NCBI GenBank assembly: GCA_002869885.2
Contig: NEWR02000004.1
Coordinates: 1 to 54,719, forward strand
Source of the DNA: Nitrospira sp. CG24C
GTDB lineage: Bacteria > Nitrospirota > Nitrospiria > Nitrospirales > Nitrospiraceae
DNA: 54,719 bases
Reading direction: 5' to 3'
Shown here: positions 1 to 54,719 of the stretch, one piece after another
Position numbering within the stretch: position 1 is the stretch's first letter
Layout: each line of letters opens with the position of its first letter
The notes under the pieces: generated by a model
What the model saw: only the letters and a program-made list of their open reading frames with translations
Database searches by the model: none
What the model was told of the DNA's origin: nothing
Program-made: the position numbers and the translations under genes

Positions 1-47
1 TTGAACATCCTCCGAAGAAAGACCTCAAGCTGAAGGCTACCCTGTGA
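1..47 (+). CDS. 3' end of an upstream gene (partial)
   Basis: Only the frame beginning at base 3 is open across the window edge. It reads EHPPKKDLKLKATL and stops with TGA at 45-47; the other two forward frames close earlier. The stop overlaps the GTG start of purD in a GTGA arrangement, which suggests an operon with translational coupling. Fourteen residues are too few to name the product. Confidence 0.4.
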   Translation, partial: EHPPKKDLKLKATL

Positions 48-1318
48 AAGTTCTCGTTGTTGGCAGTGGGGGACGCGAGCACGCCATGGTGTGGAAGCTC
101 GCGCAAAGTCCCCGTATGCCGACGCTCTACTGCGCGCCGGGCAATGCAGGGATCGAATCGCTGGCAACCTGCGTCCCAATCAAAGCCGATGACATTGTCG
201 AACTCAAAGCGTTTGTGCAGTCTGAGAAGATCGATCTGACAGTCGTGGGACCGGAAGCCCCGCTTGCATTGGGTATCGTCGACGAGTTTCGCAAGGCGAA
301 GCTCAAAATATTTGGGCCGACTAAGGGGGCTGCGCGTATCGAAGCCAGCAAAGTCTTCTCCAAAGAGATCATGGTCAGCGCAAAGATTCTCACGGCACAA
401 GCGCAAAGCTTCGACCGATTGGCCTCGGCGTTGGCCTATCTCGATCAACATGAGCTTCCGGTCGTGATAAAAGCCGACGGACTCGCACAGGGAAAGGGTG
501 TCGTAGTCGCGACGACGCGTGAGGAGGCAAAACAGGCCGTCCGCGATTCGATGGAACATGCGGTATTCGGTCAGGCCGGTCAGCGCGTGTTGATCGAACA
601 ATTTTTAGACGGCGAGGAACTGACGGTTATGGCGTTCACGGATGGCCGGACGGTGGTGCCGATGCTGCCGGCGCAAGATCATAAACGAGTTGGAGATGGC
701 GATACAGGGCTCAATACCGGGGGCATGGGTGCCTATTGTCCAGCGCCGCTCGGCACCACGGCGCTGCGGGAGCAGGTCACCCGGCAGGTTCTCTATCCTG
801 CCGTCGAAGCCTTGTCACGTATGGGTTGTCCGTTTCAGGGTGTCCTCTATGCAGGCCTTATGGTTGTGCAGGGGACGCCATTTGTTTTGGAGTTCAACGC
901 CCGCATGGGAGACCCGGAAACGCAGGTTGTACTCCCGCTACTCAAGACCGATTTCCTAGAAGTGATCGAAGCGATAATTGAACATCGGCTCGACCAAATT
1001 ACTGTTGACTGGCATAATGAAACCGCAGTGTGTGTCGTTATGGCGTCGGGAGGCTATCCTGGGGCCTATCAGACTGATCGCGTGATTCATGGATTACCGA
1101 CCGAGACCGATGCAACGACTATGGTGTTTCATGCAGGAACAAGACGAATAGGCGCCAATGTGGTTACAGCTGGAGGCCGGGTGCTGGGAATCACGGGACG
1201 CGGGAAAACCCTGGCTTTTGCACAAACGGAAGCCTATCGGGTGACTAAGTCGATTGCATTTGAAGGCGCTCACTATCGGACGGACATTGCGCATCGAGCA
1301 TTTTCACGCCACGCGTAG
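44..1318 (+). CDS. purD: Phosphoribosylamine--glycine ligase (GAR synthetase)
   Basis: This enzyme joins glycine to 5-phosphoribosylamine with ATP in the second step of cytosolic purine synthesis. The 424-residue length is normal for the family. The N-terminal motif MKVLVVGSGGREHA, the ATP-grasp segment KADGLAQGKGVVVA near residue 143, TGLNTGGMGAY and the metal-binding stretch EFNARMGDPETQ are all present. The start is GTG at 44, overlapping the preceding stop codon, so it is probably co-translated with an upstream gene outside the window. A 194-bp repeat begins 33 bp after the stop, where a terminator would be expected. No oddities are visible in the protein. Confidence 0.97.
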   Translation: MKVLVVGSGGREHAMVWKLAQSPRMPTLYCAPGNAGIESLATCVPIKADDIVELKAFVQSEKIDLTVVGPEAPLALGIVDEFRKAKLKIFGPTKGAARIEASKVFSKEIMVSAKILTAQAQSFDRLASALAYLDQHELPVVIKADGLAQGKGVVVATTREEAKQAVRDSMEHAVFGQAGQRVLIEQFLDGEELTVMAFTDGRTVVPMLPAQDHKRVGDGDTGLNTGGMGAYCPAPLGTTALREQVTRQVLYPAVEALSRMGCPFQGVLYAGLMVVQGTPFVLEFNARMGDPETQVVLPLLKTDFLEVIEAIIEHRLDQITVDWHNETAVCVVMASGGYPGAYQTDRVIHGLPTETDATTMVFHAGTRRIGANVVTAGGRVLGITGRGKTLAFAQTEAYRVTKSIAFEGAHYRTDIAHRAFSRHA

Positions 1319-1351
1319 CGCTAGAAGGGATTAATGGTTCCTGCCAAGGCA

Positions 1352-1545
1352 AGCCCGCATTATTCACGAAGGTTCGTGACGAAACCGCCGAGACGCCAGG
1401 CGAGACGGGCGCGCGGAGCCGTGAGGGAGGAAGGCATACTTGAAACAGTATGTTGACCGACCGAGCGGCGAGCCCGCCCGCCGTCAGGCTTGTTGTAGCG
1501 GCGTATCCGCGGTTGCAGTCGAAGCCTTTGTGAATTATGCGGGCT
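1352..1545. repeat. MITE-like element A, copy 1 (194 bp)
   Basis: The ends form a 21-bp terminal inverted repeat starting AGCCCGCATTATTCACGAAG, with two mismatches between arms. The interior is almost identical to 39321-39514 and 49818-50010. It carries no transposase. Its right end contains the ATG used by the following tsaC-like gene. Confidence 0.85.
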
Positions 1546-2196
1546 AGGATCGAGCCCTATGGTGCTTCCACCGTTCCCGTACTTGCTGAGCTGGTGCGTC
1601 GCGTACTCGGAGCGGGCGGGCTGATCGCTCTGCCGACGGAGAGTTTCTACGGACTTGCCGCGGCCCCGTTTGACGAGCCGGCGCTCGCTAGATTGTGGCA
1701 GGTCAAGGGTCGGTCTGAGGGAAAACCGATTCTCGTGCTGATCGGAGACGAGTCTCAGTTGGGGCCGCTGATTCGAAGCAGTCCACCAGTGGCCCGCCTA
1801 CTGATGAAGGCTTTCTGGCCAGGACCTCTTACCATTGTTTTTCCCGCAGCGGTTGGCCTCTCCGATGCAGTGACGGCTGGGACCGGCTCTGTCGGCGTCC
1901 GTTTTAGCCCCTGGGAACCGCTGGCCAATCTGTTGCGTCTGGTCGGGCCGATGACCGGTACCAGTGCGAATCGTGAAGGTCAACCGCCGCCCAGGACGGC
2001 TAAAGAAGTCCAAGACAGTCTAGGAGACGTGCTGGATCTAATCGTCGATGCTGGTCCGACCCCAGGCGGGCGACCGTCCACGGTCATCGACGTACGGGGA
2101 CCGATCCGAATCGTTCGCGATGGAGCGATTGAAAGAGATGTCATCGAGGCACAGTTGGCCGCTCATGGCTTATGTCTCGATGACGCCGATAGGTAA
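1537..2196 (+). CDS. tsaC: L-threonylcarbamoyladenylate synthase (Sua5/YciO/YrdC family)
   Basis: This enzyme makes threonylcarbamoyl-AMP from threonine, bicarbonate and ATP for the t6A37 modification of ANN-decoding tRNAs. It is the short form (219 residues, YrdC domain only, no Sua5 C-terminal domain). Visible motifs are PTESFYGLA at 33-41, KGR at 57-59 and EGKP, TGTSANREG, and PGGRPSTVIDV near the end. The ATG at 1537 lies inside the right terminal repeat of element A. A GTG at 1594 is the next candidate, but it would cut into the N-terminal helix of the fold, so 1537 is preferred. The repeat may therefore have replaced the original start region. A YciO-like paralogue of unknown function cannot be fully excluded. 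Confidence 0.9.
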   Translation: MRARIEPYGASTVPVLAELVRRVLGAGGLIALPTESFYGLAAAPFDEPALARLWQVKGRSEGKPILVLIGDESQLGPLIRSSPPVARLLMKAFWPGPLTIVFPAAVGLSDAVTAGTGSVGVRFSPWEPLANLLRLVGPMTGTSANREGQPPPRTAKEVQDSLGDVLDLIVDAGPTPGGRPSTVIDVRGPIRIVRDGAIERDVIEAQLAAHGLCLDDADR

Positions 2197-2198
2197 GC

Positions 2199-2378
2199 AC
2201 TCAGGTAACGAGGCTGAAAGCTTTTAGGGGTTAAGCTTCTTGCGCTACAAGGATTCATCTCTGCTTGAAGAGATGAAGGGGGAAAGGGGCAACGGGGTAG
2301 AGGGGTAAGAGGCTAGCCCCGCATTCGTGCGTTGCGAGAAAATTTAGAGCCTTCAGCCTTCAGCCTAAACACCTGAGT
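2199..2378. repeat. Intergenic element D, copy 1
   Basis: The ends are imperfect inverted repeats (ACTCAGGTAACGAGGCTGAA against TTCAGCCTAAACACCTGAGT). The interior holds a GGGGTAGAGGGGTAAGAGGCTAG block and AGCCTTCAGCC words, which recur inverted at 5636-5796 and in part at 50270-50362. Confidence 0.7.
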
Positions 2379-2420
2379 AGGTATGTCACATGTATTGTTC
2401 ACATTGAAAGGAGAATGCCG

Positions 2421-2852
2421 ATGACTCGAACAGTGATGGTGCGGAACCTTGTTGCGGTAGCCGCCATAACGTTGGTCTCAGTGGGTCTGTCCGGGTGCGA
2501 TTACTGGCCTCCGGCGCTCCAAACACAAATCGAACAACTCCGCTCTGAGCTGCAGAGCGTGACAGCGGAAAAAGCGCAGTTGCAGAATCAATATGCTTCC
2601 TTTGCAAAGGTGAAGGACGATTTGCAGGCACAAGTGGATGATCTCTCGCGGTCGAATCGTGATAAGTCGACCATGATCAACAGTTTGCAGAATAGCTTGA
2701 CGGCGGCACAAGAACGACTGGCGAAGTCGGGGAGAGCCGCAATGCCAAAACTTGTAACGGCGAAATCCGGCGCGGCGAAGCCGTCCGCTAAGGTCAAGCA
2801 GAAGGCTCCGACCAAGAAAAAAACATCGGCTAAAACCACCGGCGCACGCTAG
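2421..2852 (+). CDS. Small coiled-coil lipoprotein with Lys/Ala-rich tail
   Basis: A signal sequence ends in the lipobox LSGC, so the mature protein is probably lipidated at that cysteine and anchored in the outer or inner membrane. The region after it is a heptad-rich coiled coil (about residues 32-100, Q/E/L-rich), followed by a basic tail of about 35 residues rich in Lys, Ala and Thr that could bind peptidoglycan or nucleic acid. Two in-frame ATGs exist. AGGAG at 2409-2413 lies 1 nt from the ATG at 2415 but 7 nt from the ATG at 2421, so 2421 is chosen. The layout resembles Lpp-like or YgfX-like envelope spacers, but no family is recognised. Confidence 0.8.
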   Translation: MTRTVMVRNLVAVAAITLVSVGLSGCDYWPPALQTQIEQLRSELQSVTAEKAQLQNQYASFAKVKDDLQAQVDDLSRSNRDKSTMINSLQNSLTAAQERLAKSGRAAMPKLVTAKSGAAKPSAKVKQKAPTKKKTSAKTTGAR

Positions 2853-2871
2853 CGCGTTTCGTCTCTGTCGG

Positions 2872-3252
2872 CTATTTCGTGGTGGGAGACGCTGGCGTGC
2901 TGGTCGCTGTGCTTGAGCTTGTGCTCGATGGGGTGCTTGCCGGCGCTGGTGCGGGGGCAGACGCTGGAGCGGAGGGAGCCGCAGACGTCGCCTGATCGGG
3001 TGTGGGTGATGCCGGCTCTTTCTTCTCCCCGGTCGTGGCTGTCTGTGCCTCACTACCAGAAGATGGCTTCATCTTGTCGGAATAGTCCGTTACGTACCAC
3101 CCGCTGCCTTTGAACATGATCGCAGGCGATGAAATAAGCCGCTGTACGTGCTTCCCGCATCGCGGGCAGGCGGTGAGCGGATCGTCCTTCATGCTTTGTT
3201 TGATTTCAAATTTATCTGCGCAGCTGTCACACTGGTACTCATAGATAGGCAC
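2872..3252 (-). CDS. FmdB-type zinc-ribbon protein with low-complexity tail
   Basis: The first 70 residues match the FmdB/CxxC_CXXC_SSSS zinc ribbon: MPIYEYQC, CDSCADKFE, then CPRCGKHVQRLIS and FKGSGWYVTDY. Two CxxC pairs should bind one zinc ion. FmdB was first described as a putative regulator of formamidase, but most members have no known role. The last 60 residues are nearly all Ala, Pro, Ser and Thr and look disordered. It converges on the lipoprotein gene at 2421, with only 19 bp between stops. Confidence 0.9.
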   Translation of the reverse strand: MPIYEYQCDSCADKFEIKQSMKDDPLTACPRCGKHVQRLISSPAIMFKGSGWYVTDYSDKMKPSSGSEAQTATTGEKKEPASPTPDQATSAAPSAPASAPAPAPASTPSSTSSSTATSTPASPTTK

Positions 3253-3280
3253 GTTTCAATTCCTCCAACTAGCCCGGAAT

Positions 3281-3360
3281 CTGGTTCATTTGGTTTGTTT
3301 TGTTTATCTGGTTGATTTCGTTTAACCAAACAAACTAGACAAACCAAATAGACCAAATAA
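3281..3360. repeat. G/T-A/C hairpin element B, copy 1
   Basis: The left arm is made of words such as TGGTTTGTTTTG and the right arm of AACCAAACAAAC, which are largely complementary. It sits just beyond the aspC stop and before the fmdB-like gene, a place suited to a terminator. Confidence 0.75.
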
Positions 3361-3373
3361 CGATCTTCTTCTG

Positions 3374-4567
3374 CTAGGTCAGCTGCTTGAACGCCTGGTC
3401 AAGGCGATCCATTCCACGGACAATCGTCTCCATGCTAGTCGCGTACGACAGTCGAATATGTTGGGTGCTCCCAAACGGCTCACCGGGAACGACGGCGACC
3501 TTGAATTCCTGCAATAGGTAGTTCGCGAGGTCGGTCGGTGTTGTAATTTTCCCCTTCGGGCTTTGCCGTCCGAGCAACCCACTCACATTGGGAAACGCAT
3601 AAAATGCTCCTGTAGGCATTCGGCAGTGAACGCCTGGCATTGCGTTCAGGCGTTCGACCATGACGCGCCGCCGCCGATCGAACTCTGTCACCATCATTTT
3701 TGTAAAGACACCACCTTCGCGCAAGGCTACGACGGCAGCCTTTTGCGAAATGGAACAGGGGTTGGACGTACTTTGGCTCTGAATGTTCGCCATGGCGGTC
3801 AAGAGGTCTTTGGGGCCGGCCGCGTAACCGATCCGCCAGCCGGTCATCGCATAGGCTTTAGAGACACCGTTGATGATCACAGTATGGGCGGCGACCTCCG
3901 GTCCTAACGAGGCAATACTCGTGTGTGTGGCGCCATCGTAGAGGATTTGTTCATAAATCTCGTCTGAGATCAGAAGGAGATCCCGACTGAGGGCCAACTC
4001 TGCAAGATGTTCGAGCGTCGCCCGATTATAGGTGGCTCCAGTTGGATTGCCCGGGCTATTGATGATAATGGCTTTGGTGCGTGGACTGATGAGCCGTTCC
4101 AATTCATGAGTATCGATAGCGTATCCATCCTCTTCACGGGTCGGCAGGAAAACCGGCGTGGCGTCGTTCAGAAGCGTTTGGTCGGCATAGGAGACCCAAT
4201 AGGGAACGGGAATGATAACTTCGTCGCCTGCTTCAAGAAGCGCTTCGGCAAGGTTGTAGAGCGAATGTTTGGCTCCGCATGAAACCAGCACTTGGGATTT
4301 TTCGTACCGAAGTCCCTGCTCCACTTGCAGCTTGTCGATGATGGCTTGGCGTAATTCATCGATGCCGGAGGAAGGCGTGTACTTGGTGAAACCTGCACGA
4401 ATGGCAGCCTCTGCTGCAGCTTTGACCGGTTCGGGTGTATCGAAATCCGGTTCTCCCGACGAGAAGTCGGCGACGTCGATCCCGCGTGCTGCCATCGCTT
4501 TTGCAGTTGCGGCCATGGCCAAGGTGGGGGAGGGGGCGATTCGTCCAGCTCGTGCAGCCAGCTTCAT
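3374..4567 (-). CDS. aspC: Class I PLP aminotransferase (aspartate/prephenate type)
   Basis: This is a fold-type I aminotransferase, most like the 1-beta subgroup that transfers the amino group from aspartate or glutamate to oxaloacetate, 2-oxoglutarate or prephenate. Motifs are SSGEPDFDTP near 37, the PLP-contacting NSPGNPTGATYN (170-181), SDEIYEQ, the PLP lysine in NGVSKAYAMTGWRIGY (Lys237) and the C-terminal arginine in RLSYATS. The length of 397 residues is normal. It is the last gene of a coupled rsmD-coaD-aspC operon, overlapping coaD by 4 bp. Substrate preference (aspartate or prephenate) cannot be read from the sequence. Confidence 0.93.
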   Translation of the reverse strand: MKLAARAGRIAPSPTLAMAATAKAMAARGIDVADFSSGEPDFDTPEPVKAAAEAAIRAGFTKYTPSSGIDELRQAIIDKLQVEQGLRYEKSQVLVSCGAKHSLYNLAEALLEAGDEVIIPVPYWVSYADQTLLNDATPVFLPTREEDGYAIDTHELERLISPRTKAIIINSPGNPTGATYNRATLEHLAELALSRDLLLISDEIYEQILYDGATHTSIASLGPEVAAHTVIINGVSKAYAMTGWRIGYAAGPKDLLTAMANIQSQSTSNPCSISQKAAVVALREGGVFTKMMVTEFDRRRRVMVERLNAMPGVHCRMPTGAFYAFPNVSGLLGRQSPKGKITTPTDLANYLLQEFKVAVVPGEPFGSTQHIRLSYATSMETIVRGMDRLDQAFKQLT

Positions 4568-5052
4568 GTTTTCAAACTCCTGATCCGTTCTTGCAGTTGC
4601 CGCGCGACTTCAGGATGCAGAAACTCCGTAAGCGCGCCGCCGTGGGTGGCTACGTCTTTAATGATCGTTGAGGACAAATAGGAATATTCTTCGCTGGGCA
4701 TCAGGAATACGGTCTCAACCTGTTTGGCGATTTTGCGATTGATGAGGGCCATCTGAAACTCATGTTCGAAATCCGAGATCGCCCGTAGGCCCCGGATAAT
4801 CGCATGAGCGCCGTATCGTTGAACGTAATCCACGAGTAACCCGTCGAAGTGGGTCACTTCGACCTGTTTCATTTCTTTCATCACGATCCGGATCTGTTCC
4901 AGCCGTTCTGTTAGGGTAAAGAGCGGATGCTTGGATGGATTGGGTGCGACGGCGACGACCACTTTATCGAACACGCGCAAGCTTCGGGTGATGATGTCAG
5001 TGTGTCCATGAGTAATGGGATCGAAGGTTCCTGGATAGATGCCAACTTTCAT
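4564..5052 (-). CDS. coaD: Phosphopantetheine adenylyltransferase
   Basis: This enzyme transfers AMP from ATP to 4'-phosphopantetheine, giving dephospho-CoA in coenzyme A synthesis. The 162-residue size is typical. The nucleotidyltransferase T/HxGH motif appears as GTFDPITHGH at 8-17, followed by RGLRAISDFEHEFQMALINR and the SSTIIKD motif. It overlaps rsmD upstream and aspC downstream by 4 bp each, and the rsmD-coaD pairing is common in bacteria. Nothing is unusual. Confidence 0.97.
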   Translation of the reverse strand: MKVGIYPGTFDPITHGHTDIITRSLRVFDKVVVAVAPNPSKHPLFTLTERLEQIRIVMKEMKQVEVTHFDGLLVDYVQRYGAHAIIRGLRAISDFEHEFQMALINRKIAKQVETVFLMPSEEYSYLSSTIIKDVATHGGALTEFLHPEVARQLQERIRSLKT

Positions 5053-5621
5053 GATGCGGTGGATTCAGAGGTGGACACTCCATAGAGATAGAGCGCCGTA
5101 TCGCCATACTGGTATCGCCGCACAAGCACGGCAGGGCCGATCGATACTGGCAATTCGGCATGAGCGTCTTGTTCGATAATCACAGTGGCATGCTCCGATA
5201 ACAGCCCGGGCCTCCAAGCGTGAATCATGATTTCTAACTCATCCAGATCGGCATAGGGAGGATCGGCAAACAGTATGTCGTAAGGGCCGCCCCACCATTC
5301 TTTGCGATCGAGGAAGGCGGCAGTCTGTTCTGTCCAAACCTGAGCTTGATCGAGTAAATGACAGGTCTGGAGATTTTTTCGTAACAGCGCCACGACCTTG
5401 GGATCTGACTCGACAAAGGTGACGGCTGAGGCTCCGCGACTCAATGCTTCGATCCCGACGGCTCCCGTACCTGCATATAAATCAAGAAAGCGACTTCCTG
5501 ATATCTGGGTTCCAAGAATTGAAAAAAGAGCCCCGCGCACCTTATCGGATGTGGGACGCAGTGCATTCCCTTCCGGCCCTCTCAAGCGGCGGCCCCGGTG
5601 GAATCCGGCAATAACACGCAT
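5049..5621 (-). CDS. rsmD: 16S rRNA (guanine966-N2)-methyltransferase
   Basis: This SAM-dependent enzyme methylates G966 of 16S rRNA in the 30S subunit. It opens with MRVIAGFHRGRRL and RPTSDKVRGALFSIL. The SAM-binding motif DLYAGTGAVGIEALSRGA lies at 47-64 and the catalytic DPPYA at 120-124. The length of 190 residues is usual. It is the first gene of the leftward rsmD-coaD-aspC operon. Confidence 0.96.
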   Translation of the reverse strand: MRVIAGFHRGRRLRGPEGNALRPTSDKVRGALFSILGTQISGSRFLDLYAGTGAVGIEALSRGASAVTFVESDPKVVALLRKNLQTCHLLDQAQVWTEQTAAFLDRKEWWGGPYDILFADPPYADLDELEIMIHAWRPGLLSEHATVIIEQDAHAELPVSIGPAVLVRRYQYGDTALYLYGVSTSESTAS

Positions 5622-5635
5622 AGATTTAAGGAACT

Positions 5636-5796
5636 ACTCAGGCATTCAGGCTGAAGGCTATACATGATCTCGCAAAGCACGAATGCGGGGGTAGCCTCTT
5701 ACCCCTCTACCCCTTTGATCTCTTCAAGCAGAGATCAATCCTCATTACGCAAGAAGCCCAGCCCCTAAAAGCCTTCAGCCTAGCTACCTGGGCAGT
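5636..5796. repeat. Intergenic element D, copy 2 (inverted)
   Basis: It carries the same end words as 2199-2378 (ACTCAGGCATTCAGGCTGAA and TTCAGCCTAGCTACCTGGG). The interior GGGTAGCCTCTTACCCCTC is the reverse complement of the block in copy 1. It lies just upstream of rsmD, within the rsmD leader if transcription starts further out. Confidence 0.7.
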
Positions 5797-5959
5797 TACG
5801 ATTTATGGCGAGAGACGTTTTAGGAACTTGTGACTCTAACATAGCGTTTTTGAAGGGGTCAAGGTGAGTGCTGCCAAAACGAGAGGTAGTGCCGGACAAT
5901 GAAGACAGCGTGGGGACTAGGAGAGGCTAGGAAGGTGGAGCAAGAAGAATGGAAGTATT

Positions 5960-5988
5960 TTGACGACCTTGGAGCCGGTGGCTATAAT
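5960..5988 (+). promoter_or_regulatory. Near-consensus sigma70 promoter without an obvious gene
   Basis: TTGACG at 5960-5965 and a perfect TATAAT at 5983-5988 are separated by 17 bp. It points right, into a gene-free stretch that ends at a convergent gene (stop at 6107). This is the best-matching promoter I noticed in the window. Confidence 0.5.
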
Positions 5989-5993
5989 GCGCC

Positions 5994-6080
5994 TGGCGAT
6001 ATGACGACCTAAGAGCAGGAGAGACAGGGGATCAGTGCAGGATTGTCGGCCATCCGTGGCGATCGAAACGGCCGACTCGT
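5994..6080 (+). ncRNA. Candidate small RNA (unassigned)
   Basis: This is the stretch expected to be transcribed from the promoter at 5960-5988. It contains a perfect 7-bp inverted repeat (GTCGGCC at 6045-6051, GGCCGAC at 6070-6076) and no convincing ORF. It does not resemble 4.5S RNA, RNase P RNA or tmRNA in the motifs I can check. The ends are guesses. Confidence 0.2.
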
Positions 6081-6106
6081 CTAGACAGGAACAGCAATGG
6101 TTTATG

Positions 6107-6280
6107 CTAGCGAGTCGCCACTTCCTGGGGCTTGCGAGCGGCCAAGCTCTTTCGCCGATTATTTGAAATGGTGCGATCGATGATTGCGCCGCAGTTGATA
6201 CATTTCCAAGCATAGAAAATTAAGAAGAAGTCGGAAAACCGCTCGAGCATCATGAGGCCTTTACACTTCGGACATTCCAT
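6107..6280 (-). CDS. Small two-CxxC zinc-ribbon protein
   Basis: This 57-residue protein begins MECPKCKGLMMLERF and continues to WKCINCGAIIDR, two CxxC knuckles spaced as in a zinc ribbon, followed by a basic tail. The upstream ATG at 6340 is rejected because GGGAGG lies just before the ATG at 6280. The hydrophobic stretch FFLIFYAW between the knuckles is unusual for a soluble ribbon. The function is unknown; such proteins often bind RNA polymerase or RNA. Confidence 0.75.
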   Translation of the reverse strand: MECPKCKGLMMLERFSDFFLIFYAWKCINCGAIIDRTISNNRRKSLAARKPQEVATR

Positions 6281-6461
6281 CGAATCCTCCCAGGGTTGCG
6301 GTGAACTGCTGCAGGCGTTGCAAAGCAAGTACTGCACCAATAGATCGCTATACGTAATTTCAACAGTTTAGAGGTACGTATTTGTTTGGAATGGGCAACT
6401 AAGGGGGCTATCGCCAGTACAAAAACGTTCAGAGTGTCATTTATTTGTCCTGGGAGGGTAA

Positions 6462-7178
6462 GTGGCCGGCAATACAGGAGGGCAAGGCATTTCGCGCTGG
6501 CCTGAAACGGAACGGCCGCGCGAACGACTGCTCACAGAGGGCCCTCAAGCGCTTACCAATGCCCAACTCCTGGCGATTCTCCTTCGAGTCGGCCGCCACG
6601 GGTCTTCAGCGGTGCAAGTTGGAATGGATATCCTGGATCGGCTTGGAGATATCGCCGGACTTGCACAATGTGGAATTGAAGAACTCTGTGCGATCCCAGG
6701 TGTGGGGGAGGCCAAAGCGGCCCAAGTGAAGGCTGCCCTTGAATTGGGGAAACGCGCCCTTGCTGCTCCTCTGACCAAAGGTACCAAAGTCACATCTAGC
6801 CGTGACCTCTTTTCCCATTACCATTCAACCTTGCGTGACCTGCGTCACGAAATCTTCAAAGTCGTGTTACTGGATGCCAAACACGCCATCATGCGTGACG
6901 CCACGGTATCGGAAGGCAGCTTAACGCTTAGCATTGTTCATCCACGCGAAGTCTTTACCCTGGCGGTAAGAGAGTCTGCCGCAGCGGTGATCTTCCTGCA
7001 CAACCATCCCAGTGGCGATCCAACGCCTAGCCAGGAAGATCGCATTCTAACGGCGCGTTTGGTATCAGCAGGGGAAGTTCTGGGCATTCGAGTTCTTGAC
7101 CATCTCGTCGTCGGCGATGGACGCTATGTCAGCTTTGCCGATCAAGGCTGGTTGACAAACCATGACGACGGCGTGTGA
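6462..7178 (+). CDS. radC: RadC/MPN-JAB family protein
   Basis: An N-terminal UPF0758 helical region (RPRERLLTEGPQALTNAQLLAILLR) is followed by a helix-hairpin-helix segment (IEELCAIPGVGEAKAAQ, about 72-88). A C-terminal JAMM-like metallo-domain has HNHPSGDPTPSQED at 180-193. Despite the name, a DNA-repair role for RadC is not supported, and the activity of the JAMM fold here is unknown. The start is GTG at 6462, preceded by GGGAGG at about 6452. The length of 238 residues is normal. Confidence 0.93.
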   Translation: MAGNTGGQGISRWPETERPRERLLTEGPQALTNAQLLAILLRVGRHGSSAVQVGMDILDRLGDIAGLAQCGIEELCAIPGVGEAKAAQVKAALELGKRALAAPLTKGTKVTSSRDLFSHYHSTLRDLRHEIFKVVLLDAKHAIMRDATVSEGSLTLSIVHPREVFTLAVRESAAAVIFLHNHPSGDPTPSQEDRILTARLVSAGEVLGIRVLDHLVVGDGRYVSFADQGWLTNHDDGV

Positions 7179-7209
7179 GCAAAAGGAGAACTAGAGTGAT
7201 GTAAAAAAG

Positions 7210-7303
7210 CCTGGTTCATTTGGTTTGTTTTGTTTATTTGGTTCATCTGATTAGTTCCTTTCAACCAAACAAACGAGACAAACCAATAGACCAAATAAAC
7301 TAA
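7210..7303. repeat. G/T-A/C hairpin element B, copy 2
   Basis: The left arm TGGTTCATTTGGTTTGTTTT and the right arm AACCAAACAAACGAGACAAA form a long imperfect stem. It lies between radC and the EF-G-like gene, ending at the latter's AGGAGG. Confidence 0.75.
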
Positions 7304-7315
7304 AAGGAGGGCCCC

Positions 7316-9415
7316 ATGAGCGAACCACACAGAGAGTCACTCAGAAATGTGGCGTTGATTTCCAGTGCCGGCGCAGGGAAAACTTCGTTGGCTGAAGCCA
7401 TCCTTTTTACCACCGGCACTGTTCCCCACCTCGGGTCGATCGCACAAGGGACGACCACCTCAGACTTCGAGCCGGAAGAATTACACCGGCGCAGTTCCGT
7501 CAGTACCAGTCTCCTCCGTTGTTTCTGGAATCACACCACCATCAACCTCGTCGATCCTCCTGGTGCATTGAGCCTGATCGGGGAGACGACTATGGCCCTG
7601 CGAGCGGTAGAAGCCGTAATCCTGGTGGTAGGCGCCTCATCGGGAATCCGGAGCGAACTCGTCAGAGTCTGGTCTCGCGTCACAGCACTCGGCTTACCCT
7701 GTCTGCTGTTTCTAAACGAATTAGATAAAGACGGCGCCTCCCTCGATGAAGTTCTCGCGATGTGTCAACGCGGTCTTGGGATAATACCATTGCCGATCAC
7801 ATTGTCCTATCGCAGCGGCGGTCAGCTCGCCGGCGTGCTGGACCTTGGTCAGCAACGCCTCATCACTTCGCGCAAGGAGACACCCACGATTCAGCAGCTG
7901 ACGATACCGGAGAATGAACGGGAGGCGGTGGGGGATGCGCGGAAACGCATTCAAGAGGGAGTGGCCGAGCGTGATGACCGATTGTTGGAACAATATCTTG
8001 CAGCGGGTGAGTTGACACAGGAGGGGCTGATTAATGGAATGCGCCTTGGTGTTCAGAGCGGCATGATTGTTCCTCTCTACAGCGGTTCCGCCATCGAGAA
8101 TATCGGGATCGTTCCGCTCCTCAATGCAATCGTCAACTTGTTGCCATCTCCGATGGATCGGGCGTCGAGAGCCCCGTTGGAAGGGCTGCATCCGGATACA
8201 GGCGAGGCAGTAACGCGCCGTGCCGTTCAAGAAGACCCATTGTCAGGGATCGTCTTCAAGACGCTAATAGACCCCTTTGTCGGGCGACTGTCTTTTCTGC
8301 GAATTTTGTCGGGGGCTCTTCACGCAGACTCGACGATCTTCAACAGTTCTCGTGGCAGCAAAGAAAAAAGCGGGCATCTGTACGCCGTGTTGGGGAAGAA
8401 ACATACGGCCCTGCCTTCTGCCGGCGCAGGGGATATCGTGGCAATCGGGAAACTCAAAGATACGCAAACCGGCGACACGCTCTGCGACGAACAGACACCC
8501 ATCTGTTATCAGAAAACGGCGCTTCCACGCCCTGTGCTGTCCTTTGCCATCGAGCCGAAGTCCAATGCCGATATCGAAAAAATCAGTCTTGGGTTGCATA
8601 AGTTGATCGAAGAAGATCCGACCCTCGAATTCTCTCGGCATGCCGATACGAAGGAAATGGTGTTGAGCGGGATGGGCCAGTGGCACATCGATCTTGCGCT
8701 TGAAAAATTGCGCCGCAAGTACGGTGCGGAAGTGGTGCTGCATATGCCGAAGATTCCATATCACGAAACGATACGCAGCACGGCACAGGCCCAGGGGAAA
8801 TATAAGAAGCAAACCGGCGGGCATGGCCAGTATGGCGATTGCTGGCTGGAACTCGGGCCTCTTCCGCGCGGGGAGGGGTTCCGCTTCGAAAATAAAGTCG
8901 TCGGTGGAGCCATTCCACGAAACTTTATCCCCGCCGTGGAGAAAGGTGTCGTCGAAGCCATGCATCACGGAAGCTTGGCGGGGTTTCCTATCGTCGATTG
9001 CCGAGTTGCCGTGTACGATGGGTCGTACCATGCGGTTGATTCATCTGAGATGGCGTTTAAGGTCGCGGCGTCGATAGGGTTCAAGAAGGCCTTGGAGACG
9101 GCTCATCCCATCCTGTTAGAGCCGATTATGACGGTGGAGGTTGAGGCGCCGGCAGATCATATCGGAGCTGTGATCGGGGACTTGAATGCGCGCCGAGGGC
9201 GGATTCTCCACGTGGAGGCAAGAGACCATACGGAGCAGATCACGGTCCTTGTTCCAATGGCGGAGATGCTCACGTATGCCACGACGCTGAATTCACTCAC
9301 GGCAGGCCGCGGAAGTTACACGATGGAATTTGTGCGATACGACGAAGTGCCACGTGAGCTTGCAGTTCGAATCGTTGAGGCGCATAAGGTGGAGACACAT
9401 GCGGGAGCGCATTGA
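7316..9415 (+). CDS. EF-G-like translational GTPase paralogue with altered G motifs
   Basis: The protein (699 residues) has the EF-G domain order: GTPase, domain II, then ribosome-facing domains with GGHGQYGDCWLELGPLPRG and the C-terminal QAxLAEMLTYATTLNSLT-like segment. Its GTPase motifs deviate from canonical EF-G. G1 is SAGAGKTSL (17-25), G3 is DPPG (80-83) rather than DTPG, and G4 is NELD (134-137) rather than NKxD. This matches the divergent FusA-like paralogue group found beside a normal fusA in many bacteria. The role could be translation under stress or a regulatory GTPase, and guanine specificity is uncertain. AGGAGG precedes the ATG. Confidence 0.88.
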   Translation: MSEPHRESLRNVALISSAGAGKTSLAEAILFTTGTVPHLGSIAQGTTTSDFEPEELHRRSSVSTSLLRCFWNHTTINLVDPPGALSLIGETTMALRAVEAVILVVGASSGIRSELVRVWSRVTALGLPCLLFLNELDKDGASLDEVLAMCQRGLGIIPLPITLSYRSGGQLAGVLDLGQQRLITSRKETPTIQQLTIPENEREAVGDARKRIQEGVAERDDRLLEQYLAAGELTQEGLINGMRLGVQSGMIVPLYSGSAIENIGIVPLLNAIVNLLPSPMDRASRAPLEGLHPDTGEAVTRRAVQEDPLSGIVFKTLIDPFVGRLSFLRILSGALHADSTIFNSSRGSKEKSGHLYAVLGKKHTALPSAGAGDIVAIGKLKDTQTGDTLCDEQTPICYQKTALPRPVLSFAIEPKSNADIEKISLGLHKLIEEDPTLEFSRHADTKEMVLSGMGQWHIDLALEKLRRKYGAEVVLHMPKIPYHETIRSTAQAQGKYKKQTGGHGQYGDCWLELGPLPRGEGFRFENKVVGGAIPRNFIPAVEKGVVEAMHHGSLAGFPIVDCRVAVYDGSYHAVDSSEMAFKVAASIGFKKALETAHPILLEPIMTVEVEAPADHIGAVIGDLNARRGRILHVEARDHTEQITVLVPMAEMLTYATTLNSLTAGRGSYTMEFVRYDEVPRELAVRIVEAHKVETHAGAH

Positions 9416-9420
9416 ACGCT

Positions 9421-9522
9421 CTGGTTGATCTGGTTTGTTTGGTTTGTCTCGTTTGTTTGGTTGAACGAACTAACTGGATGAACCAAATAAACAAAACAAA
9501 CCAGATCAACCAAATAAACCAG
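9421..9522. repeat. G/T-A/C hairpin element B, copy 3
   Basis: This is the longest copy, about 102 bp, with arms CTGGTTGATCTGGTTTGTTT and AAACAAACCAGATCAACCAA. It fills the gap between the convergent stops of the EF-G-like gene and htrA, so a bidirectional terminator is plausible. Confidence 0.8.
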
Positions 9523-9523
9523 G

Positions 9524-10933
9524 CTAGTCGGTCGATTTGAGCACGACATAGAACGCGCGGGTTTCTCTCAGCACGCGGAGCAGGATTGTTTCGCCACGCC
9601 GGAGTTTGGAAATAGCGCTGCTGAATTCTCCGACCGATCCCACATCGACACGGTTCACTTCCTTGATGAGATCACCTTCGTGAAGGCCTTCCAATTGGGC
9701 GAGGCTTCCGGGCTCCACTTTGCTGATGAGCACGCCGCGGCTTTCCTCCAGTTTGAATTTGTCGGCAAGACCAGGCGTCAGATTTTGCACATCAAAGCCA
9801 AGCTTGACTTCAGCGCGTCCTTGAGGGAGCGAGGCGATCACAGCCTGCTCAGGACGTTCTCTGAGGGAGACGTCTAGCAGCAAGCGCTGCTGATCTCGAA
9901 CGATCTCAACTTTTGCCGTTGAGCCCGGAAGTAATCCCGCTACGACACGGGAGAGGCGGTTCGGCGTGTCGATCACGGTGCCGTCAATACGGGTCAAAAT
10001 GTCGCCGGGTTTGATGCCGGCTGCCGCAGCCGGATCCCTTTCGAAGACTTCATTGACCAGCACCCCTTCGCCTTCCTTGACGCCAAAATTGCGTGCCAGC
10101 TCCACCGTGAGCGGTTGGATGCCGACGCCCAACCAGCCTCGTGTCACCCGTCCCTGCGTCAGCAATTGTTGAATCACTTGCTTGGCCATGTTGGAAGGAA
10201 TCGCAAAACCGATTCCTTGGGCGAAGTTAATGATGGCAGTATTGATGCCGATAATTTCTCCGCGCAGGTTGAAGAGTGGGCCGCCCGAATTGCCGGGATT
10301 GATCGAGGCGTCCGTCTGAATAAAATTTTCATAGCGCGAGAGATTGATGTTCTCCCGGCCGATCCCGCTGACGACGCCGAGTGTGACTGTCCGATCGAGT
10401 CCGAAAGGGTTCCCCACAGCGAGTACCCATTGGCCGACTCGCACGGTCGATGAATCTCCGAACCTTGCGCTTGGGAGGGGATGGTCGGCGGTCACCTTGA
10501 GGAGGGCTATGTCGGTATCGAGATCCTTTCCGACAACCTGTGAAATCAGTTTCGACTTATCAGAAAAACGAACTTCGATTTCCGTCGCATCGCCGATAAC
10601 ATGGTTGTTCGTGATGATGTATCCGTCAGGATCGATGACGACGCCGGAACCCGATCCGGAAGCGTTGGGAGCCCGTTCCTGCGAAAGCTCACGCCCCCGT
10701 CCTGGCCCGGACAGAGGAATGAGATTCACGACCGACGGTTTTGCCGACTCAGCGAGGTCGGTAATAACCGTTTGCATTTCTTCCAGCATGCGGAGGCCCG
10801 GTGAGTCGTTGGATTTAAGTGCGGCGGATTCAGCGGCGGTGGTGTGGAGATCGAACCAGGCGAAGAGTGCGAGGCTGATGAGGAATGGGAGCATACGAGT
10901 CATCTTCGACCACATCGCTGGATTGTAAAGCAT
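9524..10933 (-). CDS. degP: Periplasmic HtrA/DegP-type serine protease with two PDZ domains
   Basis: This envelope protease and chaperone degrades misfolded periplasmic proteins. A hydrophobic signal segment (about 14-33) precedes a trypsin-like domain with the triad His111 (NNHVIGD), Asp141 (DTDIALLKV) and Ser216 (NPGNSGGPL). Two PDZ domains follow at about 260-350 and 375-460. The 469-residue length matches DegP/DegQ. Several ATGs lie near the N-terminus (residues 1, 7, 11 and 14) and none has a clear Shine-Dalgarno, so the exact start is uncertain. DegP, DegQ and MucD cannot be told apart here. Confidence 0.93.
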   Translation of the reverse strand: MLYNPAMWSKMTRMLPFLISLALFAWFDLHTTAAESAALKSNDSPGLRMLEEMQTVITDLAESAKPSVVNLIPLSGPGRGRELSQERAPNASGSGSGVVIDPDGYIITNNHVIGDATEIEVRFSDKSKLISQVVGKDLDTDIALLKVTADHPLPSARFGDSSTVRVGQWVLAVGNPFGLDRTVTLGVVSGIGRENINLSRYENFIQTDASINPGNSGGPLFNLRGEIIGINTAIINFAQGIGFAIPSNMAKQVIQQLLTQGRVTRGWLGVGIQPLTVELARNFGVKEGEGVLVNEVFERDPAAAAGIKPGDILTRIDGTVIDTPNRLSRVVAGLLPGSTAKVEIVRDQQRLLLDVSLRERPEQAVIASLPQGRAEVKLGFDVQNLTPGLADKFKLEESRGVLISKVEPGSLAQLEGLHEGDLIKEVNRVDVGSVGEFSSAISKLRRGETILLRVLRETRAFYVVLKSTD

Positions 10934-11006
10934 TTACTGCGTGTGCGTATCTCGTCGGGGTTAAGAGTGTATGGCAAAATCTCCATTCCGGACCATACGC
11001 TATTGG

Positions 11007-11657
11007 CTATACGCCATATGCTCTTTTCTCCGGCTTGGCGCTCCGAGCTTGGGTAAATTCTGAGGCAAACAGCGCGAGATCCTCATGCAATCCGATCACG
11101 ACCAGGACATCGTCAATGCGAAGTACCAGGGCATTGTCTGGCGGTACCAGAAATGGTCCACGCAGGACCGTGACGAGACGAACCGATGCGGGCAATGCCA
11201 TCTCAGCGAATGTCTTTCCAACGATCGGCGATCCTTGAACGATCTGGAACCGTTCGATGGCCGCTGCGCGAAGACTCAAATCCTGTTGCAGGGTGAGGAG
11301 CTCGTGGTGGATCGTTTCCAGTTTGATCTCACGTATTTGGCTGTCGACGCCGAGCAGCGTTCGTTTAAAGTGCTGAACGCGGTCGCTGGCCTGACCGAGG
11401 AATTCTGCCAATTGATCGGAGGGCACAATTGACTCATGGCTGAATGGTGGGCGTTTGGCACAGAGCGTAGCAATCTGACGTCCGAGTTCGCCATGAACCT
11501 GTTCGATCTGGTTGAGTAAGCTCGACGCCTGGCTGTGCAAACGGAAAACTTGGGCCTTGCGATTGGCACGTTCGGCGATGGCAAGGATGGTTTCATGGAT
11601 CGCGCTGCCGGTAATCGACAGTTCTTGTTGGATACGCCCAAGCAGCTCGAGGGACAT
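11007..11657 (-). CDS. Cytosolic protein with C-terminal TrkA-C (RCK_C) domain
   Basis: The N-terminal 130 residues are helical and leucine- and glutamine-rich. They lack the transmembrane or Rossmann parts expected of a K+ channel. The last 80 residues resemble a TrkA-C domain (VQGSPIVGKTFAEMALPASV ... VLRIDDVLVVIGLHEDL), which binds small ligands such as c-di-AMP or ATP. It may be a regulatory subunit for a transporter encoded elsewhere. The frame is open to 11798, but the ATG at 11657 (MSLELLGRIQQEL) avoids a Pro/Ser-rich untypical N-terminus and overlap with the divergent gene at 11780. Confidence 0.65.
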   Translation of the reverse strand: MSLELLGRIQQELSITGSAIHETILAIAERANRKAQVFRLHSQASSLLNQIEQVHGELGRQIATLCAKRPPFSHESIVPSDQLAEFLGQASDRVQHFKRTLLGVDSQIREIKLETIHHELLTLQQDLSLRAAAIERFQIVQGSPIVGKTFAEMALPASVRLVTVLRGPFLVPPDNALVLRIDDVLVVIGLHEDLALFASEFTQARSAKPEKRAYGV

Positions 11658-11779
11658 AAATGAAAAATCTCTTATGTCTGATAAGAACCCAGTGGGTGGG
11701 CGGGTGAGAAAGTTGCGCGCAGTAGAAGATCGCAGCCCCCATCCCTGAAGAGAGAACGAGCACTGTACGAGAGGCATGA

Positions 11780-13135
11780 ATGGGCAGTTACTCGACATTG
11801 TACGTCGATGGCAAAGAGCTATTCTCTAGGAAACACGAACCTGACCAAGTGCTAATGACATTGTTTCAGGCCTCTGAGAGGTTAATCCGCCGCGGCAGCA
11901 TTGAAGAAATTGCACCCTCTCTACTTGCAGATGATCCCGAAAATGCTAGTGAACAAATAGAGCTTCTCACTTATGAGATTACGGTGAACGCTCTTAAAGA
12001 TCGCCTCGACCTCATGGGCTTCTCTATTAAGTTTGCCCGTGATGAGTACGAGCGCATAAGAAACCTCAAGCTTGAGGAATCGCAAAGCGAAACTGAGCCA
12101 ATCAGTGATGCTCCAGACTCTTGGAACAAATTTGAGGCAACGCAACACGCTCTCCAGGAACTTCCGTTTGACCGCTGGCTGAACACCTTTGAGAAGTTCT
12201 GGAACGATAAGAAACTATGGGGAGCCATACCCCGTAGGCCCATGCCGTCAAAAGACTCCCCTCTGGACGAACTGCTCTTGTGGTATGTGAGCACCCAGAG
12301 TTACGATATTGCTTACTCGTTCCTCAGCGATGATGCACGACTGCTTCTTCGGGCACTGTGCGAGATTCTCCCTCCACAAGCCCCAGTCATTTACGATCTC
12401 TCCGAACTAGCCTATGACAGCGGCGATGCTCAAGAGTTAGCCGCTTTCGCAGAAGCTTATTTGGACGGAGGATATGCGACAACAAGACGGATAATCGTTC
12501 TGACGGAGGGGCGTACCGATCAGCGAGCCATCGAAGGATCACTCAAACTGTTACGTCCTGCCCTTGCAAACTACTTCTCGTTTCTTGATTTCGATACGCT
12601 AGCTATTCCTGGTGGAGTAACGTCCGTCCTGAACACTCTCAAAGCTCTAATATCTGTTGGTATTGCTAATCGAGTCGTGGCCTTATTGGACAATGACACT
12701 GCAGCCCATGCGGCTGTCCAAGCCGCAAAGCTAGGAGCACTCCCACGAAATGCAAGGATTGTATTTCTCCCACGCCTTTCACCTGCCGAGAATTACCCAA
12801 CTCTCGGTCCAACGGGAATGACGGCTATGGACATCAATGGGCTTGCTTGCAGCATAGAATTGTTTTTCGGAGCAGATGTGCTCACTAAGGACTCTGGCCA
12901 GTTAGTGCCTATTCAATGGAAAGGTTACGATGACAAGCTGAAGCGATATCAGGGCGAAATTATGCACAAGGCAGAGTTGCAATCTTCGTTTGGGGAAAAG
13001 CTCTCAAAGGCAAAAGAAGACCCTGCACTTCTTGGGACTAGGGATTGGGCTCCCATGCAAATGGTTATTCAATCTCTCGTTGAGGCTTTTCATGACATGC
13101 CTCCCATAGATTACGGGTTAGAAAACGCCGAATAG
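11780..13135 (+). CDS. HEPN/Toprim-type putative nuclease (defence candidate)
   Basis: The N-terminus (MGSYSTLYVDGKELFSRKHE) matches the short domain often fused to HEPN and Toprim modules. A helical region rich in charged residues follows (about 50-230). A Toprim core has the catalytic glutamate in VLTEGRTDQ (Glu243) and the acidic pair in LLDNDTAA (Asp304, Asp306). Toprim enzymes of this type cut or nick nucleic acid with Mg2+, and HEPN fusions are common in antiviral and abortive-infection systems. The gene is clearly AT-richer than its neighbours and stands alone in its orientation, which suggests transfer. There is no partner ATPase. I recognise the domains, not a named system. Confidence 0.7.
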   Translation: MGSYSTLYVDGKELFSRKHEPDQVLMTLFQASERLIRRGSIEEIAPSLLADDPENASEQIELLTYEITVNALKDRLDLMGFSIKFARDEYERIRNLKLEESQSETEPISDAPDSWNKFEATQHALQELPFDRWLNTFEKFWNDKKLWGAIPRRPMPSKDSPLDELLLWYVSTQSYDIAYSFLSDDARLLLRALCEILPPQAPVIYDLSELAYDSGDAQELAAFAEAYLDGGYATTRRIIVLTEGRTDQRAIEGSLKLLRPALANYFSFLDFDTLAIPGGVTSVLNTLKALISVGIANRVVALLDNDTAAHAAVQAAKLGALPRNARIVFLPRLSPAENYPTLGPTGMTAMDINGLACSIELFFGADVLTKDSGQLVPIQWKGYDDKLKRYQGEIMHKAELQSSFGEKLSKAKEDPALLGTRDWAPMQMVIQSLVEAFHDMPPIDYGLENAE

Positions 13136-13139
13136 GGGC

Positions 13140-13188
13140 AAACAAAGGGGTCGGGAATGTTTTCTGATTGCTCAGCCTGAATATCAGG
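13140..13188 (+). repeat. AAACAAAGGGG direct repeat, left copy
   Basis: The segment AACAAAGGGGTCGGGAATGT followed by TTTCTGATTG recurs at 13938-13982 with small differences. The two copies bracket the DUF4234-like gene. Similar AAAGGGGTC words often flank Y1/REP-type transposase genes. Confidence 0.55.
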
Positions 13189-13230
13189 TAAAGAGAACGG
13201 TTCAGGAACCGTTCCTCTCCACGGCTGGGA

Positions 13231-13884
13231 TTAAGAACAGAGTCCCACTTCTTTGTCACAAGCTATCTTCGCTTCCCCTACTTCATTCTCCACACCTTCC
13301 AGCACTGTATTTTCCGGCGCATTATCTTCCTCGTCTGGTATGAGTGTGCCCATGACTGCAAGGGCGACTAGGATGCCACCGATAACAATGACAGCCCAAT
13401 TCCAAGCAGAAAACCGATTGTTTTGATCGTGATTTGGACTCACTGTGGTATTGATTCGATTGATGCGCACCTGTACTGGAATGAGAAAGACAAAAGAAAA
13501 CAGTGTAATCCACCAATATGGATCAGGCAGTTTCCAAAGTAGGGACGTAACTATCCACCCAATGGCAAGAGGACCGGCCGCCAACTTGGTGGCACCAAGC
13601 CCAGGCACATCGTAGTCGCGGACTCGGCCAACACACTGGTAACAATAAAAGTAGGCGAAGATCGTGCGAATTGCGGGCGAGATGTTTGTGCGCTCTCGAT
13701 CCTTGATTCGTCGCCAATTCCTGTCGAACCAGTAGAACTCGTAGAGGCCTAATGTCACGACGGACAACACAACGAATTTGGTTACGGAGACAGGGAAGAA
13801 TGGCGGTTCCGGCGCGATGCCGGCAAGCGGCATAACGTCGGCAATGATGGATTTGGGAATCGTCTCTTGATCTAGTGTCACCAT
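13231..13884 (-). CDS. DUF4234-like multi-pass membrane protein
   Basis: The segment VVLSVVTLGLYEFYWFDRNWRRIKDR is characteristic of DUF4234-type proteins. About four hydrophobic helices follow, with one at about 163-180 before an acidic, soluble C-terminal tail that contains two cysteines (IACDKEVGLCS). The function is unknown. The gene is bracketed by 45-50 bp direct repeats and lies beside the HEPN/Toprim gene, so it may belong to the same acquired segment. The start at 13884 gives a plausible N-terminal cytosolic segment before the first helix. Confidence 0.7.
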   Translation of the reverse strand: MVTLDQETIPKSIIADVMPLAGIAPEPPFFPVSVTKFVVLSVVTLGLYEFYWFDRNWRRIKDRERTNISPAIRTIFAYFYCYQCVGRVRDYDVPGLGATKLAAGPLAIGWIVTSLLWKLPDPYWWITLFSFVFLIPVQVRINRINTTVSPNHDQNNRFSAWNWAVIVIGGILVALAVMGTLIPDEEDNAPENTVLEGVENEVGEAKIACDKEVGLCS

Positions 13885-13937
13885 TAGACCATCCCTTCAC
13901 GACCTTTTGCCTCCTCACCAATTTACATGAGTCGGTC

Positions 13938-13982
13938 GAAACAAAGGGGAATCTTTTCTGATTGTTCAACCCGAAAATCTGT
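13938..13982 (+). repeat. AAACAAAGGGG direct repeat, right copy
   Basis: GAAACAAAGGGGAATCTTTT followed by CTGATTGTTCAACCCGAAAA is the partner of 13140-13188, in the same orientation. Confidence 0.55.
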
Positions 13983-14017
13983 CCTAATACTCTAATTCCC
14001 TCCGATATATTTCTTGC

Positions 14018-14076
14018 ACCACACCCCTAACCCCTTACGCCTAACCCTTCACGCGCATCGCGCCTCACGCCTGACG
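14018..14076. repeat. CCCCTAA/CCTTACGCC short-word repeat
   Basis: A run of words such as CCCCTAACCCCTTACGCC and CCTCACGCC runs into the stop of the VanZ-like gene. The same words recur at 22916-22980, 44258-44285, 45207-45276 and 47047-47066. Confidence 0.5.
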
Positions 14077-14523
14077 TTTCATGTTCCACTGCGCGCAGTT
14101 GAAAGATGTGATCCTATTTCTTACCGTAACAGCGAGCATCATGATCGCAGCAAGACCGATTCCGACTGCGTCCACCACCAAATCGTCGATATTAGATTCC
14201 CTGCCTTCAACTGATCCTTGGAACACTTCGGTCCAGAGACCGAAGACAAGGGCTGCGGCTGCTGCGACTGGGAGTGCATAGGCTAGCGGCCATGCGCGGC
14301 GCTGCAGTCCGCGCGTCAGCAATACTGCCAAGATTCCATAGCCTGGCGCATGGGCCCAATCCAAAAAATTGCCAGGCACTTGCGCCAGCAGCTGTCCGGA
14401 AAGACCGATTCCCGGGACGATTACCGCGCCAAAATAGAGCAGGCCCATGTAAACCAGCACAATTCCTAATCCCACAGTTACCTCCCAGGGCCAGACACAT
14501 CTTGCGAAGATACAAGACCCCAA
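14065..14523 (-). CDS. VanZ-like integral membrane protein
   Basis: Four hydrophobic helices span about residues 15-40, 60-70, 78-100 and 112-132. The family residues FLDWAHAPGYGILAVLL and the late EVFQGSVEGRESNIDDLVVDAVG (glutamate, glutamine, arginine, aspartates) match the VanZ-like domain. VanZ confers low-level teicoplanin resistance in enterococci, but most homologues have unknown roles. The final residues NCAQWNMKRQA are partly encoded by the short-word repeat DNA, so the C-terminus may be a recent extension. Confidence 0.75.
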   Translation of the reverse strand: MGSCIFARCVWPWEVTVGLGIVLVYMGLLYFGAVIVPGIGLSGQLLAQVPGNFLDWAHAPGYGILAVLLTRGLQRRAWPLAYALPVAAAAALVFGLWTEVFQGSVEGRESNIDDLVVDAVGIGLAAIMMLAVTVRNRITSFNCAQWNMKRQA

Positions 14524-14589
14524 AGAAGATAACTATTGGGCATTCGTAGGGGGATAGCGGTCAGGGACCGTAAAACGCGAGACAGGACG

Positions 14590-14632
14590 AGTTTGTCTGT
14601 CTGGTCTATCGTTTATTTGGTCTGGTTTGTTA
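14590..14632. repeat. Single G/T arm of element B
   Basis: The segment GTTTGTCTGTCTGGTCTATC followed by GTTTATTTGGTCTGG looks like one arm of a B hairpin without its partner. Confidence 0.4.
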
Positions 14633-14846
14633 GCCGGACCGGCACACCCAAAGGGACAAGAGCGGCTAGCGGAACTGGCGCGAGATAATAGATTGGCTCC
14701 CATCTCTCCAAGCGAGGACGGGCTAGATGGTCTCCCACTGCGCGTGTCCAACGAGGGTCTTCCGAGACCGCGCGTTGCACGAGCACAGGAGACCGTCTAG
14801 TCTGCCCTCGCTTGCCCCATCCAAGCTCGCTCGTTCATCTCCCCAA

Positions 14847-15070
14847 GTGGGTAGCCTGGATTGGCCCTTAACTGCGCCAGTCGAACGAGGCCGGACTTAA
14901 CTCTTCACCTGCATTCAGCGAGGCGGCTGGTATGGTCTCAACTGCGCGCATCGAGCGACCACTGCTTCACCGTGGGGGCTCTGCGAGCACAGAGACCATG
15001 CCAGCTGCCTCGCCATCCCCTTCTCAGGGCGCGCGTTCCGGGAGCAAAAAGGGCCAACCAGGCTACCCAC
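14847..15070. repeat. 224-bp element with about 20-bp terminal inverted repeats
   Basis: The left end GTGGGTAGCCTGGATTGGCC pairs with the right end GGCCAACCAGGCTACCCAC with one 1-nt difference. It has no ORF of note. Its right end touches the stop codon of the TPM-domain gene. Words inside (GGTCTC, ACTGCGCG, GAGCACAG, GAGACC) also occur at 14728-14800, just outside the element, so the adjacent DNA may be an older copy. The rest of the 546-bp gap 14524-15069 shows nothing else recognisable. Confidence 0.65.
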
Positions 15071-15798
15071 TACTTCCACCCTTCGCCCCCCGTCCCCCCT
15101 CCGAACCCTCCGAAGTTCCCGCCGAAGCCCCCCTGCCCGGTTCCCCAATACTCGCCTTTTTGAATCCGTTTGAAGGGATGCCGAAGGTCGGGACGGCTGA
15201 TCCACCAGAAATACGCGAACGCCCCAATGCCTGTGAAAATGGCGAGCCAAAATCCTAGGCCTTTGGAATGTCCCTTCGCAATGTCGCCGACACGGACCTC
15301 TTGCGCAGGAGACGCGAGGGCCACCACAGTGAGATAGAGGCCTTCGCCGAAATGCCCCAAATCAATCGACGGTTGCAGACTCTCGCGGCCGACCTGATTC
15401 ACCACCGCGGGAGTGATCACCGGCCACATCTTCCGGCCCAGCGTAATCGCGGCCTGTCGTTCCTGCACCGCAACCAGCACCATCACGCCATGTTCTTGTT
15501 GCGTCGATCCGATGCCCCACTTCTCATAGAGGGCCGTCGCATACTCGTTGGCCGACCCAAACGGCTTGATGGTCGGAACGGTCACCACAACCATTTCCAC
15601 GCCGGTTTTTCGCTCAAGATCCTGGCAGACGGACCGTATGCGCTCTTTCCAGCCCCCATCGATCGCCTGCGCATGGTCGCTCACATAGCCTTGAGGCCCC
15701 GGCAACGGGATCTTGGATCTTTCGTAAGGAGCAGCCTGAGCGAGCCCCGCGAAGAGAACGAGACAGATTGTCATCGCCATGCAAATGATCTTTGTCAT
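15070..15798 (-). CDS. TPM-domain membrane-anchored periplasmic protein
   Basis: A signal peptide (about 1-22, ending AQA) is followed by a TPM domain (YVSDHAQAIDGGWKERI ... LEKRTGVEMVVVTV-like, then YATALYEKWGIGS and HGVMVLVAVQERQAAITLG). TPM domains occur in phosphatase-like and photosystem-repair proteins. One transmembrane helix (FWLAIFTGIGAFAYFWW, about 183-200) and a Gly-rich tail (GGFGGNFGGFGGG) complete it, as in YgcG-type proteins. It overlaps the nucleotidyltransferase gene by 4 bp, so the two are probably co-translated. Catalytic activity is unproven for this family. Confidence 0.85.
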   Translation of the reverse strand: MTKIICMAMTICLVLFAGLAQAAPYERSKIPLPGPQGYVSDHAQAIDGGWKERIRSVCQDLERKTGVEMVVVTVPTIKPFGSANEYATALYEKWGIGSTQQEHGVMVLVAVQERQAAITLGRKMWPVITPAVVNQVGRESLQPSIDLGHFGEGLYLTVVALASPAQEVRVGDIAKGHSKGLGFWLAIFTGIGAFAYFWWISRPDLRHPFKRIQKGEYWGTGQGGFGGNFGGFGGGTGGEGWK

Positions 15799-16568
15799 CG
15801 CTGCCCAGACTGCGGCAGTTGTTCAACTGTGCGCGCGAGCAGGGTTGCAGCTTGTAGATACCGGTCAAAGAGACGCGGTACTTCGTGGGAACCAGGAGTA
15901 ATCTGTCCACGCTTGAGCAACCAGCAGTCCAGCAAACCCTGCAGATCCAGTTTCAGCTGCGCAGCAACATCCTCGATCACCGCATCGGAGTGAGAGAGAA
16001 CTGGACGACCGAGAAGACGTTGGACTCCGCGCAGCAAAGGAAGGGTTGCCGTGATCGAGAGCGGCAGTAAAATCATCGTAGCCTCTTCGCCTCCGCCCCC
16101 CTCGACATAGCGCTGGCGCAAACGTAAGACATTACTCGTGAGGCCCTGGACTACGGCCTCTCTCAGCCGATCGGTCTTCACGTGAAAGCCGATGAAGGGA
16201 TCGCGCCCGGCCAGGACGCGATGCTGTTCTTGGATCTCCAGAAATTCAAGTGGAAAGACGGCTGCCGACCTGTGCAGCTCCTCTTCTGTCAGAAAGAGAG
16301 GCGCCAGAATCTGCTCCTTGCTCCATTGACGGTGCACCGCACTGTACTGTTTGAGGACGGCACTGTCGTATGACGAGACGAGAAGGAGGATATTCAGGTT
16401 GGACCGCCCTGGAAAAAACTCGCCCCGAACGGCACTGCCATAGAGCAACATACCTTCCAACTGCTCTCCGAATACCGCTGTGACCTCCTTCACATAGGTC
16501 TGCAGCCGCTTCTGTATGTCGTTCGGCAACCCCTCGATCAGACGTTCAGCCGTATCCATATCCCTCAT
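15795..16568 (-). CDS. Degenerate minimal nucleotidyltransferase (MNT-type) protein
   Basis: The N-terminus carries the pol-beta nucleotidyltransferase motif as YGSAVRGEFFPGRSNLNILLLV (about 43-64). In active enzymes the acidic pair lies in SDxD, but here residues 56-59 are SNLN, so both metal-binding aspartates appear replaced by asparagine. The C-terminal half is helical, with a YVEGGGGEEA loop. It may be an inactive nucleotide sensor. It sits between the TPM gene and the FAD monooxygenase gene with 4-bp overlaps on both sides, so the three are one translational unit. The function is unknown. Confidence 0.7.
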   Translation of the reverse strand: MRDMDTAERLIEGLPNDIQKRLQTYVKEVTAVFGEQLEGMLLYGSAVRGEFFPGRSNLNILLLVSSYDSAVLKQYSAVHRQWSKEQILAPLFLTEEELHRSAAVFPLEFLEIQEQHRVLAGRDPFIGFHVKTDRLREAVVQGLTSNVLRLRQRYVEGGGGEEATMILLPLSITATLPLLRGVQRLLGRPVLSHSDAVIEDVAAQLKLDLQGLLDCWLLKRGQITPGSHEVPRLFDRYLQAATLLARTVEQLPQSGQR

Positions 16569-17839
16569 GACGACGTCGGATGTGGAGATCTCTCATGTGC
16601 ACGGATATCGGGGAGCACCCCTGCGGCAATCACGCGATCGAGCCGATTGAACGGCGGTATCGTCCGCAACCCCGCCGTGGTCGACAGAACCTGGTAGCGA
16701 AGCCGTGCGTTTCGATCCAGCGTCTGAAACACGCGATCGCGCAGGAACGCCACCAGGGGATTCTCCGTATTCCAATAGAATACTTGTTGATCTGCCAATT
16801 GCTGCAACATGGTGACCTGTGGCCGCCTGATTCGCTCAAATTCTTTGAGTCTGGCGGAGGAATAATCTTGATCGGCAAGACAGCCCGGCAAGAGATCTGA
16901 AAGAGCCATTGCATCGACCATGGCCTGCATGCGGCCCTGCGAGGCATGGGGATTCATCGCATGGGCGGCATCGCCGATGAGGACAGCTCCATCCGCTACC
17001 CAGGTCGGCGTTCTCACCCTCCCGGTCGGCATATAGGCGGTCTGGCTCCAATCGCTCAGACGCCGAAATAGCTTGGAAAACTGCGGCGCAATCTGGCTCC
17101 AGGTCTGCTGTAGCGCGGCAATGCCACGCTGCTTCACGGCCTCCATCGAATCCTTGGGAATCATGTAGAAGAGATAGACCTTATTCCCCGTCGCCGGAAA
17201 GATTCCCAAAATAGTCTTGCGCCCAATGTAGTAGAACGATTCCGATACCGGCTCCTCCGATTCGAGAATCGCGATCAAATACCCGTCAGGATACAGATAC
17301 AGGTCAGCGGGAATGTTCAGGGCCTCACGCACTTTCGAAAAGGCGCCATCGGCGCCGACGACAACCTTCGCACGGATCGTATTGGCGCCTTCTGGACCTT
17401 GCGTGGATAATCCCACCACCTGGTTTCCCTCGCGCAACAATCCTGTGAAGGAGGTTCCGTAGCGGAGCGTCACGCTCTTCTGTTGCTGCACTGCCGCGAC
17501 AATGGCATGGTGAGCCACGTTCGGCAAAGTCACGATGGCGCGATTGTAGGGCTGCGGCAGATCGCCATAGTCGATGCTGCAGAGGCGCGTCCCGCCGGCC
17601 CGGCAAAAATGAAAGTGCCGCACGGACCTCGTAGCATCGGCCGGTAACGACTGCAACACGCCCAAGCGATCGAGCACATGCTGTCCGTTTGGTTGGAGAA
17701 TCTCTCCCCGCAACCCCTTGGGTGGGCCGACGGCCTGATCCAACACGATGGTGCTGACCCCCTGCTTCGCCAGCGCCAGGGCTAAGACGGCTCCGCCGCC
17801 GCCCGCCCCTACCACCGCCACGTCGGTCTGTTCAGTCAT
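16565..17839 (-). CDS. FAD-dependent monooxygenase (PHBH/UbiH fold)
   Basis: This flavoprotein of the p-hydroxybenzoate hydroxylase fold has a Rossmann GxGxxG motif (VAVVGAGGGGAVLALALAKQG, about 8-28), the conserved DG motif (VGADGAFSKVRE) and the GD motif (VLIGDAAHAMNPHASQGRMQ) contacting FAD ribose. The substrate is not evident; relatives hydroxylate aromatics, quinone precursors or polyketides, or reduce isoprenoid chains. The later helix (REFERIRRPQVTMLQQLADQ-like) resembles UbiH-type proteins. It is the first gene of a coupled trio with the nucleotidyltransferase-like and TPM genes. Confidence 0.85.
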   Translation of the reverse strand: MTEQTDVAVVGAGGGGAVLALALAKQGVSTIVLDQAVGPPKGLRGEILQPNGQHVLDRLGVLQSLPADATRSVRHFHFCRAGGTRLCSIDYGDLPQPYNRAIVTLPNVAHHAIVAAVQQQKSVTLRYGTSFTGLLREGNQVVGLSTQGPEGANTIRAKVVVGADGAFSKVREALNIPADLYLYPDGYLIAILESEEPVSESFYYIGRKTILGIFPATGNKVYLFYMIPKDSMEAVKQRGIAALQQTWSQIAPQFSKLFRRLSDWSQTAYMPTGRVRTPTWVADGAVLIGDAAHAMNPHASQGRMQAMVDAMALSDLLPGCLADQDYSSARLKEFERIRRPQVTMLQQLADQQVFYWNTENPLVAFLRDRVFQTLDRNARLRYQVLSTTAGLRTIPPFNRLDRVIAAGVLPDIRAHERSPHPTSS

Positions 17840-17842
17840 CGT

Positions 17843-17893
17843 GCCTCAGCCCTCTTACCGCTTACTTCTTACTTCTCACTTTTTACTTCTTGC
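17843..17893. repeat. CTTACTTCTTACTTC short-word tract
   Basis: A pyrimidine-rich run of CTTACTTCTTACTTCTCACT type fills the gap between the monooxygenase start and the PLD stop. The matching purine arm is not seen nearby. Confidence 0.4.
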
Positions 17894-18439
17894 TTACTTC
17901 CATTCCCGATACCGATCGTGATCGTTCCACATTGCCAGAAACTTCTCCCGGGCCTTGGCAGTGATCGCATGGTCGGTAATGACGTCGAGCCGCTCATCGT
18001 TATAGCGATTGCCACTCGTCGTGTGGTTCATCGAACCGGACGCATTCACTTCGTCGTCGATCACCACCTGTTTCAGGTGCATCAGCCCATCATGCTGGTT
18101 CACGAGAATAGGGATGCCGGCCAATTGTAACGTGTGGAGTGCCGTGAGCTGCTTCACGTCCTCCGTGCGCTTCAGATCGGTGATCAGGCGCACATCGACT
18201 CCCCGCTTCTTCGCTGCGACCATGGCCTCCACCGCACGGGGAGAGGTCAATCCATAGACCGCCACATAGAGGTAGCGTGTCGCATGCCGATAGAGCGTGG
18301 TCAGGCGATCGAGTGGCGCGTCGTCCGGCCCGTAGTAGACCTCCACCGTCGCGCTCCATCCGGCCCCGGATGGAACTGCGAGCAGCATCCCAACGAAACA
18401 CAACGACAGCATGCTGCGGTTGGGCATGACCGCTCTCAT
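17894..18439 (-). CDS. Single-HKD phospholipase D-like nuclease, secreted
   Basis: The mature part has one HKD motif, HLKQVVIDD followed by NASGSMNHTTSGNRYND, as in Nuc/BfiI-type phosphodiesterases that act as dimers on DNA or phospholipid. A signal peptide (CFVGMLLAVPSGAGWSA) suggests export to the periplasm. The frame is open to 18685, but the upstream part is Arg/Ser-rich and overlaps the next gene. The ATGs at 18439 and 18427 both precede the signal peptide, and neither has a strong Shine-Dalgarno. Whether it cleaves DNA or lipid is not decidable. Confidence 0.8.
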   Translation of the reverse strand: MRAVMPNRSMLSLCFVGMLLAVPSGAGWSATVEVYYGPDDAPLDRLTTLYRHATRYLYVAVYGLTSPRAVEAMVAAKKRGVDVRLITDLKRTEDVKQLTALHTLQLAGIPILVNQHDGLMHLKQVVIDDEVNASGSMNHTTSGNRYNDERLDVITDHAITAKAREKFLAMWNDHDRYREWK

Positions 18440-18461
18440 CGATGGCGGATGGTGAACAGAG

Positions 18462-18839
18462 TCATTCGAGTTCAAACAACATCTTGAAATGGTCGTCCGT
18501 GGCCTCCCAGGCCTGAGGAGCCTCTGTGGCGAGCCACTGTTGCAGGAACTGTTTTTGGTCCGGCGTGAGTACCTGTTTGATCTGGTGTGAGCGGCCTTGG
18601 AGGGGCTGCAGAAACCCGACTCGCTTCTGGAAATCCAATGTCGCCGTGCGGACATACATGCTCGTGAAGGCTGTCGGTGAGTCATCCTCTCCGTCGCCTT
18701 GAATCCAAACCGATAAAAACTTCTCTAAGTGGAGTCCGGTGCTATCCATTGCGGGATCGGTATCATGGAATAGCTCGTTTTCTGACTCCTTCAGTGGCGT
18801 AGCCTCTGCGGACCTGAACATGAAATTGCGTTTCCACAT
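18462..18839 (-). CDS. Hypothetical soluble protein
   Basis: I do not recognise a family. The protein is about 126 residues, mildly acidic and without membrane segments. It is Gln/Leu-rich in its second half (LTPDQKQFLQQWLATEAPQ). The frame extends to 18896. The ATG at 18839 (MWKRNFMFRS) or the one at 18821 (MFRSAEAT) is more likely, since the extension overlaps the promoter region of the sulfur-carrier cluster. It is next to the PLD gene with 22 bp between them and probably shares its transcript. Confidence 0.6.
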   Translation of the reverse strand: MWKRNFMFRSAEATPLKESENELFHDTDPAMDSTGLHLEKFLSVWIQGDGEDDSPTAFTSMYVRTATLDFQKRVGFLQPLQGRSHQIKQVLTPDQKQFLQQWLATEAPQAWEATDDHFKMLFELE

Positions 18840-18922
18840 AATATGAGCAGCCATCCAAAAGATGGCATAGTGGCGGCGGACCGCGGGCAATGTCAAGCCA
18901 CGAGGCGGTCAGTTTCGTTGCC

Positions 18923-18950
18923 TTGACATTGGCAAAGTTGCTTTGATAAC
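18923..18950 (+). promoter_or_regulatory. Sigma70-like promoter of the sulfur-carrier cluster
   Basis: A perfect TTGACA at 18923-18928 is followed after 16 bp by GATAAC at 18945-18950. The carrier gene starts 43 bp further at 18993. It lies between divergent transcription units, which fits a cluster promoter. Confidence 0.5.
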
Positions 18951-18992
18951 GTGTTGAAATTGTTTAATCTCTGGGCCATGTTAGGAGTCTTC

Positions 18993-19193
18993 ATGCAGGT
19001 GAAAATTAACGGTAAGGCAGAGGAGATTTCAGGGGGAACGGTCCTCGATCTTCTCCAGACCAAAAAGATTGAACCGCAAATGGTTGCGGTCGAGGTCAAC
19101 GACACCATGTTGGACCGGAATCACCTCGCTACCACCAGCCTAAACGACGGCGACCGGGTCGAATTCTTGTTTTACATGGGAGGCGGCCTGTGA
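18993..19193 (+). CDS. ThiS/MoaD-like sulfur carrier 1, C-terminus GGGL
   Basis: A 66-residue beta-grasp ubiquitin-like protein that starts MQVKINGKAEEISGGTVLDLL and ends FYMGGGL. ThiS-type carriers are adenylated and thiocarboxylated on a terminal glycine. Here one leucine follows the di-glycine, so trimming would be needed first. The frame is open from 18951, but the ATG at 18993 has TAGGAG 5 nt upstream and starts exactly at the fold. The stop overlaps the GTG of the cysteine synthase gene, and the codons for the Gly run (GGAGGC) form that gene's ribosome-binding site. It probably supplies sulfur for CysM here, though a role in thiamine synthesis is possible. Confidence 0.88.
   Translation: MQVKINGKAEEISGGTVLDLLQTKKIEPQMVAVEVNDTMLDRNHLATTSLNDGDRVEFLFYMGGGL
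19178..19183 (+). promoter_or_regulatory. Ribosome-binding site inside the Gly-Gly codons of carrier 1
   Basis: GGGAGG lies 6 nt before the GTG at 19190 and overlaps the ATG GGA GGC codons for Met-Gly-Gly. The same arrangement recurs at 22660-22665. Confidence 0.7.
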
Positions 19194-20119
19194 CCATGCC
19201 CCTGCATAAAGATATTACCGAACTGATTGGACGGACTCCCCTCGTCCGCCTCAACCGATTATCCCCTACAGGCGGGGCGACGATCTATGGAAAAGTTGAG
19301 TTCTTTAATCCAGGCGGAAGCGTCAAGGATCGAATCTGCCTCAATATGATCGATGAGGCGGAACGACTGGGCACATTAAAACCGGGCGGCACGATCGTGG
19401 AGCCGACCAGCGGAAACACCGGGATCGGACTGGCATTAGTCGCTGCGGTTCGTGGCTATAAGCTGATTCTCGTGATGCCGGAGAGCATGAGCATGGAGCG
19501 GGCGAGCCTCTTGTCGTCCTATGGCGCACAGCTCGTGTTGACGCCGGCCTGGGAAGGTATGAAGGGTTCGATCCGCGAGGCCGAAAGCATTATCGCGCAG
19601 AATCCTTCGTATTTTATGCCGGATCAGTTTTCAAACCCGGCTAACCCGGCGATGCATAAGAAAACCACGGCGATCGAGATTCTAGAGTCGCTCAACGGGA
19701 AGATCGATGCGTTTGTGGCGGCAGTCGGCACGGGCGGCACCATCACCGGATGCGGGGAACTGTTTAAGGAACGCAATCCCAAGGTGCTAGTGATTGCAGT
19801 TGAACCGTCCGGATCGCCGGTCCTATCCGGTGGAGAACCAGGGCCCCATAAAATTCAGGGCATCGGCGCGGGGTTCATCCCGAAAGTATTGAACCGGGCC
19901 ATTCTCGATCGGGTCATGACCGTGACCGATGACGAGGCCTATCAAACGGCCAAGCAGCTCTCGAAAAAGGAAGGCCTGTTGGTCGGCATTTCTGCAGGAG
20001 CCAACGTGTTTGCCGCGCAGAAGGTAGCCCAGGAGCTTGGGCCAGGCAAGAATGTGGTCACCATCCTCTGCGACACAGGCGAGCGGTATATCAGTATCGA
20101 GAAGTATTTCAACATTTAA
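19190..20119 (+). CDS. cysM: Cysteine synthase (O-acetyl- or O-phosphoserine sulfhydrylase)
   Basis: A fold-type II PLP enzyme of 309 residues. The PLP lysine is Lys46 in NPGGSVKDRIC, the phosphate or substrate loop is PTSGNTGIGLALVAA, and the glycine-rich PLP-phosphate loop is AVGTGGTITGCG. The family makes cysteine from an activated serine plus sulfide or a thiocarboxylated carrier. The direct coupling to a carrier gene (GTGA overlap) favours the protein-bound sulfur route known from mycobacterial CysM/CysO. The start is the GTG at 19190 with GGGAGG at 6 nt; the ATG at 19196 is less well placed. Its stop overlaps the first base of repeat C. Confidence 0.93.
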   Translation: MTMPLHKDITELIGRTPLVRLNRLSPTGGATIYGKVEFFNPGGSVKDRICLNMIDEAERLGTLKPGGTIVEPTSGNTGIGLALVAAVRGYKLILVMPESMSMERASLLSSYGAQLVLTPAWEGMKGSIREAESIIAQNPSYFMPDQFSNPANPAMHKKTTAIEILESLNGKIDAFVAAVGTGGTITGCGELFKERNPKVLVIAVEPSGSPVLSGGEPGPHKIQGIGAGFIPKVLNRAILDRVMTVTDDEAYQTAKQLSKKEGLLVGISAGANVFAAQKVAQELGPGKNVVTILCDTGERYISIEKYFNI

Positions 20120-20286
20120 GGATGCTGAAAATGGCTTCCAACTTCGTTCTCGGCTCGGGAAAATCCTCAACGTACCCCAGAGGGTACGCCTCCGGTTTTC
20201 TCTCGCCTGCGGCCTCGCTCGGTGAAGGGCGCGTCTCGGCGCGCCGGGGTTGGGCGGGTGAGAACATCGACCATTTTGAGCATCCT
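20119..20286. repeat. AGGATGCT element C, copy 1
   Basis: The ends AGGATGCTGAAAATGG and CCATTTTGAGCATCCT are inverted. The interior has an AACGTACCCCAGAGGGTACG palindrome and GTTCTCGGCTCG words shared with 24422-24543. Confidence 0.8.
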
Positions 20287-20309
20287 TTGGGATTCATAAA
20301 CTGACCGTC

Positions 20310-21122
20310 ATGGAATTTACCGAGGATCAGATAAGCAGATACAGCCGGCATATTCTGTTGCCCGAAGTCGGCGGCAAGGGGCAAAAGAAGATTGCCAAGG
20401 CTAAGATTCTCCTGGTCGGCGCGGGAGGCCTTGGCTCTCCGGCTGCCCTCTATTTGGCCGCAGCCGGTGTCGGTACCATCGGCCTCATCGACAGCGATGT
20501 GGTGGACCTGACCAATCTTCACCGGCAGATTCTTCACCATACGTCAGACGTGGGCCGCCCCAAAGTCGTCTCGGGCAAAGAAAAGATTCAGGCCTTGAAC
20601 CCCGACGTCCAGGTCTCGATGTACGAAGAGCGGCTGACGGCCGGCAATGCGCTGAAGATCGTCAGCAACTATGATATCGTCATCGACGGGGTCGATAACT
20701 TTACTGCCAAGTTCTTGATCAACGACGCCTGTTTCTTTGCCGGGAAACCGTTGGTCCACGGCGGCATCCTCCGTTTCGATGGGCGCGTGACGACCATTGT
20801 GCCGAAGCAGTCCGCCTGTTATCGTTGCATCTTCAAGACTCCGCCGCCGCCTGGGCTCGTCGCCTCCTGCCAGGAGGCAGGCGTAATCGGCGTGTTAGCC
20901 GGCATCATTGGCACGATCCAAGCCACAGAGGCCTTGAAACTCATTCTTGGAATCGGTCATCCTCTCACGAATCGATTCCTGGATTTCGATGCGAAGAAGA
21001 CGCTTTTCAGAGAAATTAAAGTGAAACGCAATCCCGACTGTGCGCTCTGCGGAACGCACCCGACGATTACCGAATTGTTTGATGACGGCGATCCGTTTGC
21101 CGGCTGTGCCGTCCGGCCGTAA
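20310..21122 (+). CDS. moeB: MoeB/ThiF/HesA-type E1-like adenylyltransferase 1
   Basis: This enzyme would adenylate the carrier's C-terminal glycine with ATP before sulfur transfer. The Rossmann motif is LLVGAGGLGSPAALYLAAAG (about 35-54), with DVVDLTNLHRQILHHT next and a structural zinc site made of CYRC and CALC pairs. The conserved SCQEAGVIGVLAGIIG segment follows. There is no rhodanese domain, so sulfur must come from another donor. The length of 270 residues is typical of MoeB/HesA. It is a close paralogue of the gene at 22990. Which carrier each E1 serves is not decidable; the symbol is by family. Confidence 0.9.
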   Translation: MEFTEDQISRYSRHILLPEVGGKGQKKIAKAKILLVGAGGLGSPAALYLAAAGVGTIGLIDSDVVDLTNLHRQILHHTSDVGRPKVVSGKEKIQALNPDVQVSMYEERLTAGNALKIVSNYDIVIDGVDNFTAKFLINDACFFAGKPLVHGGILRFDGRVTTIVPKQSACYRCIFKTPPPPGLVASCQEAGVIGVLAGIIGTIQATEALKLILGIGHPLTNRFLDFDAKKTLFREIKVKRNPDCALCGTHPTITELFDDGDPFAGCAVRP

Positions 21123-21149
21123 TTATTGACCTAGTAAGGTGGAGTCGCC

Positions 21150-22400
21150 ATGGCCACAATGAAAGCCCTAGTCTGTCGCGAGTGCGGAAAAGAATATCCA
21201 ACGAAGGCGATCCATGTCTGCGAGATGTGCTTTGGTCCTCTCGAAGTGAAATACAGCTACGAGGAGATCAAGAAGAGTATTTCCCGTAAGAAGATCCAGG
21301 ATGGCCCACACAGTATCTGGCGCTATGCCGACCTCCTGCCGGTAGAAGGACCGAATTTTCTCGGCCCTCATGCCGGAATGACCCCCCTGGTGCGCGCCAA
21401 GAACCTCGGCGCCTACCTCGGATTGGACGAGCTCTACATCAAGAATGATACGGTCAATCATCCCACGCTGTCGTTCAAAGATCGGGTCGTGGCCGTAGCC
21501 ATCACCAGGGCTCGCGAATTGGGATTTGAAACCATTGCCTGCGCCTCGACCGGCAATCTGGCCAATTCCGTCGCAGCCCATGCGGCAGCCGCAGGGATGC
21601 GCTGCTACGTGTTTATTCCGGGCGATCTGGAAGCTGCGAAGGTGCTCGGCAACTTGATCTATAAACCCAACGTGGTGGAAATCGAAGGCAACTACGATGA
21701 CGTCAATCGGCTCTGTAGCGAAATCGCCGGAGAGCATGGCTGGGCATTCGTCAATATCAACATCCGTCCCTACTATGCAGAAGGCTCGAAGACACTGGCA
21801 TTTGAAACCGTCGAGCAACTCGGCTGGCGCACGCCCGATCAAGTCGTCATCCCCATGGCGTCGGGCTCCCTGCTGACGAAAATTTGGAAGGGCCTCCACG
21901 AAATGAAGTACGTGGGATTGATCGATGAGGTCAAAACCAGGATCAATGGGGCCCAGGCCGAGGGCTGTTCGCCAATTTCCACGGCCTTCAAGGCAGGGCG
22001 CGACTTCTTCAAGCCGGTGAAGCCCAAGACCATCGCCAAGTCGCTGGCCATCGGCAATCCTGCCGACGGGTACTATGCCCTGAAGGCCACGGCGGAGAGC
22101 AAGGGCTCCATGGACATGGTAACCGACGACGAGGTCGTGGAGGGCATCAAGCTGCTTGCGCAGACGGAAGGAATCTTCGCCGAAACGGCCGGTGGTGTCA
22201 CGATCGGTGTGCTGCAAAAGATGGTGAAAAACGGCACGATCAAAAAAGGCGATCTGACCGTGGCCTATATCACCGGGAACGGCTTGAAAACCCAGGAAGC
22301 GGTGATCGATGCGGTCGGACGGCCGGTCCGTATTCAGCCAAGTTTGGTCGCGTTTGAGAAAACATTTAAAATGGGAAAGAACGGTGGTGGTGACTCATGA
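21150..22400 (+). CDS. thrC: Threonine synthase with N-terminal zinc ribbon
   Basis: A fold-type II PLP enzyme that converts O-phosphohomoserine to threonine. A zinc ribbon ([19 protein letters not shown], cysteines at 9, 12, 24 and 27) precedes the catalytic domain. The PLP lysine is Lys110 in [11 protein letters not shown], with [18 protein letters not shown] after it. The length of 416 residues is usual for this shorter class. Its stop overlaps carrier gene 2 by 4 bp, so the two are co-translated. This link to a carrier raises the possibility that it, or a complex with it, channels phosphohomoserine toward a sulfur amino acid. That is inference; plain threonine synthesis is the default. 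Confidence 0.9.
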
Positions 22401-22684
22401 TTAAAGTCCGCATTCCGACTCCGCTACGCCCGCTAACCAAGGGCCAGGGAGAAGTCGAAACGAAGGCCGCGAGCGTGCTCGATATGATCGAGGCGCTCAA
22501 TACCGCGCATCCCGGCATTAAGGATCGTCTTTGCGACGACACGGGTGAGCTTCGCCGGTTCGTGAATATTTACGTCAACGAGGAAGACATTCGATTCCTC
22601 AAGGGCAAAGAGACCTCGCTCAAAGACGGCGACGAAGTCTCGATCGTGCCCGCCATTGCGGGAGGCACATCATGCCGAATGTGA
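22397..22684 (+). CDS. MoaD/ThiS-like sulfur carrier 2, C-terminus GGTSCRM
   Basis: A 95-residue beta-grasp carrier of the MoaD/CysO size class ([45 protein letters not shown]). Five residues, TSCRM, follow the di-glycine, so the functional C-terminus must be produced by cleavage. In QbsE of Pseudomonas and HcyS of Wolinella a JAMM peptidase does this, and one is encoded at 23909. The ATG overlaps the thrC stop. The tail codons also contain the ATG of the NIL gene, with its ribosome-binding site in the Gly codons. It is likely a cysteine or homocysteine sulfur donor. Confidence 0.9.
22660..22665 (+). promoter_or_regulatory. Ribosome-binding site inside the Gly-Gly codons of carrier 2
   Basis: GGGAGG spans the GCG GGA GGC codons and lies 6 nt before the NIL gene ATG at 22672. 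This is the same spacing as for carrier 1. Confidence 0.7.
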
Positions 22685-22911
22685 AAGTGCACGTTCAGTT
22701 TCCTGAAAATAAGATCAAAGAACCGATCATCTATCAGATCGGGCATGAATTTAAGGTCGTCACAAACGTTAGACGTGCCGACGTCCGTGAAACCACCGGC
22801 TGGATGGACCTCGAACTGACCGGTGACAGTACGGAAATTGATCGGGCGATTGCAGGCCTCCGCAAAAAAGGCGTTATCGTCGACCCGATCGAATTGAATG
22901 TAGTCGAATAA
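22672..22911 (+). CDS. NIL-domain protein
   Basis: This 79-residue ferredoxin-like-fold protein matches the NIL domain usually found at the C-terminus of the MetN methionine importer, where it binds methionine. Visible parts are [20 protein letters not shown], the turn [12 protein letters not shown] and [14 protein letters not shown]. Freestanding NIL proteins sit near homocysteine-forming genes in methanogens and sulfate reducers. It overlaps carrier gene 2 by 13 nt. It may sense or bind a sulfur amino acid, or present substrate to the cluster. No cysteines are present, so it is not a redox or sulfur-transfer protein itself. Confidence 0.85.
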
Positions 22912-22915
22912 CCCG

Positions 22916-22980
22916 TTAGGGGTTAGGCGTGAGGCGTAAGGGGCAAATAGGAAAAGCCGAAAAACGTTTCACGCCTTACG
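22916..22980. repeat. GGGGTTAGGCGTGAGG short-word hairpin
   Basis: The left arm GTTAGGGGTTAGGCGTGAGG pairs loosely with TTTCACGCCTTACGGG at 22967-22982. It contains stop codons in several frames and separates the NIL gene from E1 gene 2. Confidence 0.5.
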
Positions 22981-22989
22981 GGAAAAAAC

Positions 22990-23793
22990 ATGGAACTTAC
23001 CGAACCACAAATCCAACGATACAGTCGTCAGATTATTATGAGCGACGTCGGTGGCAAGGGCCAGATGAAACTGACCAAGGCTAAAGTCTTGCTCATCGGC
23101 GCCGGTGGGCTCGGCTCGCCTGCCGGACTCTATCTCGCTGCCGCCGGTGTCGGCACCATCGGTCTGGTCGATGGCGACGTCGTCGACCTTTCGAACTTGC
23201 AGCGGCAAATTCTGCACTCCACTGCCACGGTTGGTATGCCGAAAGTGGAATCAGGCAAAAAGACCCTGTCGGCGATCAACCCGGAAATTACGATCAAGAC
23301 CTACCACCAGAACGTCGACAGCGACAATATTCTTTCGCTCATATCCGAGTTCGACATGGTCCTGGACGGATCCGACAATTTTGCGACCAGGTTTCTCGTG
23401 AACGATGCCTGCTTCTTTGCCAAGAAGACCCTTATTTCAGCCAGCATGTTCCGCTTCGAAGGCCAGCTCACGACGATCAAGCCCCATGCAGGCTATCCCT
23501 GCTACCGCTGCCTCTACCCTGAACCACCACCGGCGGGGCTCGTTCCCAATTGCCAAGAAGCCGGCGTCTTGGGCGCCCTCGCTGGGACCATGGGCATTCT
23601 TCAAGCGTCGGAAGCGATCAAGGAAATCCTTGGCATCGGAGAAACCCTGGCCGATCGCCTGCTGATCTACGACGCCCTGGAGATGAAATTCAGAAAGGTC
23701 CGTCGTCCCAAAGACCCGGCCTGCCCGCTCTGCGGTCAGAATCCGAAGATCAAAAATCTCAGCATGGACTATGCCGTCAGCTGCACGATCTAA
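22990..23793 (+). CDS. moeB: MoeB/ThiF/HesA-type E1-like adenylyltransferase 2
   Basis: This is a paralogue of the protein at 20310, of near-equal length (267 residues) and domain order. The Rossmann motif is LLIGAGGLGSPAGLYLAAAG, then DVVDLSNLQRQILHST, zinc pairs CYRC and CPLC, and NCQEAGVLGALAGTMGI. It would activate a carrier C-terminal glycine with ATP. The two E1 genes and two carriers invite a one-to-one pairing; proximity suggests this one serves the TSCRM-tailed carrier. The tail DYAVSCTI is unlike that of the first E1 (DPFAGCAVRP), though both carry a late cysteine that could hold sulfur or join the carrier by thioester. Confidence 0.9.
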   Translation: MELTEPQIQRYSRQIIMSDVGGKGQMKLTKAKVLLIGAGGLGSPAGLYLAAAGVGTIGLVDGDVVDLSNLQRQILHSTATVGMPKVESGKKTLSAINPEITIKTYHQNVDSDNILSLISEFDMVLDGSDNFATRFLVNDACFFAKKTLISASMFRFEGQLTTIKPHAGYPCYRCLYPEPPPAGLVPNCQEAGVLGALAGTMGILQASEAIKEILGIGETLADRLLIYDALEMKFRKVRRPKDPACPLCGQNPKIKNLSMDYAVSCTI

Positions 23794-23796
23794 TGA

Positions 23797-23906
23797 AGCC
23801 AGGTCTTAAAGTCAAACGTCGTCAAGTCCTAAAGTCTCCGTAATGATCGTTCATATTGAAAAGACCTTATGACTTTCGAACTTTAAGACTTTTAGACTTT
23901 TAAGCC
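23797..23906. repeat. AAAGTC/GACTTT short-word hairpin
   Basis: Left words TCTTAAAGTC, CAAGTCCTAAAGTC are mirrored by right words GACTTTCGAACTTTAAGACT and TTTTAGACTTTTAAG. The same design with other spacing occurs at 34873-34945. Confidence 0.6.
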
Positions 23907-23908
23907 CG

Positions 23909-24430
23909 ATGACAACTCCCCTTCTCATCCCTCAATCGATCCTCGACGACATGGTGGCCCACGCTAGGGAACTCGATCCCTATGAGTGTTGTGGGCTCTT
24001 GGCCGGAATCAACGGAGCCGTTACCCATGTCTATCGGATCAAAAATATCGTAGCGCTTGAAGGAGCTGAGAAACTGTCGTCCTTCGATCCGGCAAAAGCT
24101 GCACACTTGGAACGGCTGTCGCCGACTGAACGAGCCGAGATCGCCTTCGTGATGGATATGCAGGATTTTTCCGTTGCGAAGAAGGATATTCGAAATAAAG
24201 GGCTCGACCTGCAAGTGGTCTACCACTCCCATCCCCACGACCCGGCACGCCCCTCCATCACCGATATCAAGATTGCCACCGACTACGAAGAAATCTGGCC
24301 AAAGATCAACCTACCAATCCCTGCCTACCTACTCATCTCCCTCATGGAGAAATCGAAACCGGATATTCGCGGATACTGGATCAAGGGTGGGATGGTCACG
24401 CAAGCGCACATCACAGCTACAGGCTTGTGA
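23909..24430 (+). CDS. mec: JAMM/MPN+ metalloprotease (Mec+-like)
   Basis: A zinc peptidase of the JAMM family with the glutamate in YECCGLL (Glu26) and the metal ligands in HSHPHDPARPSITD (His106, His108, Ser116, Asp119). In mycobacteria Mec+ releases cysteine from the CysO-cysteine adduct, and in QbsD/HcyD systems the enzyme trims the carrier C-terminus. Here both carriers have post-di-glycine residues, so trimming, adduct release or both are plausible. It is 173 residues, slightly longer than the minimal family. It is the last gene of the cluster. Confidence 0.9.
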   Translation: MTTPLLIPQSILDDMVAHARELDPYECCGLLAGINGAVTHVYRIKNIVALEGAEKLSSFDPAKAAHLERLSPTERAEIAFVMDMQDFSVAKKDIRNKGLDLQVVYHSHPHDPARPSITDIKIATDYEEIWPKINLPIPAYLLISLMEKSKPDIRGYWIKGGMVTQAHITATGL

Positions 24431-24543
24431 AAACGGCCCCCAACGTCGTTCTCGGCTCGTCAAAATCCTCAACGTACCCCAGAGGGTACGCCTGCGGTTT
24501 TGACTTGCCTGCGGCCTTGTTGGCTGACCGTTTTGACAAGCCT
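24422..24543. repeat. Element C-related repeat, copy 2
   Basis: The ends GGCTTGTGAAAACGG and CCGTTTTGACAAGCC are inverted, and the interior AACGTACCCCAGAGGGTACG matches 20119-20286. It starts in the last codons of the JAMM gene. Confidence 0.7.
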
Positions 24544-24663
24544 GCGGAAGATTACTCCTGTTGTGTATGTATAATGACCTTCAATGTTCTCGCATACCAA
24601 CATAGTTTCTCCGCATCCTGCTAATCACGTTCAAAACGCCACCGCGGCTCGGCACTTTCTGAA

Positions 24664-24692
24664 TTGTTTCCGCTTGGCCTTGGTGCGATAAT
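24664..24692 (+). promoter_or_regulatory. Possible promoter of the small periplasmic protein gene
   Basis: TTGTTT at 24664-24669 and GATAAT at 24687-24692 are separated by 17 bp. A short hairpin CTTTCGTAAGAAAG follows before the start codon. The -35 match is weak. Confidence 0.3.
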
Positions 24693-24729
24693 AGCTCAGG
24701 ATTTTCTTTCGTAAGAAAGAGGGCTAGTG

Positions 24730-25068
24730 ATGTCATGCATGCGTACAACTCTTCTCGCCGTTTTTTTCTGCTTCTCCCTTCTCGGTCTGATCGCGCACCC
24801 TAGCTTTGCCGAAGACAAGAGCTTCTACAGCCCCGTCATTCAAGTCGATACGGAAAATCATCGAGTCTTGATTTCCACGTTTGGGTCTGTTTTTTGGATC
24901 GATGCTCCGGACGCGGCCAAACCGCACATCGAGAAACTCCCGGTATCAGGCCTCGTGGATTTCGTCGTCGAGATGAGAGGGAACGAGCAAGCGCCCCTGC
25001 TGAAAACCTGGAAAGTAAAATCGGGTGAGACAAGCTGCAAGTACTTCGATGGGAAAACCTGCAAGTAA
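24730..25068 (+). CDS. Small secreted periplasmic protein, unknown function
   Basis: A signal peptide with a long hydrophobic core (LLAVFFCFSLLGLIAHPSFA) is followed by about 85 mature residues. They contain two late cysteines (SCKYFDGKTCK) that could form a disulfide. The start could be GTG 24727, ATG 24730 or ATG 24739, all in frame. 24730 is chosen as the first ATG after AGGG. I do not recognise a family. The gene stands alone between the sulfur cluster and a broken DUF3817 copy. Confidence 0.75.
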   Translation: MSCMRTTLLAVFFCFSLLGLIAHPSFAEDKSFYSPVIQVDTENHRVLISTFGSVFWIDAPDAAKPHIEKLPVSGLVDFVVEMRGNEQAPLLKTWKVKSGETSCKYFDGKTCK

Positions 25069-25074
25069 AGAATG

Positions 25075-25286
25075 TTCCTTCCTGATCAGCTCGCTACTGC
25101 TTCTTTCTCCCGAAGTTGTTTGTCCAACACAAATGTTCCAATCGGAATAATAGACGCAACGAAGTATTACTCCCCGCTACTCGCACAACCTCCGGCATCC
25201 CCATGAAGCACTTCATCGGCATAGCAATGAATAACAAGGTGAGAAATGAAATCCCTTCGGCTAACGTGCTATTCTAAAAACTCTTT
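25075..25286 (-). pseudogene. Truncated copy of the DUF3817 membrane-protein gene
   Basis: This stretch matches 26525-26830 nearly base for base (CTTCCTGATCAGCTCGC, AATAGACGCAACGAA, CATAGCAATGAATAACAAGG) in the same orientation. It lacks about 100 bp from the middle, joined near 25160 at CGCAACGAAG/TATTACTCC. The deletion removes the central membrane segment and breaks the frame. Together with the intact copy it brackets the cytochrome-like gene and an IS630 remnant. The remaining 25287-25583 holds a short inverted repeat (AGGGTCTGAGAAGACCCT, 25488-25505) and no gene I can support. Confidence 0.85.
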
Positions 25287-25583
25287 ATTCCTTCTTCCCC
25301 ACCACAAATAAAATCCAATAACGTGCCCCGGCTCTCTTTCTTTGCCTCGTGGACAAATCATTGGTTCCCGGAACCTTCGGCCCTCACGAACCACCCGGGC
25401 CACCGGTCGGCCCGATTCCCACGTACATTCTGAACATTGTGAGGAATATGAGTTATGATGAATCGGAGGTGAGAGACCAATGGGGTTAGGGTCTGAGAAG
25501 ACCCTGGGTCAACGAGGCCGGGATTGGGACATCCAAAGTCACAATGGCTCGAGAAGTCCATGGGCTAGAAAGGAGAGTGCGTC

Positions 25584-26165
25584 ATGATCAAGAAAAGCCT
25601 CATATTTGGAACCATATCTATACTTGTCGCGGTGTTCGCCTATTGGGGGACATCGTCTGGGGCAAAGGACTGCGGCGGAATTCCCGCAGAAAAAGTGGCC
25701 GACATGGTGCATGCCGTGATCCAGTCACACCGCACCTTTTACACCGTTCACGTCGTGGAGCGGTTGCAGGCAAAGGGCGTCGTCGTCGCCTCGGAAAATT
25801 GGCGGTCCGAAAACACACTTCCCCTTCCAGCCCAGTTCTTGAAAGAGTCAGCCCGGTTGCCAGTGAACACGTCAGCCAAGATTGGATACAAGCTCGTCAG
25901 TCTCTGGCCTATTAACAAACAGAATGGACCAAAAACCGAATTCGAGCAAAAAGGGCTTTTGGAAACCCTGCAGCATCCGGATCGTCCCTATACCGAAGTG
26001 GTCATGGACGGGCGGAACTCGTATCTCCAAGCCATGTATGCCGACATGGCTGTTTCTCAGGCCTGCATCGGCTGCCACAACGCACACCCGAACAGTCCGA
26101 AACAGAACTTCAGACAGAATGACGTGATGGGCGCAATGATTGTCACAGTTCCGCTAAGTCAGTAG
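25584..26165 (+). CDS. DUF3365/Tll0287-like monohaem c-type cytochrome
   Basis: An N-terminal hydrophobic segment (SLIFGTISILVAVFAYWG) serves as a signal or membrane anchor. The mature domain matches the DUF3365 haem-binding PAS-like fold and carries one CxxCH site, CIGCH at 161-165, followed by NAHPNSP. The protein should bind one covalent haem c in the periplasm, for sensing or electron transfer. AAGGAGAG precedes the ATG. It lies between a broken and an intact DUF3817 copy, so this segment may have been inserted or rearranged. Confidence 0.88.
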   Translation: MIKKSLIFGTISILVAVFAYWGTSSGAKDCGGIPAEKVADMVHAVIQSHRTFYTVHVVERLQAKGVVVASENWRSENTLPLPAQFLKESARLPVNTSAKIGYKLVSLWPINKQNGPKTEFEQKGLLETLQHPDRPYTEVVMDGRNSYLQAMYADMAVSQACIGCHNAHPNSPKQNFRQNDVMGAMIVTVPLSQ

Positions 26166-26169
26166 CAGT

Positions 26170-26448
26170 TTACAGATAGCGTCTTGACTTATGCCGCATA
26201 ATCTCTGCAGTGCCGAGCTGGGTTTTCTCCAGTGCTCGAAGCACGCCGTCCAAGGCGGCGAAGAACCGGTTGCGCATCGCCATACGGCGGGCCAGCTTCC
26301 AGCCTCGCTCGACGGAAGCCAGCCGTGGACTGTTCAGCGGCAGAAACAGCAGGGTGCGCGCGGTGCGATATTTTGGCTGCAATGGTTTGAGCAGAACTGC
26401 ATTGTGGTACCGGGCAATGTCTAGCACCAGCACCGGCACCGGCACCAT
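26170..26448 (-). pseudogene. IS630-family transposase remnant (C-terminal part)
   Basis: The frame encodes 92 residues resembling the end of an IS630 DDE transposase: LVLDIARYHNAVLL (canonical LDNARYH), LLFLPLNSPRLASVERGWKLARR (canonical FLPPYSPxLNPIExxW) and RNRFFAALDGVLRALE. The N-terminal two thirds are missing and several catalytic-region residues are changed, including the aspartate-proline environment. Nearby AATTAAGGGGTCTGACATTT at 26472-26491 looks like another mobile-element edge. It is inactive debris. Confidence 0.75.
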
Positions 26449-26536
26449 GCGGTCGAAAATTAAGAGGTCGAAATTAAGGGGTCTGACATTTTCTTGTTCA
26501 GAACCTTACGATCACAAAAAGAATTTTCCTTCCTGA

Positions 26537-26833
26537 TCAGCTCGCCACTGCTTCTTTCTCCCGAAGATGTTTATCCAGCACGAATGTTCCGAACGGAATA
26601 ATAGACGCAACGAATGCGTAGAGTGAAAACATGACGGACCATCGTTGTCTGAAATGTATCGCGGCCAACAGGCCGACATAGAGCACAAATAATCCTCCGT
26701 GTATTGACCCCACTACTCGCACGACCTCCGGCATTCCCATGAAGTACTTCATCGGCATAGCAACGAATAACAAGGTGAGAAATGAAGTGCCTTCGGCTAA
26801 TGCGATCATTCTAAACACTCTGATCTGGCCCAT
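26537..26833 (-). CDS. DUF3817 (YdzA-like) integral membrane protein
   Basis: A 98-residue protein with three hydrophobic helices. The family signature is visible in FRMIALAEGTSFLTLLFVAMPMKY, GSIHGGLFVLYVGLL and SVMFSLYAFVASIIPFGTFVLD. The family is widespread and of unknown function. A second, internally deleted copy lies 1.25 kb upstream at 25075-25286. Start is the ATG at 26833. Confidence 0.85.
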   Translation of the reverse strand: MGQIRVFRMIALAEGTSFLTLLFVAMPMKYFMGMPEVVRVVGSIHGGLFVLYVGLLAAIHFRQRWSVMFSLYAFVASIIPFGTFVLDKHLREKEAVAS

Positions 26834-26902
26834 ATTTCCTTTTCTTCTTTCATATCCATCAAATAAAAATTCATCAGCTTCAGCTAATATGAGACTGGAG
26901 TT

Positions 26903-27029
26903 ATGAGGATGTTCAAAAATCCCGTTCAGCGAGGCCGCAGCGAGCGAAAACCTGAGGCGTACTGTTTTAGTACGCTGAAGGTTTGAGCGAAGTGAGAACG
27001 AAGCTGGCGGGCTTTTTCAACATCCTCAT
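26903..27029. repeat. AGGATGTT element C, copy 3
   Basis: The ends ATGAGGATGTTCAAAAA and TTTTTCAACATCCTCAT are inverted. The interior has CGTACTGTTTTAGTACG as a small palindrome and GGCCGCAGCGAGCG words. Confidence 0.8.
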
Positions 27030-27031
27030 CC

Positions 27032-27238
27032 TCATTCACCGCTACCCGCCATGTCGTCGATCAAAGGCCGATTGATATCGATGCACCCGAAGCAGATGGT
27101 ATCGAAGAGGGTCTCGGCATCCGCGACAAAGTTCTTCTCGTCAGTAAGTTTATCGGCTATGACCTGGGAGTAACAGGTGTCGCAGAGCATCATCAGCCCA
27201 CGCGATACACCTACTGTTTTTCTTCCTATGCTCGCAGC
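27032..27238 (-). CDS. Small double-CxxC protein
   Basis: A 68-residue protein with two CxxC pairs (LCDTCYSQV and CFGCIDINRP) that could bind one metal ion. The frame is open to 27280, but ATG at 27238 (MAASIGRKTVG) has GGAG 5 nt upstream and follows the stop of the neighbouring gene by 11 bp. The role is unknown. The pairing with another CxxC mini-protein directly upstream suggests a joint function. Confidence 0.7.
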   Translation of the reverse strand, partial: AASIGRKTVGVSRGLMMLCDTCYSQVIADKLTDEKNFVADAETLFDTICFGCIDINRPLIDDMAGSGE

Positions 27239-27249
27239 CATAACGTCTC

Positions 27250-27444
27250 CTATACCGACCCTTTCTGCCTCGCCAGCCAAAAGTCTTCAGCTTCGAGGTC
27301 GATCCCGCAGACGGCACATTCATAGACCTTCTCGTCAGCCGGAAGCTGGATTTCCGTCCGATCGATGCGCCCACGGCAGACATGATAGAAGCGCCCGCGC
27401 GCGTCATCGTTATCCAGCGGATCACTTTCATATATCAGCACCAT
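27250..27444 (-). CDS. Small CxxC protein
   Basis: A 64-residue protein with one CxxC pair (YECAVCGIDLEAEDFWLARQ) and a further cysteine in YHVCRGRID. That makes a partial zinc knuckle that could be completed in a dimer or with its neighbour. It is acidic with no membrane segment. It is the first of two closely spaced leftward genes. I recognise no family. Confidence 0.65.
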   Translation of the reverse strand: MVLIYESDPLDNDDARGRFYHVCRGRIDRTEIQLPADEKVYECAVCGIDLEAEDFWLARQKGSV

Positions 27445-27548
27445 CGACCTAATCTCCCTTCACGTGAATCGAAGTATACCGGTGGGCAAGATCGATCCGC
27501 AACGGCTCGGCGCTCTGTCAACTGAGTAGGCGGTATGAAGACAACCTT

Positions 27549-27676
27549 GCAAGATGCTCAAAAAGCTCGTCCAGCAAGGCCGCAGCCGAAGAAAGCACCG
27601 GAGGCGTAGCCTCTGGGCTACGTTGAGGATGCTTTCGAGGTGAGAACGAAGCTGGCGGGCTTTTTCAGTATCTTGC
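27549..27676. repeat. AAGATGCT element C, copy 4
   Basis: The ends GCAAGATGCTCAAAAAGC and GCTTTTTCAGTATCTTGC are inverted. The interior GAGGCGTAGCCTCTGGGCTA and GAGAACGAAGCTGGCGGGCT match copy 3. It ends 1 bp from the ABC exporter stop. Confidence 0.8.
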
Positions 27677-27677
27677 G

Positions 27678-29402
27678 CTAGACCTGGAATTGGGCGTCAT
27701 ATAGCCGCGCATACACTCCTTCGTGCCCGATCAACGCCTCGTGCGTTCCTTCTTCGACGACTCGGCCATGGTCTACGACAATGATTCGATCGACGCCATG
27801 GATGGTGGAGAGGCGATGGGCAATGATGATGGTCGTCCGCCCTTTCGTGAGATCGTCCAACGCCTCACGAATTTTCACCTCGGTTTCCGTGTCGATATTG
27901 GACGTGGCCTCATCGAACATGACGATCGGTGGGTCCTTCAGAATCACACGAGCAATCGATACACGCTGCCGTTGTCCGACGGAGAGCTTGACGCCGCGTT
28001 CTCCAATCCAGGTATCGTACCCCTCCGGAAGCGCCATGATGAAGTCGTGTGCACGAGCCACCTTGGCCGCCGCCTCAACTTCGTCCTGCCCGGCCATAAG
28101 ATCGCCGTAGAGAATATTTTCTCTCACTGTGCCATTGAACAAGAAGGGCTCTTGCTGGACCAGCCCGATTTGGCTTCGAAGAAAGGCCAAGGGCACATCG
28201 CGAATATCGTACCCATCGATAGTGATGGCACCTTGCGTCACATCATAAAACCGCATCAACAATTTGAGTGTCGTGCTCTTTCCCGCTCCACTCGGACCAA
28301 CCAGCGCGACACGCTCTCCCGCACGAACCGATATCGTGACGTCGGTCAAGATCGTCGTATCCGTTCGATAGTGAAACCCGACGTGATGAAAGGCGACCTC
28401 TCCCCGCAATCGAGCGACCGGCACGAGCGCCTCCAGACGATCCTTGACCTCCGGAACGAGATCGAGCACCTCGAACACTCGCTCGCTCGCGGCCAATGCA
28501 TGCTGCAGCATGTGATTGACGGAGTGGATCTGATTGATCGGTACATAGAAAAGCGCAAGGTACGAGATGAACATCACGAGCTCGCCCACGGAAAGACGGT
28601 GCTGCAAGACTTCGGCTGTGCCAAACCAGAGCACCATGGCCCCGCCAAGACTCCCGATCAGCATCATGCCGGGGGAGTAGTAGGACCAGAGGTACATGGC
28701 CTTCAACGTGTCCTGCCGACAACGATCGCTCTTTCGGTCGAACCGCTCCTGCTCGTAGGGCTGGCGATTGAAACCCATCGTCTCCCGGATGCCTGCCAGC
28801 ATGTCTTGCAAGAGGGCATTCAGTTCGGCTGCCCCTTTTCGAATTGCACGATAGTGCCCATGGACGCGTTTGGTGAACAGCGCCGCTCCCACCACCAAGA
28901 AGGGAATCGGCACGAGCGCCAACAGAGCCAGTTTCCAATTGAGCATAAACAGCATGATCATGATCCCGGTCAGCGTCAGCCCGGCTGTAATGATTTCTTC
29001 GAGCCCGTCAACGAAGATGCGCTGCATGTGCTCGGTATCGTTCAAGACCCGCGACATGATCTCGCCCGTCGGACGATTCTCATAGAAGCTGATCGAGAGT
29101 CGCTGAAGCGCGGAAAATACCTGGACGTGCAGATCATGCACGACTTGCTGCTCCAGCCCGTTATTCAACCTGATCCGTATCGACCCGCACAGGTTCCGCA
29201 GCACATAGGCGGCACACAGCGCGAGAAATACCCACACGAGAAGCTCGGTCTGACCGGCCTGGATTACGTCGTCGATGATGACTTTGATCAGCCACGGAGG
29301 GATTAGCTCGAACGCAGTCGCCAGCCCGGCAAATAGAAAGGTGCCGACCACCATGGAACGGTGCGGGCTGAGGTACTGGAGCACTCGAAGCAGGGTTTTC
29401 AC
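27678..29402 (-). CDS. ABC exporter half-transporter (MsbA/MdlB-like)
   Basis: Fused transmembrane and ATPase domains (574 residues) should act as a homodimer. Six membrane helices fill about 1-320. The nucleotide-binding domain has Walker A GPSGAGKSTTL, Q-loop QQEP, signature LSVGQRQRVS (one change from LSGGQ), Walker B IVMFDEATSNID and H-loop IIAHRLSTI. The substrate may be a lipid or drug, which the sequence does not settle; MsbA-like lipid flipping is one option. It lies alone with repeats on both sides. The start is the ATG at 29402. Confidence 0.92.
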   Translation of the reverse strand: MKTLLRVLQYLSPHRSMVVGTFLFAGLATAFELIPPWLIKVIIDDVIQAGQTELLVWVFLALCAAYVLRNLCGSIRIRLNNGLEQQVVHDLHVQVFSALQRLSISFYENRPTGEIMSRVLNDTEHMQRIFVDGLEEIITAGLTLTGIMIMLFMLNWKLALLALVPIPFLVVGAALFTKRVHGHYRAIRKGAAELNALLQDMLAGIRETMGFNRQPYEQERFDRKSDRCRQDTLKAMYLWSYYSPGMMLIGSLGGAMVLWFGTAEVLQHRLSVGELVMFISYLALFYVPINQIHSVNHMLQHALAASERVFEVLDLVPEVKDRLEALVPVARLRGEVAFHHVGFHYRTDTTILTDVTISVRAGERVALVGPSGAGKSTTLKLLMRFYDVTQGAITIDGYDIRDVPLAFLRSQIGLVQQEPFLFNGTVRENILYGDLMAGQDEVEAAAKVARAHDFIMALPEGYDTWIGERGVKLSVGQRQRVSIARVILKDPPIVMFDEATSNIDTETEVKIREALDDLTKGRTTIIIAHRLSTIHGVDRIIVVDHGRVVEEGTHEALIGHEGVYARLYDAQFQV

Positions 29403-29425
29403 AAGCGCAGGATCTTCACGGCAGG

Positions 29426-29606
29426 TTAACCAGGATTATTCATGAATGCCGTCGCGAGGCGTTCGAGACCGAAGCCCGCCGGGGCTTCTCGCAAGTGAGG
29501 TCGACGCAGGCGAACGCTCAGTCCGTCGAGGAGACCGAACGAGAAAAGCCCCGCCGGGCGAGAGAATCGAACGTCGTAGCAGGTATTCATGAATGGTCCG
29601 GGTTAA
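29426..29606. repeat. 181-bp palindromic element E
   Basis: The ends TTAACCAGGATTATTCATGA and TCATGAATGGTCCGGGTTAA are inverted, and an inner repeat CCCGCCGGGGC is mirrored by GCCCCGCCGGGCG. The terminal word ATTCATGAAT resembles that of element A, so the two may be relatives. Its right edge touches the def stop codon. Confidence 0.7.
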
Positions 29607-30137
29607 TTAAATGACAGGAACGGGATCGTGTTGCCAATACTTCGCAAATTCTGGAAGCTGTGTGAGCGTGGACATATCGGTCATCCGATCCAAAAATACC
29701 TTGCCGATCAGATGATCCATTTCGTGCTGGATACAGACGGCATAGAGGTCGGTCGCTTCGATATCCAACGCTTTACCATGACGATCCAGCGCCTGAACTC
29801 TCACGACTGACGGCCTCGTCACCTTTCCCCGTAACCCATCCACGCTGAGACAGCCCTCCCAGTTTTCGACTTGTTGCGGACCATAGAAGACAATCTTGGG
29901 GTTGATGAGGACTGTTCTGGGAAATCCATCTTCCCCTTCACAACCCATCACAACCAACTGAATCGAGCGCGACGCCTGGGGGGCCGCCAAGCCGATCCCT
30001 GGCTCATCCAGCATCGTCTCAATCAGATTGTCGATGAATTGCTGCATGTCGTATGTGCGAATATCGCGAGGATCGACCTTGGCCGCAACCTGGCGCAAAA
30101 TGGGATTACCGAGCTTTGCAATCGGGAGCTTAGACAT
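29607..30137 (-). CDS. def: Peptide deformylase
   Basis: This metal hydrolase removes the N-formyl group from nascent proteins on the ribosome. All three motifs are present: GIGLAAPQ (47-54 region), EGCLS (metal cysteine 96) and QHEMDHLIG (His138, Glu139, His142), where Met replaces the more common Ile/Leu. The length of 176 residues is normal. Its stop TAA abuts repeat E. Confidence 0.96.
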   Translation of the reverse strand: MSKLPIAKLGNPILRQVAAKVDPRDIRTYDMQQFIDNLIETMLDEPGIGLAAPQASRSIQLVVMGCEGEDGFPRTVLINPKIVFYGPQQVENWEGCLSVDGLRGKVTRPSVVRVQALDRHGKALDIEATDLYAVCIQHEMDHLIGKVFLDRMTDMSTLTQLPEFAKYWQHDPVPVI

Positions 30138-30234
30138 GGACCGTACCGATCATCCTTCTATTATGCGTTATGACAAAAGGGCGAACTCTCAAAATATAAC
30201 ACAGGATTTTTCACCCTCGCAAGACGCACCGAAA

Positions 30235-30323
30235 CTGGTTGATCTGGTTTGTTTTGTTTATTTGGTTCATCTGGTTAGTTTAGGTCAACCAAACAAACGA
30301 GACAAACCAAACCAACCAAATTA
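30235..30323. repeat. G/T-A/C hairpin element B, copy 4
   Basis: The left arm CTGGTTGATCTGGTTTGTTT and right arm AACCAAACAAACGAGACAAA form a long stem. The TAA stop of the HEAT-repeat gene lies inside the right arm. Confidence 0.75.
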
Positions 30324-31151
30324 ACGAGATCGCGCGGGCCGTTTCTGACCCGACAGTTCGAAGCTATCCTTCTGGCCGTTCCACCATTCCGACCACTCGA
30401 CCGTCCACTCCTGACGGTCTTGGCTGGTCGACGTCTCCCAATCGTGAAACTCCGTTTCATGTCGAGTCAGAATCCAGAGCGACTGCACCGCTGAGAGTGC
30501 GACAAAACGTTCGGTATCGGCAATCATCCCGATCAGAACCGGTACCACAGTTTTCTCTCTGACATACCGAGCCTCGAACGCAGCCGCCTTCCGAATCGAC
30601 GAATTTTGATCTTTTGCCATCACCTCAATTGCATCCACAGCTTTGGCCCCGTCCAATCGAACCGCCACTCGCAAGGCATGTTCACGCACCCGCGGGATCT
30701 CGTTTGGTTCCTTGGCTGCTGCGACGAGGGCCGGAACCGCCGAGGCTGCCTTCAACATCGAAATCGTTTCAATGGTGTTGTAGCGAATACGCGGCCCCGG
30801 CATGGTCAAGCCTTTGACCAGCACCGGGACAGAAGGCTCGCCGAGGTGGACGAATTCTCCCATTGCCCAAAACTCTTGCGGGCCTTCCAGCAATGGCAGG
30901 AGCGCTTCCGCCCGCTGGACTTCGACGGCCGTCAACGGTTTCGTATTCTGAGGAACAGACTCAGCCGGCAGATCCTGTCCCTTTGGAACCACCTCGTAGG
31001 GCACCTGAACCGGAATGCCCCATTCTTTATCTGCCGGATCCAGTCCTATGGGCAAGCTCCAAGGTTTAGCCCACAGGGTCTGAGCCATCCCTACCGACAC
31101 AATCAAAAGGACAAATCCCCAGGAACATGAAGGTCGTTGCTGCACAGTCAT
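30321..31151 (-). CDS. Secreted HEAT-repeat protein
   Basis: A signal peptide (FVLLIVSVGMAQTLWA) is followed by about five HEAT-like helical repeats (VPVLVKGLTMPGPRIRYNTI, VPALVAAAKEPNEIPRVREH, AVDAIEVMAKDQNSSIRKAA, VPVLIGMIADTERFVALSAV). Such arrays act as protein-binding scaffolds in the periplasm. The last 40 residues are Trp- and Ser-rich. AAAGGGG precedes the ATG. The stop lies within hairpin element B. No partner is visible nearby. Confidence 0.85.
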   Translation of the reverse strand: MTVQQRPSCSWGFVLLIVSVGMAQTLWAKPWSLPIGLDPADKEWGIPVQVPYEVVPKGQDLPAESVPQNTKPLTAVEVQRAEALLPLLEGPQEFWAMGEFVHLGEPSVPVLVKGLTMPGPRIRYNTIETISMLKAASAVPALVAAAKEPNEIPRVREHALRVAVRLDGAKAVDAIEVMAKDQNSSIRKAAAFEARYVREKTVVPVLIGMIADTERFVALSAVQSLWILTRHETEFHDWETSTSQDRQEWTVEWSEWWNGQKDSFELSGQKRPARSR

Positions 31152-31379
31152 CCCCTTTCTCCCCCTTTGCTAGGATTCGTATCGCTCTCGCAGACGAATT
31201 CGTACAACAGCGGCGGGCTCACGGCTGAGGACTGAAGTGTTCGGCACTTCGAACCCAGCACTCAGAACTTCGTGTCCCGCCTATCGCGCACATTTTTTCT
31301 TGTCTCGCCCAGGTTTCACGAACGACCTATGCAGCGGGTGGGCTCGCGAGAAGAAAACGATGGCAGGCGATCAGCAAAC

Positions 31380-31667
31380 TTAGGAGTCGAGGCCTACCTT
31401 GGAATTGGAGTTACGAAGATGCTTGCGGACACGGACTTGCGCTTGGTGCTTGCGCAATAACTGTCGCCGAATGACGTCGCGATCTTCGGCCACAATGCGG
31501 ACCAATCGATCGACATCCTCCGCATGCTCACGGACCAACTCTGACAACGTCGCCATTTGGCTTTCAAGATGCTCTAGCCGCCAGATGGCATCTTTACTGC
31601 GGTCCACGGCCGGCTTCTGAGCCGCCTTCTGTTTCACCAGCGACGTGACCAGTACATCCCGCTTCAT
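31380..31667 (-). CDS. Coiled-coil protein, unknown function
   Basis: A 95-residue, strongly charged helical protein (LEHLESQMATLSELVREHAEDVDRLVRIVAEDRD) with a basic end. AAAGGAGCGAGT precedes the ATG, which supports translation. No membrane segment or cysteine occurs. It lies alone between the HEAT-repeat gene and glgC; the 228 bp between 31152 and 31379 show GAAGTG/CACTTCG short words but no gene. Confidence 0.7.
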   Translation of the reverse strand: MKRDVLVTSLVKQKAAQKPAVDRSKDAIWRLEHLESQMATLSELVREHAEDVDRLVRIVAEDRDVIRRQLLRKHQAQVRVRKHLRNSNSKVGLDS

Positions 31668-31796
31668 ACTCGCTCCTTTGCTCGAACACCCACGAATACT
31701 CCTAGGCTGACCTGCCTAGTATCATCCGAGATTCTTGCGATGTCAACGAGTCTGCTTTCTTTCTATTTCCTCAACGTCCTGCTACAATTCGCCGCA

Positions 31797-33035
31797 ATGC
31801 AAAATATCTTCACCATGGTGCTGGCCGGCGGGAAGGGCGAACGTCTCCAGCCCCTCACCGAACACCGGGCAAAGCCGGCGGTCCCTTTTGGTGGGAAATA
31901 CCGTATTATCGATTTCACACTCAGCAATTGTCTCAACTCCGGGCTTCGAAAAGTCGCCGTCCTCATCCAGTACAAATCCCACTCGCTCGACCGTCACATC
32001 CGCACAGGCTGGAACGTCTTCAACGCCGAACTCGGCGAATTCATCGCCTCGATTCCACCCCAGCAGCGGATCAGTGAAGAATGGTACCAAGGCACTGCCG
32101 ACGCGGTCTATCAAAACCTGTTTCTGCTCGACAGCGAAAAACCGGACTATGTGCTCATCCTTGCCGGCGACCATATTTACAAGATGAACTATGCGGAGAT
32201 CTTTCATTGGTTGATTGCCAAAGGCGCCGATGCCGTGGTCGGGGCGATCGATATTCCGATCGAAGAAGCCCATCGATTCGGCGTGATCGGCGTGGATGAG
32301 GATTTCAGGATTACGGACTTCATCGAGAAACCGGCGCAGCCACCGGCGATCCCCGGCGATCCTACCCATGCCTTTGCCTCGATGGGCATCTACATGTTTC
32401 GCACCAAAATTCTCCGCGAATACTTGATTGCCGACGCCCAAGAAGGCGGAAGTCACGACTTCGGAAAAAATATCATTCCGAACATGATCCGCGATCGACG
32501 TGTCTACGCCTACAAATTTGTCGATGCGAACAAGAAGAACGTGAAGTACTGGCGAGATATCGGAACATTAGACGCCTACTGGGAGGCGAACATGGACCTC
32601 GTCGCGGTGGATCCTCTCTTCAATCTCTACGACCAGGATTGGACGATTCGAACCTATCAAGGGCAATTTCCACCGGCCAAATTCGTCTTTTCGCAAGATT
32701 ATCAAGGCGGCAGAATGGGCGTGGCGCTCGATTCCATCGTCTGCGGCGGCTGTATTGTCTCCGGTGGCCGGGTACAAAACTCTGTGCTATCGCCGAACGT
32801 TCGCGTGCAAGACCATGCAGACGTGCGTGAATCGATTGTCATGGAAAACGTCGTCATCGGGGCACAGAGCCGGATCAGACGGGCCATCATCGACAAGGAT
32901 GTCATCATCGCGCCCAACTCGGAAATCGGGTATAACCGAGAGGCCGACGCCCAACGATTTACCGTCACCGAATCCGGCTTGGTCGTGATTGCAAAGGGAA
33001 CGAAACTGCATGCCTCCCTCGATTCATCCGGTTGA
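31797..33035 (+). CDS. glgC: Glucose-1-phosphate adenylyltransferase (ADP-glucose pyrophosphorylase)
   Basis: This enzyme makes ADP-glucose for glycogen synthesis. The nucleotide-binding motif MVLAGGKGERLQPLT, FGGKYRIIDFTLSNCLNSGL, the sugar-phosphate segment DFIEKPAQP and a left-handed beta-helix end (VVIGAQSRIRRAIIDKDVII) are present. The frame begins at 31740, but ATG 31797 puts the motif at the usual distance from the N-terminus; no strong ribosome-binding site distinguishes them. Its last 26 nt overlap the helicase gene, an unusual neighbour. glgB is encoded 6.5 kb downstream; glgA is not in the window. Confidence 0.95.
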   Translation: MQNIFTMVLAGGKGERLQPLTEHRAKPAVPFGGKYRIIDFTLSNCLNSGLRKVAVLIQYKSHSLDRHIRTGWNVFNAELGEFIASIPPQQRISEEWYQGTADAVYQNLFLLDSEKPDYVLILAGDHIYKMNYAEIFHWLIAKGADAVVGAIDIPIEEAHRFGVIGVDEDFRITDFIEKPAQPPAIPGDPTHAFASMGIYMFRTKILREYLIADAQEGGSHDFGKNIIPNMIRDRRVYAYKFVDANKKNVKYWRDIGTLDAYWEANMDLVAVDPLFNLYDQDWTIRTYQGQFPPAKFVFSQDYQGGRMGVALDSIVCGGCIVSGGRVQNSVLSPNVRVQDHADVRESIVMENVVIGAQSRIRRAIIDKDVIIAPNSEIGYNREADAQRFTVTESGLVVIAKGTKLHASLDSSG

Positions 33036-34869
33036 TCTGATCATCGCGCTTCGCGACAAGCACTTGACCCCTGCCATCGTGTTCCTTACGTCGCGCCGTG
33101 CCTGCGATGAAGCCATGCAGGCGTTCGACCATAGCCATATCCTCCTCCCACCGCCTCGCCAAGCGGCGATTGCCGCTGTACTGGAAAAGGTGATCGCCCA
33201 ATATCCCAGCATCGCGGAACACCCACTCATTCCGACCGTCCAGCGCATCGGCGTGGCCGCCCATCACGCAGGCCATCTGCCCTCGTGGAAAATCGCCGTT
33301 GAGGAATTGATGCGTCATGGCTGCCTCGATGCCGTCTTCGCCACGACCACACTGGCCGCCGGGGTCGATTTCCCTGCACGAACGGTCATCATCACGCAAT
33401 CCAGCATTCGCAAGTCGCGTGACTTCATGGACTTGACCATTGGCGAAGTGCAGCAGATTGCCGGCCGTGCTGGGCGCCGTGGTAAGGATCTCGTAGGTTT
33501 CGCCATCGTCACCCCCTCGCCCTACATCGATCTGAACGTGCTGACCAAAGGCTTCACCGGCCATCCGGAAGCGATCAATAGCCAATTCGTCATCAGCTAT
33601 CCAATGGTTCTGAACCTGTTAAAAGCGCATCCTCTGGATCAAATCCAACCGATTCTCGCCAAAAGCTTTGCACAATTTCAGCTCAACCAGCGCGCCGAGG
33701 TCTTGCAACGCAAGTTGGACGATCTGGGCGATCAGATGGAACCGTTCGGGCCACGAGTCTGCACCGACTGGATCACAGAATGGCAGACCTTCGATCAGGT
33801 GCGCCGGCAGAAGTCGCACCGGGCCCCCATCAGAAGACATGAGCCACCGGAAGTCGCCGCGCGTTTTCATTTTCTCACACCCGGTCGCGTGGTGGGCTTC
33901 GCCCGTGGACGGGGCGTGGTCCTGCGACAATATCGCAGCAAAGGACAGAAGAGCCCGATGATCACGGCACTACGTGAAGGCGGAGGCATTACCGAATCTC
34001 CCGCCTCCACAGTGACCGAAGTGTCCGACCGTATCCTCGATTGCGTGGACGCGCCGGTCTATCCCTGGTGCACACCTGAAAGCGTCGAAGAATTACTCCA
34101 TCACCTGGAAGAGTTGCCAGGCAGGCTGCCGGAGCTTCCCATCCTGATTCCAAAGGATAATGAACCGATTCCTGACGCAATCGTGCAAACTCTAGGCGAC
34201 TTTGCCTGTCCGACCTGTCCTTCGCGGTCCGCCTGCCAGACAGACTATCCCCTCGCTTCCAAACTTCGGCAGGAACAGCATCGACACGTCAAATCGATCC
34301 AGGCTCTGCGCACAAGTCTCTGGCACCGTTTTCAAGAAAAAATCGACGTCCTGCAACAATTTGGCTATCTCACGCCGACAGCCCATCTGACCGAAGACGG
34401 TGAATGGGCCAGGCTCATCCGCATCGACCACTCGCTGCTCATTACGGAATTGCTCAGGGCCGACGCATTCAACGGAGCCGATCCTGCGGCGCTGGCCGCC
34501 GTGATGTCCAGTATCGCGCACGATGATGATCGCCCCGGCGCCTTCCCACGCGTCAGTTCCGGGCTCGCTTCGCTGCTCGGACAGGTCCGCAAACTGGCTG
34601 TCTCTCTCTCACCGCATGAAGATCCCCCGCTCTTGCGGGCCGATATTGCCGCAGTGACAGAACGGTGGATCGGCGACCCGACGCTCACGTGGATTGGCCT
34701 CTGCAAAAGCACCACCATGGCTGAAGGGGATATCTATCGCCTCTTAGCACGAACCTTGGAATTCCTATCACAGTTGCACACACTCAAAGCGACGCACCCA
34801 GGATTGGCAGACACTGCGTCGCGTGCTATCGCCGCTCTGCGCAGAGGCGTGCTGGAGGAATTGCCTTGA
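33010..34869 (+). CDS. Ski2/HelY-like helicase, C-terminal half (RecA2 to DSHCT)
   Basis: The protein begins with RecA-like domain 2 (PAIVFLTSRRACDEAM, then ATTTLAAGVDFPARTVII as motif V and QQIAGRAGRRGKD as motif VI). It continues through a helical region with a C4-like cluster (CPTCPSRSAC) into a DSHCT-like end (SLLITELLRADAFNGADPAA ... RLLARTLEFLSQL). It lacks Walker A and the DExH box, so it cannot hydrolyse ATP alone. Those motifs are in the next gene (34961), in reversed order. The start at 33010 overlaps glgC; a TTG at 32989 is also open. It probably pairs with the N-terminal half in trans, or is a rearrangement product. Confidence 0.85.
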   Translation: MPPSIHPVDLIIALRDKHLTPAIVFLTSRRACDEAMQAFDHSHILLPPPRQAAIAAVLEKVIAQYPSIAEHPLIPTVQRIGVAAHHAGHLPSWKIAVEELMRHGCLDAVFATTTLAAGVDFPARTVIITQSSIRKSRDFMDLTIGEVQQIAGRAGRRGKDLVGFAIVTPSPYIDLNVLTKGFTGHPEAINSQFVISYPMVLNLLKAHPLDQIQPILAKSFAQFQLNQRAEVLQRKLDDLGDQMEPFGPRVCTDWITEWQTFDQVRRQKSHRAPIRRHEPPEVAARFHFLTPGRVVGFARGRGVVLRQYRSKGQKSPMITALREGGGITESPASTVTEVSDRILDCVDAPVYPWCTPESVEELLHHLEELPGRLPELPILIPKDNEPIPDAIVQTLGDFACPTCPSRSACQTDYPLASKLRQEQHRHVKSIQALRTSLWHRFQEKIDVLQQFGYLTPTAHLTEDGEWARLIRIDHSLLITELLRADAFNGADPAALAAVMSSIAHDDDRPGAFPRVSSGLASLLGQVRKLAVSLSPHEDPPLLRADIAAVTERWIGDPTLTWIGLCKSTTMAEGDIYRLLARTLEFLSQLHTLKATHPGLADTASRAIAALRRGVLEELP

Positions 34870-34872
34870 TGT

Positions 34873-34945
34873 GTCGAAAGTCAGAACGTCCAAAGTCATC
34901 ATGTCTCGGAAAGACTTTCGACCTGATGACTTTCAGACTTGAAGG
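34873..34945. repeat. AAAGTC/GACTTT short-word hairpin
   Basis: Left words GAAAGTCAGAACGTCCAAAG and TCATCATG pair loosely with right words GACTTTCGACCTGATGACTT and TCAGACTTGAAG. It separates the two helicase halves. Confidence 0.6.
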
Positions 34946-34960
34946 ACCATCTCACAAACC

Positions 34961-36025
34961 ATGACTACTGAAGAACTCGAACAACTGCTGGCTCAACAAC
35001 CGATCGCGCTCTTGCACCGGCTTGCGCGCGGGCGTGTTCAACGGCATTTCCGCGCCGGCAAACGCCGTCTGATCGAAGTCTTGCTGCGCCACTCCGCTGA
35101 GAACCGCGCAGGCTTTGAGTCCGATTTGATGACCTTGATCGGCGAGAAACCGGTTCACCCTGCGCCACCCCCTCCTCAAGTCCCAACCGCGAGAAAACCG
35201 AAATCCACGGCGCCGCAGCGTCGCTCCACGCACAGGCCGGTTGAGCCGGAATCCCATGAGCCAGGAGTTACTCTCTCCAGCTGGTTGGAAGGACTGGGGG
35301 TGCCGCCGCCGAAGACCTTTGTTCCGGACGCCTGGCAAGAAGACGCCATCGCCAAACTGAGAGAAGGTGACGTAGTCGTAAGCGTCCCAACCGGAAGCGG
35401 GAAAACCTATGTTGCAATTGAAGCGGCTCGCCGCGCGATCTCAGAGAATCGGACTGTCATCTATACATCGCCTCTGAAGGCTCTCTCGAATACCAAGTAT
35501 ACGGAATTTTCAAAAATATTCGGCGCAGACCAAGTCGGCATTCTAACCGGCGATCGGCGCGACAATGGACAAGCGCCCCTGCTGATTATGACGACGGAAA
35601 TCTTGCGGAATCTGCTCTACGACGCAGGAGGCGGCGAGATCGATATACGGTTGGATACGCTAGGCCTGGTTATTTTGGACGAGTCGCAATATATCGCAGA
35701 TCCGGAGCGGGGCGTCGTCTGGGAGGAAACGATCATCTTCTGTCCGAGCCAAGCGCGTATGCTCTTACTCTCAGCCTCGATCGGTAACCCTCATGACATA
35801 GCCGAGTGGATCACCTCGATCAGACCGACCCCCTGCCACTTAGTCCGCCACAGTACACGCACTGTCCCGCTTCGCGCCGGTTATTTACATCCAAACGGCA
35901 AACTCACCCCGCTCTTCCGCACCGTCGGTATTCCACACGGCCATCCAAGCCATCTCCATCCGGAAGCCAAGCGGCTCTTCGCCCAATATGAAGACGAAAC
36001 GCTGCCGTCGGGACGCCGCCGGTAA
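34961..36025 (+). CDS. Ski2/HelY-like helicase, N-terminal half (RecA1)
   Basis: After a 115-residue basic/proline-rich region, a RecA-like domain 1 carries motif I VSVPTGSGKTYVAIEAA (Lys149), motif Ia YTSPLKALSNTKY, motif II as ILDESQYIAD (DESQ in place of DEVH) and motif III LLSASIGNPHDIAEW. It stops after EDETLPSGRRR, just where domain 2 should follow. Domain 2 is encoded by the preceding gene. The two could associate to form one ATPase. An insertion, duplication and loss, or genuine split gene could explain it. Start ATG 34961 is preceded by AGGACC. Confidence 0.85.
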   Translation: MTTEELEQLLAQQPIALLHRLARGRVQRHFRAGKRRLIEVLLRHSAENRAGFESDLMTLIGEKPVHPAPPPPQVPTARKPKSTAPQRRSTHRPVEPESHEPGVTLSSWLEGLGVPPPKTFVPDAWQEDAIAKLREGDVVVSVPTGSGKTYVAIEAARRAISENRTVIYTSPLKALSNTKYTEFSKIFGADQVGILTGDRRDNGQAPLLIMTTEILRNLLYDAGGGEIDIRLDTLGLVILDESQYIADPERGVVWEETIIFCPSQARMLLLSASIGNPHDIAEWITSIRPTPCHLVRHSTRTVPLRAGYLHPNGKLTPLFRTVGIPHGHPSHLHPEAKRLFAQYEDETLPSGRRR

Positions 36026-36052
36026 CCTCCCGCCTCAGCAGATTGACATAAT

Positions 36053-37024
36053 TTAGAAGGTGAAATGGATGCCGGCCGTCAGACCATGGCGGAGAGAATC
36101 AAACTGGGTCAGTGGATATTCAGAAGAACCGTTCGTGCCGCGAATCGTCACAGTCCCGTCAACTGCATGGTTCCACCAGACACGGTAACCGACATTCAAT
36201 CCAATATTTTTGGTAAACATGAACCTGGCACCTACGTCAGCATTGGCTCCAATGCCAAATCCCAGCATGGAGATGCTGGGGTTCTGCTGTAGATCGCTTC
36301 TCAGGTGATGGATATCCTTGTTCTCGATGAGGCTCAGCGGAATAAGAGCCGCAGTTCCAACCAAGCTTAGGCGTCGAGTGAATCGATATTCAGTGGAAGC
36401 TCCGACTCGAATCGAATGCCAATTTGCCCTGTTCGAAATCACAGTCTCTCCCGGAAGAGGCAGTGGATCGTTACAGGTAGGGATTACGGCTGTATCGCAT
36501 ACCACTCTGTCCAACCCCACCGCGCGATAATCCGTATGCCAATATTGGTACCCTCCGAAAATGTCCAGATAGCCACGGGAGTTCGAAAACTCTTTCACAC
36601 GCCCGCCCAGATCGGCATTGATGTAATACATACTATTGTCGGCAATGTCGCTGGTCGTCCTTGACACCAAACGTTGCCCTGTCGCGTAGTCATCGTCCGT
36701 CAAGCGCCCGCCACCGATGTCTGCAAATCCTCCATTCAGCCGTCCAAATATCCTTGGGGAAAACCAGAACTTCCCCGTCAGGTCGATCACGTTGCTGCCG
36801 ACATCCTTGTAGGTCAGTTTCGACGTTGGATCGCCAAATCCTGAAACCGAGGAAGCATTATGCGCCCATCGAGTGTCGCCGACACTGATCCACGTCCCTG
36901 CGCTGAGTTCGACCTTTGGCCGAGATTCCAGGGCTCGCTCTTCCCCTGCACTCACCGAAGCCGTCGCGATCGCCATCACTCCGCACAGCAAACCGGTACA
37001 AGCCTGCCACAATCTTCGGCTCAT
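36053..37024 (-). CDS. Outer-membrane beta-barrel protein
   Basis: A signal peptide (LLCGVMAIATASVSAG) is followed by alternating amphipathic strands with aromatic girdles (LTGKFWFSPRIFGRLNGGF, YLDIFGGYQYWHTDYRA, RLSLVGTAALIPLSL, GLNVGYRVWWNHAVD). The last residues GLTAGIHFTF end in phenylalanine, as required for BAM-mediated insertion. Two cysteines in a VVCDTAVIPTCND loop may form a disulfide. It overlaps a small membrane-protein gene by 4 bp. The transported or bound substrate is unknown. Confidence 0.82.
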   Translation of the reverse strand: MSRRLWQACTGLLCGVMAIATASVSAGEERALESRPKVELSAGTWISVGDTRWAHNASSVSGFGDPTSKLTYKDVGSNVIDLTGKFWFSPRIFGRLNGGFADIGGGRLTDDDYATGQRLVSRTTSDIADNSMYYINADLGGRVKEFSNSRGYLDIFGGYQYWHTDYRAVGLDRVVCDTAVIPTCNDPLPLPGETVISNRANWHSIRVGASTEYRFTRRLSLVGTAALIPLSLIENKDIHHLRSDLQQNPSISMLGFGIGANADVGARFMFTKNIGLNVGYRVWWNHAVDGTVTIRGTNGSSEYPLTQFDSLRHGLTAGIHFTF

Positions 37025-37317
37025 CGTCTTGCGCCACCCCGTTGAATAATCACCGTGTCCACACAGCGTTGCACGGTCTCAGGCATCACACGCTGGCAGG
37101 CGCCACGAATTTCGTCTTCCGCGAATTGCCGCTGAAGATTTATCGCCCACCACACCAGCCATGATCCGATGAGAAAGGTGAGTATCGTGCCGACTATCCA
37201 TTGCACGACAAGCCGGGCTCCACCCGTGAGGCCTCTCGGACTATCCTGGGCAGGAGTTTCCGGTTGAATTTCCTGTTGGTTCGATACCTCGCTCGACGGC
37301 ACCAGTGAAGGCTTCAT
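37021..37317 (-). CDS. Small single-pass membrane protein
   Basis: A Pro/Gln-rich 35-residue N-terminus precedes one transmembrane helix (IVGTILTFLIGSWLVWWAI, about 42-60). A soluble C-terminal segment follows with two cysteines (GACQRVMPETVQRCVDTV). Its stop overlaps the start of the outer-membrane barrel gene by 4 bp, so they are co-translated. I do not recognise a family. A helper role for the barrel is inference from coupling. Confidence 0.7.
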   Translation of the reverse strand: MKPSLVPSSEVSNQQEIQPETPAQDSPRGLTGGARLVVQWIVGTILTFLIGSWLVWWAINLQRQFAEDEIRGACQRVMPETVQRCVDTVIIQRGGARR

Positions 37318-37504
37318 GACGGCTATCCTAACCGAGAGAGGAAATTCTGCACATCGTTTTCCCTTTCTTCGTTACGCGTTCCCGCGCCTGTTCTTCATGA
37401 ATGTTTCTACTGTAATCCCGATATGCCTGCGAAAGGTCCGGCGGTGGCATCTAAGGGATTTGGTGACGAACCATCATGAATAACGCAGGCCAAAATCGAG
37501 TCCC

Positions 37505-37534
37505 TTGACCCGCTGGCCCAGAGACCTGTATAAC
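37505..37534 (+). promoter_or_regulatory. Candidate promoter of tRNA-Arg
   Basis: TTGACC at 37505-37510 and TATAAC at 37529-37534 are separated by 18 bp. They lie about 140 bp before the tRNA. The 356-bp gap 37318-37673 also has an inverted pair of GAGTTCTGAGTTGTGAG and CTCAACACTCAGAAC words (37549-37650) and no gene. Confidence 0.4.
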
Positions 37535-37673
37535 CGCTGCCTACTGCAAACAACGAGTTCTGAGTTGTGAGTTTGCGAGCAAACCGGTTTCGGAAGTTTT
37601 TCGCTCGTAATGCCCCCTGATCTCCTCCCAACTCAACACTCAGAACGCTAACCTCATAACTGCCGTCAAGAGC

Positions 37674-37749
37674 GCGCCCGTAGCTCAATGGATAGAGCAC
37701 CAGACTACGGATCTGGGGGTTGGGGGTTCAAGTCCCTCCGGGCGCACCA
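37674..37749 (+). tRNA. tRNA-Arg (anticodon ACG)
   Basis: GCGCCCG at the 5' end pairs with CGGGCGC at the 3' end, the anticodon stem is CCAGA/TCTGG around loop CTACGGA, and the T arm has GGTTCAAGTCC. The CCA end is encoded. The ACG anticodon needs A34-to-I34 deamination by TadA, encoded at the right edge of this window. An ORF on the other strand ends inside this gene. Confidence 0.97.
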
Positions 37750-38953
37750 CAGTAATATCGCGCACAAATGCATAATCGAGCTCCTCACCTTCGTGCAGAA
37801 TATAGTTGGCGACCACTTCCACCGGATAGACTTCGCCGGACTTGCCGCGATGTCGAGTTTCAAGACGAAGCAACTTCGTGTGTTTAAACTCTTCCCAGAA
37901 CGACACCCAGGCTGCCGGTGGAAAGTCCGGGTCGATGTCCATCACCGATTTGGTCAGTAACTCCTGTTTGGTATAGCCCAACCGGCGACAAGCCGATTCA
38001 TTAACGTCCAGGAAACGCCCGTCGTGCCCAATGACAAAGATGCCGTCGGTGGCATGATCGATGGCATATTGAGTCCTCCGCAGCCGGCTATCCGCCAACT
38101 TGCGTTCAGTAATATCTGTAGCCACGCCAAGGACATGGTTGACTCGGCCATCCTCACCCTCAATAGGACGCTTCACAGTCTGAAGCCATCGCATCTGGCC
38201 CGCGGCGTCCGTGATCCTTTCTTCGGAAATCACTTGCTCTTGCATGGTGTCCATCACCTTGAGATCGACCTGGCGAAAATGCTCTACCTCATCGGGGTTC
38301 CCATTGAAGGAGGCGTCGGTCTTGCCAATGAGATTCTCCACCGTCGTCCCATACACGTCTGCTACAGCCTTGTTCGCCAGCGTAAATCGCCCCTCCCGGT
38401 CCTTCACAAAGACTAAGTTGGGGTTGATGTCGATGACTTGTCGAAGGAAGGCTTCCGATCGTTGAATCTGCTTTTCCGCGTGCTTACGCTCGGTGATGTC
38501 CTGGATAGTTCCCAAATGTCTGATGGGGATTTTTTGATCATCGTATTCGATTTCCTCAAGCCCGTGAACCCAGCGTTCCTCTCCGTCGTTGATCCGGACA
38601 ATGCGGCATTGATAATCGATGCGTGTTTTCTCCAACTCCTCATGCGAGCTGTACTCGATACATTTCTCCCGTGAGTCGGGATGAAGCAAAGCTACCCATC
38701 CTTCCAACGTGTGAAGAGATGTTTCATCGACACCGAAAATCTTATACAGCTCCGGCGACACCTTCCATGTTCCAGTCGCCAAATCAATTACATAGCTGCC
38801 AAGACCTACCCCTTGTCGCGGCTCGCGCAACAGAGATTCATTCTCCTGCAACAACTCCTGCGCCTTGATAGTCTTGATCTCGTCCGGCACTTGAAGAATT
38901 TTTGGTGTTTCCATAACTGGCGCCTCTTCCGACATATCGCTTTTAGGTATCAT
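37685..38953 (-). CDS. Triple-PAS sensor protein whose C-terminus runs into the tRNA gene
   Basis: Three PAS/PAC units are visible at about 50-165 (ending DITERKHAEKQI), 170-290 (ending DITERKLADSRL) and 295-405 (ending YAFVRDIT). No kinase, GGDEF or EAL output domain follows. The final RPEGLEPPTPRSVVWCSIH is simply tRNA-Arg read on the opposite strand, so the natural C-terminus is lost. The gene was probably truncated by a rearrangement at the tRNA 3' end. The start ATG at 38953 has GGAGGCGC just upstream; the extension to 38998 is Arg/Ser-rich and unlikely. Confidence 0.8.
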   Translation of the reverse strand: MIPKSDMSEEAPVMETPKILQVPDEIKTIKAQELLQENESLLREPRQGVGLGSYVIDLATGTWKVSPELYKIFGVDETSLHTLEGWVALLHPDSREKCIEYSSHEELEKTRIDYQCRIVRINDGEERWVHGLEEIEYDDQKIPIRHLGTIQDITERKHAEKQIQRSEAFLRQVIDINPNLVFVKDREGRFTLANKAVADVYGTTVENLIGKTDASFNGNPDEVEHFRQVDLKVMDTMQEQVISEERITDAAGQMRWLQTVKRPIEGEDGRVNHVLGVATDITERKLADSRLRRTQYAIDHATDGIFVIGHDGRFLDVNESACRRLGYTKQELLTKSVMDIDPDFPPAAWVSFWEEFKHTKLLRLETRHRGKSGEVYPVEVVANYILHEGEELDYAFVRDITVVRPEGLEPPTPRSVVWCSIH

Positions 38954-39320
38954 GCGCCTCCGACTACGACTCGCCCGCCGTGAAGATAGCCATGGCACGG
39001 CCCTCTCACCAGACCTAACACCAGTAGCAGTCGCAACAAAATACCCAACTGCACTTCAAAGTGAGCCGGCAGACCCAACAGAACGCGTTCACATGTCGCA
39101 CCGATCACTGAAAGATACGCCATTCTTATTGGGAAAGAACCCCTACTTTCGAGGGGGGGCAAATGGAGCCATTTCCCACAGCCACCCTCCATTCCTCATG
39201 CAGGTTCATGGCGAAATAGTGGAATGGGCGCGACAGGCACGAGACGCTGAGTTCGACAGGCGACAATCTGACTGCTTTTTCTTCTTCCATTCTTGGCTCG
39301 CCCCTCTTACGATACGGTCT
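38954..39320. other. Gene-free stretch upstream of element A copy 2
   Basis: Open frames here are short or run into the repeat and show no family. I see no promoter, RNA or mobile-element feature that I can support. Confidence 0.5.
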
Positions 39321-39514
39321 AGCCCACATGATTCACGAGGGTTCGTGACGAAACCGCCGAGACGCCAAGCGAGACGGGCGCGCGGAGCCGTGAAGGAGGG
39401 AGGCATACTTGAAACAGTATGTTGACCGACTGAGCGGCGAGCCCGCCCGCCGCCAGGCTTGTCGTAGCGGCGTATCGGCGATTGCAGTAGAAGCCTTCGT
39501 GAATCTTGCGGGCT
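39321..39514. repeat. MITE-like element A, copy 2 (194 bp)
   Basis: It starts AGCCCACATGATTCACGAGG and ends CCTTCGTGAATCTTGCGGGCT, with an interior matching copies at 1352 and 49818. It ends 22 bp before the glgB start, so it lies in the glgB leader. Confidence 0.85.
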
Positions 39515-39536
39515 AGGAACTGAGGAGATCCACCGC

Positions 39537-41744
39537 ATGTCAGGCTTGTCGCTCGATCAACTCGAACAACTTATCCAGGGCCATCACTGGGATCCCCTTG
39601 CGATTCTCGGCGCCCATCCAACGACCCAGGGCAACTCCCCTACCGTTTCGATTCGGTGCTTCCTGCCGGAAGCCAACGAGGTTGCGCTACTACTCAAGAC
39701 GCAAAGTCCGCAGCCCATTCCCATGAGGCGCATCCATAAAGATGGTCTGTTCGAAGCGACTGTACCAGGGCCACTGGGAACCAGCCCCTACCGTCTCTGC
39801 GTAACCGACTACGCCGGGCGGGTATCGGAGCGGCATGATCCCTATGCATTCGCCCCTCTTCTCACCGACTTTGAATTGCATCTTTTCGCCGAAGGAACCT
39901 TCTTTAAAGCGTACGAGACGATGGGCGCCCATCTCCGGACAGTGGCAGGTGTCGCCGGGGTCCATTTTGTTGTCTGGGCGCCAAACGCCGCACGAGTGAG
40001 TGTCGTAGGTGACTTCAACCAGTGGGATGGCCGACGCCATCCCATGACAAACCGCGGAGCAACCGGCCTCTGGGAACTCTTCATTCCCGAACTGATAGAC
40101 GGCACGCTCTATAAATATGAGGTCCGGTCGCGCCATCATGACGCCCCGCTCCTGAAAGCCGATCCCTATGCAGTCGCATCCGAACTACGCCCCAAGACCG
40201 CCTCGATCGTTCACACAGGCACTCCCTATTCTTGGAAGGACCAGTCCTGGATGACGGCGAGGGCACAGCAAAACCCGCTTGCCCAGCCCCTCTCAATTTA
40301 CGAGGTTCATCTTGGATCTTGGATGCGTATCCCCGAGGAAGGAAATCGTTGGCTGACCTACTCAGAGCTTGCAGAAAAGCTCATCCCCTACGTGAAGAAT
40401 ATGCGCTATACCCATGTTGAACTGATGCCAATTACAGAGCACCCGTTCGATGGATCTTGGGGCTATCAAACCACCGGCTATTTTGCAGTCACTGGCAGAT
40501 ACGGGTCTCCGGAAGATTTCATGGCCTTTGTCGATACGGCACATCAGGCAGGAATCGGTGTGCTGATGGACTGGGCCCCCGCCCACTTTCCAGACGATCC
40601 GCATGGGCTCGCCCAATTCGACGGCACGCATCTCTACGACCATGCCGACCCCCGGCTCGGCTATCATCCGGACTGGCACAGCCGCATTTTCAATTACGAT
40701 CGTCTGGAGGTTCGGAATTTCCTGCTGAACAGCGCGCTCTTTTGGCTGGATCGCTACCATATCGACGGCTTGCGTGTGGATGCCGTCGCTTCGATGCTCT
40801 ATCTCGATTACGGACGGAAAGAAGGAGAATGGATTCCCAATCGGTTCGGCGGACACGAAAACATCGGCGCCGTCACGCTACTGAAAGACTTGAACGTCCT
40901 GGTTCACCGTGACTTCCCTGGGGCAATAACCATCGCCGAAGAGTCTACGTCCTGGTCCGGAGTCTCACGCCCCACCTATACCGGAGGACTGGGCTTCACG
41001 TTCAAGTGGAACATGGGCTGGATGCACGACATACTGGAATATTTTCGCCAAGATCCTGTCCACCGTCGCTTTCACCAGAATAAAATTACGTTTGGCCTTC
41101 TCTATGCGTTCAATGAAAACTTCGTTCTCGTGCTCTCGCACGATGAAGTGGTCCACGGAAAACAGTCGCTGCTCGATAAGATGCCAGGCGATGACTGGCA
41201 ACGCTTTGCCAACCTCCGAACCCTCTATGCCTTCATGTATGGGCATCCCGGCAAGAAAATGCTGTTCATGGGTGGCGAGTTCGGACAGTGGAGCGAGTGG
41301 AACCACGACACCAGCCTGCAATGGCATCTCTGCAATTTCGATCGGCACGCGGGGCTTCAACGGCTCGCACGAGACTTGAACCGGCTCTACAGCCAAGAGC
41401 CGGCTCTGCACGAACTCGATCACGACTGGACCGGTTTCCAATGGATCGATTTTTGCGATGCAACCCACTCCGTGATCGCCTTCCTGCGAAAGGCCAAGGA
41501 TCAGAATAATCAGATATTATGCTTGTGTAACTTCACCCCTGTTCCCCGCTACAACTATCGAGTCGGCGTGCCTACCGAAGGCCACTATCGCGAACTGTTG
41601 AATAGCGATGCCTCAACCTACGGGGGAAGCAACGTGGGAAACTTGGGAGGGCTCCGTACAAGCGCCCTCCCTTCTCATGGCATGCCCCATTCGCTCGCAC
41701 TTACACTCCCGCCTTTGTCGGTGTTGTTCCTCAAGCGGATCTGA
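39537..41744 (+). CDS. glgB: 1,4-alpha-glucan branching enzyme
   Basis: This GH13 enzyme makes the alpha-1,6 branches of glycogen. An N-terminal CBM48 region (HFVVWAPNAARVSVVGDFNQWDG) precedes the (beta/alpha)8 barrel with DWAPAHFP, GLRVDAVASMLY (nucleophile aspartate), TIAEEST (acid glutamate) and VLSHDEVVHG. The length of 735 residues is normal. GAGGAG at about 39522 supports the ATG at 39537. Repeat A lies directly upstream, so any promoter must be in or before it. It works with glgC at 31797. Confidence 0.97.
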   Translation: MSGLSLDQLEQLIQGHHWDPLAILGAHPTTQGNSPTVSIRCFLPEANEVALLLKTQSPQPIPMRRIHKDGLFEATVPGPLGTSPYRLCVTDYAGRVSERHDPYAFAPLLTDFELHLFAEGTFFKAYETMGAHLRTVAGVAGVHFVVWAPNAARVSVVGDFNQWDGRRHPMTNRGATGLWELFIPELIDGTLYKYEVRSRHHDAPLLKADPYAVASELRPKTASIVHTGTPYSWKDQSWMTARAQQNPLAQPLSIYEVHLGSWMRIPEEGNRWLTYSELAEKLIPYVKNMRYTHVELMPITEHPFDGSWGYQTTGYFAVTGRYGSPEDFMAFVDTAHQAGIGVLMDWAPAHFPDDPHGLAQFDGTHLYDHADPRLGYHPDWHSRIFNYDRLEVRNFLLNSALFWLDRYHIDGLRVDAVASMLYLDYGRKEGEWIPNRFGGHENIGAVTLLKDLNVLVHRDFPGAITIAEESTSWSGVSRPTYTGGLGFTFKWNMGWMHDILEYFRQDPVHRRFHQNKITFGLLYAFNENFVLVLSHDEVVHGKQSLLDKMPGDDWQRFANLRTLYAFMYGHPGKKMLFMGGEFGQWSEWNHDTSLQWHLCNFDRHAGLQRLARDLNRLYSQEPALHELDHDWTGFQWIDFCDATHSVIAFLRKAKDQNNQILCLCNFTPVPRYNYRVGVPTEGHYRELLNSDASTYGGSNVGNLGGLRTSALPSHGMPHSLALTLPPLSVLFLKRI

Positions 41745-41750
41745 TTCCGC

Positions 41751-41961
41751 AGGATGCTGAAAAATCCTCTGTTCTCACCCGCCCACCCAGGTGCGCCAAG
41801 ACGCAACTTTCACCAAGCGGCGTTCTCGCATCGTTCAGACTCTCAACGTACCGCGACCGGGAAAAGAGCTGTTCAGACAGCTCGGGGTTGGGTGGGTGGG
41901 AATGCTACGCCTCGGATCTTCACTCGCTGCGGCCTTGCTGAACAGGCTTTTTGAGCATCCT
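41751..41961. repeat. AGGATGCT element C, copy 5 (211 bp)
   Basis: The ends AGGATGCTGAAAAA and TTTTTGAGCATCCT are inverted. The interior holds CAGCTCGGGGTTGGGTGGG and GCTGCGGCCTTGCTG words. It follows the glgB stop by 6 bp and occupies most of the 304-bp gap. Confidence 0.8.
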
Positions 41962-42048
41962 GTAGGAGAGTTATCTCGTTGGGCGCAGTTGCAGACTACC
42001 GAAGCTTCACGCTGCCTCGATAAATTATACGGAGATGCTGGAAGGGAG

Positions 42049-42645
42049 CTACCAGGTCCGGAAGGGGCCGCAATCGAGATGGATGAACTTCTTACGCGGA
42101 TAAACCCCGACTCCACCGTACTGCAACTTCAATGCGGCATGCCGAAGTTCGCGAATCTCGATACCGGGAATATAGAAATCGAGTGCCTGTCCCTCGATAT
42201 GTAGGCTGTGCTGCGCGACTCGCCGGCTTCGCTTCACAAGCTGCGCATTGTATCCCGGAGACCGATAACCGGAAATTACGTGGATATCTTCAGTGCTATA
42301 GACCGCTTTGTGCACGAGATTGACGTGCTCCAACATTCGCACATCGATGGCGGCGACTTCTCCTGTGTGATGGCAACGCAGAATGTGATTCACCTCGTCC
42401 AGCGCCGTCAGGTCATAATTCCCTGCGTCATCACGATAGCGGACTCGCAGCCGTTCGTCGGTATGCACATTGAAGAAGGTGAGTTCACCGTCAGGAAGGT
42501 CGTTCGCGCGCGCGGCTGAGGGATACAGCAGTTTGCCACCGAGCAACAGAAGCCCGACAACAGACGTTTTCAAAAAAGACCGACGAGTCCAAGACCAAGA
42601 ATCTGGATGCTGCAAAGAACCGCTCCGGAAGAAGGTGCACTGCAT
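42049..42645 (-). CDS. DUF882/YcbK-like peptidoglycan peptidase, Tat-exported
   Basis: A twin-arginine signal (TRRSFLKTSVVGLLLLGG) points to Tat export. The mature domain has the M15-like metal motifs GYRSPGYN, HSLHIEGQALDFYIPG and FIHLDCG, as in MepK/YcbK endopeptidases that cut 3-3 cross-links in peptidoglycan. The length of 198 residues is typical. The frame starts at 42645; the twin-arginine lies at about 21, leaving a normal n-region. It is probably a soluble periplasmic zinc enzyme. Confidence 0.9.
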   Translation of the reverse strand: MQCTFFRSGSLQHPDSWSWTRRSFLKTSVVGLLLLGGKLLYPSAARANDLPDGELTFFNVHTDERLRVRYRDDAGNYDLTALDEVNHILRCHHTGEVAAIDVRMLEHVNLVHKAVYSTEDIHVISGYRSPGYNAQLVKRSRRVAQHSLHIEGQALDFYIPGIEIRELRHAALKLQYGGVGVYPRKKFIHLDCGPFRTW

Positions 42646-42870
42646 TCTGTCAGGACAACTCTGGCCCTTGTATCAAAATCGTGAGACTCGGTCAACCCTT
42701 CCTATCATTTTTTCCGATAGTTTTTCATGTGAATGCGATCTATCCACACCATCTTGTCTTACGTGATTTGGTCTGCACCATCATCTTGATCGTCATCATA
42801 CCCATCAACTTTCCTCTAGACAGAAGAACCCGACGCCAGGTAGGATACAAAAGCTATTAGGCAGAACTCT

Positions 42871-43233
42871 ATGGCCACTATTCTTGTAATCGACGACGAA
42901 GAATCGATCCGCAGCCTTCTGAAGGAAGTCCTTGAGAGGGCCGGCCACCGTGTGCTCGAAGCCCCCGGTGGTCAGGAGGGCTTGACCCTCTACCAGAACA
43001 ACACGGTGGATCTCGTCCTCATGGACATTCTGATGCCGGGAACCGACGGCCTCGAAACCACATTGCAACTGACGCGGGAATATCTCGATGCGAAGGTCAT
43101 CGCCATGACCGGGGCGCAAGGGGAGAAGAACTTCCTTGACGTTGCAAAACTCTTCGGCGCCCGCCGCGTCTTCGAAAAACCCTTCGACCTCGCTCAACTC
43201 GTCCAAGCCGTCAACGAAGAACTCGCCAAGTAA
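42871..43233 (+). CDS. Single-domain CheY-like response regulator
   Basis: A 120-residue receiver domain without an output domain. The acidic pocket IDDEES (8-11), phosphoacceptor Asp52 in LVLMDILMPGTDG, the switch threonine in IAMTGAQ and lysine in VFEKPFD are all present. It probably relays phosphate to or from a kinase elsewhere. The nearby truncated PAS protein has no kinase domain and cannot be its partner as it stands. It ends just before a B-type hairpin. Confidence 0.92.
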   Translation: MATILVIDDEESIRSLLKEVLERAGHRVLEAPGGQEGLTLYQNNTVDLVLMDILMPGTDGLETTLQLTREYLDAKVIAMTGAQGEKNFLDVAKLFGARRVFEKPFDLAQLVQAVNEELAK

Positions 43234-43242
43234 CCCGTTCTG

Positions 43243-43329
43243 ACTGGTTGATCTGGTTGGTTTGGTTCGTCTGGTTAGTTTCGTTCAACGAAAAACTAAA
43301 AAACCAGACAGACCAGACAAACCAAATAA
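43243..43329. repeat. G/T-A/C hairpin element B, copy 5
   Basis: The left arm CTGGTTGATCTGGTTGGTTT and right arm AAACCAGACAGACCAGACAA are complementary in large part. It lies between two convergent stops. Confidence 0.75.
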
Positions 43330-43336
43330 CAGTCTT

Positions 43337-44191
43337 CTAGGGTCGAGCACCGAGCTCTTTCCGTGTAAGCCCGCGCATCATCAGCGAATCGTTGTAGCCC
43401 ACCTCACTGAGTGCATCCATCATGCGCAAACCCCTAGTCGCTGCCAATTCCTTTGCTTTCATGGAGTTCTTCGCGCTGAACCGCGCCACAGCCGGCTGAC
43501 CGTTCACAATCTGACAAGCTAGGATCTCGCCGTTCACCTCCAGCATACCCCCCTGCTCGACCAACGTCTTGGCCTGCGCCGAGGTGATGCCATGGAGCTG
43601 CGCAAACTCCTCCAGTCCTCCCGTCTCAACCAAACGCCCGTCCGGCATGATGCAGAGTCGCTTGAAATGCGGAGACCAGTCCTTACGAAAGTCGATGTAC
43701 TTGATATCGCCGCCCTTCGCCACAGCGCGATCCAACGTGCGGTAATCGATCCCCAGGTTTTTCTCATCGAGTTTCGCCTGTAACTCCTCCGGCAACGTTC
43801 GATGAAGGACCATCGCCGCCACCTCACCGAGCGGAATGCTGCGCGCATGAGCCAACTGCTCCGCCTCGGCAAATTGCATCAGGTCCAACGTCCAGGTCTG
43901 TTTGGGAGCTTCCCCGGTCGGATCGATCCGACAGGCGAACAAGCCACGTGTCAAAATCCCGCCAACCTGCGGATACACGTAGACCCCGCCTTCGGCCAGT
44001 AGCTTAGCCATCGTTTCGAGTGGAACTTCATAGCTTTCTGACAAGACCTTCGCATGCGCAGATAAATCTTCCTGCAGCGTCATGGCACAGACCGTCACAT
44101 TCCCCGGCGCATCGAACTCAGAATAGTCCTCGACAATGTTGTACAGAACCGGGAACTTCGACTTCGCCGCCTTCTTTTTAATCTTAAACAT
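43337..44191 (-). CDS. Hypothetical soluble protein
   Basis: I do not recognise a family. The 284-residue protein has a basic N-terminus (MFKIKKKAAKSKF) and then a mixed alpha/beta body. A repeated small-module feel runs through LAEGGVYVYPQVGGIL, AVAKGGDIKYIDF and LVEQGGMLEVNGEILACQ, each ending in a Gly-Gly turn, which suggests two or three related subdomains. No signal peptide or membrane helix is present. It converges on the response regulator gene across a B hairpin. Confidence 0.75.
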   Translation of the reverse strand: MFKIKKKAAKSKFPVLYNIVEDYSEFDAPGNVTVCAMTLQEDLSAHAKVLSESYEVPLETMAKLLAEGGVYVYPQVGGILTRGLFACRIDPTGEAPKQTWTLDLMQFAEAEQLAHARSIPLGEVAAMVLHRTLPEELQAKLDEKNLGIDYRTLDRAVAKGGDIKYIDFRKDWSPHFKRLCIMPDGRLVETGGLEEFAQLHGITSAQAKTLVEQGGMLEVNGEILACQIVNGQPAVARFSAKNSMKAKELAATRGLRMMDALSEVGYNDSLMMRGLTRKELGARP

Positions 44192-44257
44192 TTCTCAACT
44201 CGGCTCTCTCATCTCGTCGTGTGTCGCTCGGATGACCGACTCTTGGTACCCACACCT

Positions 44258-44285
44258 CACCCCTTGCGCCTTACCCCTCACGTTT
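44258..44285. repeat. CCTCACCCCTTGCGCCTTACC short-word tract
   Basis: The tract covers the stop of the SagB-like gene: its TAA at 44271-44273 is part of a GTGAGGGGTAAGG word on the minus strand. Confidence 0.55.
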
Positions 44286-46082
44286 CAGACGCCCATACGG
44301 CGGCAATGTCATCAATCGTCCATCTTCAACCGGTCCACCGATCGTGAAGTGATAGAGCGATTGGAAGCTCAACCCCTTCACCGCGACAATCTCATGGACG
44401 GGATCGTCGAAGAAACAGCCGATCCCTGTGGCCCTGATACCAACTGCCTCTGCTTCCAGGTACAACACCTGTCCTAGCAATCCGGACTCCCAGAATAGAC
44501 GTGGATACCACCAGGCACCCCCTTCTCGCAAGTGGCCCTCAAACTCAGCCAGCATACCGAACGAGAAGGCACTGTCTCCGGCAATGTCCTGATGGCAACT
44601 TACTTGAATGGCCAGTTTCTTCGCATCCCCTTCAAGCAGCCAGTAGAGCGGAAAATCCTCCTGGCAACCCGGGACCGGAGTCCAGCTCAGTTCTGGATTC
44701 ATGGATTGTTGAATGAAGGCGAGCTTCTTCGGATCGCGGGCTAGAAAATAGAGCCCTGGCGTAAGACCATCCACTCGATGCACAAATATTAAAAGGTGAA
44801 TCGCCGGATCGTAGGGCCAGACATCCCAGGGCATTGGCCGATCCAATTGTGGCCGATCCGCACGAGGCATCACCAGCTCCATCATGTGAAAGAATGCCGC
44901 CGATGAGATTGACGTCTTTCCGTCGAACGACACGGCACTCCGGCGTTGGCGAATGATTTGGCCCGCTGAGAGCGCGTGAGGGGTCAGGGGTAAGGGGTGA
45001 GGGGGTTCTTGAGTTTGGGAATCCTGCAATGAAGCGATCAATTGCTGAGACTGAACTTTCCACGAAGCCTCCGCCACCTTATCAATAATGTCCCAATGCA
45101 CGCCATGCTCGCCACTCAACCGATTGGCTTTCCCATGCCAAGTGCATTCAGCGACATCCTTCACCACATTTGGATCGAGAAACAGTGGAATCTCTTCCCT
45201 GCTACCACTGACCCCTAACTCCTTACCCCTTACCTTCTCATCACCCCTTACCCCTAACGCCTCACCCCTCACGTCATCAACAGGCCAAATCACAGCCAAA
45301 CAATCGGGATGTTCCGGTTCAACGTCTTGAAAGTCGTCCACCCGACTGGTCCCCAGCAGGAGTGCAATAGTGTTTTGCTCCATGCCATCCAGCAGTGCCA
45401 TGTTCCAGCCCAATGTCGCAGCGGCGAACCGCGCTGAACCGATCGCATGGCCGACATCATGGTTGCAGTAACGGAACGCCCGCTCGCCGTACTTCCAAGC
45501 CTCACGCCAATGGACCGAAGTCAGGCCGAAAATAAATGCACCGGAAGGAAAGGGAGCCAGCAGTCGAGCGATCTGTTCAATGGAAAATTCAGCGCGTAAC
45601 TCCAGTCCATGCTCCTTCGGAGCATAATGATAGAGCCCCGGTTTGAGATCGAGTCCCTCGATCTGTGGCAGCACAACATAACCCTCTGTCGGATGCAGAT
45701 TGCCGGATGAGGGATTACTCCGCAGCGGCCACTCCGACTCCCCTGCCTTCTTCCAGGCCGACAGCGCAAGGGAGAATTCAAAAAATCTTGAAAGCGTGCG
45801 CACCGTGACAGGCTGGCAGGCAACCGCTCCATGCTGGTAGATGGCGTTATAAACCGGCGATACTGGGTCTTCATCCGGCGTCAACAGCGGCAGAGCGATA
45901 AGAGGTGCTCCCTCAAACCGCCGAAAGGGATCAGGCTGGTTCGCCCAATCCAGATACCCAAGCGCACGAGCATAGCGATTGAAATGGTGTTTCGTCTGGA
46001 CGTGATAGCGGATGACCCGGTCGATTGGATCGGTCGGCACAGCCTCAATCGGTTCGTGGTACAAGGGAATTTCGGTAGCCAT
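44271..46082 (-). CDS. Tandem SagB-type nitroreductase/dehydrogenase
   Basis: Two FMN nitroreductase-like domains are visible. Domain 1 (about 1-260) has RSNPSSGNLHPTEGYVVLP and ends with a GTSRVDDF-like segment; domain 2 (about 375-603) has IRQRRSAVSFDGK and the FMN-contacting GIRATGIGCFFDDPVHE. SagB-type enzymes oxidise azolines in ribosomal peptides, but no YcaO or peptide gene is nearby. The linker is unusual: residues of about 269-292 (VRGEALGVRGDEKVRG) and 359-370 (PHPLPLTPHAL) are translated from GGGGTGAGG-type repeat DNA, in opposite orientations. The last residues KREG and the stop are also encoded by such a repeat. Confidence 0.8.
   Translation of the reverse strand: MATEIPLYHEPIEAVPTDPIDRVIRYHVQTKHHFNRYARALGYLDWANQPDPFRRFEGAPLIALPLLTPDEDPVSPVYNAIYQHGAVACQPVTVRTLSRFFEFSLALSAWKKAGESEWPLRSNPSSGNLHPTEGYVVLPQIEGLDLKPGLYHYAPKEHGLELRAEFSIEQIARLLAPFPSGAFIFGLTSVHWREAWKYGERAFRYCNHDVGHAIGSARFAAATLGWNMALLDGMEQNTIALLLGTSRVDDFQDVEPEHPDCLAVIWPVDDVRGEALGVRGDEKVRGKELGVSGSREEIPLFLDPNVVKDVAECTWHGKANRLSGEHGVHWDIIDKVAEASWKVQSQQLIASLQDSQTQEPPHPLPLTPHALSAGQIIRQRRSAVSFDGKTSISSAAFFHMMELVMPRADRPQLDRPMPWDVWPYDPAIHLLIFVHRVDGLTPGLYFLARDPKKLAFIQQSMNPELSWTPVPGCQEDFPLYWLLEGDAKKLAIQVSCHQDIAGDSAFSFGMLAEFEGHLREGGAWWYPRLFWESGLLGQVLYLEAEAVGIRATGIGCFFDDPVHEIVAVKGLSFQSLYHFTIGGPVEDGRLMTLPPYGRLKREG
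44972..45006. repeat. GGGGTAAGGGGTGAGG tract inside the SagB-like gene
   Basis: A G-rich word tract in the coding region, inverted relative to 45207-45276, about 200 bp away. It encodes residues near PHPLPLTPHAL. Confidence 0.6.
45207..45276. repeat. CCCCTAACTCCTTACCCCTTAC tract inside the SagB-like gene
   Basis: A C-rich word tract that complements 44972-45006. Read on the minus strand it is translated as VRGEALGVRGDEKVRGKELG. Confidence 0.6.
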
Positions 46083-46179
46083 CGTAATAGTGAGTCACAG
46101 TCTACAGAGCCGCGGGAAGGAAAGTAAAACGCGGGATCGTTGTACTGCACATCATTACACATATTGGGGAACCTCTAGC

Positions 46180-46385
46180 AGGATGCTAAAAAGTCCGCCA
46201 GCGGCGTTCTCGCTTCGCTCAGAGGCTCAACGCTGAGGAGCACCCCTCGGATATTCGGAACACTGAAGGGGTTTTTCCGTTCGCCAAGATCTATTGGAAG
46301 GGCGAACGGCTCCACGAAGTGCGGTCCGTACCTCCTCGCCTCTTCGCTCGCTGCGGCCTTGCTGGACGGCCATTTTGAGCATCCT
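46180..46385. repeat. AGGATGCT element C, copy 6 (206 bp)
   Basis: The ends AGGATGCTAAAAAGTCC and GGCCATTTTGAGCATCCT are inverted. It occupies half of the 455-bp gap 46083-46537; the remainder shows nothing I can name. Confidence 0.8.
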
Positions 46386-46537
46386 GAGGTATTGTGGCAG
46401 GAACGGCATTCGGTGAGATTTCAGCGGTATTTTATGGATACACCGAGTTTTTCCGTAGCCTGCTAGGTTCATAGAGCACTCATTGATCTTCGTCTCTCTC
46501 CCCACGTATCCTGGCTCAACAAGATTTGAGGCCATCC

Positions 46538-46960
46538 ATGCAATTCGACGCTGCGCTTGCCGCACAAGATACATTCCAACGAGCCGAGACCGAGCTTGGC
46601 TCCGACTGGGACACGGCAATTGAATTGGAAGGCATCTTTTCCTCTAACGCCGGATCGACGGCTCGCGAAGCCTATGAAGGTCTGCTCGCTCTCGGCGTTC
46701 ATTACCCACAGGCCTACTCTTTCCAAGCCTTCTGTATCTTCATCACCTGGCAGCAAGTGACGGAAGAGACGATCGCGCATCATTTTCAAACTGGGATGAG
46801 GCTCTGTGAAGCCTTCCTCGCCTCGCATGAAGCGAAGGATGCACAAGACATCGCCTACATCACGGAACTCTATGGTTCATTTCGTGATGGATTGGGGCTT
46901 GATGAAGAGGATGAGATTCAAGTCGAGTTTCGAAAAGACACGCCAAAGGGTGGCGATTGA
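46538..46960 (+). CDS. Hypothetical helical protein
   Basis: A 140-residue acidic protein without signal or membrane segments. The middle (LLALGVHYPQAYSFQAFCIFITWQ) and acidic end (LGLDEEDEIQVEFRKD) look helical. ATG 46538 has GAGG 6 nt upstream; the TTG at 46526 is less likely. It is followed 115 bp later by a TPR gene in the same direction, so the two may share a transcript. I recognise no family. Confidence 0.7.
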   Translation: MQFDAALAAQDTFQRAETELGSDWDTAIELEGIFSSNAGSTAREAYEGLLALGVHYPQAYSFQAFCIFITWQQVTEETIAHHFQTGMRLCEAFLASHEAKDAQDIAYITELYGSFRDGLGLDEEDEIQVEFRKDTPKGGD

Positions 46961-47075
46961 CGAGTGCGATTCGTTAGGCGTAATGAGGAAGGGAACATCG
47001 CCGTCAAGCCGGCATCGTTCCGATAATATCTTGTCCTAAATTGCACCTTACGCCTCACCCCTTACGGCATTGAAG

Positions 47076-47840
47076 ATGGCTGATGACGACAAACACCGTG
47101 CGCGCATTTTTCTTCATCGCGGCCAACTAACACAGGCCAGAGCCGCCTACGAACAGGCAGTCGCAGATGATCGCCTGGCCAAGGATGGCCGCGCCCTCTC
47201 CGATTCGCTCGGCAATCTTGGGAATGTCTGCGCGCTCTCGAGCGATCTCGATCGCGCGGAAGCCTGCTATAAAGAAGTGCTGAGCATCCAGCGCACGGAG
47301 CTGAATCAAGAGGCTATCGCCCACACGCTGGTAAATCTCGGCAATCTTCACGTCGGCGCCGACCATCCGGAAAAAGCCCGCCCCTATTATCTCGAAGCCT
47401 TAGACCTGCTGCATGATCTGAAAGACGATCGCGCGCTCGGCATTCTCTACAATAATCTGGCATTGCAAGAAGCTCGTGAGGGGCAGTGGGAGCAGGCGGT
47501 GACGTCGTTCATGCAGGCCCTCGACCATCACAGAGTCGTCGGAAATGAAGAAGGACTGGCAGTAACCTATAGCCAGCTCGGCAAGTGCTTTCTCGACCAA
47601 AGCGATCCGACCAGAGCCGAACGCTGTCTGAACAATGCTTCGGAACATTACATCAAACTCGGCAATGAGCCTGCTGAAGCCGCAGTCCTCAGACTCCTTG
47701 CCACAATCTATGATACCCGTCACGACTTTGTTTCAGCCAGACGATGTCTTGAACGAGTAGTTTCTCTCGACCAGCGATACCAGCTACCTGAACTTCAAAC
47801 CGACTCGGCCTATCTTGCGAAGCTGAAACAATCCAGTTAG
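47076..47840 (+). CDS. Tetratricopeptide-repeat protein
   Basis: About six TPR units fill the protein, with alternating Ala/Gly/Tyr at the packing positions (AHTLVNLGNLHVGADHPEKA, GILYNNLALQEAREGQWEQA, AVTYSQLGKCFLDQSDPTRA). No signal peptide, so it is probably a cytosolic scaffold for a partner that cannot be named. ATG 47076 is chosen over the in-frame TTG at 47070. The preceding short-word repeat at 47047-47066 lies in the leader, between the two genes. Confidence 0.85.
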   Translation: MADDDKHRARIFLHRGQLTQARAAYEQAVADDRLAKDGRALSDSLGNLGNVCALSSDLDRAEACYKEVLSIQRTELNQEAIAHTLVNLGNLHVGADHPEKARPYYLEALDLLHDLKDDRALGILYNNLALQEAREGQWEQAVTSFMQALDHHRVVGNEEGLAVTYSQLGKCFLDQSDPTRAERCLNNASEHYIKLGNEPAEAAVLRLLATIYDTRHDFVSARRCLERVVSLDQRYQLPELQTDSAYLAKLKQSS

Positions 47841-47889
47841 CAGGCTGTTAAAAAAGCCCGCCAGCGGCGTTCTCGCTTCGCTCCCCTGC
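47839..47889. repeat. Partial element C end (copy 7)
   Basis: AGGCTGTTAAAAAAGCCCGC followed by CAGCGGCGTTCTCGCTTCGC matches the left part of copy 6, without a right end. It starts at the TPR gene stop. The rest of the gap to 48055 shows nothing else. Confidence 0.55.
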
Positions 47890-48054
47890 CTTCCGAACAG
47901 CCTCTACCCACTGTCCAGCATTCTCTTACTTTCCGCCAAGCCGAACCCCGTGTATTTCTGGACAGAATCCAATCCTCTGCTACCTTTGGGACGTTACCCT
48001 GTTGCTTCAAGTTTTACCAAAACCTGACCGACAGGATATTGACGTGGATGTTAC

Positions 48055-48657
48055 ATGCCATTTTTTCTTCGAATCATCACAACATTCGTTCTTGGGTTCC
48101 TCATGACTGCGACCGGCGTGCATGCCGCAGATGTCAGGCCCACGATCACCGTCGGCACACAAGAAGTCGGACTCAGCGCCGGCTATATGCTCCCCCATCG
48201 TCTCACACAGGACCACACAACCAAGCAAGAAGGCCCGGCCTTCATGCCCTCCTGGATGATCACCATCACTGACCCAATGGGCGACCAATGGTATCGCGGG
48301 CAGGTCTCGGTCGGCGCGGAGATGGTCTACATCCAATTCCAGGAACCGTTTCTCACGCATGGCCTCGGCTTCACCCCGAAAATCAAATACAGCTTCACTG
48401 CACTGGACCGTATCCGGCCCTATGCTGAATTTGCCGGAGGCCCCTTTTGGACCGATCTCGCCGGAAAAATTCCGGAAGAGTCCAGCTGGTTCAACTTCGT
48501 CTTGACGGCCGGTTTCGGGGTCTCCTATTTCCTGACCGACCGAGCTGCACTCAACGTCGGCTATCGCTTTCATCATATTTCCAATGCCGGCACGAGCTAC
48601 CCGAACATCGGACTCAATGCCAGTTTGCCTTTTGGCGGTTTCTCATTTTTTTTCTAA
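48055..48657 (+). CDS. PagL/acyloxyacyl hydrolase-like outer-membrane barrel
   Basis: A signal peptide (VLGFLMTATGVHAA) precedes about eight beta strands ending in FGGFSFFF. The region GYRFHHISNAGTSYPNIGLNA aligns with the active-site strand of PagL, a lipid A 3-O-deacylase, with the histidine and serine of its HxS present. The catalytic glutamate 12 positions after the serine is replaced by asparagine as I count it, so activity is uncertain. It precedes a lipoprotein gene by 19 bp, so the two are likely co-transcribed. Confidence 0.75.
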   Translation: MPFFLRIITTFVLGFLMTATGVHAADVRPTITVGTQEVGLSAGYMLPHRLTQDHTTKQEGPAFMPSWMITITDPMGDQWYRGQVSVGAEMVYIQFQEPFLTHGLGFTPKIKYSFTALDRIRPYAEFAGGPFWTDLAGKIPEESSWFNFVLTAGFGVSYFLTDRAALNVGYRFHHISNAGTSYPNIGLNASLPFGGFSFFF

Positions 48658-48676
48658 ATCAGGAGGCGGCGAGATC

Positions 48677-49423
48677 ATGAGCCAGAACTTTTCACGACCA
48701 TTGATCGGCAGCCTCCTTGCCCTGACACTCGGCCTGGGAACCGCCTGCTCCCATTCGATCGAACTGGCTACTCCCACAGACAGCGCACCGTCCGCCAACG
48801 CCACAGTCGCCACGGATGCACGAGTGCCTCTCCTGCTTGAGACGATACGGGTGACCCACAACGGCTCATCGATCGCACCTCCAGCAATTCTTGAGCGGCA
48901 GGTGCTCGGCGCCATTGAAGCTACACGACTGTTCTCTCAACATTATCAATCGGGGTACCAACAACCGGAGGCGAACCAGGCTCATGTCACTGTGCGTTTG
49001 TCGATCGACAATCTTGTCGAGCCCCATGCCGGCCAAGCTGCCTGGCGAGGCTTCCTCGTCAGCGCCTCCATGTTTACACTGGCGCCGTTCATCTCTCTCA
49101 ATTACGACTACGGCGCCCAGATGTCCCTTAAGATGGAACGGTGGGATGGGCAGACCAAGCAATACACTGCCACATCCAATGGATCGGCCCACTACAACCT
49201 GTTCGGCGCGAACCAGGAAATCATCGAACAGTTGAAAGGACAGGTCACGGAAGCTTGCCTGTCGTCCCTGCTCAATCAGGTCATTCAGGACTCAGCCTTT
49301 TATCTAGCCAGTCATGTGCAACCCCAGGATCACCCGATCCGTACTGTCTCAGTCGGAATCCGCCATTCGTCTCCTCATGCAATCCCTATTTCTCAACCGA
49401 TCCTAGGCGTTTCTCCTCGGTAG
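48677..49423 (+). CDS. Secreted lipoprotein, unknown function
   Basis: The signal peptide (IGSLLALTLGLGTAC) ends in a lipobox TAC, giving a lipidated cysteine. The mature protein (about 228 residues) has a folded central region (LLLETIRVTHNGSSI ... HVTVRLSIDNLVEPHAGQ), a short hydrophobic patch (SASMFTLAPFISLNY) and a Pro/His-rich end. The frame opens at 48584, but ATG 48677 has AGGAGG about 10 nt upstream and starts the signal peptide. It follows the PagL-like gene closely. I recognise no domain. Confidence 0.78.
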   Translation: MSQNFSRPLIGSLLALTLGLGTACSHSIELATPTDSAPSANATVATDARVPLLLETIRVTHNGSSIAPPAILERQVLGAIEATRLFSQHYQSGYQQPEANQAHVTVRLSIDNLVEPHAGQAAWRGFLVSASMFTLAPFISLNYDYGAQMSLKMERWDGQTKQYTATSNGSAHYNLFGANQEIIEQLKGQVTEACLSSLLNQVIQDSAFYLASHVQPQDHPIRTVSVGIRHSSPHAIPISQPILGVSPR

Positions 49424-49515
49424 CCCTATACAAAACTCTTCATCAGCCTTCATCGCCCTGGCTCTCTCCTTCTTCCCAGTGGTATCATGCCTCCTGCAAT
49501 CACGAGGAGGACGAT

Positions 49516-49845
49516 GTGGATCTTGATGCGTTCAGACAGATGGTCACCAAAAACCCAAAAGGTTTTCTCGGTCGTTACGGACTCGGGAACAAACTCATTC
49601 AAGAAGGCGGCAATCTTGAAGAAGCGGTCGAGCACCTGACCGTCGCCACGCAGCTGGATCCGACCCACGTAGCGTCGCATCTCCACCTCGGACGCGCCTT
49701 AGTCTCTTTAGGGCGGAAAAACGAAGCGAGGCCCGTCCTGCAAGCCGGCATCGACGCTGCCCGCTCCGGACGATCGAACGGAGGGGGAGACCTCGTCCCT
49801 GAGATGGAAGCGTTGCTAGCCCGCATTATTCACGATGGTTCGTGA
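49516..49845 (+). CDS. Short TPR protein with repeat-derived C-terminus
   Basis: A 109-residue protein with about two TPR units (FLGRYGLGNKLIQEGGNLEEA, SHLHLGRALVSLGRKNEARP). GTG 49516 has GAGGAGG 5 nt upstream; the open frame further upstream overlaps the lipoprotein gene and is rejected. The final residues ARIIHDGS and the stop codon are encoded by the left terminal repeat of element A copy 3, so the original C-terminus has been replaced. It probably binds a protein partner. Confidence 0.75.
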   Translation: MDLDAFRQMVTKNPKGFLGRYGLGNKLIQEGGNLEEAVEHLTVATQLDPTHVASHLHLGRALVSLGRKNEARPVLQAGIDAARSGRSNGGGDLVPEMEALLARIIHDGS

Positions 49846-50010
49846 CGAAACCGCCGAGACGCCAGCGAGACGGGCGCGCGGAGCCGTGAGGAAGGGAGGC
49901 ATACTCGAAGCAGTATGTTGACCGACTGAGCGGCGAGCCCGCCCGCCGTCAGGCTTGTCGCAGCGGCGTATCGACGGTTGTAGTAGAACCCTTCGTGAAT
50001 GATGCGGGCT
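49818..50010. repeat. MITE-like element A, copy 3 (193 bp)
   Basis: It starts AGCCCGCATTATTCACGATG and ends CCTTCGTGAATGATGCGGGCT, interior as at 1352 and 39321. Its left terminus lies inside the preceding TPR gene. Confidence 0.85.
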
Positions 50011-50059
50011 GGAGACATTGGGATAACGAATCAGATAGAGACTGAGCGAGGAGCACCCC

Positions 50060-50260
50060 ATGAAAATTGAAGAAGCCAGGCAGCGAATCGAATCGGCGAT
50101 GACGCAGTACGGAGCTCATGCCGGGGCAGCGATTGATCTTGTGATCAGCGAGGTGAAGTCTGATCTCGGCCTTGCCACGGCCAATGAGTTAATCGATGAG
50201 TTCGATCTCGAACTGCAATACAACATCGCCCCGATAGAACCGGGGTTCTCCAGTAGCTGA
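50060..50260 (+). CDS. Small helical protein, unknown function
   Basis: A 66-residue acidic protein (IEEARQRIESAMTQYGAHAG, LINE-like ANELIDEFDLELQY) with GAGCGAGGAG about 7 nt before the ATG. No cysteines or membrane segment. It lies between element A copy 3 and a D-type repeat and is not clearly joined to any neighbour. I recognise no family. Confidence 0.65.
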   Translation: MKIEEARQRIESAMTQYGAHAGAAIDLVISEVKSDLGLATANELIDEFDLELQYNIAPIEPGFSSS

Positions 50261-50269
50261 ACCGAGTAC

Positions 50270-50362
50270 AGCGGGGGTAGCGGGATACAGGGATAGTCGG
50301 GGTAGCCTCTTACCCCTTACCCCTGTATCCCTTAATAGCCTTCAGCCTATCTACCTGAATGG
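50270..50362. repeat. Intergenic element D, copy 3 (partial)
   Basis: The GGGGTAGCCTCTTACCCCTT block and AGCCTTCAGCCTATCTACCT match elements at 2199 and 5636. The left end is not clear. Confidence 0.55.
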
Positions 50363-50392
50363 TTACCTTTTAACTTTGACCTTTTCCCCAAG

Positions 50393-51478
50393 ATGCCGCT
50401 AATTTGGTGTGCCATCTCCGGACATGGATACGGTCACGCGGCGCAAGTGGTGCCGGTACTCAACGCTTTGGGTGCCCTCGTGCCAGATCTGACCGTCGTC
50501 CTCCGCACTGCGGTCCCGGCCTCGTTTTTCTGCGACCGCCTGACGATCCAGTGGAAGCATAGTCCCGAACAACAAGACGTCGGCTGTATCCAAGACGGAC
50601 CCCTCAAGATCGATATTGACGCGACCTGGGCGGCGCACCGGCATTTCCACAAAACCTGGGAAGCGCGCCTGTCCAACGAAGTCGCCTCCATGCAGGCAGC
50701 ATCGCCCTCGTTGATCATCGCCGACACGCCTTATCTCGCCATTGAGGCCGGTTCTCGCGCACAGATACCGACCGTTGCCTTGGCAAACTTTACCTGGGAT
50801 CTCGTGCTCAAGGAGTACGGTCATGCATCAAGCCATTCACACCAGCAGTTGATTGAGTACATCCGCAGCTGCTACACGAAAGCCGACATGGCCCTTCGCA
50901 TCACTCCTGCTCCCAGTATCGATGCTTTCCCCAGCATGATCGATATTGGCCCGATAGCCGACCCCGCCTCTCCTGAACGAAACCGGCTTGCCTTATCCCT
51001 CGACCTGACATCCGACGAACGGCTCGTCTTGGTGGGATTCGGCGGTATTCCTCTCACCTCCCTTCCATTGAAGCAAATGGAACAGTTGCGCCCTTATCGC
51101 TTCCTCATCGATGGCTCAGCCCCATCGGGCTATTCCCGGATTCATTCCACGAAGGCACTCCCATTCTCCTTTAAAACCCTGATTGCCTCTGTCGATGTCA
51201 TCATGACCAAGCCTGGATACGGCACCGTCGTTGAAGCGGTCGCGCTTCAACAGCCGATCGTGTACGTCCGCCGATTTAATTTTGCCGATGAACCGCCGCT
51301 GGTCGACTATCTGCAGCGCTACGGACGCAGCGTCGAATTGTCGATCGACGACTTCACGCAAGGATACTGGGAGCCGGCCTTACGGCAAGCCTTAACCGCA
51401 CCGGCAACTTTGCCGCCACCACCTTCAACCGGGGCAGCAGAGGCTGCCGAATTACTCGTTCGATACTGTCGGGCCTAA
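50393..51478 (+). CDS. GT-B fold glycosyltransferase-like protein
   Basis: The protein (361 residues) begins with WCAISGHGYGHAAQVVPVLNAL, the glycine-histidine loop of MurG/UDP-glycosyltransferase-like GT-B enzymes. It ends with a donor-binding segment VIMTKPGYGTVVEAVALQQPIVYV and a late FADEPPLVDYL. It probably transfers a sugar from a nucleotide donor. The acceptor and donor are unknown; a family with an L-arabinokinase-like N-terminus also has this fold. It is a single gene with repeats around it. Confidence 0.8.
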   Translation: MPLIWCAISGHGYGHAAQVVPVLNALGALVPDLTVVLRTAVPASFFCDRLTIQWKHSPEQQDVGCIQDGPLKIDIDATWAAHRHFHKTWEARLSNEVASMQAASPSLIIADTPYLAIEAGSRAQIPTVALANFTWDLVLKEYGHASSHSHQQLIEYIRSCYTKADMALRITPAPSIDAFPSMIDIGPIADPASPERNRLALSLDLTSDERLVLVGFGGIPLTSLPLKQMEQLRPYRFLIDGSAPSGYSRIHSTKALPFSFKTLIASVDVIMTKPGYGTVVEAVALQQPIVYVRRFNFADEPPLVDYLQRYGRSVELSIDDFTQGYWEPALRQALTAPATLPPPPSTGAAEAAELLVRYCRA

Positions 51479-51519
51479 GCCGCATTATTCATGAGCCATC
51501 CTGCTGCAATCGCCAATGC

Positions 51520-51603
51520 TCAGGCGAGAGGCACGGGGCTAGAGGCTAGGGGGCGAACAGAAGGGATGTCTTCCCTCTCGCCTCGTGCCCCTCGCCTGGC
51601 TCA
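51520..51603. repeat. GAGGCACGGGG/CCCTCGCC hairpin
   Basis: The left words CAGGCGAGAGGCACGGGGCT pair with the right words CTCTCGCCTCGTGCCCCTCG. It lies in the leader of the sigma-factor gene. The 230-bp gap otherwise holds the promoter below. Confidence 0.5.
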
Positions 51604-51629
51604 CACCACAACCTAAAATACACATCCTT

Positions 51630-51659
51630 TTGCCCGTTCTATCCGTAGGATGCTATAGT
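51630..51659 (+). promoter_or_regulatory. Candidate promoter of the ECF sigma gene
   Basis: TTGCCC at 51630-51635 and TATAGT at 51654-51659 are 18 bp apart, about 50 bp before the ATG at 51710. Confidence 0.45.
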
Positions 51660-51709
51660 CGTGGCGGACATGAGGTAACTCCAACTTTCCGTCACAACCC
51701 GCTCGCGTT

Positions 51710-52312
51710 ATGGACAAAGCTTTACAACAAGCCTCCTCGACAATCGATGCAGCCTTGCTGTCACGTGTGGTCAAAGGAGATCAGCAGGCCTTCAGCCAGC
51801 TCTATGACCATTCGAGTGTGCTGTTGTTTTCGTTGGCAGTCAGGATCTTGGGGAACCACGAGGAAGCGGCGGATCTCTTGCAGGATGTCTACTTGGAAAT
51901 CTGGCGGAAGGTCTCCCGCTATGATGTCGGACGTGGAACCCCGGACGCATGGTTGGTCACCCTCACCAAAAGTCGAGCCATCGACCGGCTACGAGCCAAA
52001 GGTACGCAAGGCTCTCGCGCCATAAACCCGCCGGAAACCACAACTGCTGTGCAGGTAACGGAGCCGGATCCGATCCCACTTGGGACGCAGGCCGATCAAG
52101 ATCTGCGTGGTGCGGTCGTGGCAGCTCTGGCTGGATTACCCCAGGCCCAGCAGCAAGCGATTGATCTCGCATACTACGGAGGCCTCTCGTATGGCGAGAT
52201 CGCCGCACAACTGAACCAGCCGCTCTGGACCGTCAAGACCAGGATCAAACTTGGAATGACTAAACTCCAAGCCGCGCTCAAACAGTGGCAGAACGAGGGT
52301 TCGCCCCAATGA
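51710..52312 (+). CDS. ECF RNA polymerase sigma factor (SigK-like)
   Basis: A 200-residue group 4 sigma factor with region 2 (FSQLYDHSSVLLFSLAVRIL, then EEAADLLQDVYLEIWRKV) and region 4 (LPQAQQQAIDLAYYGGLSYG, EIAAQLNQPLWTVKTRIKLGM). It directs RNA polymerase to a small regulon. It is followed by an anti-sigma gene with an ATGA overlap, so the two are made together. The SigK-RskA type pairing suggests envelope or redox stress, which is inference. No target promoter is known. Confidence 0.95.
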   Translation: MDKALQQASSTIDAALLSRVVKGDQQAFSQLYDHSSVLLFSLAVRILGNHEEAADLLQDVYLEIWRKVSRYDVGRGTPDAWLVTLTKSRAIDRLRAKGTQGSRAINPPETTTAVQVTEPDPIPLGTQADQDLRGAVVAALAGLPQAQQQAIDLAYYGGLSYGEIAAQLNQPLWTVKTRIKLGMTKLQAALKQWQNEGSPQ

Positions 52313-53325
52313 AGCATGAAGAACTCGAAGAGTCGGTTCCCTTGTATGCTGCCGGCGCGCTGGACCGGGTCGAGCGACAGGCGTTGGAAGCCCACTTACT
52401 CTCCGGCTGCGCTTCCTGTCACAGCACACTGAAGGACTATCAGTCGATCGCCGCTCTCCTCCCGCTCGCTCTGAGTCCGAGCAAGCCCCCACGCTCCCTC
52501 AAAGCCAAGATCATGGCCGAACGAAGCCCTGAACCGATTCCGGCTCAATCGGTACCCAACGATCCAGCCCGGTCAAGCCTGGATCCCGGTGATTGGATGG
52601 ACCACCTCTTTCCTCCTGAGGCCCCTGTCCAATCTGCGGCACTACCCTGGGCTCTTGGCGTAGGGCTGCTCTTGATCGTGGCGGTCGGCGGGTATTTCGT
52701 GTGGGACATCTGGACACAACGTTCCAGCGACATAGCGAAAATTCAGCAACTCGAAGCAGCACTCCTGGAAAAGTCGACGAAGCTTGCCGGTGTAGATCGT
52801 GAGGTCGGCGACCAAACCAAAGCCCTTGCCGAATTACGTAACGAACTGCAGCAACGAGCGCACGAAGTTGCTGAAACCAAGGAGTACCTGGCCCAGCGTG
52901 AGACTGAGCTGGAAGAGACTCGTACTCAGTTAAGCCAGCGAGGCGGCAGCCGCACCGTCGAGACTCCGCAAGACGAATTCGCCGCACTTCTTCGAGTTCC
53001 CAACGTCAAAGCGATCTCCCTCACCGGATCGGACATCGCAAAACTGGCCACGGGATTCTTGCTGTACGATTCTCGAACCCAAAAAGTCTGGCTCTACTCC
53101 GTGAATCTACCGGAATGCCCCCCTGGCACGACCTATCAGCTGTGGGCCATTCAGGACAAACCAGTGAGTATCGGAACCTTCCGCGTGGATACGGGAGAAA
53201 TCACTCACCTCCTAGTCAAAAAGGTATTGAACTTCACGCTTGCAAAAAATTTCGGCGTCAGCCTCGAGCCCTCAGGTGGCCGCACACAACCAACCGAACC
53301 GATGTACCTCTTGAGCCGCTCATAG
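52309..53325 (+). CDS. RskA-like transmembrane anti-sigma factor
   Basis: A zinc-binding anti-sigma domain at the N-terminus (ALEAHLLSGCASCHSTL, His and two Cys) holds the sigma factor. One membrane helix (WALGVGLLLIVAVGGYFVW, about 122-141) and a coiled coil (about 150-215) follow. A C-terminal RskA domain (VKAISLTGSD, LLYDSRTQKVWLYSVNLPE, TYQLWAIQDKPVSIG) lies in the periplasm. The start ATG 52309 overlaps the sigma stop; the upstream frame (MAERGFAP) belongs to the sigma gene tail. Release would follow regulated proteolysis. Confidence 0.93.
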   Translation: MKHEELEESVPLYAAGALDRVERQALEAHLLSGCASCHSTLKDYQSIAALLPLALSPSKPPRSLKAKIMAERSPEPIPAQSVPNDPARSSLDPGDWMDHLFPPEAPVQSAALPWALGVGLLLIVAVGGYFVWDIWTQRSSDIAKIQQLEAALLEKSTKLAGVDREVGDQTKALAELRNELQQRAHEVAETKEYLAQRETELEETRTQLSQRGGSRTVETPQDEFAALLRVPNVKAISLTGSDIAKLATGFLLYDSRTQKVWLYSVNLPECPPGTTYQLWAIQDKPVSIGTFRVDTGEITHLLVKKVLNFTLAKNFGVSLEPSGGRTQPTEPMYLLSRS

Positions 53326-53333
53326 CCCGGTGT

Positions 53334-53420
53334 GTCTGGTTGATCTGGTTTGTTTAGTTGATTTGGTTTAACCAATAAACGAAACAAACTAAACAAACCA
53401 GATCAACCAAACAAACCAAA
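53334..53420. repeat. G/T-A/C hairpin element B, copy 6
   Basis: The left arm TGGTTGATCTGGTTTGTTTA is perfectly mirrored by TAAACAAACCAGATCAACCA. It is the cleanest copy, with a stem of about 23 bp. It follows the anti-sigma stop by 9 bp. Confidence 0.85.
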
Positions 53421-53500
53421 AAGCAGTGAAGTTTCTTCGTTGCACGACGGGAGCGTCATAGCGACCTTCCTGCTGAGCGAAAAGGCTCGGGAGATCCGTA

Positions 53501-54340
53501 ATGAAGACCCGTCCATATTGGACTATACCCGTATACTGCGCGCTGACCGTGCTCGCCTCCTTTGCTGTCAACCTCTGTCCGGAAGACGCGCTCGCTGTTC
53601 GCCCCTTCGTTACGGACGATGCCAGGATTATCTACAAGGGACAAATTGAGGCTGAAACGTATTCCGGCATGACGATGGTGAAGGGAGACCAGCCAGCTAT
53701 AGAGGCGCGCTCATTGCAAGGCCTAGCCATCACAGACCGCTTCGAACTGATTGCAGGAGGATTCGGCTTCACCTATCAAGACAATCAAGCGCGCCCGCTC
53801 GACATGCTGATTCAGCCGAAGTATGTCTTGTATCGCTCCCTCGGCGCGATTCCTTCCGTCTCCGTTGCGGCAGCCTCCTTGTTTCCCCTCAGCGGCAATC
53901 GCCAGCATTGGGATGGTTACGCTATGGCTCATGTCAGTTGGTTTCTGTTTACACCGAACGCCGACGCTGATCCGTATGACAATAACTTGGCCATTCATCT
54001 CAACCTCGGCACGAAATCACGTTACGATGCAGGCCCAGCGACGTACCAGAGTAAACTGTTTTGGGCTGCAGGTTTTGAGGTGATCACGCCGGTTACACGC
54101 GAGGTGCGGTTCTTGGGAGAAATTTTCAACGGCGATCCGTTTTCTTTTGAAGAAAAGTTTCCCGCTTTTCAGTCCGGCTTTCGCTGGTACAAGAGCCCCA
54201 CAGTCCAGATGGACTTGGTCTTTCGGGGCCTACGGAACGGCTCGCTGGAAACACAAGCCCCGACTGGTGCGGAGTTTGCCCCCGGCTGGAACTATACGAT
54301 TCAGGCAGGCCTCCGCGTATTATTCGATGTCTTCAGATAA
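53501..54340 (+). CDS. Outer-membrane transporter-like beta-barrel
   Basis: A signal peptide (VYCALTVLASFAVNLC) is followed by PFVTDDARIIYKGQIEAETY, the typical start of MetA-pathway/phenol transporter-like barrels. About ten amphipathic strands follow, ending YTIQAGLRVLFDVFR. A terminal arginine replaces the usual aromatic residue; the last aromatic is the preceding phenylalanine. The length of 279 residues fits a small porin. The ligand is unknown. It may be under the adjacent sigma factor's control, which is speculative. Confidence 0.8.
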   Translation: MKTRPYWTIPVYCALTVLASFAVNLCPEDALAVRPFVTDDARIIYKGQIEAETYSGMTMVKGDQPAIEARSLQGLAITDRFELIAGGFGFTYQDNQARPLDMLIQPKYVLYRSLGAIPSVSVAAASLFPLSGNRQHWDGYAMAHVSWFLFTPNADADPYDNNLAIHLNLGTKSRYDAGPATYQSKLFWAAGFEVITPVTREVRFLGEIFNGDPFSFEEKFPAFQSGFRWYKSPTVQMDLVFRGLRNGSLETQAPTGAEFAPGWNYTIQAGLRVLFDVFR

Positions 54341-54428
54341 TCACACGGAGTATCGAAAACGCTCCTTCCACCAATAGCGCGTCACTTCTTTCTCGCTGAA
54401 CCCCCATGCTAAGATTTGAGCCCCCTGA

Positions 54429-54719
<291 letters not shown>

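Follow-up and report, generated by a model that had tools for sequence, protein, structure and literature searches.

An eight-gene cluster of Nitrospira that most likely makes cysteine and homocysteine via two small ubiquitin-like carriers that probably need trimming

Regarding routes to homocysteine, the precursor of methionine, the MetM/MetO route is said to have been reported by Hasebe et al. 2024 (AEM 90:e01247-24), and Krishnamoorthy and Begley reportedly described in 2011 the HcyS/HcyD/HcyF system of Wolinella, in which a trimmed carrier, a JAMM peptidase and an E1 lead to homocysteine. In the MetM/MetO system of Streptomyces, reported in 2024, homocysteine is formed via O-phosphohomoserine (OPH) by a ThrC-like enzyme with an adjacent carrier, and, as far as the available text of the source goes, a SAM riboswitch lies upstream of MetM in S. 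albulus and none at the Microcystis homologue (PMC12172450). According to the same text, a MetM homologue from a cyanobacterium both produced threonine and deaminated it in vitro, and its high expression brought no rise in methionine (PMC12172450). In 2018, at least one further homocysteine pathway was considered still to be found, and Aquifex aeolicus was described, in the available part of that paper, as having no known route (PMC5764234). An earlier note on the present DNA, based on the sequence alone, named QbsE, HcyS and CysO as precedents and missed the closest one, MetM/MetO, as described in the accessible portion of the source (PMC12172450).

The DNA in the present study is a stretch of 54,719 nt from Nitrospira sp. 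CG24C (GCA_002869885.2, contig NEWR02000004.1), hereafter the window, the proteins of which were assigned to domains with Pfam and NCBIfam profiles. Eight open frames on one strand at 18993-24430 encode, in this order, a ThiS-like carrier, CysK, E1a, ThrC2, a MoaD-like carrier, an NIL protein, E1b and a JAMM peptidase (Table 1); this sulfur-transfer cluster agrees in order and span with the earlier note, which had also recognised that both carriers extend beyond the di-glycine. The MoaD-like carrier gene overlaps the ThrC2 gene by 4 nt and the NIL gene by 13 nt, and the rhodanese and TusA families had no match in Pfam or NCBIfam among the ten window proteins scanned. This arrangement is not due to chance because the trio of ThrC2, carrier and NIL protein recurs throughout the phylum Nitrospirota. 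The co-localisation in related genomes, the absence of which the note had named as a refutation, holds.

Table 1. Genes of the cluster, with coordinates in the window and profile matches.
Feature	Position	Strand	Profile match or remark
ThiS-like sulfur carrier, 66 aa, C-terminus MGGGL	18993..19193	+	PF02597; TIGR01683 above cut-off
Cysteine synthase, CysK type	19190..20119	+	TIGR01139 above cut-off; 4-nt overlap with ThiS-like carrier gene
E1a, MoeB/ThiF-like adenylyltransferase, without rhodanese domain	20310..21122	+	PF00899 only
ThrC2, candidate MetM-like homocysteine synthase, threonine-synthase paralogue	21150..22400	+	TIGR00260 above cut-off
MoaD-like (MetO/CysO-like) sulfur carrier, 95 aa, C-terminus AGGTSCRM	22397..22684	+	PF02597; TIGR01687 barely above cut-off
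NIL-domain protein, 79 aa, no cysteine	22672..22911	+	PF09383, 56.1 bits vs cut-off 24
E1b, MoeB/ThiF-like adenylyltransferase, without rhodanese domain	22990..23793	+	PF00899 only
JAMM (JAB1/MPN) metallopeptidase, intact HSHPHDPARPSITD motif	23909..24430	+	PF14464 (Prok-JAB)

The locus may be regarded as two parallel protein-thiocarboxylate relay lines with one JAMM peptidase common to both. In the line to homocysteine, E1b would activate the MoaD-like carrier, which would hand its sulfur to ThrC2, an enzyme of the MetM type expected to turn OPH into homocysteine, not threonine, before methylation by MetH; we assign a probability of roughly 0.84 to this conversion of OPH into homocysteine with sulfur donated by the carrier. 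In the line to cysteine, which we consider fairly likely, E1a would activate the ThiS-like carrier and the sulfur would pass to CysK. The JAMM peptidase quite likely trims the carriers, and would do so first by cutting off the residues beyond the di-glycine so that an E1 can adenylate the terminal glycine; it may also free a carrier-amino-acid adduct, like Mec+ on CysO-cysteine. The NIL protein would be dedicated to the carrier/E1b step, and the foremost role for it, suggested tentatively, is that of a methionine or homocysteine sensor.

ThrC2 might instead act as a further threonine synthase, with or without threonine deaminase activity, the carriers serving thiamine, molybdopterin or tRNA thiolation. 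The NCBIfam thrC model (TIGR00260) labels both ThrC2 (296 bits) and the canonical ThrC, or ThrC1 (325.9 bits), above its cut-off of 167 bits and does not tell them apart, and in the available text of the source the cyanobacterial homologue is both a threonine synthase and a threonine deaminase in vitro (PMC12172450). Threonine synthases are the closest folds to the predicted structure of ThrC2. However, 40 alignment columns separate ThrC2 (n=121) from ThrC1 (n=28), and the ThrC2-specific residues are nearly all close to fixed among the 121 sequences; the motifs PTGSFKDRG, STGNTSAS, GNAGN and IRIGNPASW, carried by 19 to 28 ThrC1 sequences from Nitrospirota, are replaced in ThrC2, in which the catalytic Lys is retained in 121 of 121. 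A canonical ThrC is encoded elsewhere in the genome, clustered with frames for aspartate kinase, an ApgM-type protein, homoserine dehydrogenase and citramalate synthase; therefore, ThrC2 is a second copy, and its role as the sole threonine synthase of the genome is ruled out. The citramalate synthase scores above its cut-off, so that isoleucine would need no threonine deaminase. Thiamine and molybdopterin were rejected as the purpose of the carriers because another ThiS lies beside thiG and two more ThiS-family proteins are present in the genome. Together with the SAM riboswitches of relatives and the mutual exclusion with DUF39 described below, both of which point to methionine, these findings render this alternative very unlikely. 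In Nonomuraea, which served as a stand-in for S. albulus MetM in the sequence comparison (both are Actinomycetes), the ThrC2 homologue agrees with that of the window at 35 of the 40 diagnostic columns and is 51.8% identical to it overall, and the order of SAM riboswitch, ThrC2 and carrier is as described for Streptomyces metM-metO.

The genome, which is 94% complete, contains a MetH-type frame of 1252 aa (PF02574). MetX (at 1e-40) and MetA/HTS were absent from it, and PF01053 gave no strong match and four partial ones (best 33 bits), by which MetX or MetA with MetY was rejected as the source of homocysteine; the DUF39 route was rejected on zero PF01837 matches in the same 94% complete genome. 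In the phylum, 124 of 148 genomes possess ThrC2, with stop codons inside the matched stretch in nine of these 124 matches. PF01053 (at 1e-20) was found in 16 of the 24 genomes without ThrC2 and DUF39 in 6 others, which covers 22 of the 24, the two genomes with none of the three being G018 (99% complete) and G046 (75%). Where ThrC2 is present, PF01053 occurs in 34 genomes and DUF39 in none, and the exclusion between ThrC2 and the alternative routes is significant over the 148 genomes when relatedness is ignored (Fisher p 3.4e-9). Among 41 phylum loci, 21 also hold hom, thrC1, apgM or lysC and 19 others hold the ThiS-like carrier with CysK, and never both. Which genes are present and which are missing, their operon context and the SAM riboswitches of relatives lend strong support to the homocysteine branch from OPH, which the earlier note had put forward as its own inference; the two genomes with none of the three and the 34 with both ThrC2 and PF01053 weigh against it.

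Outside the phylum, some ThrC2 operons are under SAM-riboswitch control: a scan of 865 kb from 59 of the ThrC2 loci surveyed, most of them outside Nitrospirota, gave 24 SAM riboswitches (RF00162) at 24 loci, each immediately upstream of the ThrC2 operon. RF00162 was found neither in the window nor in the 11 other phylum loci scanned; a SAM riboswitch was not taken as defining MetM because the Microcystis homologue is also without one. PF01053 is present in 16 of 50 genomes with ThrC2, most of them from other phyla, and had no match at 1e-20 in any of the five Aquificota genomes with ThrC2 (L114, a MAG titled Aquifex aeolicus, L119, L124, L135 and L153).

The distribution also bears on the alternative that free sulfide or another donor supplies the sulfur when ThrC2 turns OPH into homocysteine, the carrier, E1 and JAMM peptidase being a separate co-transcribed protein-modification system like SAMP/Urm1. 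Such a separation would fit the 13 of 80 loci whose ThrC2 lacks a carrier gene within 1.5 kb, which include all 7 of Poribacteria and 3 of 5 of Aquificota (L114, a 4.2-kb contig, L119 and L135), and the scores of the carrier, E1s and JAMM peptidase against the SAMP1, SAMP E1 and desampylase models, each of which is below the cut-off. However, a carrier does lie at most 1.5 kb from ThrC2 in 67 of the 80 loci, under more than a dozen phylum-level names, and in 86 of 105 ThrC2-carrier pairs the distance is 50 nt or less, including 20 overlaps of 4 nt, some gaps being understated by the extension of frames to the first start codon. Moreover, the accessible part of the report presents MetO as a sulfur carrier next to MetM (PMC12172450), and we consider a donor other than the carrier highly improbable.

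Regarding the carriers, for which the nearest solved structures to the MoaD-like one are 4n6e and CysO 3dwg, 103 MoaD-like sequences with the glycine motif were compared between the window and its relatives, and 72 are capped, 26 stop exactly at GG and 5 continue in frame into an NIL domain. This count left out five carriers, namely two at contig ends (L149 and L167), one weak match (L111), one without GG (L125) and one that ends at GG after a variant motif (L168). ThiS-like carriers end in GGG plus at least one residue in 29 of 29 cases, with one residue after the three glycines in the window. That each carrier needs trimming is plausible because the JAMM motif is intact and in-frame carrier-NIL fusions exist; the zinc motif HxHx7SxxD (HSHPHDPARPSITD) is kept in 43 of 43 JAMM frames, including that of the window. 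Single-sequence folding of one such fusion (L058) gave a pLDDT of 42 and the model was set aside. Against obligatory trimming stand the 26 capless MoaD-like carriers and the lack of association between cap and JAMM peptidase in the same locus, the latter accompanying 29 of the 72 capped and 8 of the 26 uncapped carriers. The caps may be neutral read-through around the overlapping start codon of the next gene, with the JAMM peptidase only freeing carrier-cysteine or carrier-homocysteine adducts in the manner of Mec+; the 72 caps have 53 different sequences and are not conserved, that of the window MoaD-like carrier overlaps the NIL start codon, and CysO, in the available text, stops at its GG motif while Mec+ cleaves its cysteine adduct (PMC3227635). 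This possibility, which is compatible with the main reading, appears unlikely given the extra residue kept in every ThiS-like carrier and the five NIL fusions, for which E1 activation would be impossible without cleavage, and even a neutral cap would require a protease.

In a tree of 85 E1s, 28 CysK-side E1s including window E1a form one clade (support 0.98), outside which a 29th (L111) falls, so that all 29 together are not a clean clade; E1b stands apart from the E1a clade in a group of its own (support 0.53). The genome has four PALP matches, of which the window CysK alone is a cysteine synthase. CysE was found, and thus its absence cannot serve as proof that CysK uses O-phosphoserine; the substrates of CysK may be no more than O-acetylserine and sulfide. 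Methionine is the ligand of the NIL domain of MetN, and the NIL protein matched the MetN2 NIL domain 2qsw weakly (E 0.015); NIL domains are fused to the carrier in five loci and to E1b in one. It is conceivable, if rather doubtful as a whole, that the carriers are precursors locked by a cap or an NIL domain after the di-glycine, as ubiquitin is made as fusions, that one JAMM peptidase unlocks those for cysteine and homocysteine, that a methionine-binding NIL protein restrains E1b or the carrier by feedback and sets the split of OPH between threonine and methionine, and that the same MetM core accounts for the homocysteine gap in Aquificota.

The core of the locus corresponds to the MetM/MetO route, so its chemistry is already known. 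The near-constant NIL partner, the carrier-NIL and NIL-E1 fusions, the non-conserved caps beside a JAMM peptidase, the putative twin cysteine line, the probable phylum-wide role and a candidate answer to the stated homocysteine gap in Aquifex are new; a literature search, to which most subscription papers were out of reach, returned no earlier report of this arrangement. None of the enzymes known to form homocysteine is apparent in this bacterium, and its core gene pair recurs in many further phyla of bacteria. The NCBIfam label "threonine synthase" on ThrC2-type enzymes misleads predictions of auxotrophy. The NIL protein and JAMM peptidase also allow a direct test of whether an amino-acid branch point is controlled by a ubiquitin-like precursor and its protease.

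Among known systems, the locus resembles HcyS/HcyD/HcyF in combining a carrier with a trimmed C-terminus (trimming being predicted here), a JAMM peptidase, E1 activation and homocysteine, whereas that route reportedly uses a MetY-type enzyme on O-acetylhomoserine and the present genome has no MetX or strong PF01053 match. As far as the available texts of the sources go, an NIL-domain protein is shared with the DUF39/NIL-ferredoxin/COG2122 route to homocysteine, in contrast to which DUF39 is absent here, NIL is the only domain found in the 79-aa protein, and the precursor would be homoserine phosphate, not aspartate semialdehyde (PMC5764234). Class 4c operons (Iyer et al., 2006) likewise combine ThiS/MoaD, E1 and JAB with a predicted sulfur transfer to cysteine synthase, but their E1 carries a rhodanese domain, which E1a and E1b do not, and neither "threonine synthase" nor "NIL domain" is among the terms in the accessible text (PMC1779556). 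The mycobacterial CysO/CysM/Mec+ system also unites a carrier thiocarboxylate, a PLP synthase and a peptidase, although CysO, in the part of the paper available, ends at GG and serves cysteine, whereas the CysO-like carrier here is tied to ThrC2 and the ThiS-like one to CysK (PMC3227635). Unlike MetM/MetO, the Nitrospirota pair has an NIL protein, usually an E1 and a JAMM peptidase in the locus and usually a capped carrier, with no RF00162 at the 12 phylum loci scanned and a ThiS-like carrier and CysK line in 19 of 41; like the Streptomyces pair, as described in the available text, it consists of a ThrC-like enzyme and an adjoining MoaD-like carrier, here with a predicted OPH route, and many of its relatives have a SAM riboswitch upstream.

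The cluster of carriers, E1s, CysK, threonine synthase, NIL protein (PF09383) and JAMM peptidase claimed by the earlier note at 18993-24430 was borne out by eight genes with family support, which fill this interval on one strand. The extension past the di-glycine proposed for both carriers was also found, with the C-termini reading MGGGL in the ThiS-like and AGGTSCRM in the MoaD-like carrier. The ThiS-like gene and cysK share 4 nt, provided that cysK starts at GTG; a 4-nt overlap also links thrC2, the threonine synthase paralogue, to the MoaD-like gene, which itself runs 13 nt into the NIL gene. Because of these overlaps, each carrier was paired with one PLP enzyme.

Coordinates of the features (L, loci; G, genomes; E1a and E1b, E1s on the CysK and ThrC2 sides; unprefixed positions refer to the window)
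Feature	Location	Strand	Basis
Cluster, in order: ThiS-like carrier, CysK, E1a, ThrC2, MoaD-like carrier, NIL protein, E1b, JAMM	18993-24430	same strand	each with a family match
Thiamine ThiS carrier	L002:1468-1716; thiG neighbourhood L010 (G000:C2:334000-343000)	-	capped C-terminus
NIL-E1b fusion, NIL at N-terminus	L054:10703-11767	+	domain matches
DnaB frame with intein-like stretch	L012:7311-9299	-	model scores

The genome itself (2.99 Mb, 94% complete) holds four PALP enzymes, namely CysK and ThrC2 in the cluster, TrpB, and a canonical ThrC (ThrC1), and ThrC2 was therefore regarded as a second copy since the canonical enzyme lies elsewhere (amid frames that are aspartate kinase, ApgM, homoserine dehydrogenase and citramalate synthase by model scores, ApgM being below the cut-off of the "proposed homoserine kinase" model). 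When 121 ThrC2 sequences (41 of the phylum Nitrospirota, 79 from a genome scan and one from Nonomuraea, with L089 left out as a duplicate of the identical L088) were compared with 28 ThrC1, the catalytic lysine was kept and the two groups differed at 40 columns, almost all of them nearly invariant. The predicted ThrC2 fold (pLDDT 83) has threonine synthases as its nearest structures, the first match giving a TM-score of 0.70 by query length and an rmsd of 12. As a much less likely alternative, ThrC2 could act as a threonine synthase/deaminase, in view of a cyanobacterial homologue with both activities, for which a full MetM role is doubted in PMC12172450.

Regarding homocysteine synthesis, searches of the same genome gave no match to MetX at 1e-40, to MetA/HTS, to DUF39 or to PF01053 at 1e-20, and four partial PF01053 matches (best 33 bits, two above the family cut-off, frames of 391-408 aa); therefore, no known homocysteine synthase was found in it. 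CysE and a MetH-type frame were present. O-phosphohomoserine (OPH) would be the sole activated homoserine with a plausible supply, the ApgM-type protein being the putative kinase.

A profile of matches placed ThrC2, counted at >500 bits plus one 143-residue fragment with 73% identity in G008, in 124 of 148 genomes of the phylum. Among the 24 without it, which belong to six families (f8, f10, f13, f15, f25 and f1) with a substitute route in five, PF01053 (1e-20) was found in 16 and DUF39 in six others; G018 and G046 had none of the three. The ThrC2 genomes had PF01053 in 34 and DUF39 in 0 (Fisher p = 3.4e-9 for either alternative route versus ThrC2, with genomes counted regardless of kinship), and MetX matched in 2/148, both without ThrC2. 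The absence of all three routes from G018, a same-family genome that is 99% complete, may reflect an assembly gap or another route. Stop codons interrupt the ThrC2 match in nine of the 124 (G021, G030, G045, G049, G054, G069, G067, G090 and G132), TAG in 6/9, perhaps because the match overruns the true end or through recoding. Separately, a replicative helicase DnaB frame is split by a stretch scoring against intein-containing proteins.

The survey of neighbourhoods suggested by the earlier note, performed on 40 loci spread over families plus the window, upheld the co-localization, with a MoaD-like carrier in 40/41 and NIL, separate or fused, in 40/41. In 38 loci NIL has a gene to itself; L058 encodes it fused with the carrier, and L054 as the N-terminal part of E1b. 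L073 has neither carrier nor NIL, and its ThrC2 ends ~500 bases from the contig end. E1 was present in 28/41 and JAMM in 27/41. Two arrangements were observed, one with hom, thrC1, apgM or lysC in the same locus (21/41) and one with the ThiS-like carrier and CysK (19/41), never both (0/41). The fullest form of the first, hom-E1-JAMM-thrC2-carrier-NIL-thrC1-apgM-lysC (L081 and L072), places ThrC2 within an aspartate-family operon. The second has fixed slots for two E1s; one clade (support 0.98) holds 28 CysK-side E1s, a further one of L111 falling outside, and their ThrC2-side partners form one group with weak support (0.53).

Scanning one genome per species yielded at least 584 relatives, of which the best 80, mostly MAGs, were kept. 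Approximately 22 of these carry Nitrospirota-type names, and the others include Omnitrophota, Methylomirabilota, Elusimicrobia, Aquificota, Nitrospinota, Poribacteria, Binatia, Planctomycetota, Verrucomicrobiota, Chloroflexi, a cyanobacterium, Actinomycetes, Mariprofundus, and more. Among the best 80, 67 have a carrier no more than 1.5 kb from ThrC2; the locus includes NIL in 44, CysK in 33, E1 in 34 and JAMM in 17, many contigs being short; PF01053 (1e-20) occurred in 16 of the 50 genomes searched, whose completeness was not given. An Rfam search covering 865,348 bases in 59 of these 80 loci (all 21 omitted ones have Nitrospirota-type names) returned 24 matches to the SAM riboswitch RF00162, one each in 24 loci, all on the coding strand directly upstream of the ThrC2 operon. 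The first recognized gene is ThrC2 in 19, NIL in three and E1 in two, and NIL itself was tied to methionine because NIL-first operons stand under the riboswitch. The listed ThrC2 frame begins inside the riboswitch in three loci, an artefact of first-start-codon choice. RF00162 was absent from the window and 11 other loci of the phylum, and L063 has a marginal SAM-II match ~2.5 kb upstream. All seven Poribacteria loci (L130, L132, L138, L140, L142, L143 and L145) have ThrC2, no carrier within 1.5 kb, and no SAM riboswitch by Rfam.

Of 103 MoaD-like carriers with the glycine motif, 72 are capped, 26 end at GG and five are fused in frame to NIL directly after the di-glycine (L058, L092, L093, L110 and L112). 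The caps comprise 53 different sequences of 1 to 21 residues. No separate NIL gene occurs in the loci of the five fusions; L092 is cut by a contig end, and in the four whole fusions ThiS and NIL both score above the Pfam cut-off. All 29 ThiS-like carriers have GGG followed by at least one residue. The cap sequence is thus free, and the simplest need common to the carriers would be cleavage after GG. JAMM accompanies 29/72 capped, 8/26 GG-ending and 4/5 fused carriers, and cap presence did not correlate with a nearby JAMM, counted at the locus only. The thiamine ThiS beside thiG in the genome of the window likewise extends past its glycines (GGGSSTDYSVRVS), and 3/5 of the ThiS-family proteins there are capped.

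In the proposed pathway, JAMM would remove the cap, and E1, judging from its family, would adenylate the carrier for thiocarboxylation. ThrC2 would then eliminate phosphate from OPH, allowing the carrier sulfur to join the gamma carbon, and the adduct would be hydrolyzed, perhaps by JAMM, as in PMC3227635, where the CysO-cysteine adduct is cleaved by its peptidase. The resulting homocysteine would be methylated by MetH, for which a MetH-type gene is present.

The thiocarboxylate of MetO, together with MetM, reportedly turns OPH into homocysteine. PMC12172450 describes the homocysteine synthase MetM from Streptomyces (Hasebe et al. 2024), mentions the metO carrier, and notes MetM homologues in cyanobacteria. 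The locus of Nonomuraea combines ThrC2 with a SAM riboswitch and a carrier that stops exactly at GG; neither NIL nor E1 nor JAMM was recognized within 4 kb. On these grounds, ThrC2 and the MoaD-like carrier were classed as MetM/MetO-like, and the whole locus as a new form.
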